Assembly (NCBI GenBank): GCA_017421125.1
Contig: JAFOMZ010000014.1
Span: 1 to 44,693, forward strand
Length of the DNA stretch: 44,693 bases
Source of the DNA: Solobacterium sp.
GTDB lineage: Bacteria; Bacillota_I; Bacilli_A; Erysipelotrichales; Erysipelotrichaceae
Direction of reading: 5' to 3'
This document shows positions 1 through 44,693 of the stretch, in pieces. Each line of letters opens with the position of its first letter. The stretch's first letter is position 1. Made by a program: the position numbers and the translations under genes. The notes under the pieces were generated by a model, which made no database searches, was not told the origin of the DNA, and saw nothing but the letters and a program-made list of their open reading frames with translations.

Positions 1-711
1 CACAGTGCTATTGCAGAGTTTGATTTCTCGGGAATCGATGCAGAAGCACTGCTGGAAGGATTCGACTGGCTGCATCTGTCCGGCATCACACCGGCATTGA
101 GCCCGAGCTGTGCGGAATTCACGCTCCGTCTGATGAAGACAGCGAAGGAAAAGGGACTGACAGTCAGCTTTGACGGCAACTTCCGTTCTCTTCTCTGGAC
201 ATGGGAAGAAGCAAGAGACTACTGCACACAGTGTCTGCCGTATGTAGATGTACTCTTCGGAATTGAACCGTATCATCTCTGGAAGAATGAGGAAGATCAT
301 TCGAAGGGCGACTGGAAAGACGGCCTCAGCATGCATCCGAATTATGAGGATCAGGATGAAGTCTTCCAGAAGTTTATTGAGAGATATCCGAATCTCAAGT
401 GCATTGCGCGCCACGTACGTTATGCTCATTCAGGAAGTGAAAACAGCCTGATGGCATATATGTGGTACCAGGGACATACATTCGAAAGTAAGATGTTCAC
501 ATTCAATATTCTGGACAGAGTCGGCGGCGGTGATGCATTTGCCAGCGGCCTGATCTATGCAATGATGAACAACTACAAACCGATGGATATGGTCAACTTC
601 GCGGTTGCCAGCAGTGTAATCAAGCATACGATCCACGGTGATGGAAACATCATTGATGACGCAGAATCCATCCGGAATCTGATGAATATGAATTACGATA
701 TCAAGAGATAG
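1..711 (+). CDS. PfkB-family sugar kinase, probably 2-dehydro-3-deoxygluconokinase (5' end outside window)
   Basis: The frame is open from base 1, so about 236 C-terminal residues are visible and the start lies upstream of the window. The C-terminal PfkB signature is present as DRVGGGDAFASGLIYA; its Asp is the catalytic base of ribokinase-fold sugar kinases and the glycines form the anion hole. Upstream residues read FDWLHLSGITPAL and LTVSFDGNFRS, as expected for the Rossmann-like core. The stop codon is followed within about 15 bases by uxaC, so the two are surely co-transcribed. Next to glucuronate isomerase, the most likely substrate is 2-keto-3-deoxygluconate (product KDPG), the kinase step of uronate breakdown in the cytosol. 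Fructose or another keto-sugar cannot be excluded from the fragment alone. Confidence 0.85.
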   Translation, partial: HSAIAEFDFSGIDAEALLEGFDWLHLSGITPALSPSCAEFTLRLMKTAKEKGLTVSFDGNFRSLLWTWEEARDYCTQCLPYVDVLFGIEPYHLWKNEEDHSKGDWKDGLSMHPNYEDQDEVFQKFIERYPNLKCIARHVRYAHSGSENSLMAYMWYQGHTFESKMFTFNILDRVGGGDAFASGLIYAMMNNYKPMDMVNFAVASSVIKHTIHGDGNIIDDAESIRNLMNMNYDIKR

Positions 712-725
712 GAGTGATAAGTGAA

Positions 726-2159
726 ATGAAAGCATTTATGGATAAAAACTTCCTGCTTGAAACAGAGACTGCACAGCATCTGTTCCATGATTATGCAGAC
801 AAAATGCCTCTGGTTGACTACCACTGCCATATTTCTCCGAAAGAGATCTATGAAGACAGAAGGTTCAATAATCTGGCAGAAGTATGGCTGGGCGGTAAAA
901 ATCCGGACGGCACCTATTTCGGCGACCACTATAAATGGAGAGTTATGCGCTCCAATGGTGTACCGGAAGACTACATCACAGGAGATAAGCCTGATTTCGA
1001 ACGTTTCCTGAAGTTCGTTGAAGCTCTGGAAATGGCAATCGGCAACCCGATGTATCATTGGTGCAACATGGAACTGCACAAGTTCTTCGGCGTTGAAGAA
1101 CCGCTCACACTGGACAATGCAGAAGCGATCTGGAATAAGTGCAATGATATGCTGCAGAATGACCCGAACATGACAGTCCGTGGTCTGATCAAACAGTCCA
1201 ACGTTGCATTTATCGGAACAACAGACGACCCGATAGATTCTCTGGAATGGCATCAGAAGATCCGTGAAGATCAGACGATCACGGTCAAAGTATGCCCGTC
1301 CTTCCGTCCTGACAAGGCGATCAACATCAACAAAGAAGGCTTCGTACAGTATATCGGCCAGCTGGCAAAGAGTGTCGGCAAAGAAAAACTCGAAACAGCT
1401 GACGATGTGATCGCAGCACTGATCGAGCGTCTGGAATTCTTTGCTGAAATGGGATGCCGTGCAAGTGACCACGGTCTTGACTATATTCCTTTCCGCAAAG
1501 GAACAGCTGAAGAAGTCAACGCTGTTTATGCAAAGGTCATGAACGGTGAGTGCATCACTGTAGAAGAAGCAGAAAAATATCAGACAGCAGTCCTGCTTGC
1601 GCTGGGCAAAGCATATCACCGCCTTGACATTGCTATGCAGCTGCACTATTCCTGCCACAGAAACGCAAATGAACGCATGTTCCGCCGTCTTGGACCGGAT
1701 ACAGGATTTGATATGATCGCTCAGAACAACTGCGGCGAATTGATCGCAGATCTGCTTTCTGAACTGGATCAGAATGCTGAATGCCCGAAGACAATTCTGT
1801 ATTCACTGAATCCTGTTGACAATGAACTGCTCGGAACACTGCTCGGATGCTTCCAGTCTGACGAAGTTCCCGGCAAGATCCAGCTTGGTTCAGCTTGGTG
1901 GTTCAATGACACAAAGAGCGGTATGGAAGATCAGATGCGTGCCCTTGCAAACCTCGGTCTGCTTGGCAACTTCGTAGGAATGCTGACGGACTCCCGTTCA
2001 TTCCTGTCATATGCACGTCATGACTACTTCCGTCGTATCATGTGCAACATGGTAGGCAACTGGGTAGAAAACGGTGAATATCCGAACTATGAAGCTTCTC
2101 TGAAGAAGATCGTAGAAGGTATCAGCTACAATAACGCTGCCCGTTATTTCCATCTGTAA
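726..2159 (+). CDS. uxaC: Glucuronate (uronate) isomerase UxaC
   Basis: Converts D-glucuronate to D-fructuronate and D-galacturonate to D-tagaturonate, the first cytosolic step of hexuronate catabolism. The N-terminus (MKAFMDKNFLL, then LVDYHCHISP) carries the amidohydrolase-type HxH metal motif typical of UxaC. Further recognisable blocks are WHQKIR, LHYSCHRNANERMFR and SAWWFNDTKSGM, ending with DSRSFLSYARHDYFRR. At 477 residues it matches the usual length of about 470. I prefer ATG 726 over a GTG at 714 because family members begin here and a GGAG lies about 11 bases upstream. It follows the sugar kinase by 14 bases and is the last gene of the operon, closed by the hairpin at 2170. Confidence 0.96.
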   Translation: MKAFMDKNFLLETETAQHLFHDYADKMPLVDYHCHISPKEIYEDRRFNNLAEVWLGGKNPDGTYFGDHYKWRVMRSNGVPEDYITGDKPDFERFLKFVEALEMAIGNPMYHWCNMELHKFFGVEEPLTLDNAEAIWNKCNDMLQNDPNMTVRGLIKQSNVAFIGTTDDPIDSLEWHQKIREDQTITVKVCPSFRPDKAININKEGFVQYIGQLAKSVGKEKLETADDVIAALIERLEFFAEMGCRASDHGLDYIPFRKGTAEEVNAVYAKVMNGECITVEEAEKYQTAVLLALGKAYHRLDIAMQLHYSCHRNANERMFRRLGPDTGFDMIAQNNCGELIADLLSELDQNAECPKTILYSLNPVDNELLGTLLGCFQSDEVPGKIQLGSAWWFNDTKSGMEDQMRALANLGLLGNFVGMLTDSRSFLSYARHDYFRRIMCNMVGNWVENGEYPNYEASLKKIVEGISYNNAARYFHL

Positions 2160-2169
2160 TCCACTGATG

Positions 2170-2208
2170 AAAGATCGTTCCCGATGAAACCGGAAACGGT
2201 CTTTTTTT
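2170..2208 (+). terminator. Intrinsic terminator of the kinase-uxaC operon
   Basis: The arms 2170-2183 and 2191-2204 pair over 14 positions with one mismatch and one G-T pair, around a 7-base loop. A T run at 2202-2208 follows. It lies 10 bases after the uxaC stop. Confidence 0.85.
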
Positions 2209-2280
2209 ACGGTATTGTGCTTTTGAAGAATAAGCATTGATTAAGAATTCGAAGTTTTTGGTGCAGGTCCTCGTCCCGAC

Positions 2281-2299
2281 AGCAGTTAACTGCTACAAT
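2281..2299 (+). promoter_or_regulatory. Perfect 14-bp palindrome abutting a TACAAT -10-like hexamer
   Basis: AGCAGTTAACTGCT at 2281-2294 is its own reverse complement. Its last T is also the first base of TACAAT (2294-2299), a good -10 hexamer about 50 bases before the MuiA-like gene. The -35 region is weak. The placement suits a repressor site between -35 and -10; this is inference from position and symmetry only. Confidence 0.4.
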
Positions 2300-2350
2300 T
2301 AAAACAGAAGCAATTTCGACCAGATCATCAAATAATGGAGGATTACATAT

Positions 2351-3946
2351 ATGCAAACTATTCAGACTACAGTATCTGCTGTACAGGTATACCGCAGAGG
2401 AGCAGAAATCACAAGAAAGGGCAGTGTTGTTCTGGAACAGGGAACCAATACACTTCGTATCCTTGGCCTTTCCAACGGTTCTGATATGGATACGGTCAAA
2501 CTGTTTTTTCCTGCAGGAACAGGTCTGTCTGACATCCGTTTCAGCTATGGAACGGAAGATGAACCTGAGGACCGTCCATCTGCGAAGATCAGGGATGATA
2601 TGACTGCCTTACAGAGACAGAAGGAGATCCATGAACTTCAGATATCCTTATGGAAAAGCAATGGCGCATTCCAGGGAACCAGCAAACCGGACCTGACCGA
2701 TGTTGAAAACTACATTACCAGACTGCCGGACCGGCTGAATAAACTGTATGAGTCGATCAATGATATCGACAGCAGGATCAGAAAACTGGAAAAGGATCTG
2801 AGTGAGGCTGAACGACTGGAGAGTCTTCCGGTCATAACGGCTGTTCTGGAAGTTCCTTCAGCCGGAACATATCCGTTTGAGGTGCGGTATCATGATGCGC
2901 ATGCCATGTGGAATTTTGTTTATGAGATCCACACAGATGCAGAAGGTCCTGTAACGATGAAATCAAGAGCGAGGGTCAGCCAGAATACGGACGAGGACTG
3001 GGAAAATATCCCGGTCTCCCTGCTGACAAGCACACCTTCCGGAGGAAGCGTCCCTGAACTGTTGCCGGTCTATCTGAGCTTCAGTAAACCGAGGCCTAAA
3101 GTTTCAGCCAAGAATGCAATGATGGGGAGAAATATGATGGCAATGAGCGCACCCATGATGGCTATGATGGATGAAGCTGAGGATTCTGCCATTGCAGTTG
3201 AAGAAACAGTTGAAATGGCGCGCATTGAAACAGAAGGCGCAGAAGTTTCGTCTGAAGAAACAATGACGGAATATACTCTGCCCGGCAGGAAAACGATACC
3301 TTCCGGTACCAAGGGCGTCATGGCTGATCTCAAAGTATATGAACTGCCTGGTGAATACGAATTGCTGGCTGTTCCGAAAAAGGATGTACATGTTTATCTT
3401 GTTGCTAAACTGAAGACAAAGGATCTGCCTTCGGACATCAGGGGAACAGCAGGTATTTACCTGAATGGTGTTTATTCCGGTGAAACCTCAGTGGCACCGG
3501 ACCTGACCAAAGAAACTCTGAATATCCCGCTTGGAAAAGCAGAAGGGATCCAGGTCAGCCGGACGGAAAAGAAGCGTAAGACATCTGATGCACTGCTCAA
3601 GAATCAGCGGACAACAGAGTATGTATATGAACTGAAACTGACAAACAACAGGAATACAGGCGTCACTGTGACTGTTCAGGATCAGATCCCGTCGTCACAG
3701 GAAAAGACCATCATTATTGAAACAAAGAACAATGATCATGCAGAAACAGCGGATAACGGTATTCTGACGTGGAAGTGTGCTGCCGGTCCGAAGGAAACAA
3801 AGGTATTGAATCTTGCATATAACGTCAGTTGGCCGAAAGATAAGCAGCTGTATGAGACCGTCAGACCATCTGTATGTCCGTCCTGCGGATATGAAGTTCC
3901 GGATGATCTCAGGTTCTGCCCTGAATGCGGATATAAAATGTACTGA
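2351..3946 (+). CDS. MuiA-like protein (DUF4140/DUF4139) with C-terminal zinc ribbon
   Basis: 531 residues starting at an ATG with GGAGG about 9 bases upstream. The first ~100 residues (VQVYRRGAEITRKG) match the DUF4140 N-terminal domain of the mucoidy-inhibitor-A-like family. A short coiled coil follows (about 120-160), then the beta-rich DUF4139 region (roughly 175-500), ending with a zinc ribbon with two CPxCG-type knuckles (CPSCG...CPECG). Around residues 257-275 there is a Met-rich stretch. There is no signal peptide, so it is probably cytosolic. The biochemical role of this family is not established. A lipoprotein gene follows 52 bases later on the same strand, so the two may be expressed together. 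Confidence 0.8.
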   Translation: MQTIQTTVSAVQVYRRGAEITRKGSVVLEQGTNTLRILGLSNGSDMDTVKLFFPAGTGLSDIRFSYGTEDEPEDRPSAKIRDDMTALQRQKEIHELQISLWKSNGAFQGTSKPDLTDVENYITRLPDRLNKLYESINDIDSRIRKLEKDLSEAERLESLPVITAVLEVPSAGTYPFEVRYHDAHAMWNFVYEIHTDAEGPVTMKSRARVSQNTDEDWENIPVSLLTSTPSGGSVPELLPVYLSFSKPRPKVSAKNAMMGRNMMAMSAPMMAMMDEAEDSAIAVEETVEMARIETEGAEVSSEETMTEYTLPGRKTIPSGTKGVMADLKVYELPGEYELLAVPKKDVHVYLVAKLKTKDLPSDIRGTAGIYLNGVYSGETSVAPDLTKETLNIPLGKAEGIQVSRTEKKRKTSDALLKNQRTTEYVYELKLTNNRNTGVTVTVQDQIPSSQEKTIIIETKNNDHAETADNGILTWKCAAGPKETKVLNLAYNVSWPKDKQLYETVRPSVCPSCGYEVPDDLRFCPECGYKMY

Positions 3947-3998
3947 TACGCATGAGTCGGTCAGCTGCTGCAACAGCATATACAACGGGAGAAGATCA

Positions 3999-5012
3999 AT
4001 GAAGAGAATCATACGAATCATACTGCAGTCAATGGTTACAGGAGGAATTATGCTGACACTGACATCATGCTTTTCCGGAGAAAAGAAATATGAGGACATT
4101 GATGAATTCAGTGAAAAAGTCACACTTTCACAGCTGAAAAAGGTCAGTGTCGAGCATGGCCCTTTAATTGAAGCAGGTATCAGCACCGGCGGAGGTATGC
4201 TCGGAGATTCAGACAGAAGTTCACTCACGTTGGAATCAGACGGACAGATCATCTATACAGCTGAAACATCTCCTATGCATAACATTCCGATCCGCGGATA
4301 CCGGTATCTTGTAAAAGATCAGACGATACTGGATCGCCTGAATGAATACATCAAAGAAAATAATCTTTCCGTATGGGATAAACTTCCTTTTGATGAAGAA
4401 CATATTGCGCTTGATGCACCTTCTACATCGATCAGTTTAGTTTTCAATGATGAGACAGTCGGCGGGCCCGAATGGTCATCACACCGGATCAGCTACGATA
4501 ACGTCATACCGAAAGGCGGCTCTGATATCCTGAAAGGTCTCAATGATCTGTATTACGAAGCACTGAAGGATACTGTACTTCTTGAAACATATCTTCTGTA
4601 TGACGGAGAGAAGGTTTACAGCGGCAGAGATATTGAAAATACTGATGACGAGGCTAAGCTGTTTCTGATGGGATTCTGGACGAGTACACATCAGACCAAA
4701 GTCCTTGCGGATGGTACAGAGCAGGAAACTGTTTTCGAACAGGGAAGCTATAACTTTGATTATTCAGGATGGGAAGATACGATCACGCTGCAGGCATACC
4801 AGCTTGATGATACGGACAAAACATACCGTCTGGATTCCATTGTTCATGAACCGTTGTCTGATTATGATTGTTCATGGTATTTCCGCTTTGTTTCCGAAGG
4901 CGAAGAACCTGAAGAACTATGTATTACGATCAACGGGGCAGTGATCTATGCGCGTATTGCAATTCCGGAGTCAGAGGAATATACAGAACTGGTATTTGAA
5001 AGAAGATCATGA
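3999..5012 (+). CDS. Predicted lipoprotein of unknown function
   Basis: 337 residues from ATG 3999, preceded by GGGAGA at a normal distance. The frame stays open further upstream, but this start gives a clean lipoprotein signal peptide: MKRIIRI, a hydrophobic stretch, then lipobox LTSC with Cys at about residue 23. The mature protein is acidic, soluble-looking and rich in beta-prone segments, with no motif I recognise. It should be anchored to the outer face of the membrane. It follows the MuiA-like gene by 52 bases. Function unknown. Confidence 0.75.
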   Translation: MKRIIRIILQSMVTGGIMLTLTSCFSGEKKYEDIDEFSEKVTLSQLKKVSVEHGPLIEAGISTGGGMLGDSDRSSLTLESDGQIIYTAETSPMHNIPIRGYRYLVKDQTILDRLNEYIKENNLSVWDKLPFDEEHIALDAPSTSISLVFNDETVGGPEWSSHRISYDNVIPKGGSDILKGLNDLYYEALKDTVLLETYLLYDGEKVYSGRDIENTDDEAKLFLMGFWTSTHQTKVLADGTEQETVFEQGSYNFDYSGWEDTITLQAYQLDDTDKTYRLDSIVHEPLSDYDCSWYFRFVSEGEEPEELCITINGAVIYARIAIPESEEYTELVFERRS

Positions 5013-5020
5013 AATGTATG

Positions 5021-5043
5021 AAAGCCGGACCTGATCCGGCTTT
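5021..5043. terminator. Perfect 9-bp hairpin after the lipoprotein gene
   Basis: AAAGCCGGA (5021-5029) pairs perfectly with TCCGGCTTT (5035-5043) around CCTGA, eight bases after the lipoprotein stop. The T tract is only the three Ts of the stem, so termination on the plus strand may be modest. A stronger hairpin for the minus strand sits directly next to it. Confidence 0.5.
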
Positions 5044-5086
5044 AAAAAAGGAGGTGTTCTCAGAGATCTCTGAGAATGCCTCCTTT
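5044..5086 (-). terminator. Intrinsic terminator overlapping the end of the ABC ATPase gene
   Basis: Arms 5047-5066 and 5067-5086 form a 20-bp stem (two wobble pairs) whose core 5057-5076 is a perfect 20-bp palindrome. On the minus strand it is followed by six Ts (5049-5044). The stop codon (5060-5062) and the last eight sense codons of the ATPase lie inside the stem. Confidence 0.88.
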
Positions 5087-5734
5087 CAGCAGTATACGTT
5101 TATCACTTAGTTTTGATACTTCATTGGAATGTGTTACGACGATGATCGTTTTGCCGTATTCTTCCGCCAGCATACGGAAGATGCGGATGATCTCCTGCTC
5201 TGTTTCAGAGTCCAGGTTGCCGGTAGGCTCGTCTGCGAAGATCAGGTCTCCGTTGCCTGCCAGAGCTCTGGCAATTGCGATTCTCTGCTGTTCACCGCCG
5301 GAAAGCTTTGTGACAAGACGGTCCGCTTTGGATTCAACGATTCCTACCATTGCGAGCAGAGCATATGCAAGCTCTTTTTTGTTTCCGGGGATCTTGTTGT
5401 CTGTTTCCGTCATGGCCAGCAGGATGTTTTCAAGTCCGGTCAGATAGGTGATGAGATTGTAGGACTGGAATACGACACCGATCTTGTTGCGGCGGTAATT
5501 ATTCAATCCCATGACATCAATGTCTTCACCCTGATAGTAAACATTTCCGCTTTCCTGTTTGTCCAGACCTGCCATGATGCTCAGCAGTGTGGTTTTGCCG
5601 GATCCGGAAGGACCGAGGATCGTGTAGAACGTACCTTCTTCAAAGTCATATGACAGGTCTTTCAGGATCTCTCTTCGGAAGCCGCCGTCGATGTATCCGT
5701 AATTCAGTTTTTCAAGTTTCAGCAATGTACTCAT
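5060..5734 (-). CDS. ABC transporter ATP-binding protein (MacB/LolD type)
   Basis: 224 residues, the usual size for this class. Walker A is GPSGSGKTT (about 41-49), the Q-loop lies in VVFQSYNLI, the signature is LSGGEQQRIAIARAL (about 143-157), Walker B is LIFADEPTGNLDSE, and the switch His is in VVTHS. These are the hallmarks of type VII (MacB/LolD/FtsE-like) ABC ATPases, which power mechanotransmission rather than classical transport. The partner permease ends 11 bases upstream on the same strand, so both belong to one operon with the PASTA protein. The substrate is unknown; peptides, lipoproteins or cell-wall effects are typical for the class. Confidence 0.93.
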   Translation of the reverse strand: MSTLLKLEKLNYGYIDGGFRREILKDLSYDFEEGTFYTILGPSGSGKTTLLSIMAGLDKQESGNVYYQGEDIDVMGLNNYRRNKIGVVFQSYNLITYLTGLENILLAMTETDNKIPGNKKELAYALLAMVGIVESKADRLVTKLSGGEQQRIAIARALAGNGDLIFADEPTGNLDSETEQEIIRIFRMLAEEYGKTIIVVTHSNEVSKLSDKRILLKGGILRDL

Positions 5735-5745
5735 ATGACGTCCTC

Positions 5746-7311
5746 CTAGTTCTGCTCCAGAAGAATCTGTTTCGGATTCAGACGCATGATCATAAATGAC
5801 GGAATTACGATTGCGATCAGCACAACGGCAGAGCCAAGCAGATAGATCTCACCGATCAGTTTAGGTGATACAGATACATGATACTGGGACAGCAGCTCAT
5901 CCTGAGATACTTCCGTGAAGTAGTTTGCGTCACCGCTCCAATAATAACCATTGTCAGAGTTGTCTTCATACTGTGCGTCGCTGGTCGTCTGATAATCCAG
6001 GACCATGTCACCGACTTTTCCTGCCAGCAGGGAGCCGCTGCCGACTGCCAGGGTGAACCCGATCAGTGCGATCAGGATCAGCTCTAGGAACAGCTGCAGT
6101 ACTACTTTGATCTTCGAAACACCAATCGACAGCATGACGCCGATCTCATATTCACGGGTCTTCAGGGTCAATGCTGTAACGAGTGTGATGATGACGATTG
6201 CGTTGATAATGACGATCCAGACTACGATATTAGCGAAGAAACTCAGTGTATCAAGCGGTCTGGCAAGTTTCTTGAATGTTTCGTTGTTTGCGTTCAGTTT
6301 TGTATAAGGACTCAGATCACCTTCATGGTCAGCGATAAAGTCTTCAACATCCATCGGATCGTTCAGCAGATATACAACACGGCTGGGTTCTGTATAACCG
6401 CTTGTCCAGTTCTCCAGTTCATCATCTGTCATTTCCGGATTCTGTGACTGATAATAGCGGAACTGCTTTTCTGCAAAGGACGACATGACCTCGGAATATG
6501 CTGTCATCGGAACTACAACGATGTTTTTAGGTGACTGATAAGGCGGCATCCACTGGAATTCCTGTGAGTTAGGATCTACTTCATTCAGAGTATTATAGAT
6601 ACCCGAGATCTCCAGTTCCCATGAGAAATCTTCTTCGGTGAATCCCATTTCCCGGTACATATCGACTTCGTAAGGGCCGATCGTGGAAACAGTGATCGTA
6701 TCACCTACATGCAGATTGTTCTGATCGGCAAGTTCTTTGGTGATAATGACTACGTTTCTGCCTTGATCGATGTCATTCTGACTGATAAAGCTTCCTTCAG
6801 TTATCGTAAACGTTCCTTCAGCGATCTCTATCATGTTCGGGAACATCGTTGCATAGATCATGATGTTCGGATCACGGTAGATCTGTTCATTGCCGTTTTC
6901 ATCAATATATGTTGAATTGCCGCGGTTTTCTTCATTTCCGAGGGGGACGTTTTCAAAGTCCTTCGAATATGCGATCGTGTTTGTCATGTAGTTGAATGCT
7001 TTGACACGATTATCTTCCGTGAGTTTCAATGCTGTTTCAGCGCTAGTCCGCGGATAGTTCTGATAAGCCTTATTGATCTCATCCTCATCGGTCAGTGATT
7101 CTGTATATCTCCAATATGCTTCATAATCCACTTCATAACTGACGGCAGCTCTCATCTGCTGTCTTGTCAGTATTTTTGCATTGTCGGCGGCCTGAGAAAT
7201 ACCCAGACCCAGAATAACCAGATTTCCAATCAGGAAAAACGTGATCATCAGCAGCATGCTTTTGGTCGGTTTTCTTGTGATATATCTGTAAGCTCGCTGA
7301 AAAGCGTTCAT
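5746..7311 (-). CDS. ABC transporter permease, FtsX/MacB-like
   Basis: 521 residues with the four-helix plan of type VII ABC permeases: one N-terminal helix (about 19-41), a large extracytoplasmic domain (about 42-350) and three C-terminal helices (about 354-380, 400-425, 487-511). The FtsX core reads TLKTREYEIGVMLSIGVSK, the typical cytosolic coupling stretch between helices 2 and 3. It starts at an ATG with a GGAGGAA-type site upstream. It lies between the PASTA protein (23-base gap) and the ATPase (11-base gap). A single permease with one ATPase implies a homodimeric permease. Substrate not deducible. Confidence 0.9.
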   Translation of the reverse strand: MNAFQRAYRYITRKPTKSMLLMITFFLIGNLVILGLGISQAADNAKILTRQQMRAAVSYEVDYEAYWRYTESLTDEDEINKAYQNYPRTSAETALKLTEDNRVKAFNYMTNTIAYSKDFENVPLGNEENRGNSTYIDENGNEQIYRDPNIMIYATMFPNMIEIAEGTFTITEGSFISQNDIDQGRNVVIITKELADQNNLHVGDTITVSTIGPYEVDMYREMGFTEEDFSWELEISGIYNTLNEVDPNSQEFQWMPPYQSPKNIVVVPMTAYSEVMSSFAEKQFRYYQSQNPEMTDDELENWTSGYTEPSRVVYLLNDPMDVEDFIADHEGDLSPYTKLNANNETFKKLARPLDTLSFFANIVVWIVIINAIVIITLVTALTLKTREYEIGVMLSIGVSKIKVVLQLFLELILIALIGFTLAVGSGSLLAGKVGDMVLDYQTTSDAQYEDNSDNGYYWSGDANYFTEVSQDELLSQYHVSVSPKLIGEIYLLGSAVVLIAIVIPSFMIMRLNPKQILLEQN

Positions 7312-7334
7312 TTTCTTCCTCCATAGGTGTTTTG

Positions 7335-9131
7335 TTACGGTCCAGGAGTCGGTGTCGGTGTAGATGTTGGTTCCGGTGTAGGCTCGGGTGTCTTTCCGGG
7401 TGCGGTATTGTACCAGACATGGATCTTTGCGCCGGATTTGAGAATTTCCTGGAAGTTGTCTCCTGTCTGATAGGTGTTTCCGTTTACTGTGACTTTAACG
7501 TTGCTTACTGTATCGTCTTTTGTATATGTACAGCTCATTCCGTAAGCTGAGCAGAATGATTCAATAGCAGACAGTGAAACCAGATCATTTCCGGTGATAA
7601 CGACATCAGAAGGTGTCGGTACGGGAGGAGGTGTCGGGACTGTGCATGGTCCGGTCGATACCTGGTATCCGATACGGCTGTACAGGTTCAGAGGTCTTTC
7701 ACACCCTGATGAATATGCAGTGCTTCCGTTGGAATCCTGTGTTCCGTATTCACAGGAATAATTGATAACGGAACCGGGTATCGGATAATCATCAGAACAG
7801 ACACGGGTAGCGTATTCACCGTATTCGCCTGCCTGGATATTTGCACCCTTGAAGTTAACATCGTCGACCCATTTCTTCAGCTCAAGGTAGTCTACACCAA
7901 GCCACTGCCTGGAGTTTGTCTCAAAGATCGGCAGATACAGGGAGATCTTCAGTTCAAGCACTGTGCCGCTTTCAACAGTCATACCGGGCTGGATGGACTG
8001 GGAAATAACGGATCCGTTGGGAGCCTCATTATAAACAGATGTCGGAACGACAATGACGGAGTTTTTACTGTCACTCTGCCATGCCTGAAGCTGTTCGGCA
8101 GTATAACCGACAAGACGCGGGATCAGGATACCTTTGCCTTTTGATACAACGATCGTAATGGTGTCTCCCTGCTTCATGGCGGAACCGGAAGACGGTGTCT
8201 GGGAGATGATACTTCCCTGAGGAATCTTATCGGAGAACTGTTCCTGTTTCATAACAGTCACTTTTTTATTTGAAGCCCATTGTTCAACTTCTGCAGCGGT
8301 TTTATTGCGGAAGTCTTCTACCGTTACCTGGCTTGCCGGTGCTTCACCCTTGGAACATACGATGTTCAGGGTTGATCCTCTGGTGAAATCCGATTCACTG
8401 ACATTCTTCAGATCGAATGAAATAACGCCTCCGTTCTCAACGGTCGTACTGTACTGTGTAGTGATCTTTGTTTTCAGGAGCTGGTTTTCTTCTTTCCATT
8501 CCTGAAGCTCAGACAGTGTCATATTCCGGATATCCGGGAAACTGATCTTTTCATCGGGATCCGGTCCCTTGGATACCGTAATCGTGATCGGCGTGCTTGC
8601 TTTGATCTTTTTACCCGCGTTTACAGTCTGGCTGATGACATAATCATCAGGATATTCCATGCTGTATTCTTCAACGGTTGCTATGGAAGTATTATCGATC
8701 TTGTTCTGCCTTGCCCAGCTGCTGACATCACTGATCTTTTTGCCGGTAAATTCCGGCATAACGATCTTCGGGGCAAAACCTAACCAGTAGATCAGTCCTG
8801 CCGCAAGAACACACAGCAGGACAAGCGGAAGGATCGCTGCTTTCGGAAATGTCCGCACCGGTTTTTCGATCCTGTGAAATGTTTCCTGCGTAAAGCTGGC
8901 TGGCTGATCGGATTCTTCTTCCTCTTCCACCGGCTCAACAGGCTTTTGGACCGGCGGCTTTACCGCTGTTTTTGTCTCTTTTATATCGGGGATATCAAAG
9001 TCATCTTCCTCGGTTACGGGCTGGATCGGTTTATAATCATCGATCGTTCGGATCTTTGTGACTTTTCCCTGTTTTTTTGCGTTTACCTCTTCGGATAAAG
9101 CTCCTAAAAAATCTTTCTTCTTATTGGACAT
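7335..9131 (-). CDS. Membrane-anchored PASTA-repeat protein without a kinase domain
   Basis: 598 residues from ATG 9131 (AGGTGAT upstream; a GTG at 9140 is also in frame). Order: charged cytosolic tail (1-97, rich in Lys, Glu, Pro), one transmembrane helix (about 98-119), then PASTA-like repeats at about 125-188, 196-262, 268-331 and 335-398, a fifth degenerate one from about 400 and a last one near 515-560. The extracellular part contains several Cys (VCSDD, YSCEYG, SSGCER, ESFCSAYGMSC) and ends in a Pro/Thr-rich tail of TPEPTP type. PASTA domains usually bind muropeptides or beta-lactams on serine/threonine kinases and PBPs; here no catalytic domain is attached. It heads the operon with the FtsX-type permease and ATPase, suggesting a cell-wall-linked sensor or partner of that transporter (inference). 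Confidence 0.85.
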   Translation of the reverse strand: MSNKKKDFLGALSEEVNAKKQGKVTKIRTIDDYKPIQPVTEEDDFDIPDIKETKTAVKPPVQKPVEPVEEEEESDQPASFTQETFHRIEKPVRTFPKAAILPLVLLCVLAAGLIYWLGFAPKIVMPEFTGKKISDVSSWARQNKIDNTSIATVEEYSMEYPDDYVISQTVNAGKKIKASTPITITVSKGPDPDEKISFPDIRNMTLSELQEWKEENQLLKTKITTQYSTTVENGGVISFDLKNVSESDFTRGSTLNIVCSKGEAPASQVTVEDFRNKTAAEVEQWASNKKVTVMKQEQFSDKIPQGSIISQTPSSGSAMKQGDTITIVVSKGKGILIPRLVGYTAEQLQAWQSDSKNSVIVVPTSVYNEAPNGSVISQSIQPGMTVESGTVLELKISLYLPIFETNSRQWLGVDYLELKKWVDDVNFKGANIQAGEYGEYATRVCSDDYPIPGSVINYSCEYGTQDSNGSTAYSSGCERPLNLYSRIGYQVSTGPCTVPTPPPVPTPSDVVITGNDLVSLSAIESFCSAYGMSCTYTKDDTVSNVKVTVNGNTYQTGDNFQEILKSGAKIHVWYNTAPGKTPEPTPEPTSTPTPTPGP

Positions 9132-9276
9132 GTCTATCACCTTGATTCCTGATAATCATAGCATCAACTATACTATTCTAACACCGTCGGGTATGATTTG
9201 AATAAAACTTAAGAAATGTTCAGACAGCTGTGATTTTTGTCATACCAGCAGTTTTGTTTGATCCGTTCCGATGGAC

Positions 9277-9771
9277 TTATACCTCTCTGATGATCTTCCA
9301 GGCCTCATAGAGTTTGTCCGGATTCCATGCCGCATTGGCAGGTGATGTTGACGGCAGTTTTATGACTTTGACAGGAAGCTGATGAAATTTCATCAGATAC
9401 TGATAAGATGTGCTGCCGTTGCAGAAAACAGCCCTGATCCTGCTTCCGGCAAGAAGGGAAGGAATGTCTGCAGGTACAGCATTTTTGATCTTGGCATCAG
9501 AAGAACCTATGATATCGCATTCCTCAATGCTGTCGTAGAGCGCTATGTGATGGCGCTTCAGGAACTCCTTTTTACCGGAGATATCATTTGTTTCCGGAGT
9601 CTGTTCATCGAAGATACGGGCAAGTACAGGCCAGAAGCGGTTCTGAGGATGACCGTAAAAAAACGATTGTTCGCGTGATCTGACAGAAGGGAAAGATCCG
9701 AGTATCAGGATCTGGGAATCGCTTTGTATAAACGGACCGAATCCATGAGTGATATGCTTGTATTCATTCAT
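9277..9771 (-). CDS. DNA glycosylase of the uracil-DNA glycosylase superfamily (hypoxanthine/deoxyinosine type)
   Basis: 164 residues. The block ILGSFPSVRSREQSFFYGHP is the active-site region typical of bacterial DNA-deoxyinosine/hypoxanthine glycosylases in the UDG superfamily, and the C-terminal motif LPSTSPANA is the DNA-intercalation loop. It would remove deaminated bases from DNA. ATG 9771 overlaps the stop of the upstream phosphatase gene by four bases (ATGA), which fixes the start and implies translational coupling. An in-frame extension upstream (MRRPCRGIE) is rejected for that reason. Confidence 0.85.
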   Translation of the reverse strand: MNEYKHITHGFGPFIQSDSQILILGSFPSVRSREQSFFYGHPQNRFWPVLARIFDEQTPETNDISGKKEFLKRHHIALYDSIEECDIIGSSDAKIKNAVPADIPSLLAGSRIRAVFCNGSTSYQYLMKFHQLPVKVIKLPSTSPANAAWNPDKLYEAWKIIREV

Positions 9772-10208
9772 TTCAATGCCTCTGCAAGGCCTTCGCATCC
9801 GGCCAGTATTTCGTCATAACATGTCTCAAAGTCACCTGTATACCAAGGGTCATCGATTTCCTTACCGTTACTGTACTCACCGAACATATGGATCTTATGC
9901 ATATGATCATTTGGAAAGAGATATGCCAGATGACGCATATTTTCCCTGTCCATACCGATCAGCATATCAAATTGATCATAGTCCTGCTTCCTGATCCTGC
10001 GGGCAGTCTTTCCTTTGCATGAAATACCATGTTCAGAAAGAATACGCCGTGCGGGAGGGTAAACGGGATTTCCGATCTCTTCGGAGGTCATTGCGGCTGA
10101 TTCGGCATAATGAAACAGCTTCTTCTTCCTGCAGATGTCATTGAAGATGAATTCAGCCATTGGGCTGCGGCATATATTGCCGTGACAGATAAATAAGATC
10201 CTGGTCAT
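9768..10208 (-). CDS. Low-molecular-weight protein-tyrosine phosphatase
   Basis: 146 residues starting MTRILFICHGNICRSPMAEF. The C(x)5R phosphate loop is CHGNICRS (Cys at about 8, Arg at about 14). The general-acid motif appears as DDPWYTGDF near residue 115. Length and layout are standard for LMW-PTPs, which in Bacillota dephosphorylate tyrosine kinases or arginine-phosphorylated proteins. The start at 10208 has a GAGGAACAGG upstream; the frame is open further but the P-loop must sit near the N-terminus. It overlaps the DNA glycosylase gene by four bases and follows the broken GNAT gene by ten bases. Confidence 0.93.
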   Translation of the reverse strand: MTRILFICHGNICRSPMAEFIFNDICRKKKLFHYAESAAMTSEEIGNPVYPPARRILSEHGISCKGKTARRIRKQDYDQFDMLIGMDRENMRHLAYLFPNDHMHKIHMFGEYSNGKEIDDPWYTGDFETCYDEILAGCEGLAEALK

Positions 10209-10218
10209 TTCCTGTTCC

Positions 10219-10704
10219 TCATCCGTTCTGCTGATCATTTCCGATATACATAACATAGATCTGGCAGGGATTGTTTTCACTCCAAAGATCCGGTATCATT
10301 TCGAACTCTTTAAACCCCAGTGACTGATAAAACCGGTTCGTATCATCATATTGCTGATAGCATCCCATTTTCACGGTCTTTACCTGGAGAAACGAGTATC
10401 CTTTGGCATTTGCTGTTCATTTTGCGGCCTCAAACAAAGCACGGCCGATCCCTTTCCGGTGGTATGCTTTCCGGACACCCATGACATACAGTTCAGCTGT
10501 ATCTCTGCCGGTTTCTTTCAGATATAAGAAACCTACCGGAAGTTCATTGTCAAAAGCCGCAAAGAACAGTTTGTCTGTGCAGTTCCTGATATATGCTTCT
10601 CTGGCTTCCGGAATGCCGAACCATTCAGGGAGTTCTTCCAGTATTCTGCGGGCGATCTTCTGTTTTTCAGCTTCACCATGTACTTCTTCAATTCTCATCA
10701 TCAC
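10219..10704 (-). pseudogene. GNAT acetyltransferase gene interrupted by in-frame TGA
   Basis: From ATG 10704 the frame encodes a typical GNAT N-acetyltransferase up to the acetyl-CoA loop (VMGVRKAYHRKGIGRALFEAAK). It then meets TGA at 10417-10419. Beyond that codon the same frame continues for 65 sense codons to TGA 10219-10221, reading TANAKGYSFLQVKTV and then NRFYQSLGFKEFEMIP, the expected C-terminal half of a GNAT with its FYxxxGF motif. Full length would be 161 codons, normal for the family, with no frameshift. The truncated 95-residue product would lack the last strands of the fold. Either a recent nonsense mutation (for example CGA or GGA to TGA) or a sequence error. The gene heads the phosphatase-glycosylase operon. 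Confidence 0.8.
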
Positions 10705-10765
10705 AGTTCCGTTTCTGTTTTATATGAACATTCTGCCATATCCATCTATAGAAATACAAATATAT

Positions 10766-10799
10766 AAAAATGACCGGTACCATGTGATCGATACCGGTC
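10766..10799 (-). terminator. Intrinsic terminator of the TetR gene
   Basis: GACCGGTA (10772-10779) and TACCGGTC (10792-10799) pair perfectly around a 12-base loop. On the minus strand the hairpin is followed by a single A and then five Ts (10770-10766). It lies just beyond the TetR stop at 10813. Confidence 0.75.
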
Positions 10800-10812
10800 T
10801 GCAAAAAGGAGA

Positions 10813-11430
10813 TTATGACCGCAATGTTTTCCCTGGTGATTTTTCCGGGAAGAGCTGGCCTGATGTTTTTCTGACAAATGCCCGTGTTTCTTCAAATGTC
10901 AGAGGATAATGATTGTTGATAGCTTTGGACACATAACGCGCAGTGTTTGTCAGCAGCAGATGCAGATTCATTTTTGCCTGCTCCTGTGAGATACCTGCTG
11001 CCTCGGCATATGTGTTAAGATCCTCAATAAACTCCCTGCTGTCAGGATCGGATGAGTCTGCTTCCGAAAAATATTCATACCAGGATGCGTTTTCACCTAC
11101 GATCTTTTGAAAGTATATCGATGAATTGACGTATGCCGTGAGATTGATCGCCATTCTCATGATCTTCTGGCTGAATGTCCCTGTTGAAATACAGCTGTAG
11201 TACTGCAGCATTTTTTTCCAGCAGACTGCTTCCTTTTTGCAGATAAGGATCTGCTGTGCCTCATAGGGACTGCTGAAATATCTGTAGAAAGATCCTTTTC
11301 CGACATCTGCCTTCTCAGTGATATCCTGGACAGCGATTTCTTCGATATTTTTGGTTAGAAGCAGTTCTTCCAGAGCATCAAGCATCTTCTTGCGTGTCAG
11401 TGTTTCTTCGTTCGTTTTAACGGTAGTCAT
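10813..11430 (-). CDS. TetR/AcrR-family transcriptional regulator
   Basis: 205 residues from ATG 11430 with GAGGAGG about nine bases upstream; an open extension to 11631 is discarded because it runs through the intergenic region without a ribosome site. The N-terminal DNA-binding domain is clear: TRKKMLDALEELL, then VQDITEKADVGKGSFYRYFSS (residues about 14-60), the TetR helix-turn-helix with the FYRYF signature. The C-terminal part is the variable ligand-binding and dimer domain. It is transcribed away from the S10-like peptidase with a 246-base shared upstream region, so it probably represses that unit and itself (inference from divergent arrangement). Confidence 0.9.
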   Translation of the reverse strand: MTTVKTNEETLTRKKMLDALEELLLTKNIEEIAVQDITEKADVGKGSFYRYFSSPYEAQQILICKKEAVCWKKMLQYYSCISTGTFSQKIMRMAINLTAYVNSSIYFQKIVGENASWYEYFSEADSSDPDSREFIEDLNTYAEAAGISQEQAKMNLHLLLTNTARYVSKAINNHYPLTFEETRAFVRKTSGQLFPEKSPGKTLRS

Positions 11431-11676
11431 CTTAATATACCTCCTCTTACCGAATGCATTTAAGGCGGATGGCCATCTCTTCCCTTGATGCAAGACAATC
11501 ATAAAATAAAAAAAGGCCAATATTCGTCGACTTTGCACACTTAGCACCAGGCTCAAATATGCGGAAAAATGAAAATGATCGGACTGTATTGCAGGCTGTT
11601 TTGCGCCGGATTTCAGCGTATCAGGGGGCAAAACATATATGAATCTGATATATTAAAGCAAAAGAGGAACAAAACT

Positions 11677-13050
11677 ATGGAATTTGAAAAACTTGAAACG
11701 ATTTCGGAATTTAATGACAGTATCAAGATCAACGGAACAAATGTGAATTACAGATTTCTGCTGGAAAAAGGTTCTTTCAAGGACACAACAGAGATCACAT
11801 CGTTCACATACATCAATACAGACAGTAAAGATCATCCTGTGATCTTCATTACAAACGGCGGCCCCGGATCAGGTGTTGTATGGCTCCACCTCGGACTGTT
11901 CGGACCGGAAAGAGTGCATTTTGATGACATCATGCATCCTCCCGTAACACCGCCGTATGCTTTGGAAAAGAATCCGTTCTGTCTGCTGGATATTGCTGAT
12001 CTGGTTCTGATCGATCCTCCGGGAACAGGTTATTCAAAGATCAATGAGGAAACAAAGAAGGAATATGAATCGGTGGATAATGATGCAGTGGCAGTTGCCC
12101 AGTTTATCAGACACTGGATCGTACAGCATGAACGTGCCAACAGTCCGCTCTATTTCTTCGGGGAAAGCTACGGAACAGTCCGCGGTCCTGCAGTTGTCGA
12201 GGCACTGTTCGGAGGATCTGTCCTGGGAGACAAGCATCTTTACGGTATTTCACTGAACGGCATCATCCTGCTGGGAACAGCTTTCTCGACCGGCGGATTT
12301 AATAACAGACTGGCAGAGACAAATAAACCTGCGATCAATCTGCTGACATGTGCGGCAACTTATGCGCTGCATACCGGCAAGGATCCGTATCAGGCGGCTG
12401 AAGAAGCATGGGCATTTGCGCCGGAATATGCGCGTCTTCTGTTCCTGGGCAGGAATGCAAATGATAAAGAAGTGAAGAAAGCAGCCAGAAGGATCTCCTG
12501 GATGACAGGATTGAAGGAAGAAAAACTGATTAAAAATCATCTGCGCTATACGATGCAGGACTTCCTGAAAGAAGCCATTGAGAACCAGATGATCGGTTAT
12601 TATGATGGAAGATATCTCATGCCGGATACCGTGAAAGAGCAGGAATATGATGTGCTCTCAGATGATTCGGGCATGGGAATGTTTACTCCGGCTTTCTCGG
12701 CATGCGCAAATCTGTTTGTTGAAAAACACGGACTTCCCAAGATGCCGTATGATATGCTGAACTGCGTTGTGAATACTGACTGGGACCGCGACTCAAAGAG
12801 AACCAGTCTGACAGCGCTTGAGAATGTCCAGAGAAGAAACAAAGATTTCAGGATCTTCTTTGCGACCGGATTGTATGATATGTGCACGGTAGCAGGAAAT
12901 GTCAGGTATACCGTAGCTAATTCCGATCTGGATCTGAAGAGGGTGCAGATGAAAGAATATCCCGGCGGACATATGGCATATATCGGTGATGATTCTGCAG
13001 AAATGTTCGTCAAGGATATCCGTGAATTCATCAGCGGATCATGTGAATAG
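11677..13050 (+). CDS. S10-family serine carboxypeptidase-like hydrolase
   Basis: 457 residues from ATG 11677 (AGAGGA upstream). The alpha/beta-hydrolase oxyanion region ITNGGPGSG (about 65-73), the nucleophile elbow FFGESYG (Ser near 162), an Asp in FATGLYDMCTV (near 401) and a His in YPGGHMAY (near 431) form the S10 catalytic triad in order. The block PPGTGYSKI is also typical of S10. There is no signal peptide, so this is a cytosolic member, whereas classical S10 enzymes are secreted or lysosomal. A tyrosine phosphatase follows 43 bases later; a TetR gene is divergent. Likely a peptidase releasing C-terminal residues; substrate unknown. Confidence 0.85.
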   Translation: MEFEKLETISEFNDSIKINGTNVNYRFLLEKGSFKDTTEITSFTYINTDSKDHPVIFITNGGPGSGVVWLHLGLFGPERVHFDDIMHPPVTPPYALEKNPFCLLDIADLVLIDPPGTGYSKINEETKKEYESVDNDAVAVAQFIRHWIVQHERANSPLYFFGESYGTVRGPAVVEALFGGSVLGDKHLYGISLNGIILLGTAFSTGGFNNRLAETNKPAINLLTCAATYALHTGKDPYQAAEEAWAFAPEYARLLFLGRNANDKEVKKAARRISWMTGLKEEKLIKNHLRYTMQDFLKEAIENQMIGYYDGRYLMPDTVKEQEYDVLSDDSGMGMFTPAFSACANLFVEKHGLPKMPYDMLNCVVNTDWDRDSKRTSLTALENVQRRNKDFRIFFATGLYDMCTVAGNVRYTVANSDLDLKRVQMKEYPGGHMAYIGDDSAEMFVKDIREFISGSCE

Positions 13051-13093
13051 GATTGACCTTGTCTTTAGAGAAAACGAACGATAATATTGAATT

Positions 13094-13855
13094 ATGGTAT
13101 TGATTCGGAAAGAACTGAATTTCAGGGATCTTGGCGGTTATCCGACCGCTGACGGCAGGCATGTCCGAAAGGGACTGTTTTTCCGCAGCGGCGGACTTTA
13201 TCGCATGAGCGAACAGGAACTGGAAGAGATCAGTGCACTGAATATCAGATATATTATGGATCTGCGTGCTGACTGGCAGAGAAGACGCAAACCCGATCCG
13301 GAGATCTCCGGCGCACAGCAGATCGAACATACAGGTTATGTGCCCGAAGCTGCCATGAGGATCGATTTTTCTCCTGCGGGAATGCATCAGACGGGAGATG
13401 AAGCAAAGGAACAGTTTGATAAACTTGAACTGTATTACAAGGAGATCATCTTCGGTAATCTGGATTTCAGGTTATTCCTGGACAGTGTGGCAGAGGGGAA
13501 GGTACCGATCATTTTCCACTGCGCGTCAGGCAAGGACAGAACCGGTGCTGCTGCGATCCTGCTTCTGCTGGCACTGGGTGTTGATGAGGAAACAGTCATG
13601 GAAGACTACATCCTCAGCAATGAATATTATGAAGAGACGATCAACCAGGTCTTTATGCAGATGTATGAGGAAGCACTGAAAGATGATTATCTTCCATCAT
13701 TGCTGTGGATCGAGAACGGGGTCATGGAATTCTTCGGCAGATCAATGCTGGAAGAGATCCATAAACAGTATGATTCCTTTGATGAATTCCTGAGTGCAGA
13801 ATATGGATTAGATGCGGAAAAGCTCCGTAAAATGCGTAATATGTACACTGAGTGA
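13094..13855 (+). CDS. Tyrosine/serine protein phosphatase-like protein (Tyr_phosphatase3 family)
   Basis: 253 residues. The N-terminal ELNFRDLGGYPTADGRHVRKG is the characteristic opening of this family. The catalytic C(x)5R loop is HCASGKDRTG (Cys near 143, Arg near 149). Homologues act on phosphotyrosine or phosphoinositides; some are secreted virulence factors, but this one has no signal peptide. The ribosome site before ATG 13094 is weak, consistent with coupling to the S10-like gene that ends 43 bases earlier. The stop codon lies inside the terminator hairpin. Confidence 0.88.
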   Translation: MVLIRKELNFRDLGGYPTADGRHVRKGLFFRSGGLYRMSEQELEEISALNIRYIMDLRADWQRRRKPDPEISGAQQIEHTGYVPEAAMRIDFSPAGMHQTGDEAKEQFDKLELYYKEIIFGNLDFRLFLDSVAEGKVPIIFHCASGKDRTGAAAILLLLALGVDEETVMEDYILSNEYYEETINQVFMQMYEEALKDDYLPSLLWIENGVMEFFGRSMLEEIHKQYDSFDEFLSAEYGLDAEKLRKMRNMYTE

Positions 13856-13876
13856 AACAGAGATGTTTCACTTTTT
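13851..13876 (+). terminator. Terminator of the S10-phosphatase unit
   Basis: AGTGAAAC (13851-13858) pairs with GTTTCACT (13865-13872), six-base loop, then TTTTT. The stop TGA of the phosphatase is within the 5' arm. Confidence 0.8.
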
Positions 13877-13890
13877 AAATACGCGTACAT

Positions 13891-13912
13891 AAAAAGGAGG
13901 CTGAGCCTCCTT
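13891..13912 (-). terminator. Terminator of the PRTase-like gene
   Basis: AAGGAGGC (13894-13901) pairs with GCCTCCTT (13905-13912) around three bases. Read on the minus strand, the run of five As at 13891-13895 becomes the T tract. It lies 15 bases past the stop at 13927. Confidence 0.8.
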
Positions 13913-13926
13913 GTACCGGTCTGTTA

Positions 13927-14571
13927 TTATTTGAAATATGAGATACCGAACGTGTTGACGATGCCGTCCAGTTTGATTCCTTTTTTGCATAAAGGACATT
14001 CATGGTACTGTGTACTCTGATAGTCATTCATGAAGTAATCTGTATTGAATACAGAGTAAACAGGGAATCCTGCACATTCTTTCATCGATGCGAAGATCGA
14101 ACTGACACCTACAACAGTTCCGCCGTAGTAGTTGACTGCCTCAATACCGCCTTCTACGGTATATCCGGTCGTGATGGATGCGGCAAGGATCAGGACATGC
14201 TTTCCTTCGATCATCATCTTTGTGTTGTCACGGAAGATGAGCTGGCTGCCTGTCGTATGTTCGGGAGTCAGAACATAAACAGTATTATGAAGGTTGATGC
14301 TCTGGAAGCCGCTCTTGGTAAGGTCACTGGCCATACATGCACCGACTACTTCAGTTCCGTCCAGGCACAGGATCGTATCGATAATGGTTGAACTCTTGTA
14401 TTTGGCAGTCAGCTGTCTGGCTGCTTCTTTTGCCTCTGATAGTCTGTGCTTTGTGAAAGTCAGATCTACATAATAATTAATATGGCTGTGGCTGGTTGCA
14501 AAGTGTCCTCTGGCAACACGAAGCTTCAGCGGACTGTTGGGATTATAGTATTCTTTGATTTCAACAGACAT
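13927..14571 (-). CDS. Phosphoribosyltransferase-like protein with atypical PRPP loop
   Basis: 214 residues from ATG 14571 (GAGGAGA upstream); an open in-frame extension to 14637 lacks a ribosome site. The overall pattern resembles type I PRTases of the orotate PRTase group: IDTILCLDGTEVVGACMA, then GKHVLILAASITTGYTVEGG at about 142-161. In canonical PRTases the loop before TTG carries two acidic residues; here they are Ala-Ala, so catalysis with PRPP is doubtful. A C-terminal CPLCKKG may bind a metal. Cytosolic. It could be a regulator or a PRTase relative with another role. A separate unit from the XRE gene 106 bases upstream. Confidence 0.65.
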   Translation of the reverse strand: MSVEIKEYYNPNSPLKLRVARGHFATSHSHINYYVDLTFTKHRLSEAKEAARQLTAKYKSSTIIDTILCLDGTEVVGACMASDLTKSGFQSINLHNTVYVLTPEHTTGSQLIFRDNTKMMIEGKHVLILAASITTGYTVEGGIEAVNYYGGTVVGVSSIFASMKECAGFPVYSVFNTDYFMNDYQSTQYHECPLCKKGIKLDGIVNTFGISYFK

Positions 14572-14602
14572 ATGATTGTCTCCTCTCAATCTGTATATGC
14601 AT

Positions 14603-14611
14603 ATTTTAGCA
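14603..14611 (-). promoter_or_regulatory. Possible extended -10 of the PRTase-like gene
   Basis: On the minus strand the sequence reads TGCTAAAAT, an extended -10 element, about 30 bases before the ATG. No good -35 hexamer is seen at 17 bases. Confidence 0.35.
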
Positions 14612-14677
14612 AATTTCTTTGTGTTATACACCAGCAAGTGAAAAGACTTGCAATCAGGAAATGTCTGTTTTCATGAT

Positions 14678-14872
14678 CTAGTCTTCCCAGAACAATTCAT
14701 CGAGTGTTTTATCCAGCGCTTTGCATATTGCAAGACACAGTTTGATCGTAGGATTATAGTCGCCTTTTTCGATCGCATTGATCGTCTGTCTTGTAACACC
14801 GACGATGTCAGCCAATTCCTGCTGGGAATAATCTTTTGCGGCACGGGCGGCCTTCATGTTCAGGTTTTTCAT
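14678..14872 (-). CDS. Small XRE-family helix-turn-helix regulator
   Basis: 64 residues forming a single Cro/CI-type HTH: AARAAKDYSQQELADIVGVTRQTINAIEKGDYNP, then ICKALDKTLDELFW. This is the YozG-like class of compact regulators that in Bacillota typically accompany a small multi-span membrane protein. Here it follows such a gene by seven bases, so both are co-transcribed from the promoter at 15435-15463. The inverted repeat over that promoter is a plausible autoregulatory site. Confidence 0.93.
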   Translation of the reverse strand: MKNLNMKAARAAKDYSQQELADIVGVTRQTINAIEKGDYNPTIKLCLAICKALDKTLDELFWED

Positions 14873-14879
14873 GATTGCC

Positions 14880-15395
14880 TCAGTCCTCGGATCTGCTGCT
14901 GCGCTGCTTGAGCAGGAGGGCAGCTAATATTGCAAAGAACGTGATTCCAATGACACCGTTGATGTTTGAAAGCGTCAGTTTGCCTTCGCTGAAGCATTCA
15001 CCGGCCCTGAGGCTGAACAGAAAGCGCAGCATTCTTTCTGCAGCGATCACACCATACAGCAGGGACATGAGACCGGGTTTCTGGGCCGGCATAAGAAATG
15101 CATCATTCCATATAGCCAGGATGGCAAATACACCGATGCCGATGAATACTGCACTCAGTTCACCTAACGGGTCAACGTAGAATGCGCTCGCCGTCATTTT
15201 CAGAAGTACATCTGCCAGTATGAGCAGCAGGATGACAAAGAAACCGGTCATATACGCTTTATTACGCGCAATGATCTGTCTTTCATCAAACTGGCTGTCC
15301 ATCTGTCTGCCTGTCTTTTTCCCGGCAATATTTGCGATTATAATAAAGATGAATGCCGCAGTCATGCTGACGGCTATGATCATAGCTTCTTTCAT
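14880..15395 (-). CDS. Multi-span membrane protein paired with XRE regulator
   Basis: 171 residues with about five hydrophobic segments: 5-25, 48-67, 81-97, 108-127 (shorter) and 145-163. Between helices 1 and 2 it has QFDERQIIARNKAYMTGFF, a block common in small membrane proteins encoded next to XRE regulators. A GGAG-type site precedes ATG 15395 (AAAGGAGAAAACC). Function unknown. Its pairing with a YozG-like regulator is a recurrent arrangement in Bacillota. Confidence 0.8.
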   Translation of the reverse strand: MKEAMIIAVSMTAAFIFIIIANIAGKKTGRQMDSQFDERQIIARNKAYMTGFFVILLLILADVLLKMTASAFYVDPLGELSAVFIGIGVFAILAIWNDAFLMPAQKPGLMSLLYGVIAAERMLRFLFSLRAGECFSEGKLTLSNINGVIGITFFAILAALLLKQRSSRSED

Positions 15396-15434
15396 GGTTT
15401 TCTCCTTTGGAGGTGATAGTTCCTCTTCAATTTC

Positions 15435-15481
15435 AATATAATGTTTATATTACTAAATGTCAAATATAAATTACATTTAGT
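15435..15481 (-). promoter_or_regulatory. Consensus promoter of the membrane protein-XRE operon with inverted repeat
   Basis: On the minus strand, TTGACA (15463-15458), a 17-base spacer and TATATT (15440-15435) make a near-consensus sigma-A promoter. A 9-bp inverted repeat, ACTAAATGT (15452-15460) and ACATTTAGT (15473-15481) with a 12-base gap, covers the -35 and its upstream flank. This fits an operator for the XRE protein (inference). Confidence 0.75.
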
Positions 15482-15671
15482 GATTTATAAATGACGAAAA
15501 GGCCTGCTTATGTATCAAAACAAATCTCTGCCGGAAAAAGGTCTGTTTTGGAAGCGTATTCGTTGAATTATGCCATGGAATTTATTGAAAAAATGCTATT
15601 GTACCAACAGCCGGTAATATCCGGTCAGAATCAAAAAAGAATCAGCCCATATATAAGAGGTGAAAATAATT

Positions 15672-17084
15672 ATGAGAAAAACAAAGATTATATGCACGAT
15701 CGGACCTGCAAGTGAATCAGAAGAGATGCTCAAAAAGCTCTGCCTTGCCGGCATGAACGTTGCAAGACTGAACTTCTCTCACGGAACACACGAAGAACAT
15801 CAGGTGAAGATCGACAGGATCAAGAAAGTCAGGGAAGAACTGAATCTCCCGATCGCGATCCTGCTTGATACAAAAGGCCCTGAGTTCAGAGTCGGTACAT
15901 TTGAAAACGGCAAAGCAGAAGTTGCTGAAGGATCTGAATTTACCTTTACAACAGAGCAGGTCGTCGGTAACGAACACATAGCTTCCGTCAGTTATGCTGA
16001 TCTGGCTAAAGAACTGCTGCCGGGTGATACGATCCTGGTAAACAATGGACTTCTGAATTTCTGCGTCAAGGAGATCAACGGCTCAGAGATCCTGACCGAA
16101 GTTATTTCCGGCGGAGTGATCAGTGACCGTAAGTCCATGAGCTTCCCGGGAAAACATCTGCATCAGAAATATCTGTCAGAACAGGATGAAAAGGATATTA
16201 TTTTCGGTATCGAGAACGGAGTGGACTTTATTGCATGTTCCTTTGTTTCCGTAAAACAGGATCTGCTGGATGTTCAGAAAGTGCTTGATGAGCACAACGC
16301 ATCCGATATTGACCTGATCGCAAAGATCGAGAACCAGTCCGGTGTTGATCATATCAATGAGATCTGTGAAGCATGTGACGGTATCATGGTAGCCAGAGGT
16401 GATCTGGGTGTCGAGATCCCGTTTGAACAGCTGCCTCATATTCAGAAGGACCTGATTGCAAAGTGCAGAATGCTCGGAAAACGTGCTATTACAGCTACGG
16501 AAATGCTGGAATCCATGATCCAGAAACCGAGACCGACACGTGCAGAAGTATCTGATGTGGCGAATGCGGTATATGACGGATCCAGTGCAGTCATGCTGTC
16601 GGGAGAAACAGCTGCCGGTCTGTATCCTATTCAGGCTGTTGAAGCTATGGCTAAAATTGCTGTCGAAACAGAAAACAGCATTGATTATGAGAAGCGTTTC
16701 CACGACAATGAATTCATGATCAGCAACGATGTTGATGCTATCTCGCATGCTACATGCGGCATGGCGATCGATATTAAGGCAAAAGCAATCGTTGCCTGCA
16801 CATTATCCAGTCTGACTGCGCGTCTTGTATCGAGATTCCGTGCTCCGGTCGATATCATCGGTCTGACGACCAGTGAAAAGGCATGGCGGAAGCTGGCTCT
16901 TTCATGGGGCGTTACACCAAGACTCTGTGAGTCATTCCCGTCTACGGAGGTACTGTTCTTCAGTGCAAGGAAAGAAGCAATTGCAGCACTGGGACTGCAG
17001 CCCGGGGACAGGATCGTTATTACCGGCGGTATTACAAACGGTCAGTCCGGTAATACAAACCTGATCAAGATCGATGCGGCATAA
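15672..17084 (+). CDS. pyk: Pyruvate kinase
   Basis: 470 residues from ATG 15672 (AGAGGTGA upstream). It converts phosphoenolpyruvate and ADP to pyruvate and ATP, the last step of glycolysis. Diagnostic blocks: MRKTKIICTIGPAS, GMNVARLNFSHG, LLDTKGPEFRVG, the active-site IAKIENQSGVDHI (catalytic Lys), MVARGDLGVEIP and the KPRPTRAEVSDVANAVYDG region. The C-terminal allosteric domain is normal in size; there is no extra PEP-utiliser domain as in Bacillus enzymes. It is a single-gene unit, closed by the terminator at 17115. No convincing promoter was found in the 190 bases upstream. Confidence 0.98.
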   Translation: MRKTKIICTIGPASESEEMLKKLCLAGMNVARLNFSHGTHEEHQVKIDRIKKVREELNLPIAILLDTKGPEFRVGTFENGKAEVAEGSEFTFTTEQVVGNEHIASVSYADLAKELLPGDTILVNNGLLNFCVKEINGSEILTEVISGGVISDRKSMSFPGKHLHQKYLSEQDEKDIIFGIENGVDFIACSFVSVKQDLLDVQKVLDEHNASDIDLIAKIENQSGVDHINEICEACDGIMVARGDLGVEIPFEQLPHIQKDLIAKCRMLGKRAITATEMLESMIQKPRPTRAEVSDVANAVYDGSSAVMLSGETAAGLYPIQAVEAMAKIAVETENSIDYEKRFHDNEFMISNDVDAISHATCGMAIDIKAKAIVACTLSSLTARLVSRFRAPVDIIGLTTSEKAWRKLALSWGVTPRLCESFPSTEVLFFSARKEAIAALGLQPGDRIVITGGITNGQSGNTNLIKIDAA

Positions 17085-17114
17085 CCGCTGATCAGCACTA
17101 AGAATCAGAAATTG

Positions 17115-17145
17115 CTCCTGTACAGTCAAAAGTACAGGAGTTTTT
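17115..17145 (+). terminator. Terminator of pyk
   Basis: CTCCTGTAC (17115-17123) pairs perfectly with GTACAGGAG (17132-17140); TTTTT follows. Confidence 0.9.
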
Positions 17146-17165
17146 CATATGGCCCGGGATGCATC

Positions 17166-17205
17166 AAAAAAGGTATGGATCTGAAAGAGCTCTGCGATCC
17201 ATACC
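17166..17205 (-). terminator. Terminator of the flavodoxin-fold reductase gene
   Basis: GGTATGGATC (17172-17181) and GATCCATACC (17196-17205) pair over 10 bp. On the minus strand six Ts (17171-17166) follow. Confidence 0.88.
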
Positions 17206-17230
17206 CTGTAAATGCATATATGCTGATTGT

Positions 17231-17815
17231 TCAGCGTTTGATGAAATTTGTGACGACACGTTCACGCTGTGCAGGCACATCGATACCAGCTGCTTTTCCT
17301 GCTTCGATGCATTTCAGCAGCCATGCCATATTATCCGCAAGAACACGCATGATGAGCAATCCTTCTTCATCCTGTCTGACGTCATCAGGTGTATAGCCAT
17401 GCACCATATTCCAGTATCTTGAAGATACGACGGGCATTTCATTGATGGTAAAGTATTTGTTCAGGACATCAAATGACGCTGTTGTGCCTGCTCTTCTTGC
17501 TGATACGACTGCAGCTGCAGGCTTATGCTTCATGTGTCTGCCGTACTTCATAAACAGCCTGTCCAGGAAGGCAAGTACTTCTCCTGAGGGTGATGCGTAA
17601 TAGACAGGGGAACCTACGATCAGTCCATCGGCTTCTTTCATGGCCTCTCCGACTGTATCTACGATCTGATCGATATTTCCGTTTACTGGATCAAGACCGG
17701 TAAAAAACAGTTCGGTGTCGATTCCGTGTGCGTTCAGTGTTTGCGAGATCTCACATAATGCTGTAAATGTGCATCCTTTTTCATTTCTGCTGCCGTTGAT
17801 CAATACAACTTTCAT
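17231..17815 (-). CDS. Flavodoxin-fold NAD(P)H-dependent FMN oxidoreductase
   Basis: 194 residues beginning MKVVLINGSRNEKGCTFTAL, the flavin phosphate-binding loop of the NADPH-dependent FMN reductase / iron-sulfur flavoprotein-like group. ADGLIVGSPVYYASPSGEVLAFLDRLF is the second FMN-binding segment. No Cys cluster for an iron-sulfur centre is visible. Likely reduces quinones, azo compounds or other small acceptors in the cytosol. GAGGT lies about nine bases before ATG 17815. Single-gene unit, convergent with pyk. Confidence 0.9.
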   Translation of the reverse strand: MKVVLINGSRNEKGCTFTALCEISQTLNAHGIDTELFFTGLDPVNGNIDQIVDTVGEAMKEADGLIVGSPVYYASPSGEVLAFLDRLFMKYGRHMKHKPAAAVVSARRAGTTASFDVLNKYFTINEMPVVSSRYWNMVHGYTPDDVRQDEEGLLIMRVLADNMAWLLKCIEAGKAAGIDVPAQRERVVTNFIKR

Positions 17816-18043
17816 GTTAATCAGTACCTCTTCTTTCCTGTGTTTTATCAGACTTCATATCTCATTCGTCTTTTGTTTGGATACGCCTAAAGCTATCTTA
17901 CTCGGCTGATTTTACAGCAAAAAGGCTGATACTGCCTTAATTCTGCCTGAAGCAGAGGAGTTCCGGGACATGTTTCTGTTTATTTTACACGGAAGTTTTT
18001 TACATGAGGGAGTATATAATATATCTAAAAAACGGAGAAACTT
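17816..18043. other. Intergenic region between the divergent reductase and corA genes
   Basis: Contains TATAAT at 18015-18020, a good -10 for corA about 24 bases before its ATG, without a clear -35. A small hairpin TCTGC-N5-GCAGA lies at 17942-17956. I looked for an M-box magnesium riboswitch and saw none. Confidence 0.45.
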
Positions 18044-18964
18044 ATGAAATGTTATCTGATACAAGAGACTTTGACAGAATGTTCCATTGAAGATATTAAG
18101 AAAAGGGAATATCAGTACTGTGCTATCGTGACACCGGATGAGTACCGCAGCCTGGCTGATGTGTTCCATATGGGGATCGATATTGAAATGGATCTCAAAC
18201 AGATCCGTGAGACCAAGGCTGTCGTGAACTACGATTCATTGACCGGGACATTTAATATTCCCGATCACGATAATTATTCCGGTCAGAAAAAACAGCTTGC
18301 TTTTGCGCTGGATGAGCGCGGCATCGTTTTTGTTGATGAAGATGACTATGCTGAAAGCGTCATCCGCAATATCCAGGCGTCAAAAAAATGGAAATTACCT
18401 TCTTTGGAACGCCTTCTTTATGATTTCCTGGAAGAAACGATCAAGAATGACATGTCTCTTCTGGAGATGCTGGAAGAAAACCTGAGCGGTATCGAAAACG
18501 GAATTATGTGCGGTGACATTGAAGAATATCCGATCCAGCTGAATGATATCCGTTATGAACTGCTGGACCTTCAGAAACACTATGAACATCTCATCGATCT
18601 CAGCCAGGAACTGGAAGAGAATGAAAACGAGTTTTTCTATGAGGACAATCTCCGCTATTTCAAATTGTTTACGGAACGCGTCAATCGTCTGCAGGATACT
18701 GTGATCCAGCTGCGTGAATTTATCGTACAGCTGAGGGATCTTGTCAGTGAACAGCTGAGTATCCGTCAGAACAAGATCGTAACGCTTCTGACGGTTATTA
18801 CAACGATCTTTATGCCGCTGACACTGATCGTCGGATGGTATGGAATGAACTTTATTTACATGCCTGAACTGAGATCGCCTTACGGGTATCCCGGTGTGAT
18901 CCTTGTCAGTGTTCTGATCGTTGTTATCCTGCTGTACTGGTTCAAAAAGAAACGCTGGATGTAA
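18044..18964 (+). CDS. corA: CorA-type magnesium/divalent metal transporter
   Basis: 306 residues. The C-terminus has two transmembrane helices (about 250-272 and 283-301) with the family signature YGMNF between them, the selectivity filter of the pentameric CorA/Mrs2 channel. The acidic loop after GMN (IYMPEL) is the usual MPEL variant. The long N-terminal cytosolic domain with extended helices fits the CorA funnel. CGGAG lies upstream of ATG 18044. The channel admits Mg2+ (also Co2+ or Ni2+) through the plasma membrane. The nickel-dependent LarC in this window makes Ni2+ uptake a side possibility, but nothing in the sequence favours it. Confidence 0.93.
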   Translation: MKCYLIQETLTECSIEDIKKREYQYCAIVTPDEYRSLADVFHMGIDIEMDLKQIRETKAVVNYDSLTGTFNIPDHDNYSGQKKQLAFALDERGIVFVDEDDYAESVIRNIQASKKWKLPSLERLLYDFLEETIKNDMSLLEMLEENLSGIENGIMCGDIEEYPIQLNDIRYELLDLQKHYEHLIDLSQELEENENEFFYEDNLRYFKLFTERVNRLQDTVIQLREFIVQLRDLVSEQLSIRQNKIVTLLTVITTIFMPLTLIVGWYGMNFIYMPELRSPYGYPGVILVSVLIVVILLYWFKKKRWM

Positions 18965-19032
18965 GCAGAACATATATCTAGAACCAGCCGATTCATGATA
19001 CGATGTTGTAAAAGGATCGGAGTGATAATCAT

Positions 19033-19812
19033 ATGAAAAAAGTTTTTGCGAGTGACTTTGACGGAACACTGTATTTTTATAAGGCAGATGTGAAGCTGCC
19101 TCCTGAAAACGTTGAAAAGATCAGGGAATATCAGGCTGCCGGAAATCTGTTCGGACTCTGCACAGGAAGACAGGTAGGCGGACTGACACCGTTTATTACC
19201 GGACTGATCAAGCCTGATTTCTACATCACAAGCACCGGCGCAAACATTGTGGATGGTGATCTGAACGAGATCTATCGCCGCGGTATCGACAGGGATATCG
19301 TTGATCAGATCTGTCATACAGTTAATCCGGTATCTGTCAGTGAACATCGTATTTCAATTGATATCAACGGTGTCATCAATGTGTTTGAAGAAATGGATTA
19401 TCCCGGTGAATATCATGTCATCACCGGCATGAAAGACGCTATGGAAGGTCTTGTTCATCAGCTTGGCGTTCATTGCCACAGCTATGAAGAAGCAGCTGCC
19501 CTGGCAAAGAAGATCAATGAAATGTACGGCGAATATGTCAATGCTTTCCAGAATGTTGTGGAAGTTGATATCGCGCCGAAGGGATGCACAAAAGGTATCG
19601 GTGTGGAACGCCTGAAGAAGTTCTATGCAGATAAATATGACGGCATCCGTCTCTACGGCATTGGAGATTCCATCAATGATATGCCTTTGCTGCTTGCCAG
19701 CGATGTATCTTATACATTCCCGTATGCCCCGAAGGAAGTACAGGAAGCAGCGACCTTTGTCGTTGATAAGATCACGGATGCGCTGGAACACAGCATGAAG
19801 GAAGAAATCTGA
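19033..19812 (+). CDS. HAD-superfamily (Cof-like, IIB) phosphatase
   Basis: 259 residues. Motif I is DFDGTLYF (Asp8 nucleophile, Asp10 acid/base), motif II lies near LCTGRQ, and motif IV is GIGDSINDMPLL near 211. The cap between them is of the C2B type, as in Cof/YidA sugar-phosphate phosphatases. A strong GGAGTGAT site precedes ATG 19033. It starts 68 bases after corA with no terminator between, so read-through from corA is possible. Probably a cytosolic sugar-phosphate or flavin-phosphate phosphatase. Confidence 0.93.
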   Translation: MKKVFASDFDGTLYFYKADVKLPPENVEKIREYQAAGNLFGLCTGRQVGGLTPFITGLIKPDFYITSTGANIVDGDLNEIYRRGIDRDIVDQICHTVNPVSVSEHRISIDINGVINVFEEMDYPGEYHVITGMKDAMEGLVHQLGVHCHSYEEAAALAKKINEMYGEYVNAFQNVVEVDIAPKGCTKGIGVERLKKFYADKYDGIRLYGIGDSINDMPLLLASDVSYTFPYAPKEVQEAATFVVDKITDALEHSMKEEI

Positions 19813-19860
19813 AAAACAGCATAAAACAGCCTGATTAAACAAACGATTTCGGGATCACAG

Positions 19861-19911
19861 CGGTCCGGAATGCGGTAGAAAGCGGCATGCTTTACTGCAG
19901 TTCCGGAGCCG
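19861..19911. repeat. Long imperfect hairpin between the HAD gene and pta
   Basis: TCCGGAA (19864-19870) with TTCCGGA (19901-19907) and an inner TGCGGT..AAAGC / GCTTTACTGCA helix form a hairpin with small bulges and a five-base loop; CGG/CCG extends it to 19861-19911. No T tract follows, so it is not a standard terminator. Confidence 0.55.
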
Positions 19912-19965
19912 GTGACGGATTCTGCAAAGCGTCCGGATTAATATCATGGTTTGTGGAAAATACGT

Positions 19966-19994
19966 TTGATTTAAGCACCAATGAATACTAAAAT
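19966..19994 (+). promoter_or_regulatory. Promoter of pta
   Basis: TTGATT (19966-19971), a 17-base spacer and TAAAAT (19989-19994), 32 bases before the ATG, which itself has AGGAGG upstream. Confidence 0.7.
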
Positions 19995-20026
19995 TTTATT
20001 AGAGAGTATAGGAGGATATCGATCTC

Positions 20027-21031
20027 ATGGCATTTATTGACATTATCAAAGAAAAAGCAAGAAGCAGTGTAAAACGCATTGTTCTTCCTGAATCAGAAGA
20101 TGAAAGAACAATCAGAGCAGCAGCTAAGGCACTTGAAGAAAAACTGGCTGACATCATCCTGATCGGTGATGAAGCTGTAGTCAAAGCTGATGCTGAAAAA
20201 TACGGTGTAGACATCTCCGGCGCAGCTATCGTTAATCCTGAAACATGTGCAAAACTTGATGAATATGTAGCAACTCTGACAGAACTCCGTAAGAAGAAGG
20301 GTATGACAGAAGAACTCGCCCGTCAGGCTCTGCTGGGCGACCGTACAACATTCGGTGTTATGATGGTAAAGATGGGTGATGCTGATGGACTCGTTTCCGG
20401 TGCATGCCATTCAACAGCCAATACGCTCCGTCCTGCACTTCAGATCCTGAAGACAGCTCCGGGCGCAAAACTTGTTTCGGCATTCTTTGTAATGGACGTT
20501 CCGAACTGCGAATTCGGCAATAACGGTACATTTGTATTTGCTGACTGCGGTCTGAACCAGGATCCTGACAGCGATCAGCTCGCTGCTATCGCTGCTGATT
20601 CCGCAAAGAGCTACACACAGCTGGTTGGCGGAGAAGCAAAGGTTGCATTCATTTCCCATTCCTCAAAGGGAAGCGCAAAGCATGCACTTGTTGATAAAGT
20701 TGTTGCTGCAGTTGAAGCAGCGCATGCTCAGTATCCGGATCTTGTATGCGACGGTGAACTTCAGGTCGATGCTGCGATCGTTCCGAGCGTAGCAGCTTCC
20801 AAAGCACCCGGTTCCCCTGTTGCAGGTCAGGCAAACGTTCTCGTATTCCCGAACCTCGACTGCGGAAACAGCGCATACAAACTCGTACAGCGTCTTGCCA
20901 AGGCTGAAGCTTACGGACCGATGCTGCAGGGTATTGCAAAACCTGTAAACGATCTCTCCAGAGGATGCTTCTGGGAAGACATCGTGGGCGTAATCGCTAT
21001 TACAGCTGTTCAGGCTCAGATCGCCGGATAA
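20027..21031 (+). CDS. pta: Phosphate acetyltransferase
   Basis: 334 residues, the single-domain Bacillota type. It interconverts acetyl-CoA and acetyl phosphate, feeding ATP formation by acetate kinase (not in this window). Diagnostic blocks are IVLPESEDERTIRAA, GMMVKMGDADGLVSGACHSTANTLRPALQI, VAFISHSSKGSAKH, ELQVDAAIVPSVAASKAPGSPVAGQANVLVFP and NDLSRGC at the C-terminus. AGGAGG precedes ATG 20027. Own promoter and own terminator, so monocistronic. Codon use is strongly biased as in highly expressed genes. Confidence 0.98.
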   Translation: MAFIDIIKEKARSSVKRIVLPESEDERTIRAAAKALEEKLADIILIGDEAVVKADAEKYGVDISGAAIVNPETCAKLDEYVATLTELRKKKGMTEELARQALLGDRTTFGVMMVKMGDADGLVSGACHSTANTLRPALQILKTAPGAKLVSAFFVMDVPNCEFGNNGTFVFADCGLNQDPDSDQLAAIAADSAKSYTQLVGGEAKVAFISHSSKGSAKHALVDKVVAAVEAAHAQYPDLVCDGELQVDAAIVPSVAASKAPGSPVAGQANVLVFPNLDCGNSAYKLVQRLAKAEAYGPMLQGIAKPVNDLSRGCFWEDIVGVIAITAVQAQIAG

Positions 21032-21051
21032 CATCAGACTGTTCAGAAGTC

Positions 21052-21080
21052 AAAGGGTGGAGGAAACTCCGCCTTTTTTT
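21052..21080 (+). terminator. Terminator of pta
   Basis: AAAGGGTGGAG (21052-21062) pairs with CTCCGCCTTT (from 21067) around a GAAA tetraloop. Seven Ts follow. Confidence 0.88.
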
Positions 21081-21150
21081 ATCTGCTGCAGAAAAATACT
21101 GCAGAATATGTGAACACTGTCATCACACATAAAAAGGGTCCGATAATGTA

Positions 21151-21222
21151 CATGCTGATAAAAATGTAAGCATTTGTGCAATTAATCATGCTGTTAAAAT
21201 GCGTTATGCATTTGTCGGATTG
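21151..21222. repeat. Imperfect tandem repeat (~36-38 bp) upstream of the ligase gene
   Basis: CATGCTG(A/T)TAAAA starts at 21151 and again at 21187. GCATTTGT starts at 21170 and again at 21208, each followed by a related NNNATT. The two ~35-bp copies lie 40-110 bases before ATG 21262, where regulator sites are expected. Confidence 0.6.
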
Positions 21223-21261
21223 TGATAGTATTATTACATGTGTTTTGAAAGGGGAATGTTT

Positions 21262-22947
21262 ATGACAGAAGAAACACAGCTTTTTTATCCGCCAAAAACA
21301 ATGTATGAAATGGTGGAAGACATGGTACATCAGAATCCTGATGCACCTGCATATGAGTTTTACAACAAGAAAACAACATATTCCGAATTCGGAAAAAAGA
21401 TCAATGCGGCCGCAAGGGCATTGATCCATATTGGTATTCATCCCGGTGATGCAGTTACCATCTGCATGCCGAATGTACCGCAGGCACTGGACTGCTTCTA
21501 CGCAGTGGACAGGATCGGAGCGATTGCGAATATGATCCATCCGCTGTCCGCACAGAAAGAGATCAGTTTTTATCTGAATATCTCCAAATCCAAGGCGATC
21601 CTGACACTGGACATGTTTACCGAGAAAGTGGAGGCTGCTTTGGAAGAAGTGGATCATCCGGTAACTGTGATCACAGCCCGTATCCAGGATGAGCTTCCTG
21701 TTTATCTGAAGGCTCCGTATTCTCTGACAAGCGGAAGAAAATTCCTGAAGTATCCTAACAGCAATCATTCCGTTCTTTGGAGCAGACTTTTGAAGCAGAC
21801 ATATGAAAATGTTAATCTTCCGACCGTGAAGTATGATCCGAAGAGAATATCGGTTATTCTGTATTCCGGAGGAACAAGCGGTACACCGAAAGGCATCTGC
21901 CTGACAGACCTGAATATGAATGCGCTGGCGATCCAGTGCAGAAGTGTACTGGGCTGTGATTTCGGCCCGGGCCTGAAGATGCTCAGCTGCATGCCGATGT
22001 TCCATGGATTCGGACTTGGTGTCAATATTCACACATGCATCGTTCATGGCCTGTGCTGCATCCTTATGCCGAATTTCAACATCAAGACATACGCAGATAT
22101 GCTTGTAAAGAAACGCCCGAATTTCATTGCCGGAGTTCCGACGATATTCGAAGCACTGCTGCATATGCCCCAGCTGGAGAAGGCAAAGCTTGATTATCTG
22201 ATGGGGATGTTCTGCGGCGGTGACTCTCTGACGATCGAACTGAAGAAGAAAGTGGATGATTTCCTGAAAGAACATGGTGCATCTATCCAGGTACGTGAAG
22301 GATATGGTCTGACCGAATGCGTTACGGCTTCCTGTCTGACGCCGAAAGATGTGTATAAGCCGGGATCGATCGGTCTTCCGTTCCCGGACACCTCTTATGC
22401 GATCGTCAAGCCCGGTACGGATGATGTCCAGGAACCGGGTCATGAAGGTGAGATCATTCTGACAGGCCCGACAGTCATGCTGGAATATCTGGATAATCCT
22501 GAGGAAACAAAACACACGCTGAGAAAAATGGCTGACGGTAGAACCTGGCTGTATACCGGAGACCTGGGATACATGGATGAAGAAGGGTATGTTTTCTTCA
22601 AACAGAGGATCAAGAGAATGATCATAACGAACGGATACAATGTGTATCCGGGACAGATCGAAAATGTGATCGACAGCGTTCCCGAGGTTTCATACAGCTG
22701 TGTCATCGGTGTAAAAGATGAGCGGCGCGGTCAGCGTGTCAAAGCATTTGTTGTACTGAGAGACAATGTCGAGAAGAGTGAAGCGGTCAAGCAGAAGATC
22801 TATGATGCGCTGAAAAAGCACACTGCGGGATATGCGATTCCGAAAGAGATCGAATTCCGTGATTCTCTTCCCAAGACACTTGTAGGCAAGGTGGCCTTCA
22901 GGGTGCTGGAAGAAGAGGCGAATGCGGAACTTGAAAAAGGATCATGA
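21262..22947 (+). CDS. Acyl-CoA synthetase / AMP-dependent acid ligase (ANL superfamily)
   Basis: 561 residues from ATG 21262 with AAGGGG upstream; in-frame starts at 21238 and 21256 are less well placed. All ANL motifs are present: P-loop YSGGTSGTPKG (about 200-211), GYGLTE (about 350), the TGDLGYMDEEGY hinge region with KQRIKRMIITNGYNVYP (about 432-460), and the catalytic Lys in LPKTLVGKVAF near 540. It activates a carboxylic acid as acyl-AMP, then usually forms a CoA thioester. The substrate is not evident. Only one base separates its stop from the CAT/E2-fold gene, so the products probably work on the same acyl group. Confidence 0.9.
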   Translation: MTEETQLFYPPKTMYEMVEDMVHQNPDAPAYEFYNKKTTYSEFGKKINAAARALIHIGIHPGDAVTICMPNVPQALDCFYAVDRIGAIANMIHPLSAQKEISFYLNISKSKAILTLDMFTEKVEAALEEVDHPVTVITARIQDELPVYLKAPYSLTSGRKFLKYPNSNHSVLWSRLLKQTYENVNLPTVKYDPKRISVILYSGGTSGTPKGICLTDLNMNALAIQCRSVLGCDFGPGLKMLSCMPMFHGFGLGVNIHTCIVHGLCCILMPNFNIKTYADMLVKKRPNFIAGVPTIFEALLHMPQLEKAKLDYLMGMFCGGDSLTIELKKKVDDFLKEHGASIQVREGYGLTECVTASCLTPKDVYKPGSIGLPFPDTSYAIVKPGTDDVQEPGHEGEIILTGPTVMLEYLDNPEETKHTLRKMADGRTWLYTGDLGYMDEEGYVFFKQRIKRMIITNGYNVYPGQIENVIDSVPEVSYSCVIGVKDERRGQRVKAFVVLRDNVEKSEAVKQKIYDALKKHTAGYAIPKEIEFRDSLPKTLVGKVAFRVLEEEANAELEKGS

Positions 22948-22948
22948 T

Positions 22949-23845
22949 ATGTCGGATAAAGTAATGAAACGAAGATTCGGTGACAGAAAGGACGGTGCCC
23001 TGGTCAGAGATGGTCATGGGCTGCAGATGATCATGTCACTGCTGATGCCTAATCGCTGCGATAATGAAGTCTTTCTTCATGAAACGATCGATGCAACAGA
23101 ACTGGTCAGATATCTGAATGAAAAAAACAGCGGGGATATCGACTATAAAACAACCATCTTCCACTGTGTGATCACAGCCCTTGCAAGAATGGTCCGTGAG
23201 CGTCCGGTTATGAACCGGTTTATCCAGGGCGGAAGGATCTATCAGCGCTATGATATCAGTCTTAGCTTTGTGGCGAAAAAAAGGTTCACAGACGGGGCTG
23301 ATGAGGCTTTGATGGTACTTGTTCCGAAAGATACGGATACTGTCAATGAGATCGCCAGGAAGATCGTCGGAGATGTCAAAGAATCCAGAAAGACGGAAGG
23401 TGTATCGGCAGGCAGTATCGATGAACTGATGGCCAAACTGGCTAAGCTTCCCAGGCTGCTTCTGATGTTTATTGTCTGGACAGTCAGGTGTCTCGATTAC
23501 TGGGGAGTCAATCCGGGATTCCTTACAGAGGGAGATCCGAATTATACAACGATCCTTGTTTCAAATCTCGGAAGTATCAAGTGTCCTTCGGTCTATCATC
23601 ATCTGAACAACTACGGAACAAATTCCATTATGGTCACGATCGGCACACTGCATAAAGAAGAGACCCTGATGGATGATGGACATAAAGAGATCAGGGATGT
23701 GATCGATATCGGGGCAACTCTGGATGAACGTATCGGTGACGGTTTCTATTTTGCAAAAAGCCTGAAACTGATCAAGCATATATTTGCTCATCCGGAGCTG
23801 CTGGAACAGCCTCTGAATGAAGAAAGCGGATTTGATTATAAATGA
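22949..23845 (+). CDS. CAT/E2-fold acyltransferase-like protein lacking the catalytic His
   Basis: 298 residues from ATG 22949, one base after the ligase stop, with AAAAGG inside the ligase end as ribosome site. The fold signature is that of the catalytic domain of 2-oxo acid dehydrogenase E2 or chloramphenicol acetyltransferase: FHCVITALARMVRERPVMNRF, RYDISLSFVAKKRF, a central TTILVSNLGSIKCPSVYHHL and a C-terminal LDERIGDGFYFAKSL (about 257-271). In active enzymes that motif reads (D/H)HxxxDG; here the His position is Glu while Asp-Gly is kept. There is no lipoyl or E1-binding domain, and a hydrophobic stretch lies at about 168-182 (LPRLLLMFIVWTVR). Role unknown; perhaps acyl binding or a modified transfer together with the ligase. 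Confidence 0.8.
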   Translation: MSDKVMKRRFGDRKDGALVRDGHGLQMIMSLLMPNRCDNEVFLHETIDATELVRYLNEKNSGDIDYKTTIFHCVITALARMVRERPVMNRFIQGGRIYQRYDISLSFVAKKRFTDGADEALMVLVPKDTDTVNEIARKIVGDVKESRKTEGVSAGSIDELMAKLAKLPRLLLMFIVWTVRCLDYWGVNPGFLTEGDPNYTTILVSNLGSIKCPSVYHHLNNYGTNSIMVTIGTLHKEETLMDDGHKEIRDVIDIGATLDERIGDGFYFAKSLKLIKHIFAHPELLEQPLNEESGFDYK

Positions 23846-23848
23846 CGT

Positions 23849-23879
23849 AAAGGCTGGCCTGTGAACGGCCGGTCTTTTT
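23849..23879 (+). terminator. Terminator of the ligase-acyltransferase operon
   Basis: AAAGGCTGGCC (23849-23859) pairs over 11 bp with GGCCGGTCTTT (23867-23877), then Ts to 23879. It ends only 12 bases before the next start codon. Confidence 0.88.
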
Positions 23880-23891
23880 GGTAGAATAGAT

Positions 23892-25181
23892 ATGATGAAT
23901 AAGGTGTTTGGTGACAGTTTTCTTTGGGGAGCAGCTTCATCTGCCGCGCAGATCGAAGGGGCTTTTGACGCGGACGGAAAGAGTCCGAGCATATGGGACA
24001 TTGCTCCGGCTGATAAAATCAAAAACGGTGATTCATGTCATGATGGATGTGATCACTATCATCATTACAGAGAAGATATCGCTTTAATGAAGCAGATGGG
24101 GCTGAGATCATACCGTTTTTCTGTCAGCTGGCCAAGAGTGATGCCAGAGGAAGGCGTGATCAGTGAAAAAGGTCTGCAGTTTTATTCCGATCTTGTTGAT
24201 GAACTGCTGAACGCAGGGATCGAACCGATGATCACATTGTATCATTGGGATCTGCCTGTCTGGGCAGACAGAAAGGGCGGATGGCTTACAGAGGATATCA
24301 TTCCCCTTTTCATGGACTATGTGAAAGCTGTCGTTGAAAAGCTGTCTGACCGGACTGTGTGGTGGATGGTCATGAATGAGATCCATTGTTTTGTCTGGAA
24401 CGGTTATCTGAACGGGATCCACGCGCCGTTTCAGAAAAACATATTCAACCTGAACAGGCTGACAAGGATCGTTCTGAAAGCACAGGCAGCCGGGGCCAGA
24501 ACGATCCGGAAGTATGCCCTCAGAAAACCGATGATCGGCAGTGCGGTGTCTGCAGGTGCATATATTCCGCTCAGTGAAAATGCTGAAGATATCCGGAATG
24601 CATATCATGATAGTTTTTATACCAGGGTGGGTACGACTTCAAACAGATGGTGGTCGGATCCTGCTGTGCTGGGAAAACCGGTCAGTATTTACGGGCTGTT
24701 CCGTTCGTTCCGGAAAGATATGGCTGATGTGAAGTGTGATTTTGATTTTATCGGGATCAACCTGTATTCGCCCTGGCTGAAAAAAGGTGACGTGATACCT
24801 GAAGAAAAAAGATCCAGCCTGGGCTGGCCAATTGACGGGCGCGGATTGTACTGGGTTCTCAGGTTTTATTATCAGCGATATCATCTGCCGCTGATGATCA
24901 CGGAAAACGGGATCTCGCTGAATGACAGGGTATCGGAGGATGGCTGCGTTCATGATGAAAAGAGGATCGGTTTTATCAGGGAATATCTGGAAGGAGTTAC
25001 CCGTGCTGTAAAGGAAGGGATCCCTGTACTTGGATACCAGTATTGGTCGCTTACGGATAATTTTGAATGGGCGGAAGGATATGATCCGAGATTCGGTCTG
25101 ATCTATGTTGATTATGCGACAAAAAAACGGATCATAAAAGACTCCGGATATGCATATGCTGAAATAATTAAAAATATGTAA
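23892..25181 (+). CDS. Glycoside hydrolase family 1 beta-glucosidase (non-phospho type)
   Basis: 429 residues. N-terminus FGDSFLWGAASSAAQIEGAF, acid/base Glu in VMNEIHCF (the usual NEP here is NEI), nucleophile Glu in LMITENGIS. The C-terminal WSLTDNFEWAEGYDPRFGLIYVDYATKKR is the pattern of beta-glucosidases acting on free, unphosphorylated glycosides; 6-phospho enzymes have SxxxMKKRYG instead. The start may be 23892 or 23895. No good ribosome site is visible, but TAGAAT (23882-23887) lies where a -10 for a leaderless message would be. Cytosolic, no signal peptide. Confidence 0.9.
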   Translation: MMNKVFGDSFLWGAASSAAQIEGAFDADGKSPSIWDIAPADKIKNGDSCHDGCDHYHHYREDIALMKQMGLRSYRFSVSWPRVMPEEGVISEKGLQFYSDLVDELLNAGIEPMITLYHWDLPVWADRKGGWLTEDIIPLFMDYVKAVVEKLSDRTVWWMVMNEIHCFVWNGYLNGIHAPFQKNIFNLNRLTRIVLKAQAAGARTIRKYALRKPMIGSAVSAGAYIPLSENAEDIRNAYHDSFYTRVGTTSNRWWSDPAVLGKPVSIYGLFRSFRKDMADVKCDFDFIGINLYSPWLKKGDVIPEEKRSSLGWPIDGRGLYWVLRFYYQRYHLPLMITENGISLNDRVSEDGCVHDEKRIGFIREYLEGVTRAVKEGIPVLGYQYWSLTDNFEWAEGYDPRFGLIYVDYATKKRIIKDSGYAYAEIIKNM

Positions 25182-25258
25182 AAAAACAGCATGCACAAAG
25201 TGAAAAAATGGCAGACGGATAATGTTTTGGTATAAGATAAGCGTCAAATGATTTACAA

Positions 25259-25305
25259 TATAATCAGTTAAGGGAATGATAGAAAGTTGATCAACAGACT
25301 ATCAT
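25259..25305 (+). promoter_or_regulatory. -10 element and 30-bp dyad in the leader of the HPr-LDH fusion gene
   Basis: TATAAT at 25259-25264 is a perfect -10 hexamer (TACAAT overlaps it at 25254), with no good -35. From 25276 to 25305 the leader carries a symmetric dyad: ATGATAG, three bases, GTTGATCAAC, three bases, CTATCAT. 12 of the 15 half-site positions match. It would lie at about +5 to +35 of the transcript and could be a repressor site or fold as an RNA hairpin. Confidence 0.6.
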
Positions 25306-25330
25306 GGCTTAAGGAAAAAGGAGATATATA

Positions 25331-26626
25331 ATGAAATCTTTTACTTACGTTTTAACTGATCCCGAAGGATTGCATGCACGTCCCGCTGTCACGATTTCCC
25401 AGACATGTGTCCAGCTTCAGTCTGCAGTAACATTTGCCTATAATGGAAAAACCGCTGCCGGAAATAACGTTCTTCAGCTGCTCGCACTCGGCGCAAAACA
25501 GGGTGCTGAACTTGAAGTGACGATCGAAGGACCGGATGAAGAAGAAGCAGTTGAAAAAGTCCTGCATGATCTTCGTCATAAGGCAGAAGAGCATACAGCA
25601 AAACCGCTGCGTGTAGCTTTCTTCGGTACAAAAGACTACGACAGACTTTTCTTCAGCGAGCTTGCAAAGGACAAGGGTCCTACAGCTTATAACTGCGATA
25701 TTCATTACTTTACGACCAGACTTACACCTGAAACAGCTAATCTGGCTCATGGATATGATGCTGTATGTATCTTCGTTAATGACGAATGCCCGAGAAGCGT
25801 TGTTGAAGAACTTCGTGAGTGCGGCGTCAGACTGATCCTTCTGCGCTGCGCTGGATTCAACAATGTTGACATCGCTGCAGCTAAGGAATGCGGAATCACA
25901 GTTGTACGTGTTCCTGCATATTCACCGTATGCTGTCGCTGAGCATGCAATGTCCATTATCCAGGCTGCAAACCGCAGACTCTGCAAGGCTTACAATAAAG
26001 TCAATGACAACAACTTTGCGCTGAGCGGACTGCTCGGAGTTGACCTGCACAATAAGACAGCAGGTATCCTTGGCACAGGAAGGATCGGTCAGTGCTTTGC
26101 ACGTATCTGCAAGGGCTATGGCATGACGGTTATCGGCTGGGATGCATATCCGAACCAGAAACTTGTTGATGAAGGACTTCTTACATATGTCTCCAAGGAA
26201 GAACTGCTGCGCAAGTCAGACCTGATCTCCCTCCATGCACCGCTGATCATGGGTGAAGGCGGAACATATCATATGATCAATAAAGATACGATCGCTATGA
26301 TGAAAGACAATGTCATGCTGGTCAATACAGCACGCGGTGGACTGATCGATGCTGAAGCACTGATCGATGCGCTGAAAGCACGTAAGTTCCATGCTGTAGC
26401 GCTTGACGTTTATGAAGGCGAAGATTCCAACGTTTACACTGATCATTCCGATGACTATCTGGAAACAGATATCACTGCCAGACTGACGATGTTCCCGAAC
26501 GTTGTACTGACATCACACCAGGCATTCTTTACCAGAGAAGCTCTGCAGGCGATCGCAGCAACCACAATGGAAAATGCACGCAACTTCAACAGAGACAGAG
26601 AACTCGGTATTGCCGAAGTCAAATAA
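25331..26626 (+). CDS. HPr domain fused to D-lactate dehydrogenase (LdhA type)
   Basis: 431 residues in one uninterrupted frame, AAAGGAG before ATG 25331. Residues 1-88 are a full-length HPr domain: GLHARPA with His15 and Arg17 at the canonical numbers, NGKTA at 38-42, ALG at 52-54. The regulatory Ser46 position is Asn (N45-N46-V47). After a short linker (EEHTAK), residues 93-431 are a full D-lactate dehydrogenase close to E. coli LdhA: FGTKDYDR, CIFVNDE, LRCAGFNNVDIAAAKE, the NAD loop GTGRIG, catalytic Arg in NTARGGLID, Glu in DVYEGE and His in TSHQAF. It reduces pyruvate to D-lactate and regenerates NAD+. The attached HPr could be phosphorylated by PTS enzyme I, tying the enzyme to sugar uptake (inference). 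Monocistronic with its own terminator. Confidence 0.95.
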   Translation: MKSFTYVLTDPEGLHARPAVTISQTCVQLQSAVTFAYNGKTAAGNNVLQLLALGAKQGAELEVTIEGPDEEEAVEKVLHDLRHKAEEHTAKPLRVAFFGTKDYDRLFFSELAKDKGPTAYNCDIHYFTTRLTPETANLAHGYDAVCIFVNDECPRSVVEELRECGVRLILLRCAGFNNVDIAAAKECGITVVRVPAYSPYAVAEHAMSIIQAANRRLCKAYNKVNDNNFALSGLLGVDLHNKTAGILGTGRIGQCFARICKGYGMTVIGWDAYPNQKLVDEGLLTYVSKEELLRKSDLISLHAPLIMGEGGTYHMINKDTIAMMKDNVMLVNTARGGLIDAEALIDALKARKFHAVALDVYEGEDSNVYTDHSDDYLETDITARLTMFPNVVLTSHQAFFTREALQAIAATTMENARNFNRDRELGIAEVK

Positions 26627-26642
26627 GCATTATTCATATCAT

Positions 26643-26692
26643 GGAGCTGCTGTCCCCCGGAATGATCATCCGGAGCGGCGCAGCTCCTTTTT
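26643..26692 (+). terminator. Terminator of the HPr-LDH gene
   Basis: GGAGCTGC (26643-26650) pairs with GCAGCTCC (26680-26687); an inner CCGGA/TCCGG helix sits in the loop; five Ts follow. Confidence 0.87.
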
Positions 26693-26794
26693 CATTTGTT
26701 CAAGTGTTTTCTGAAGGATTCCGGATAAACCCGTATAAGCTGTGCCGGATTCAATGGTACTATATGTCTGTTCAAACATTTCAGGGGGCAGTCT

Positions 26795-27766
26795 ATGAAA
26801 TATAAAGAAATCGGCAGTACCGGGATCCTGATCTCAGATATCGGTTTAGGCGGCATGTCCTTCGGAAAGCGGTCGGATGACTATTATCAGTGGACTCTGG
26901 AAGAGAAGGAAACAGAAGAAATGATCGCTCATGCTTTCGATCTGGGCGTAAATTTCATTGATACAGCCAACCAGTACAGCGGAGGGACAAGTGAGGAATA
27001 CATCGGAAAAGCTCTGAGGCATCTGGGTATTCCCAGGGATCAGGTCGTTCTTGCGTCCAAAGTATATTTCAACGAGGGAAAACTAAGCAGGAATGCGATC
27101 CTGAGAGAGATCGACGGAACATTGAAGAGACTTGGTACGGACTATCTGGATCTTTATCAGATCCACCGGTTTGACTATGACACGCCCATTGAAGAAACGA
27201 TGGAAACATTGGACTCTCTTGTGAAGGCAGGAAAGGTCAGGGCACTCGGTGCTTCATCCATGTATGCATATCAGTTGCATAACATGCAGATCTGCGCGAT
27301 GCAGAACGGGTGGACAATGTTCTCTGCGATGCAGAACCATTACAATCTGCTGTATCGTGAAGATGAAAGGGAAATGATTCCTGTTTGCCGGCAGTATCAT
27401 GTTTCACTGATCCCTTATTCACCTTTAGCGGGCGGACATCTGGCGCATGCCGGATGGACCTCTGATTCACTCCGTTCACAGAGTGACCGGACGATCAGAA
27501 GAAGATACGATCACGCTATGGAGAGTGATCTGAAGATCGTAGAACGTGTCGATGAAACTGCCCGGAAGTATCATGTGTCTATGAGTGAAATAGCGCTTGC
27601 CTGGTTGCTTTCCAAAAGTGCATCCCCGATCGTTGGGGCTACAAAGGTCTCACATTTTGACGATGCAGTCAGAGCAGTCGGTCTGATACTGTCAGAAGAG
27701 GATATCCGGTATCTGGAAGAACTGTATCTTCCGCATCAGTTGAAGGGACCTGCAGCGGCCCGTTGA
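26795..27766 (+). CDS. Aldo/keto reductase
   Basis: 323 residues. The AKR tetrad is visible: Asp in FIDTANQYSGG, Tyr just after, Lys in VVLASKVYF and His in YQIHRFD. The C-terminal IVGATKVSHFDDA holds the NADPH phosphate-binding residues. This is the AKR11/12-like branch common in bacteria. It reduces aldehydes or ketones with NADPH in the cytosol. CAGGGGG precedes ATG 26795. The next gene (MBL fold) starts 10 bases after its stop, so both form an operon. Confidence 0.92.
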   Translation: MKYKEIGSTGILISDIGLGGMSFGKRSDDYYQWTLEEKETEEMIAHAFDLGVNFIDTANQYSGGTSEEYIGKALRHLGIPRDQVVLASKVYFNEGKLSRNAILREIDGTLKRLGTDYLDLYQIHRFDYDTPIEETMETLDSLVKAGKVRALGASSMYAYQLHNMQICAMQNGWTMFSAMQNHYNLLYREDEREMIPVCRQYHVSLIPYSPLAGGHLAHAGWTSDSLRSQSDRTIRRRYDHAMESDLKIVERVDETARKYHVSMSEIALAWLLSKSASPIVGATKVSHFDDAVRAVGLILSEEDIRYLEELYLPHQLKGPAAAR

Positions 27767-27776
27767 GGTGAAAAGC

Positions 27777-28628
27777 ATGAAAATCATTGATCTTGTTGAA
27801 AATACGGAAGGTGTGTGCGGATGCGGGGTCGAGCATGGTCTCAGTCTGTGGATCGAAACAGGTGATCACAGGGTCCTGATGGATACCGGTGCTTCAGATC
27901 TGTTCGAAAAGAATGCAGAAAAGCTCGGTATCGATCTTTCACAGGCAGATACTGTCATCATTTCCCATGGACATAATGATCATGGAGGGGGACTGGCACG
28001 TTTCCTGGAGATCAATCCTGCAGCAAAAATATATATTCAGGCTTCTGCATTCGGGGAGTACTATTCCATACGGAACGGTGTTCCTGTCTATATCGGACTG
28101 GATCCGGCATTGAAAAACAATGATCGGATCTTTCCGGTCAGAGGTGATCATGAGATCGGATCAGGTATTTTCCTGTTCTCCGCTGTTCCTCTGAAGCGTC
28201 CGATGTATCATACCAATGATCATTTAAAGCAGAAGATCAGCGATGAACTTGTGAATGACAGGTTCGATCATGAGCAGTACCTGGTGATCTGTGAGAATGG
28301 TATGAGTGTGCTGTTTTCCGGATGTGCTCACCGCGGGATCCTGAATATTCTGGAAGAATTCAATAAACGGTACGGGAAAGATCCTGACTACGTTGTCAGC
28401 GGTTTTCATACCATGAATCATTCCCGCGGCTATACAGAGGAAGAGATCGATGACATTATCGTTACCGCTCATGAACTGAAAAAGCGGAATACGGTCTTCT
28501 TTACCTGTCACTGCACAGGCACTGAACCATATGAAAAAATGAGATCCATCATGAACGGACAGCTGAATTATCTTCATTGCGGTGAACAGCTGATACTTGC
28601 AAAGCCGGAAAAAAGCAGCAGTCATTGA
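27777..28628 (+). CDS. MBL-fold metallohydrolase (dihydropteroate synthase-like group)
   Basis: 283 residues from ATG 27777 with GAGGTGA upstream (a GTG at 27768 is less likely). Metal ligands: SHGHNDHGGGL (HxHxDH), FSGCAHRG and VVSGFHTM. The N-terminal VENTEG...CGCGVEHGLSLWIE and the late CHCTGTEPYEKM are typical of the MBL subgroup related to the archaeal pterin-ribofuranosyl phosphate synthase. The true reaction in bacteria is unknown. Co-transcribed with the aldo/keto reductase. Confidence 0.87.
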   Translation: MKIIDLVENTEGVCGCGVEHGLSLWIETGDHRVLMDTGASDLFEKNAEKLGIDLSQADTVIISHGHNDHGGGLARFLEINPAAKIYIQASAFGEYYSIRNGVPVYIGLDPALKNNDRIFPVRGDHEIGSGIFLFSAVPLKRPMYHTNDHLKQKISDELVNDRFDHEQYLVICENGMSVLFSGCAHRGILNILEEFNKRYGKDPDYVVSGFHTMNHSRGYTEEEIDDIIVTAHELKKRNTVFFTCHCTGTEPYEKMRSIMNGQLNYLHCGEQLILAKPEKSSSH

Positions 28629-28750
28629 AACATATATCATCCCGGATCCGGGCGGCTGATGAACCTGTTCTGTATGCAGGTTAAAAATGATCGCGGACTA
28701 TATGCTTCCTGCGGGCTAAATCATGTTCTTTTTGGCATGAATAAGCTATT

Positions 28751-29617
28751 ATGACAAATATGAAACAAACTGCAGAAATGAAACTGATCACTGCTGTGAT
28801 CGTATTTGGTACGATCAGCCTTTTTGTACGGAGGATCCCGATGACATCCGGGGAGATCGCACTGTTCCGTGCCGTACTTGCTGTCGTGCTGATAGGTATG
28901 TATCTTATCCTGACAAAGGATCTGGATGGATTCCGCCATATCCGGAAACAGCTTCCGATGCTTCTGCTGTCAGGAACTGCAATGGGCTTCAATTGGATAC
29001 TGCTGTTTGAGGCATACAGATATACAACAGTCTCCGCAGCGACTCTGAGTTATTATTTTGCGCCGGTGATCGTGACCGTACTATGTCCTATCGTGTTCCA
29101 TGAACGGATGACACTCAGGCAGTGGATCTGTTTCGGCATGTCGACACTGGGTATCGTTCTGATCACTGGCATCGGCGATCTGAGTACCGGAAGTTCCCAT
29201 CTGACCGGAATCCTGTATGGACTGGGGGCTGCATGCCTGTATGCATTTGTTATCATGATGAATAAGATGATACAGGGTGTTGAAGGCATTCACAGGACAT
29301 TTCTTCAGTTCCTTGCGGCAGTCATCGTCGTGTTTCCATATGTAATGATGACGGGAGGGATCAGCTTTGCAGGGATGGATCCTGTTGGCTGGCTGTGCCT
29401 GCTGACAGTCGGAGCAGTGCATACAGGTATTACTTACTGTCTGTATTTTTCCGCATTAAAAGAACTGCCGGGACAAAAGACAGCAATACTCAGTTATCTG
29501 GATCCCCTGACGGCAGTCATGATCTCTGTTTTGATATTATCTGAACCGATCAGTGCCGTGCAGATCGTCGGCGGATTGCTGATCCTTGGGTTTACATTGT
29601 GGAATGAGCTGGGATGA
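28751..29617 (+). CDS. EamA-family (DMT superfamily) transporter
   Basis: 288 residues with ten predicted transmembrane segments arranged as two EamA repeats (about 10-140 and 150-285). Features are FRAVLAVVLIG, MGFNWILLFEAYRYTTVSAATLSYYFAPV in the first repeat and HTGITYCLYFSALKELPGQKTAILSYLDPLTAV in the second. Members export or import amino acids, nucleobases or metabolites. No ribosome site precedes either ATG 28751 or ATG 28760; TATTAT at 28747-28752 would be placed for a leaderless message starting near 28760. It converges on plsY with only four bases between the stop codons. Confidence 0.88.
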   Translation: MTNMKQTAEMKLITAVIVFGTISLFVRRIPMTSGEIALFRAVLAVVLIGMYLILTKDLDGFRHIRKQLPMLLLSGTAMGFNWILLFEAYRYTTVSAATLSYYFAPVIVTVLCPIVFHERMTLRQWICFGMSTLGIVLITGIGDLSTGSSHLTGILYGLGAACLYAFVIMMNKMIQGVEGIHRTFLQFLAAVIVVFPYVMMTGGISFAGMDPVGWLCLLTVGAVHTGITYCLYFSALKELPGQKTAILSYLDPLTAVMISVLILSEPISAVQIVGGLLILGFTLWNELG

Positions 29618-29621
29618 CCGC

Positions 29622-30257
29622 TTATTTCCTGAGTTTTTCAGCAATGATCTTCAGAAGATATGTTTTCTTCCCTGCTCCGGCGGGGAAGTTTTTTCCATAC
29701 GGGTAATGACGGAAGAAACACAGCAGAAACAGGATCACTGCCAGTATGAAACATTCATTGCCATAAACAAAGTATGCAGGAAACAGAAAAACAAAAGGAA
29801 TGCTGACGCCTCCGAGGGAAAAGTATCCTGTAACAAGCGTGATGATCAGACCAATCGCCAGGGATAGCAGTCCCCATGTCGGGGAGAATACAAACAGGGC
29901 GAGGGATGATGTTGCAACAGCTTTTCCGCCTTTGAAATGGTTCCAGAAGGGCAGGCAGTGTCCGAATGATGCGCCAAGTCCTGCGTAAAACAGTATGATC
30001 CGTCCGTCTTCCGGAAACAGTTTATATGCCAGCAGCATTGCCAGACCGCATTTCAGCAGATCTCCGAACAGAACGGTCAGACCGGGAACGATACCCAGAT
30101 GTGAGGTGATGTTTGCCATGCCTGGATTGCCTGATCCCCCGAGTTCTGACGCAGGCTTATGCGCTACAGCATGGGAAACGATCTCGCCTGTAAGGATACA
30201 GCCAAGCAGATAAGACAGGACCAGAACGATCAGTCTGTGCGAAGCATATGTATTCAT
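29622..30257 (-). CDS. plsY: Glycerol-3-phosphate acyltransferase PlsY
   Basis: 211 residues with about five transmembrane helices. PlsY motifs are present: YLLGCILTGEIVSH, GSGNPGMANI (motif 1, usually GSGNPGATN), GHCLPFWNHFKGGKAVATS (motif 2) and the late PYGKN. It transfers the acyl group of acyl phosphate to glycerol-3-phosphate at the membrane, the first step of phospholipid synthesis in Bacillota. No Shine-Dalgarno precedes ATG 30257, and the -10 lies so close that the message is probably leaderless. Confidence 0.92.
   Translation of the reverse strand: MNTYASHRLIVLVLSYLLGCILTGEIVSHAVAHKPASELGGSGNPGMANITSHLGIVPGLTVLFGDLLKCGLAMLLAYKLFPEDGRIILFYAGLGASFGHCLPFWNHFKGGKAVATSSLALFVFSPTWGLLSLAIGLIITLVTGYFSLGGVSIPFVFLFPAYFVYGNECFILAVILFLLCFFRHYPYGKNFPAGAGKKTYLLKIIAEKLRK
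29667..29694 (+). terminator. Plus-strand terminator embedded antisense in plsY
   Basis: CTTCCCTGC (29667-29675) pairs over 9 bp with GCGGGGAAG (29680-29688) around a TCCG tetraloop, followed by six Ts. It lies 50 bases past the transporter stop and inside the 3' part of plsY on the other strand. Confidence 0.8.
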
Positions 30258-30263
30258 AAATGT

Positions 30264-30293
30264 ATTATAAATCTGTTTGACCGGTTTTTCTAA
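30264..30293 (-). promoter_or_regulatory. Promoter of plsY, predicting a leaderless message
   Basis: On the minus strand, TTAGAA (30293-30288), 18-base spacer, TATAAT (30269-30264). The ATG is at 30257-30255, seven bases after the -10, which is where transcription should start. Confidence 0.6.
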
Positions 30294-30325
30294 GGATCAG
30301 CCTTCATAGCCTGAAGGCAGGGAAA

Positions 30326-30350
30326 AGAAAAATCCTGCCTGTGCAGGATT
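30326..30350 (-). terminator. Terminator of xpt
   Basis: AATCCTGC (30331-30338) pairs with GCAGGATT (30343-30350) around CTGT, right at the xpt stop. The minus strand continues with TTTTCTTTTCC. Confidence 0.78.
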
Positions 30351-30928
30351 CAGTCTTCAAATTCGATCTTTCCGTCATCCGACATGGACTTGACGCGGGC
30401 TAGCACTTCAACTTTATAGCCCATGCCTTTTAATGTTCTCTCACCGGGCTGATAGGTCTTGGCAACAACAGCACCGCAGCCTACAACTTCTGCGCCGGCC
30501 TGTTCACAAATGCTGATCAGGGCTTTCATTGCTTCGCCATTTGCCAGAAAATCGTCAAGGATCAGTACGCGGTCATCTTTGCTCAGATAGTTTTTGGCTA
30601 CATGAACGGTATAATCAACATTTCTTGTATATGAATGTTCTTTGGCCTGATATACATCGCTTGACATGTTTGAAGCAGCTGTTTTCTTTGCAAAGACGAT
30701 CGGCAGATATCCGAAACTTCTGGAAGTGGACATTGCGATCGCAATGCCGCTCGCTTCGATCGTCATTATACGGGTCGGTGCAGTATCCTTAAATAATTTG
30801 TAAAATTCATCTCCGATCTGATCCATCAGCCTGACATCGATCTGGTGATTCAAAAAATTATCGATTTTCAATACATCTCCCGGCAGAATTCTGCCATCCT
30901 GTATGATTCTTTCTTCCAGCAGTTTCAT
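30350..30928 (-). CDS. xpt: Xanthine phosphoribosyltransferase
   Basis: 192 residues from ATG 30928 with GGAGG upstream; the open extension to 30994 covers the promoter and is discarded. MKLLEERIIQDGRILPGDVLKIDNFLNHQID is the characteristic Xpt N-terminus. The PRPP loop is VLILDDFLANGEAM (about 122-135) with both acidic residues, followed by VVGCGAVVAKTYQPG. It salvages xanthine to XMP in the cytosol. Bacillota xpt genes often have a guanine riboswitch, but here the leader is too short. Regulation may instead act through the direct repeats over the -35 region. Confidence 0.96.
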   Translation of the reverse strand: MKLLEERIIQDGRILPGDVLKIDNFLNHQIDVRLMDQIGDEFYKLFKDTAPTRIMTIEASGIAIAMSTSRSFGYLPIVFAKKTAASNMSSDVYQAKEHSYTRNVDYTVHVAKNYLSKDDRVLILDDFLANGEAMKALISICEQAGAEVVGCGAVVAKTYQPGERTLKGMGYKVEVLARVKSMSDDGKIEFED

Positions 30929-30951
30929 TGTTGGCCTCCTGTAATGCCTGT

Positions 30952-30991
30952 ATACTAGCATAAAAACAGATGTTATGTTCGTAAAAACAGA
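30952..30991 (-). promoter_or_regulatory. xpt promoter with two direct repeats 21 bp apart
   Basis: On the minus strand the -10 is TAGTAT (30957-30952) with TGC before it (extended -10). Two identical TCTGTTTTTA elements (30991-30982 and 30970-30961) start exactly 21 bases apart. They flank ACGAACATA, which resembles the PurR box core (CGAA) of Gram-positive purine genes and overlaps the -35 position. Confidence 0.5.
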
Positions 30992-31157
30992 CATTCATCC
31001 GGCTTATTTACGGAATGTTATGAAGAATACATCATCCCGGGATCAACCGGATCGGAAGAGGCTCCTGTTGTCAGACCTGAACTTATTTTTTGAATAATAC
31101 TCAAATATCCGACACAGATTGTTTCAGAAAAGTTCACATTGACCGGGTATTCTGAGA

Positions 31158-31186
31158 CCTGTAAACAGAAACACGTTTACAGGAGG
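31158..31186 (+). promoter_or_regulatory. Hairpin masking the ribosome binding site of the lipoprotein gene
   Basis: CCTGTAAAC (31158-31166) pairs perfectly with GTTTACAGG (31175-31183) around eight bases. The last AGG of the stem is the first half of AGGAGG (31181-31186), the ribosome site of ATG 31192. The same dyad could be a protein-binding operator. Confidence 0.6.
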
Positions 31187-31191
31187 ACACC

Positions 31192-32490
31192 ATGAAAAGA
31201 AGAAATATAGAAAAACTGTTCGCAGGCATAGCAGTCGTTCTGATGGCAGGATGTTCATCAGCTGCTGCATCAGCAGAAGAAAATACGTCGTCAAAAACGA
31301 TCGAAACAGCGGTGAGTGAAACAGCTGAGAGTAAAACTGCTTCACAGGAAAATACTCAGGGAGTCAATACATCGATCGATGTTTCAGTATCAGGCATGAT
31401 GTCAGCAGATGATATTTTCACTGATCGTGATCTGAAACAGACAGCGGACCTGACATCTGCGGTAAACTATACGGTTTCTGACAACTCGGATATCACCATT
31501 ACCTCAGAAGGCGTATATGTGATCAGCGGAACTGCAGAGGACTGCACGATCATTGTGGATGCAGCATCCGAAGATAAGGTCCAGATCGTGCTGGACGCAG
31601 TCAGTATTACGAATACAGACAGTCCTGCGATTTATGTGAAGTCAGCTGATAAAGTGTTTATAACGACCACTGATTCTGTAAATACGCTGACAGTGACCGG
31701 TGCATTTACGGCAGATGGTACCACCAATACAGACGCAGTCATCTTCTCAAAGGATGACATCGTCATCAACGGGACAGGTACACTGAATATCTCTTCAACA
31801 GGCAACGGGATCACATCCAAGGATGATCTGAAGATCACAGGCGGAACGCTGAATATCACATGTACGGATGATGCACTGGAAGCGAATGATTCAGTTGCGA
31901 TCGCCGGAGGCGATATCACGATCACCACGGATAAAGACGGCATCCACTGTGAAAATGATGAAGATGATACGGTCGGGTATGTTTATATCTGCGGCGGTAC
32001 ACTGGATATTACAAGCGATGATGACGGAATACACGGCACAACGATCGTGCAGATCGATGGCGGTACGATCATAGTAAACGGACATGAAGGAATTGAAGGA
32101 ACGTATGTCCAGATCAATGACGGAACGATCACTGTCAATGCCTCTGATGACGGGATCAATGCGGCAAGAAAATCAAATTCATATACACCGACTGTTGAGA
32201 TCAACGGCGGAGATCTGACGATCAAGATGGGCAGCGGCGATACAGACGCGATCGATTCCAACGGAAATCTTTATATCACCGGCGGGAATATCACCATTAC
32301 TGCACAGTTCGCGTTTGATTATGATGGTGCCGGACAGATGACCGGCGGAACAGTGATCGTGAACGGAACACAGATCACAGCACTCACCAACTCCATGATG
32401 GGCGGAGGAATGCAGGGCGGTTTCGGCGGCCAGCAGGGCGGCTTTGGCGGTCAGCAGGGCGGCTTCGGAGGTCATAAAGGAGGCCACTGA
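31192..32490 (+). CDS. Lipoprotein with parallel beta-helix carbohydrate-binding domain (Cthe_2159-like)
   Basis: 432 residues. A signal peptide ends in lipobox LMAGC (Cys21). A Ser/Thr/Glu-rich linker (22-70) leads to a repetitive right-handed beta-helix (about 85-395) whose turns read like DDGIHG, GGTLDITSDD, DGINA and GGDLTI, the pattern of the carbohydrate-binding domain family related to Clostridium Cthe_2159, which binds acidic polysaccharides and Ca2+. The C-terminus is three GGFGG(Q/H) repeats ending in HKGGH. It should sit on the outer face of the membrane and may bind pectin-like or mucin glycans; with uxaC in the same window, uronate polymers are an attractive but untested ligand. 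Confidence 0.85.
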   Translation: MKRRNIEKLFAGIAVVLMAGCSSAAASAEENTSSKTIETAVSETAESKTASQENTQGVNTSIDVSVSGMMSADDIFTDRDLKQTADLTSAVNYTVSDNSDITITSEGVYVISGTAEDCTIIVDAASEDKVQIVLDAVSITNTDSPAIYVKSADKVFITTTDSVNTLTVTGAFTADGTTNTDAVIFSKDDIVINGTGTLNISSTGNGITSKDDLKITGGTLNITCTDDALEANDSVAIAGGDITITTDKDGIHCENDEDDTVGYVYICGGTLDITSDDDGIHGTTIVQIDGGTIIVNGHEGIEGTYVQINDGTITVNASDDGINAARKSNSYTPTVEINGGDLTIKMGSGDTDAIDSNGNLYITGGNITITAQFAFDYDGAGQMTGGTVIVNGTQITALTNSMMGGGMQGGFGGQQGGFGGQQGGFGGHKGGH

Positions 32491-32504
32491 TATATCGGGC
32501 ATAG

Positions 32505-32531
32505 AACCGGGTCAAAATTGGTCCGGTTTTT
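32505..32531 (+). terminator. Terminator of the beta-helix lipoprotein gene
   Basis: AACCGG (32505-32510) pairs with CCGGTT (32523-32528), extended inward by wobble and GTC/GGT pairs; five Ts follow. Confidence 0.72.
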
Positions 32532-32533
32532 AT

Positions 32534-32606
32534 TCTTAACAGAATCTTAACAGGCTTGACACCAATGTTAACACTGTCTTAATACCCCGGATGATATACA
32601 TAAAAT
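32534..32606 (+). promoter_or_regulatory. Four TTAACA-type direct repeats upstream of the trkA-two-component operon
   Basis: TCTTAACA (32534), TCTTAACA (32545), TGTTAACA (32566) and TCTTAATA (32577) are spaced 11, 21 and 11 bases, on one face of the helix. TAAAAT at 32601-32606 is a -10 candidate 17 bases after the last repeat, which thus covers the -35. TTGACA (32556) with TTAATA at 17 bases is an alternative promoter. Direct repeats with an 11-bp period are how PhoP/OmpR-type regulators bind. Confidence 0.65.
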
Positions 32607-32634
32607 ATCAGAAGCATCGGAGGTATATCATAAT

Positions 32635-33285
32635 ATGAAATCAGTATTGGTGATCGGTATGGGGCGCTTTGGCAGGCATGCGGCTCATAAACTGTATGAT
32701 CTCGGTCATGATGTGATGGCAGTGGATATTAAAGAATCATCGATCAATGATGTGATTTCCTATGTGACATACGCACAGATCGGGGACAGTACAGACAGCA
32801 GGTTCCTGGGGAAACTCGGTGTCAGGGATTTTGATATGTGCATCGTGGCGATCGGTGATGATTTTCAGAGTTCCCTGGAAACCACCAGTCTGCTGAAAGA
32901 ACTTGGCGCACGTTTTGTCGTAGCCAGAGCCTGCCGTGATGTACATGCGAAATTCCTCCAGAGGAACGGAGCAGATGAAGTGGTTTATCCGGAAGCACAG
33001 CTTGGAGAGTGGATCGCGCTCAGATTCGGAACCGAACATATTCTGAATTTCTTCGAGATCGACCAGGATACGGCATTGTTTGAAGTACAGGTACCTAAAG
33101 CATGGGTCGGAAAAACACTCGGTCAGCTGGATGTCAGAAAGAAATACAGCGTCAATATCGTCGGTATCAAAGGGAATGGCAAGACAAATATCATGCTGAC
33201 ACCGGATACACGGTTCACTTCTGATACGTCTTTGCTTGTAGCTGGGGCCTATAAAGACGTTCAGAAGATGTTTAGCCGCAGATGA
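32635..33285 (+). CDS. trkA: TrkA/KtrA-type potassium uptake regulatory subunit (RCK protein)
   Basis: 216 residues: an RCK-N Rossmann domain with NAD/nucleotide loop VLVIGMGRFGRH (4-15) and acidic strand end AVDIK, then an RCK-C domain from about 135 (FEVQVPKAWVGKTLGQL). Such proteins gate KtrB/TrkH potassium channels in response to ATP/ADP or NADH. No membrane subunit gene lies in the window, so it must be elsewhere. It is the first gene of the unit with the small membrane ORF, the KdpD-like kinase and the response regulator, which links it to potassium control. CGGAGG precedes ATG 32635. Confidence 0.93.
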   Translation: MKSVLVIGMGRFGRHAAHKLYDLGHDVMAVDIKESSINDVISYVTYAQIGDSTDSRFLGKLGVRDFDMCIVAIGDDFQSSLETTSLLKELGARFVVARACRDVHAKFLQRNGADEVVYPEAQLGEWIALRFGTEHILNFFEIDQDTALFEVQVPKAWVGKTLGQLDVRKKYSVNIVGIKGNGKTNIMLTPDTRFTSDTSLLVAGAYKDVQKMFSRR

Positions 33286-33301
33286 ATGTTTCAGGTGTGC
33301 T

Positions 33302-33514
33302 ATGATATCTTTAGAATTTGTGATCGTGGTTGGTACGGTAATGATGATGGGCCTCACATTGTACGGTGCCAATAAACTGAGCAGTTATCTGATCGATCTG
33401 CAGCTTCATCGTGTGAAAGAAAAAACCGGATCTGAAGAAGATCATTATTTATCTTTAGCGGAAAAGGATACTGAACATGAGCGATACCGTGTCGGAAAAA
33501 AAGTATCAGGATGA
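33302..33514 (+). CDS. Small single-span membrane protein between trkA and the sensor kinase
   Basis: 70 residues: one N-terminal hydrophobic helix (about 4-24: LEFVIVVGTVMMMGLTLYG) and a charged tail. AGGTG lies five to six bases before ATG 33302, 16 bases after the trkA stop. Its 3' end overlaps the kinase gene by 38 bases in another frame, suggesting translational coupling. I recognise no family. It may be a small partner of the kinase or of a potassium channel (inference from position). Confidence 0.6.
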   Translation: MISLEFVIVVGTVMMMGLTLYGANKLSSYLIDLQLHRVKEKTGSEEDHYLSLAEKDTEHERYRVGKKVSG

Positions 33515-35342
33515 GCATATTCTTGTATGCCTGTCATCTTCGCCTTCCAATGCGAAGGTGATTTTATATGCTGCGCAGATGAAGGCGTCGCTTGATGCAA
33601 GGCTGACAGCAGTGTATGTCCAGTCTCCGTCTCCATATTACGGAACTTCCAGCCAGGATGCTGAGCGTCTGAAACAGAATACAGATCTGGCTCGTGCGAA
33701 CGGTGCTGACGTGAAATATATCAAAGGCGATGATATCGCTTATCAGATCAGTCAGTTTGCTGAAGCAAATGGTATTACCAGGATCGTCATCGGACGCAGC
33801 ATGCACAGAAGCGGCAAATGGATGAAGCGTTCCCTGCTGGACCAGATCCTGAGATATATATCGGATATTGCGATTGATATCATTCCTGATAAGGATATGA
33901 AGACATACAGCCTGAATCGTCTTGGCGGTCTGTTCGGTTTCTCATGGATGGATCTTTTGAAGTCACTGGCTGTATTTGCGGCTGTGACCCTGATCGGAGA
34001 AGTGTTCTACCTGAGCCATTTTTCGGAAGCGAATATCATCATGGTATATATTCTTGGCGCTGTCGTGCTCTCGCTTGTGACAGAATACCAGATCTACAGC
34101 CTGATCAGTTCCACTGCCAGTGTCGTCCTGTTTAATTTCCTGTTTACCGAACCACGGTTTACTTTGTTTGTGTATGAAACAGGTTATCCTTTTACATTCC
34201 TGGTCATGTTTCTGGTTTCGTTTATTACCAGTACCCTGGCTGTCAGACTGAAATATACTGCTAAACAGTCAGCAGAAACAGTCAACCGTACAATGATCCT
34301 TCTGGACACCAATAAAATGCTGGATCTTGCGGCGACTGAGGATGAAATCATCAATACAACGCTGACCCAGATCCGGAAGCTTCTGAAGCGGGAAGTTCTG
34401 TACGGGAAGGAAAAGCAGGAAATGGAACAGAAGTACCTGAATCTTCCTGTCCACATCAACAGGATGGATATCGGATGCTTCAGCGTAGATATCGAGGATA
34501 AACCGCTGGATACGGATGAGATGAACATTGCACAGTCGATCGTTTCGGAATGTTCACTGGCGCTAACAAATATGTTCAACAGACATGCAAGAGAACAGGC
34601 AGAATCCGCTGCACAGAATGAAAAATACCGGGCAAATCTTCTGAGAACGATCTCTCATGATCTGAGGACTCCTCTTACAGGTATTTACGGCAATGCAAGC
34701 AATCTGCTGAGCAACGGAGATCAGATCGATCCGGGGATCAGAAATGAGATGTACCAGGATATGTTTGATGATTCAAGCTGGCTGATCGGACTGGTTGAGA
34801 ATCTGCTCTCTGTTTCGAGAATGAATCAGGAAGAAGTACGTTTGCAGATCCAGATCGAAGAGATCGGCGATATCATAGATGAGGCATTAAGACATATCAA
34901 CCGTCTGAAGGACAGGCACAGCATCATATTCCACAGGACTGACCCGGTGTTTGTTATGGTTGATGGAAAACTGATCGTTCAGGTGATTATCAATATCATT
35001 AATAATGCAATCAAGTATACGCAGGAGCATTCACGTATTGAGATCAGTTATGAACAGGAAGGAGAAATGCTTCTGGTGCATGTTGCCGATAACGGGCCCG
35101 GTGTTCCTGACGATCAGAAAGAAAAGATATTTGATATTTTCTACAGCGGGGGAAATGAAGTCTCTGACAGATCCAGAAGCAGCGGACTTGGCCTGTATCT
35201 GTGCAGGTCGATCATAGATGCGCATCAAGGAAGAATATATGTGACGGACAACGATCCGCAGGGAGCAGTATTTACATTTACACTGCCGGTGAATGAGGTG
35301 AGTATCAATGAAACAGATTCAGATATTGACAATAGAAGATGA
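33477..35342 (+). CDS. KdpD-like sensor histidine kinase lacking the N-terminal KdpD domain
   Basis: 621 residues. It begins directly with a universal-stress-protein-like domain (about 14-140: HILVCLSSSPSNAK, IVIGRSMHRSG), followed by four transmembrane helices of the DUF4118 type (about 160-260), a GAF-like linker, and the kinase core: H-box RTISHDLRTPL (His near 394), N-box NNAIKY, G1 DNGPGVPDDQ, G2 SSGLGLYL. Classical KdpD is about 900 residues with a P-loop-containing KdpD domain at the front; that domain is missing here, and no kdpFABC genes are near. AAAGGA precedes ATG 33477. The response regulator overlaps its end by 35 bases. Probably a turgor or K+ sensor at the plasma membrane. Confidence 0.92.
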   Translation: MSDTVSEKKYQDEHILVCLSSSPSNAKVILYAAQMKASLDARLTAVYVQSPSPYYGTSSQDAERLKQNTDLARANGADVKYIKGDDIAYQISQFAEANGITRIVIGRSMHRSGKWMKRSLLDQILRYISDIAIDIIPDKDMKTYSLNRLGGLFGFSWMDLLKSLAVFAAVTLIGEVFYLSHFSEANIIMVYILGAVVLSLVTEYQIYSLISSTASVVLFNFLFTEPRFTLFVYETGYPFTFLVMFLVSFITSTLAVRLKYTAKQSAETVNRTMILLDTNKMLDLAATEDEIINTTLTQIRKLLKREVLYGKEKQEMEQKYLNLPVHINRMDIGCFSVDIEDKPLDTDEMNIAQSIVSECSLALTNMFNRHAREQAESAAQNEKYRANLLRTISHDLRTPLTGIYGNASNLLSNGDQIDPGIRNEMYQDMFDDSSWLIGLVENLLSVSRMNQEEVRLQIQIEEIGDIIDEALRHINRLKDRHSIIFHRTDPVFVMVDGKLIVQVIINIINNAIKYTQEHSRIEISYEQEGEMLLVHVADNGPGVPDDQKEKIFDIFYSGGNEVSDRSRSSGLGLYLCRSIIDAHQGRIYVTDNDPQGAVFTFTLPVNEVSINETDSDIDNRR

Positions 35343-36003
35343 CAATTCGGTCAGAAACCTGATCTCCGCAACACTATCCATGCGTGAGTACAATGTGATC
35401 ACGGCAGCCAATGGGGCTTCCGGGATCATGCTGGCAACATCGCACCATCCCGATATCATTCTGCTCGACCTCGGCCTGCCTGATATGGATGGGATCATGG
35501 TGATCGGACGGATCCGGACATGGTCGCAGGTACCCATCATTGTTCTGAGTGCGCGCAGTGAAACAGCCGACAAGATCGAAGCACTGGACGCAGGCGCGGA
35601 CGATTATCTGACCAAACCATTCTCCGTAGAAGAACTGATGGCGAGGATCAGGGCGGCACAGAGGAGATCAGTGCTGGAGAAAAAAGAGTATCCTGAAAAC
35701 CCGGAATTCGTTAACGGAAAACTGAGGATCAATTATGCGGCAGGACTGGCATATCTGAATCAGAACGAGCTGAAGCTGACACCGATCGAATATAAACTTC
35801 TCTGTCTGCTTGCTGTCAATATCGGCAAAGTGCTGACAAGAAACTATATCATCAAAGAGATATGGGGAAGCGTTTCGGAAAATGATTCCGGTTCCCTGAG
35901 AGTGTTCATTACATCTTTGCGGAAAAAACTGGAGACAGATGATAATGAACCGAGTATGATCCAGACTCATGTCGGGATCGGATATCAGATGATACGTCTC
36001 TGA
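35308..36003 (+). CDS. KdpE-like OmpR-family response regulator
   Basis: 231 residues. Receiver domain (1-120): acidic pair in TIEDDNS, phosphoacceptor Asp in IILLDLGLPDMDG, the Ser/Thr switch in IIVLSAR, the Lys in YLTKPFS. Winged-helix output domain (about 130-230): LNQNELKLTPIEYKLLCLLAVNIGKVLTRNYIIKEIWG. It starts inside the kinase gene (GAGGTGAG before ATG 35308), so the two are coupled. As an OmpR-type regulator it is the natural candidate to bind the TTAACA repeats at 32534-32584 (inference). Confidence 0.95.
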   Translation: MKQIQILTIEDDNSVRNLISATLSMREYNVITAANGASGIMLATSHHPDIILLDLGLPDMDGIMVIGRIRTWSQVPIIVLSARSETADKIEALDAGADDYLTKPFSVEELMARIRAAQRRSVLEKKEYPENPEFVNGKLRINYAAGLAYLNQNELKLTPIEYKLLCLLAVNIGKVLTRNYIIKEIWGSVSENDSGSLRVFITSLRKKLETDDNEPSMIQTHVGIGYQMIRL

Positions 36004-36019
36004 TTACGCAAGAAAACAG

Positions 36020-36072
36020 CAGTGCCGTTTTCCGACATGTATGATCATGTATGGAAAAAACGGCACTGTTTT
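36020..36072 (+). terminator. Long terminator after the response regulator
   Basis: CAGTGCCG (36020-36027) with CGGCACTG (36061-36068), extended inward by TTTTCC/GGAAAA and ACAT/ATGT helices; four Ts follow. Confidence 0.82.
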
Positions 36073-36181
36073 CATAATTATTCATTCCTGGTCACGAATT
36101 ACTTTGAGAATGCCCCGGTATTCATGACTCAATTTGTTCAAATCTGTATAATGGAGTTCAAAGAAAGGGCAATAAAGTATT

Positions 36182-37522
36182 ATGAAGTTTGATAAAGATC
36201 TGTTTATTAGGCACTTGCAGGGCATGGTACAGATTCCTACCGTCTCCAGCAGTGACCCGGAAAAGACACGTGTGGAGGAATTCAAAAAGCTGCATGCTTA
36301 TCTGGAAGAAGCATATCCGCTTGTTCATCGTACATTAAAGCGTGAAGTGATTGGCAAATGCGCACTGCTGTATACATGGAAGGGTACCGGAAAGTCTGAA
36401 CAGCTTCCGCTGCTGATGACAGCACATCAGGACGTTGTTCCGGAAGGAGACCATTCGATGTGGAAATATCCTCCGTTTTCAGGGTATCTGGATGAAGACG
36501 GTATTCTTCATGGCAGAGGAACGACGGATTCCAAGTGCAATATCCAGGCATATCTGGATGCCTTGGAACTGCTGATCGCTGATGGTTTCGTACCTGACTA
36601 TGATCTTTATCTTGCGTTTGGATATAACGAAGAGATCATGGGCGGTCCGGGTGCTGCCGGACAGATCCTGCATGATGAACTGAAAAGCAGAGGAATAGAA
36701 CTCGGTATGGCGATCGATGAATGCGGCGGTGTTTCCCGCAGGGAAGACGGCAGTTATATCGCGACGATATTCGTTTCCGAAAAAGGTTATGCGGATCACG
36801 AGTTCTATGTAGATGACAAAGGCGGTCATTCTGCATATCCGCCGGTACATAATGCACTTGGTAAACTCGGAAAGGCAATTTATGATCTTGAGTGCAGCCG
36901 TATGGAACCGCATCTATGCGAGCCTGTTATCCGTCAGATGAAGGCTTCCGCACCGTTCATTGAAGGGGACTTCAAGCCGTTCTATGAAGATCCGGAAGGC
37001 AATGAGGAAACATTGAAAAAACTGGCTGAGACAGAGAAATCGATCAATCAGATGATGAGAACGACCACGACACCGACTATGGCAAAGGGAAGCGATCAGG
37101 CAAATATTCTGCCTGAACATGCTTCTGTGATCACCAACAGCCGTATCCTGCCGGGTGAAACGCTTGAACAGCTGGAGCAGCATTTCCGTGAAGTGATGCC
37201 TGAAGAGGTGCAGTTCCGTCTTATCAAGGGACATAACCCGCCTGCGGTATCATCTTCTGACAGCTATGGATATCATCTGCTTCAGGAGATCATGGAAGAA
37301 AAGTATCCGGGTATTACGTTTATACCTTCTATGATGGCAGGCGGAACTGACTCCAGATATTATTGTGATCTGTCTCCCACACGCAGTGTCTACAGATTTA
37401 CAGGTATCTTTGAAAGCGGACGGTCGGGAGGAGCACATTCTGTCAATGAACACATTGATACGGAGATCCTTTGTGATAACGTGGAATTCTACGTTAATCT
37501 GTTCAGCAGATACGGAAAATAA
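36182..37522 (+). CDS. M20-family metallopeptidase (carboxypeptidase/dipeptidase type)
   Basis: 446 residues. The co-catalytic zinc ligands are in order: His in LMTAHQDVVP, bridging Asp in GRGTTDSKCN, Glu pair in GYNEEIMGG, Asp in AIDECGG, and the late His in SVNEHI, with MAGGTDSRYY. KGGHSAYPP marks the dimerisation domain. This is the CPS1/PM20D1-like branch, cleaving N-acyl amino acids or dipeptides. AAAGGG lies about 12 bases before ATG 36182. Cytosolic. Monocistronic with a bidirectional terminator. Confidence 0.92.
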   Translation: MKFDKDLFIRHLQGMVQIPTVSSSDPEKTRVEEFKKLHAYLEEAYPLVHRTLKREVIGKCALLYTWKGTGKSEQLPLLMTAHQDVVPEGDHSMWKYPPFSGYLDEDGILHGRGTTDSKCNIQAYLDALELLIADGFVPDYDLYLAFGYNEEIMGGPGAAGQILHDELKSRGIELGMAIDECGGVSRREDGSYIATIFVSEKGYADHEFYVDDKGGHSAYPPVHNALGKLGKAIYDLECSRMEPHLCEPVIRQMKASAPFIEGDFKPFYEDPEGNEETLKKLAETEKSINQMMRTTTTPTMAKGSDQANILPEHASVITNSRILPGETLEQLEQHFREVMPEEVQFRLIKGHNPPAVSSSDSYGYHLLQEIMEEKYPGITFIPSMMAGGTDSRYYCDLSPTRSVYRFTGIFESGRSGGAHSVNEHIDTEILCDNVEFYVNLFSRYGK

Positions 37523-37537
37523 CAATTCAGCACATGA

Positions 37538-37566
37538 AAAACAGAGCAATGCCAGCTCTGTTTTTT
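37538..37566. terminator. Bidirectional terminator between M20 peptidase and nitroreductase genes
   Basis: AAAACAGAGC and GCTCTGTTTT arms (ACAGAGC 37541-37547, GCTCTGT 37555-37561) carry Ts after the stem on the plus strand and As before it, so it can end both converging messages. Confidence 0.85.
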
Positions 37567-37595
37567 GAATGGGCATTCAGATGTATTTTTCAGGG

Positions 37596-38120
37596 TCAGT
37601 CAATATGAAATACACGGTTCTGCCTGCGCGGGGCTGCTGAAGGAAGCTCATAATCTGCATAGCCCAGAATACAGTTGCCTATTCCTTCATATTCTTCTTC
37701 GATGCCCAGATGCTTCAGGAGGGCCTTGCCTTCTTCATCTTCAAAGGTTTCCCTGGCTCTGTGGATCCAGCAGGAGTCTACGCCAAGTGCGTGTGCGGCA
37801 AGCATCAGGTTGCCCATAACAAGGCTTCCGTCATATACTTTTGCGCCGCTTGCTTTCGGGGCAAGGACGACAAGGACTGCGGGTGCATTGTAGAACGGGT
37901 CAGGACGCTTTTTTGCATCGTATTTTGCGTTCAGTCTGCTGAGCAGATCACGTGTTTCTTTATCTGTCACAGCCAGAATGATCGCTGCCTGTTTTCCGTT
38001 TGAGCTTGCGGCATACAGACCGGCCTCAATGATCTGTTCGATCAGGGCAGGATCGACAGGGTCGGATCTGTATTTTTTACAGGAACGTCGGCTAATAATG
38101 TTTTGCAGTACAGTATTCAT
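37596..38120 (-). CDS. Nitroreductase-family FMN oxidoreductase
   Basis: 174 residues. The N-terminal ISRRSCKKY holds the FMN phosphate-binding Arg residues, followed by LYAASSNGKQAAIIL and the C-terminal GIEEEYEGIGNCILGYAD. It is a short, homodimeric nitroreductase using NAD(P)H on nitro compounds or quinones. Its ribosome site AAAGGAG overlaps the stop of the broken MATE gene (TGAAAGGAG), so they are one operon. Confidence 0.92.
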   Translation of the reverse strand: MNTVLQNIISRRSCKKYRSDPVDPALIEQIIEAGLYAASSNGKQAAIILAVTDKETRDLLSRLNAKYDAKKRPDPFYNAPAVLVVLAPKASGAKVYDGSLVMGNLMLAAHALGVDSCWIHRARETFEDEEGKALLKHLGIEEEYEGIGNCILGYADYELPSAAPRRQNRVFHID

Positions 38121-38135
38121 AATTCAGCACTCCTT

Positions 38136-39506
38136 TCACGCTTGTTTCTGCTGATTCAGGTATGGACGTTTGATCGTAAAGTAATAATATGTGAAGGCAA
38201 GCAGGGTAGAGCAGGTCCATCCTACAGGCCATGAGATAAACACCAGACGGATATCATGGTTGATATGCATTGCAATCGCAAGATAAAGCTGTCTGATAAA
38301 GATCAGGCTTGTGATCGTTGTGATCATTGTAACAGTAGATTTGCCGAATCCCCTGACTGAATTGGACAGTACCTGATGAAATGACTGAAGAAAGTAAAGA
38401 GGCAGAAGTGTGTGCATCATCGTGACTGCATAACTGATCGCTTCAGGATTGTTTGTGAACAGTGAAGCTGCCTGAGGCGCCAGAAAATAAAGAGGAACGG
38501 CTAGACATACATAAACGACCAGGTTGATGAAGATGACATAGCGTATGCCTTTGAAGGCGCGTTCATATTTTTCGGCACCGACACACTGTCCGACATAAGT
38601 CGTGCATGACTGACCGAGTGATACGGTGATCTAGCTGATATAATTGTCGATCTTCTTCCCTGCACCTGCACCAGCCATTGCATATGTGCCGAAGCTGTTG
38701 ATATAGCGCTGCACAAAGAGGTTCGAGAATGTAACGAGGCATGATTGGATCGCAGCAGGAATTCCCAGCTGCAGGATCTCCAATAGAAGAGGTACGTTTA
38801 CTTTCAGGTCCTGCGGGACAAGCCGGTATACATCATCTGTTCTGAGCATTTTCCGGGTCACAAGGAAGAATGATTCTGACTGTGACAGAATGGTTGCGAA
38901 AGCAACACCGGCAACTCCCATGTGAAGCACTACAACAAACAGGATATCCAGGACGATATTAGTCAGGGATGCGCATACCAGGAAGATAAAGGGAGAACGT
39001 GAATCACCGACCGATCTCAGCACACCTGCCTGTACATTGTACATGGAGGTAAAGATGATACCGATCAGATAGATCCGCAGGTAAACCATCGCTTCCGGGT
39101 ATACATCTTCCGGACAGCTGACGATCCTGAGGAGCAGAGGGGACAGCAGTTCTCCGATCACCAGCATGACCATTCCCATGATCATGGCGAAGGTCAGAGA
39201 GGTATGAATGGATTCGTGCAGACGCTCACGGTTTCCGGCACCGAAGTACCGCGAGAAAGCAACGCCTGCTCCAACGGATAATCCGGTAAAAAAGCCGATG
39301 ATGACCTGAGAAATATCCGAGCATGATGTGACTGCCGCAAGTGCAGTAACACCGACTGCTCTGCCGACAACAATACTGTCTACACTGTTGTACAGATTCT
39401 GGAATAATTGCCCGGCAAGAAGCGGCAGGGCAAAAAGAATGATGTTTTTAATGATGTTTCCCTCTGTCAGGTTCACGGATCTGCGTTCATATCTGCCTGC
39501 TGTCAT
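38136..39506 (-). pseudogene. MATE-family efflux transporter gene interrupted by in-frame TAG
   Basis: From ATG 39506 (GGAG upstream; TTG 39518 also in frame) the frame encodes the first seven or so helices of a MATE transporter: NIILFALPLLAGQLFQNLYNSVDSIVVGR and so on to GKKIDNYIS. TAG at 38631-38633 then stops it. The same frame continues without shift for 164 more codons (ITVSLGQSCTTYVGQ, VIFINLVVYVCLAVPLYF, ending KRPYLNQQKQA) to TGA 38136-38138. The SLGQ..TYVGQ block is conserved in MATE proteins and directly follows the stop, so the interruption is a single codon, one base from TTG, CAG, TGG or others. Full length would be about 456 residues, normal for the family. Substrate would have been a drug or metabolite, exchanged for Na+ or H+. 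Confidence 0.88.
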
Positions 39507-39573
39507 AAACTTCTCCAATCAGCTGATATGATCATATTATTTGTATCAATCAACTTACTGCCTGAATTCATCA

Positions 39574-39579
39574 TATAAT
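39574..39579 (+). promoter_or_regulatory. -10 hexamer before ogt
   Basis: TATAAT at 39574-39579, 20 bases before ATG 39599. No clear -35. Confidence 0.45.
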
Positions 39580-39598
39580 AAATAAAAGGGAAACAATT

Positions 39599-40069
39599 AT
39601 GGAATGTATCATTGAAACACCTGTTGGAAATCTTCTGCTCCGGGAAACCGGTCTGGGTATTTCGGAGATATCTTTTACAGATCAGCCGGCATGCATGAAT
39701 GACGGCAGGTTTTTAAAGATGGCTGCAGACCAGCTGGAGGAATACTTTTCGGGAAAGCGTACTGTTTTTGAACTTCCGCTTGATCTGAGAGGAACAGCAT
39801 TTCAGAAACAGGTATGGGAAGCACTTTGCAGGATCCCGTTTGGAGAAACGAGAAGTTATCAGGAGATCGCCTGCGGGATCGGCAGACCGAAAGCCGTCAG
39901 GGCTGTCGGCATGGCCTGCCATGTCAACCCGGTGGTGATCGCTGTCCCGTGTCACCGGGTGATCGGAAAGAACGGATCGCTGACAGGGTTCGGCGGAGGC
40001 CTTGACAGGAAAAGCTTTCTGTTGAATTTTGAACGGATGAACATGGATTTGCGAAATAGTGATAGTTAG
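39599..40069 (+). CDS. ogt: Methylated-DNA--protein-cysteine methyltransferase
   Basis: 156 residues. The acceptor Cys is in VIAVPCHRVIG (about 117-127), the recognition helix in KAVRAVGMACHVNP with the Arg finger, and FQKQVWEALCRIPFGETRSYQEIA is the conserved entry to the C-terminal domain. It removes methyl groups from O6-methylguanine by suicidal transfer to its own Cys. AAAGGG precedes ATG 39599. It is followed by the GH1 gene 51 bases later, which has its own -10 (TATAAT 40086-40091). Confidence 0.95.
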   Translation: MECIIETPVGNLLLRETGLGISEISFTDQPACMNDGRFLKMAADQLEEYFSGKRTVFELPLDLRGTAFQKQVWEALCRIPFGETRSYQEIACGIGRPKAVRAVGMACHVNPVVIAVPCHRVIGKNGSLTGFGGGLDRKSFLLNFERMNMDLRNSDS

Positions 40070-40090
40070 GCGGTTTTCCATCATATATAA

Positions 40091-41551
<1,461 letters not shown>

Positions 41552-41552
41552 T

Positions 41553-41584
41553 AACGATGGCAGGTGAGATCCTGCCATTGTTTT
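41553..41584 (+). terminator. Terminator between the GH1 gene and the DUF3842 gene
   Basis: AACGATGGCAGG (41553-41564) pairs over 12 positions with CCTGCCATTGTT (41571-41582), then Ts to 41584. The GGAGG of the next gene begins at the very next base. Confidence 0.85.
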
Positions 41585-41594
41585 GGAGGTTTTG

Positions 41595-42011
41595 GTGAAA
41601 ATACTGGTTATTGATGCGCAGGGCGGAGGGATCGGAAGACAGCTGATCACTGCATTGAAGCACCGTTTTCCTGAACATATCGTACTTGCGGTCGGGACGA
41701 ACAGTCTGGCTACTTCGGCTATGCTGAGAGCAGGAGCAGATCAGGCCGCGACAGGAGAGAATTCTGTGGTCGTTGCATGTTCGATGGCTGACCTGATCAT
41801 CGGGCCTGTCGGTATTGTGATCGCTGATGCAATGCTTGGTGAGATCACGCCGAAAATGGCTGCTGCGGTAGGACAGAGTCATGCCCGGAAGATCCTGATC
41901 CCGTTTAAGAATGATTCTCATCTGATCGTCGGAGTCCCTGACTTCAACGTTGGCAGACTGGTAGAAGCGGCTGTGGAAACGGCGGCTGAAATGCTTGGGC
42001 AACCTGCTTGA
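41595..42011 (+). CDS. DUF3842-family protein
   Basis: 138 residues from GTG 41595, chosen because GGAGG lies at 41585-41589. The N-terminus KILVIDAQGGGIGRQLI resembles a nucleotide-binding glycine loop, and SMADLIIGPVGIVIADAMLGEITP follows. I recognise the DUF3842 family, whose members often neighbour larC or related nickel-pincer genes; here larC is next. A role in that pathway or in Ni handling is inference. Its start sits immediately after an intrinsic terminator. Confidence 0.82.
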   Translation: MKILVIDAQGGGIGRQLITALKHRFPEHIVLAVGTNSLATSAMLRAGADQAATGENSVVVACSMADLIIGPVGIVIADAMLGEITPKMAAAVGQSHARKILIPFKNDSHLIVGVPDFNVGRLVEAAVETAAEMLGQPA

Positions 42012-42157
42012 CGGACCGTCATCGTACGAAGAAAATAATGTATATCGGCTGAAGCCGGTTGACGTACAGAAGTACGATTGATTCATAAGTGAATCTGCAT
42101 ATCAGAAGGTATGTAAGTCCGGAATGGATTTTGCATACCTTTTTCAGGAGGGAAATA
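42008..42157 (+). promoter_or_regulatory. Candidate attenuator leader RNA of larC
   Basis: Possible promoter TTGACG (42008-42013), 17 bases, GAAAAT (42031-42036). The leader then holds hairpin 1 (42044-42059, loop TGAA), hairpin 2 (42063-42076, CGTAC/GTACG, loop AGAA), hairpin 3 (42080-42095, GATTCA/TGAATC, loop TAAG), and a terminator (arms 42106-42120 and 42126-42141, T5 to 42144). The larC ribosome site (GGAGG) starts at 42147. TGCATA at 42096-42101 can pair with TATGTA at 42110-42115, an alternative helix that excludes the terminator. No known riboswitch class recognised. Confidence 0.6.
42106..42144 (+). terminator. Intrinsic terminator directly upstream of the larC ribosome site
   Basis: AAGGTATG (42106-42113) pairs with CATACCTT (42134-42141), extended inward by TAAG/TTTG and TCC/GGA helices with one bulge; T5 at 42140-42144. 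Confidence 0.82.
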
Positions 42158-43393
42158 ATGAAAACACTATATCTGGACTGCAGCATGGGAGCTGCAGGTG
42201 ACATGCTGACAGCGGCACTGCTTGAACTTCTTGATGACAGAGACGCGTTTGTCAGAGAACTGAATGAGATCGGGATTCCTGATGTGGAATTCACAGCTGA
42301 ACCGTCCGAAAAATGCGGTATCACCGGAACACATATGTCAGTGAAGGTACATGGTGTTGAGGAAGATGAGCATCTGCATGAACATGACCATGAACACCAC
42401 CATGATCATGAGCATGAGCACAGTCATGGACATGGGCATCATCATTCGCATAATTCCATGCATGGGATCGAGCATATCGTCAACGATCACATGTTCCTTT
42501 CTGAACGTGTCAGAGAAGATGTTCTTTCCGTATATAAACTGATAGCAGAAGCGGAAAGCCAGGTACATGGTATGCCGGTGGATGAGATCCACTTTCATGA
42601 AGTCGGTACGATGGATGCTGTTGCGGATGTAACAGCAGTATGCATGCTGATAGAGAAACTTGCACCGGATCAGATCGTTGCTTCACCTGTTCATGTAGGA
42701 GCCGGTACAGTGAAGTGCGCGCATGGGATCCTGCCTGTTCCCGCACCAGCTACAGCACTGATCCTGAAAGATGTTCCGATCTATGGCGGCGCTATTCAGA
42801 GTGAATTGTGCACTCCGACAGGTGCCGCTCTGCTGAAGCATTTTGTTCAGAAGTATGAAAGCATGCCTGTCATGAAGATCAAAAAGATCGGTTATGGTAT
42901 GGGAAAGAAAGATTTCCCTCAGGCCAACTGTGTCAGAGCGATCCTGGGAGAGAGCAGGGACCAGACAGACCTGGTTCTGGAGTTGTCATGCAATGTTGAT
43001 GATATGACGGCAGAAGAGATCTCGTTTGCAACGGAACAGCTGATGGCCTGCGGAGCAAGGGATGTATATACAATTGGCATTGGTATGAAGAAAAACCGTC
43101 CGGGGACGTTGATCAGAGTAATATGCACTCCTGACCAGAGAGATATGATGGTTGAGAAAATGTTCCTGTATACAACAACCTTAGGTATCAGGCAGACGGA
43201 AACGAAACGGTTCACTCTGCACAGAGGTCTTGATACTGTTGAAACAGAATTCGGCCAGGTCCGGATAAAGAGATCAAGCGGCTACGGAGTGAATAAAGCA
43301 AAACTGGAATATGATGATATTGCGGAAATTGCGAAGGAAAAGGGTCTGGGGATCCGTGAAGTCCGCAATCTGCTGGCAGATAAGATCAAATAA
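42158..43393 (+). CDS. larC: Nickel-pincer cofactor biosynthesis protein LarC (nickel insertion)
   Basis: 411 residues from ATG 42158 with CAGGAGGG upstream. LarC, a CTP-dependent cyclometallase, inserts Ni into the pyridinium dithiocarboxylate nucleotide to finish the cofactor of lactate racemase LarA and relatives. Visible: LYLDCSMGAAGDMLTAALLELL at the start, a His-rich stretch at about 71-100 (16 His in 28 residues) for Ni binding, IHFHEVGTMDAVADV, HVGAGTVKCAHGILPVPAPAT, ELCTPTGAAL, then the C-terminal domain with CNVDDMTAEEISFA and KKNRPGTLIRVI. It is one continuous frame; in Lactobacillus the protein needs a programmed frameshift. larA, larB and larE are not in the window. Confidence 0.96.
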   Translation: MKTLYLDCSMGAAGDMLTAALLELLDDRDAFVRELNEIGIPDVEFTAEPSEKCGITGTHMSVKVHGVEEDEHLHEHDHEHHHDHEHEHSHGHGHHHSHNSMHGIEHIVNDHMFLSERVREDVLSVYKLIAEAESQVHGMPVDEIHFHEVGTMDAVADVTAVCMLIEKLAPDQIVASPVHVGAGTVKCAHGILPVPAPATALILKDVPIYGGAIQSELCTPTGAALLKHFVQKYESMPVMKIKKIGYGMGKKDFPQANCVRAILGESRDQTDLVLELSCNVDDMTAEEISFATEQLMACGARDVYTIGIGMKKNRPGTLIRVICTPDQRDMMVEKMFLYTTTLGIRQTETKRFTLHRGLDTVETEFGQVRIKRSSGYGVNKAKLEYDDIAEIAKEKGLGIREVRNLLADKIK

Positions 43394-43399
43394 TATGGG

Positions 43400-43427
43400 T
43401 GCTGTCCCGGAAAAGGGGCAGCATTTT
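43400..43427 (+). terminator. Terminator of larC
   Basis: TGCTGTCCC (43400-43408) pairs with GGGGCAGCA (43415-43423), loop GGAAAA, then four Ts. Confidence 0.75.
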
Positions 43428-43512
43428 CAAAGCAGACATATCTGATCAGAGAGGCTGCTGGATATGCGCGGCAGATTTGGGATTCCGATGAATCATTCCG
43501 AATAAAAACAGT

Positions 43513-43518
43513 TATAAT
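43513..43518 (+). promoter_or_regulatory. -10 hexamer before the ROK kinase gene
   Basis: TATAAT at 43513-43518, 32 bases before ATG 43550. The -35 is weak. Confidence 0.5.
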
Positions 43519-43549
43519 GAAGACAAGAGAAATAAGGAGTAATACTATC

Positions 43550-44452
43550 ATGAAAAGTTATATCGGCATTGACCTGGGCGGAACGAATGTTCGTGTTGCG
43601 AAGATCACAGAAGACGGAAAGATTCTTGCACAGGTAAAAGGTCCTTCTTACGGACAGGAGGGCCCTGCCAAGGTTATGGCAAATATCAAGGAACTGATCC
43701 GTGAGATCCCTGATTGGAAAGAATGTTCCGGAATGGGTGTTGGTGTGCCCGGACCTGTCAATACAACAGCCGGCTGCATGGTGCTGTCCACCAACCTGCC
43801 GGGATTTACAAACTATCCGATCGCTGATGAACTCTCCAAGGAATTCGGTATGCCTGCATATGTTGATAATGATGCGAATGTTGCAGGCCTGGCAGAAGCT
43901 CTTGTCGGTGCAGGCAAAGGCCTGAAGACAGTCTTCTATGTAACGATCTCAACAGGTATCGGCGGCGTGCTTGTCGTTGACGGAAAAACAGTATCCGGCA
44001 AACATGGCTTTGGCGGAGAAATTGCGAATATTATCATTGACCGCAACAGAGAGAAGATCAATTATCTGAATGTTGGCGCAATTGAGAATGAATGCAGCGG
44101 AACAGCGATCAAGCGCAAGGCTGAGGCTGCTATTCCGGATAAGGATTTCCCGCATACAGGTATGGTATTTGAATATGCTGAGCAGGGAGATGAAAGAGCA
44201 ATAGAGATCGTCAAGGGCATGGAAAAAGACCTCGGTCAGCTGTTCGCGACCATCGCATGCGTCTGTGATCCTGATATCTTCATTCTTGGCGGCGGTATGA
44301 TGAAGTCTGCAGATAAGTTCCTGCCGGGTGTTGTCGAAAACTTCAAGGCAATGTCCCATACTGCGGTACATGATACACCGTTTGTGATCGCAGGACTGGA
44401 TGAGCCCGGAATCATCGGTGCAGCAATGCTGCCGGTCAGCCAGGGTAAATAA
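43550..44452 (+). CDS. ROK-family glucokinase-like sugar kinase
   Basis: 300 residues from ATG 43550 with AAGGAG upstream; an in-frame ATG at 43517 overlaps the -10 and is rejected. Motifs: phosphate loop YIGIDLGGTNVRV (4-16), GVGVPGPV, catalytic Asp in YVDNDANVAGLAEA, TISTGIGGVLV, GFGGEIANI and ILGGGMM. Phosphorylates glucose (or another hexose) with ATP in the cytosol, matching glucose release by the beta-glucosidases. The ROK zinc site CxCGxxGCxE is absent: the region reads LNVGAIENECSG, with only one Cys. Monocistronic with its own terminator. Confidence 0.92.
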   Translation: MKSYIGIDLGGTNVRVAKITEDGKILAQVKGPSYGQEGPAKVMANIKELIREIPDWKECSGMGVGVPGPVNTTAGCMVLSTNLPGFTNYPIADELSKEFGMPAYVDNDANVAGLAEALVGAGKGLKTVFYVTISTGIGGVLVVDGKTVSGKHGFGGEIANIIIDRNREKINYLNVGAIENECSGTAIKRKAEAAIPDKDFPHTGMVFEYAEQGDERAIEIVKGMEKDLGQLFATIACVCDPDIFILGGGMMKSADKFLPGVVENFKAMSHTAVHDTPFVIAGLDEPGIIGAAMLPVSQGK

Positions 44453-44470
44453 GATCATTTAAACATGAAG

Positions 44471-44494
44471 GACGCCGCTGAATGCGGCGTTTTT
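44471..44494 (+). terminator. Terminator of the ROK kinase gene
   Basis: ACGCCGC (44472-44478) pairs with GCGGCGT (44484-44490) around TGAAT; Ts to 44494. Confidence 0.9.
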
Positions 44495-44582
44495 AAGTGC
44501 TGTGGAACAGGCTGTAAGTGTGTTGCTTTCCGCTGTTGCTGTGATGATGTAAAATCCTGTCTTTGACAGTTGAATAAGATAG

Positions 44583-44627
44583 AAAACACGAGAAAGTGCG
44601 ATAAATATGCGACATTTCCCGTGTTTT
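44583..44627. repeat. Long hairpin near the window end
   Basis: AAAACACG (44583-44590) pairs with CGTGTTTT (44620-44627); after one mismatch GAAA/TTTC and further short helices continue the stem. AGTTTT follows. No gene is visible from 44453 to the window end at 44693. The hairpin could be a terminator or the start of an intergenic RNA. Confidence 0.5.
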
Positions 44628-44693
44628 AGTTTTGCGGCGATATTGCGTAAATTATTTCGAATGTTCTTTTGTGTTCCTGATAATGGAACGGAC

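Follow-up and report, generated by a model that had tools for sequence, protein, structure and literature searches.

The gene at positions 25331 to 26626 (+ strand) of the window, i.e. the whole 44,693-nucleotide stretch of Solobacterium sp. DNA analysed here, raises the question of whether the PTS phosphocarrier HPr has genuinely been joined to a D-lactate dehydrogenase (LDH) and, if so, what an HPr domain may contribute to an enzyme of fermentation.

Architecture of the fused protein

Translation of this region yielded 431 residues with a single stop at the end, in agreement with the one uninterrupted 431-codon frame reported in the initial annotation. The frame begins with an ATG, preceded by AAGGAGATATATA, and has a good ribosome-binding site. 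Its assignment as an HPr-D-LDH fusion is based on translation, profile matches and relatives. The claim that it combines a complete HPr with a complete LdhA-type dehydrogenase was borne out by Pfam and NCBIfam matches, the bounds being placed here at residues 1–82 (25331–25576) for HPr and 93–431 (25607–26623) for the NAD-dependent LDH, all on the + strand. The HPr domain follows a beta-alpha-beta-beta-alpha-beta-alpha order with a GLHARPA motif at residues 13–19, and matches PTS-HPr over residues 3–77 (E 4.3e-21; 75 bits against a cut-off of 23) and TIGR01003 at 72.9 bits (cut-off 47.9). Pfam 2-Hacid_dh matches residues 119–423 (E 3.6e-29) and 2-Hacid_dh_C residues 209–398 (E 1.6e-47); these and PTS-HPr are the only Pfam domains identified, and no EI or IIA domain was found in the fusion. 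The two parts are connected by a linker (residues 83–92; 25577–25606) of poorly kept sequence and almost fixed length.

The nearest solved LDHs are the LdhA-type D-LDHs of Fusobacterium, E. coli, Salmonella and Pseudomonas. The LDH part aligns end to end with enzymes of this type (PDB 3wx0, 4cuj, 5z21 and 5z20) at approximately 43–48% identity, most alignments with solved LDHs beginning at residues 92–94, and it shares with them all catalytic residues and the NAD-type Asp, although these enzymes carry no HPr domain. As had been proposed, the catalytic residues are all present: R335, E364 and H396, which we take to correspond to Arg235, Glu264 and His296 of the Lactobacillus D-LDH, are invariant in the fusions and common to unfused LdhA. 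Equally invariant are GTGRIG (residues 248–253; 26072–26089) and D271, which form a GxGxxG NAD-binding motif with an Asp behind strand 2. The predicted activity of the LDH part is the formation of D-lactate from pyruvate and NADH.

An AlphaFold2 model built with 54 homologues (mean pLDDT 85, pTM 0.73) returned the usual order of strands and helices in the HPr domain at a pLDDT above 90; it leaves the placement of HPr relative to the LDH unfixed. Among the Foldseek matches listed only LDH-like structures occur, and these give no position for HPr on the LDH.

Distribution and origin of the fusion

Whole or nearly whole fusions were identified in 26 of 60 genomes of the relatives set, the source genome included. 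They comprise 13 of 36 from the genus and 13 of 24 from elsewhere in the order; in one further genome the fusion is split across two contigs. The same fused frame is thus carried by 25 further relatives at 68–97% identity. A GTDB scan returned 204 stretches that encode a relative of the fusion, of which 80 were kept; at least 80 loci match essentially the entire protein at 68–82% identity, under labels that include Erysipelotrichaceae, Lachnospiraceae and Solobacterium, among others. These loci include isolates, namely Sharpea porci, Sharpea azabuensis, Eggerthia catenaformis, Faecalibacillus faecis, Floccifex porci, [Clostridium] spiroforme, Lachnospiraceae KH1T2, Lachnospiraceae KH1P17 and Selenomonas montiformis. 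Since the same frame recurs in the relatives and in the GTDB loci, isolates among them, an assembly chimera or sequencing artefact is ruled out. The initial annotation had called for taxonomic mapping of the pair, and the architecture that it described has proved to be real and conserved across many genomes, which also answers its refuting case of a fusion confined to a single genome.

Outside the Erysipelotrichales the fusion is patchy, which suggests horizontal transfer. It occurs in 11 of 392 genomes of a phylum sample and in two of 295 genomes sampled from the order of Lachnospiraceae KH1T2; in 92 of these 295 the match is to an unfused LdhA of at most 59% identity. The second fusion genome of that order (L144) encodes a protein of 68% identity, i.e. 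the fusion is sporadic there. Among plasmids, three records were covered to at least 80%, none above 60% identity, and in the eight best matches listed the alignment begins at residue 76 or later, so that no fusion was seen.

A tree built from 94 fused and approximately 40 unfused LDHs places the 94 fused proteins together in one split (support 1.0) on a long stem of 0.42, and the fused HPr domains form one split against free HPrs (support 0.87), the closest free HPrs found being approximately 42% identical. As both domains form clades, the fusion probably arose once and spread later, HPr and LDH having stayed together since that event.

Conservation of HPr and remodelling of the LDH

Conservation was assessed in 92 distinct fusion sequences, whose HPr parts have a median identity of 56% (lowest 35%). 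Despite this divergence, no variation was observed at G13, H15, A16, R17, P18, A19, V47, L53, G58, G67, D69 or E70; the phosphorylation site His15 (25373–25375) and Arg17 are thus present in 92 of 92, and phosphorylation at His15 is predicted. Position 46 (25466–25468) presents a different picture: the Ser targeted by HPr kinase is never found, being replaced by Asn as in the present protein (85 sequences), Asp (five), Glu (one) or Arg (one), in contrast to free HPrs of the same groups, 20 of 27 of which have Ser. The fused domain therefore retains the Enzyme I site and has lost, as judged from its residues, the HPr-kinase site. With Ser46 exchanged throughout, the fusions have probably been disconnected from HPr control by way of HPr kinase and CcpA, and since His15 is fixed, Enzyme I is most likely the only input to the fused HPr.

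The domain has the fold and family scores of HPr, and it shares with Gram-positive HPr (PtsH) the GxHARPA motif, His15, Arg17 and hydrophobic residues at positions 47, 48 and 51 (V, L and L/M), which we take to be the known partner face of HPr. It differs from PtsH in being joined to an enzyme, in lacking Ser46 and in bearing signature residues of its own (Q24, C26, A42, G44, N46 and Q49). Its surface departs from that of free HPrs at A20, Q24, N46 and Q49, and recognition by Enzyme I is therefore not assured. Cys26 (25406–25408), for which a structural or a redox-related role may be considered, occurs in 91 of the 92 fusions, whereas free HPrs mostly have Ala. Purifying selection acts on the HPr part: dN/dS, estimated by the Nei-Gojobori method over the 60 closest pairs with dS above 0.15 (pairs that share sequences and are not independent), was 0.11 for HPr and 0.05 for the LDH.

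Relative to 41 unfused LdhA proteins, the LDH of the fused clade has acquired three features that nearly all of the unfused proteins are missing: an insertion at residues 114–117 (25670–25681) with an invariant Gly116, an ‘MG’ insertion at 307–309 (26249–26257), which directly follows the conserved H302-x-P304-L305 loop and which a small number of fusions lack, and a GxAEVK-type tail at the C terminus (residues 426–431; 26606–26623). These elements suggest, from their restriction to fused proteins, an interface that co-evolved with HPr. Going by the fold of D-LDHs, the substrate-binding domain presumably includes the N-terminal strand and the C-terminal helix together with the first insertion (114–117), and as this domain would adjoin the point of HPr attachment, these three elements are candidates for an interface.

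The draft source genome, which is 85% complete, encodes one Enzyme I N-domain and two free HPrs, the first of which is canonical and has Ser46. The fused domain is consequently an extra one, and the fusion is not explained by a genome short of HPr. The second free HPr-like protein (L120:1495–1752; 85 aa) has His15, with Lys in place of Ser46, and its gene lies directly behind that of a putative PTS permease.

Possible function and genomic setting

Enzyme I turns PEP into pyruvate while phosphorylating HPr. The most likely function of the fusion would be that of a D-LDH controlled through a phosphorylatable HPr, or docked to Enzyme I by it. Enzyme I and PEP would phosphorylate His15, and the pyruvate so released would be the substrate of the LDH. 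Under high PTS sugar flux, with a low PEP/pyruvate ratio, HPr would be mostly unphosphorylated and the LDH active, draining pyruvate and NADH to D-lactate, while at low flux P~His15 would hold the LDH back or alter its docking to Enzyme I. Joining HPr to a pyruvate-consuming enzyme would allow control by phosphorylation state or nearness to the source of pyruvate. What was observed and enters this explanation is the fusion and its conservation, the two intact active sites, the loss of Ser46 and the remodelled LDH; phosphorylation, the direction of its effect and docking are what we infer. That the unphosphorylated form is the active one is a guess by analogy with E. coli, where HPr binds PykF and PfkB, a precedent for HPr steering glycolytic enzymes (PMC8167557).

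The initial annotation had read the fusion as a sensor of the PEP/pyruvate ratio that switches or localises lactate production. Of that reading the architecture stands, and the invariant His15 and Arg17 and the Enzyme I gene of the source genome support it; we consider it an even call that the protein is a fermentative NAD-dependent D-LDH with its own HPr as a built-in PTS input and with activity or docking under the control of His15. The more specific proposal, that each LDH molecule would read the PEP/pyruvate ratio and PTS flux through HPr phosphorylated by Enzyme I and switch D-lactate formation post-translationally, without HPr kinase or CcpA, is plausible but held tentatively.

The remodelled LDH and the invariant His15 also bear on the alternatives. 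If HPr served to tether the LDH to Enzyme I, where pyruvate would be reduced on the spot, phosphorylation would cycle docking only and no allostery would be needed; the established release of pyruvate by Enzyme I upon HPr phosphorylation and the retention of His15, Arg17 and the hydrophobic partner face all speak for such an arrangement, which is nevertheless unlikely given that pyruvate diffuses fast, that cytosolic LDHs work untethered and that the changes confined to fused LDHs suggest that HPr and LDH touch. Those same changes would be left without a reason if the protein were an additional phosphocarrier, an abundant LDH whose Ser46-less HPr passes phosphate to EIIA domains, and the source genome already has two free HPrs, the canonical one with Ser46 among them. 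This we consider unlikely, even though the catalytic His and Arg are intact, the HPr family models score above cut-off, a domain devoid of Ser46 would escape HPr kinase, and an invariant His15 could equally reflect plain phosphocarrier work.

The faster evolution of the HPr part, approximately twice that of the LDH, would suit a structural relic, captured once and now serving only to stabilise or solubilise the LDH, with His15 kept for the fold or by inertia. Yet it is around the phosphorylation motif GxHARPA that the invariant residues cluster, and the fold of Crh, an HPr-like protein, stands without His15, which makes a relic very unlikely. Control of the LDH through, or docking by, a phosphorylatable HPr thus remains the preferred reading.

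A PTS domain placed on a non-PTS protein is of a kind already known, the partner here being a fermentation enzyme. LacS-type permeases are transporters that carry a IIA domain rather than HPr; as in the fusion, a PTS domain steers a non-PTS protein. Crh and NPr are HPr paralogues given over to regulation, and solved structures include relatives of the fused HPr among proteins of these types; Crh has lost His15 and kept Ser46, whereas the fused HPr presents the reverse and is joined to an enzyme. In multiphosphoryl transfer proteins (FruB/FPr and IIA-Man types) HPr is covalently joined to other PTS domains (PMC2405797), but these partners are PTS parts (EI, IIA) and not a metabolic dehydrogenase. 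With PykF and PfkB of E. coli the phosphocarrier steers non-PTS proteins, although as separate proteins (PMC8167557). The full-text open-access literature yielded no description of an HPr-D-LDH fusion, in line with the statement in the initial annotation that none was known, a result that applies to open-access texts and does not prove absence; the architecture is probably listed in domain databases.

FBP activation, Rex and CcpA are the usual explanations for how lactate overflow is matched to sugar uptake. Were the LDH controlled by His15, a single protein would match overflow to PTS sugar uptake, and the sugar-uptake phosphorelay would be covalently linked to the terminal redox step of fermentation. 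Carriers of the fusion include many gut and rumen bacteria, rumen Sharpea among them. Kamke et al. reported high expression (12-fold up) of a D-LDH gene of S. azabuensis in low-methane sheep (PMC5069950). This gene is probably the fusion: in the S. azabuensis genome examined (G047; L011, L041) no other close LdhA homologue was found, the remaining matches listed being approximately 34–35% identical.

The fusion is probably the main LDH of its carriers. An L-LDH/malate-dehydrogenase domain was not found in 17 of 24 fusion genomes searched (11 of 16 and six of eight), nor in the 85% complete draft of the source genome; a close unfused LdhA accompanies the fusion in only one of the 60 relatives (G055); and six loci (L093, L108, L113, L114, L115 and L116), those of the isolates Faecalibacillus faecis and C. 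spiroforme included, have a divergently oriented L-lactate permease gene just upstream. Across the 80 loci there is neither a conserved operon partner, the commonest neighbour family lying near 13 of them at scattered positions, nor a conserved PTS neighbour. In the upstream regions of 88 fusion genes, Rex and cre operators occurred at or near the counts for shuffled sequences, with nothing convincing in the window. HPr kinase (TIGR00679) was found in 15 of 16 fusion genomes but not in the incomplete source draft, the B. subtilis control having been missed; a negative obtained with PF07475, which missed the B. subtilis control gene, was discarded.

Upstream of the fusion the window encodes pyruvate kinase (15660–17084) and phosphate acetyltransferase (20027–21031). 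A protein encoded at 42089–43390 (+) matches Pfam Ni_insertion (LarC-like); such proteins presumably make the nickel cofactor of lactate racemase, and this one may be connected with how the genome's owner uses D- and L-lactate; no further lar gene was seen among the window proteins scanned. At 2351–3946 (+) the window encodes a 531-aa protein with DUF4139/DUF4140 and a C-terminal zinc ribbon.
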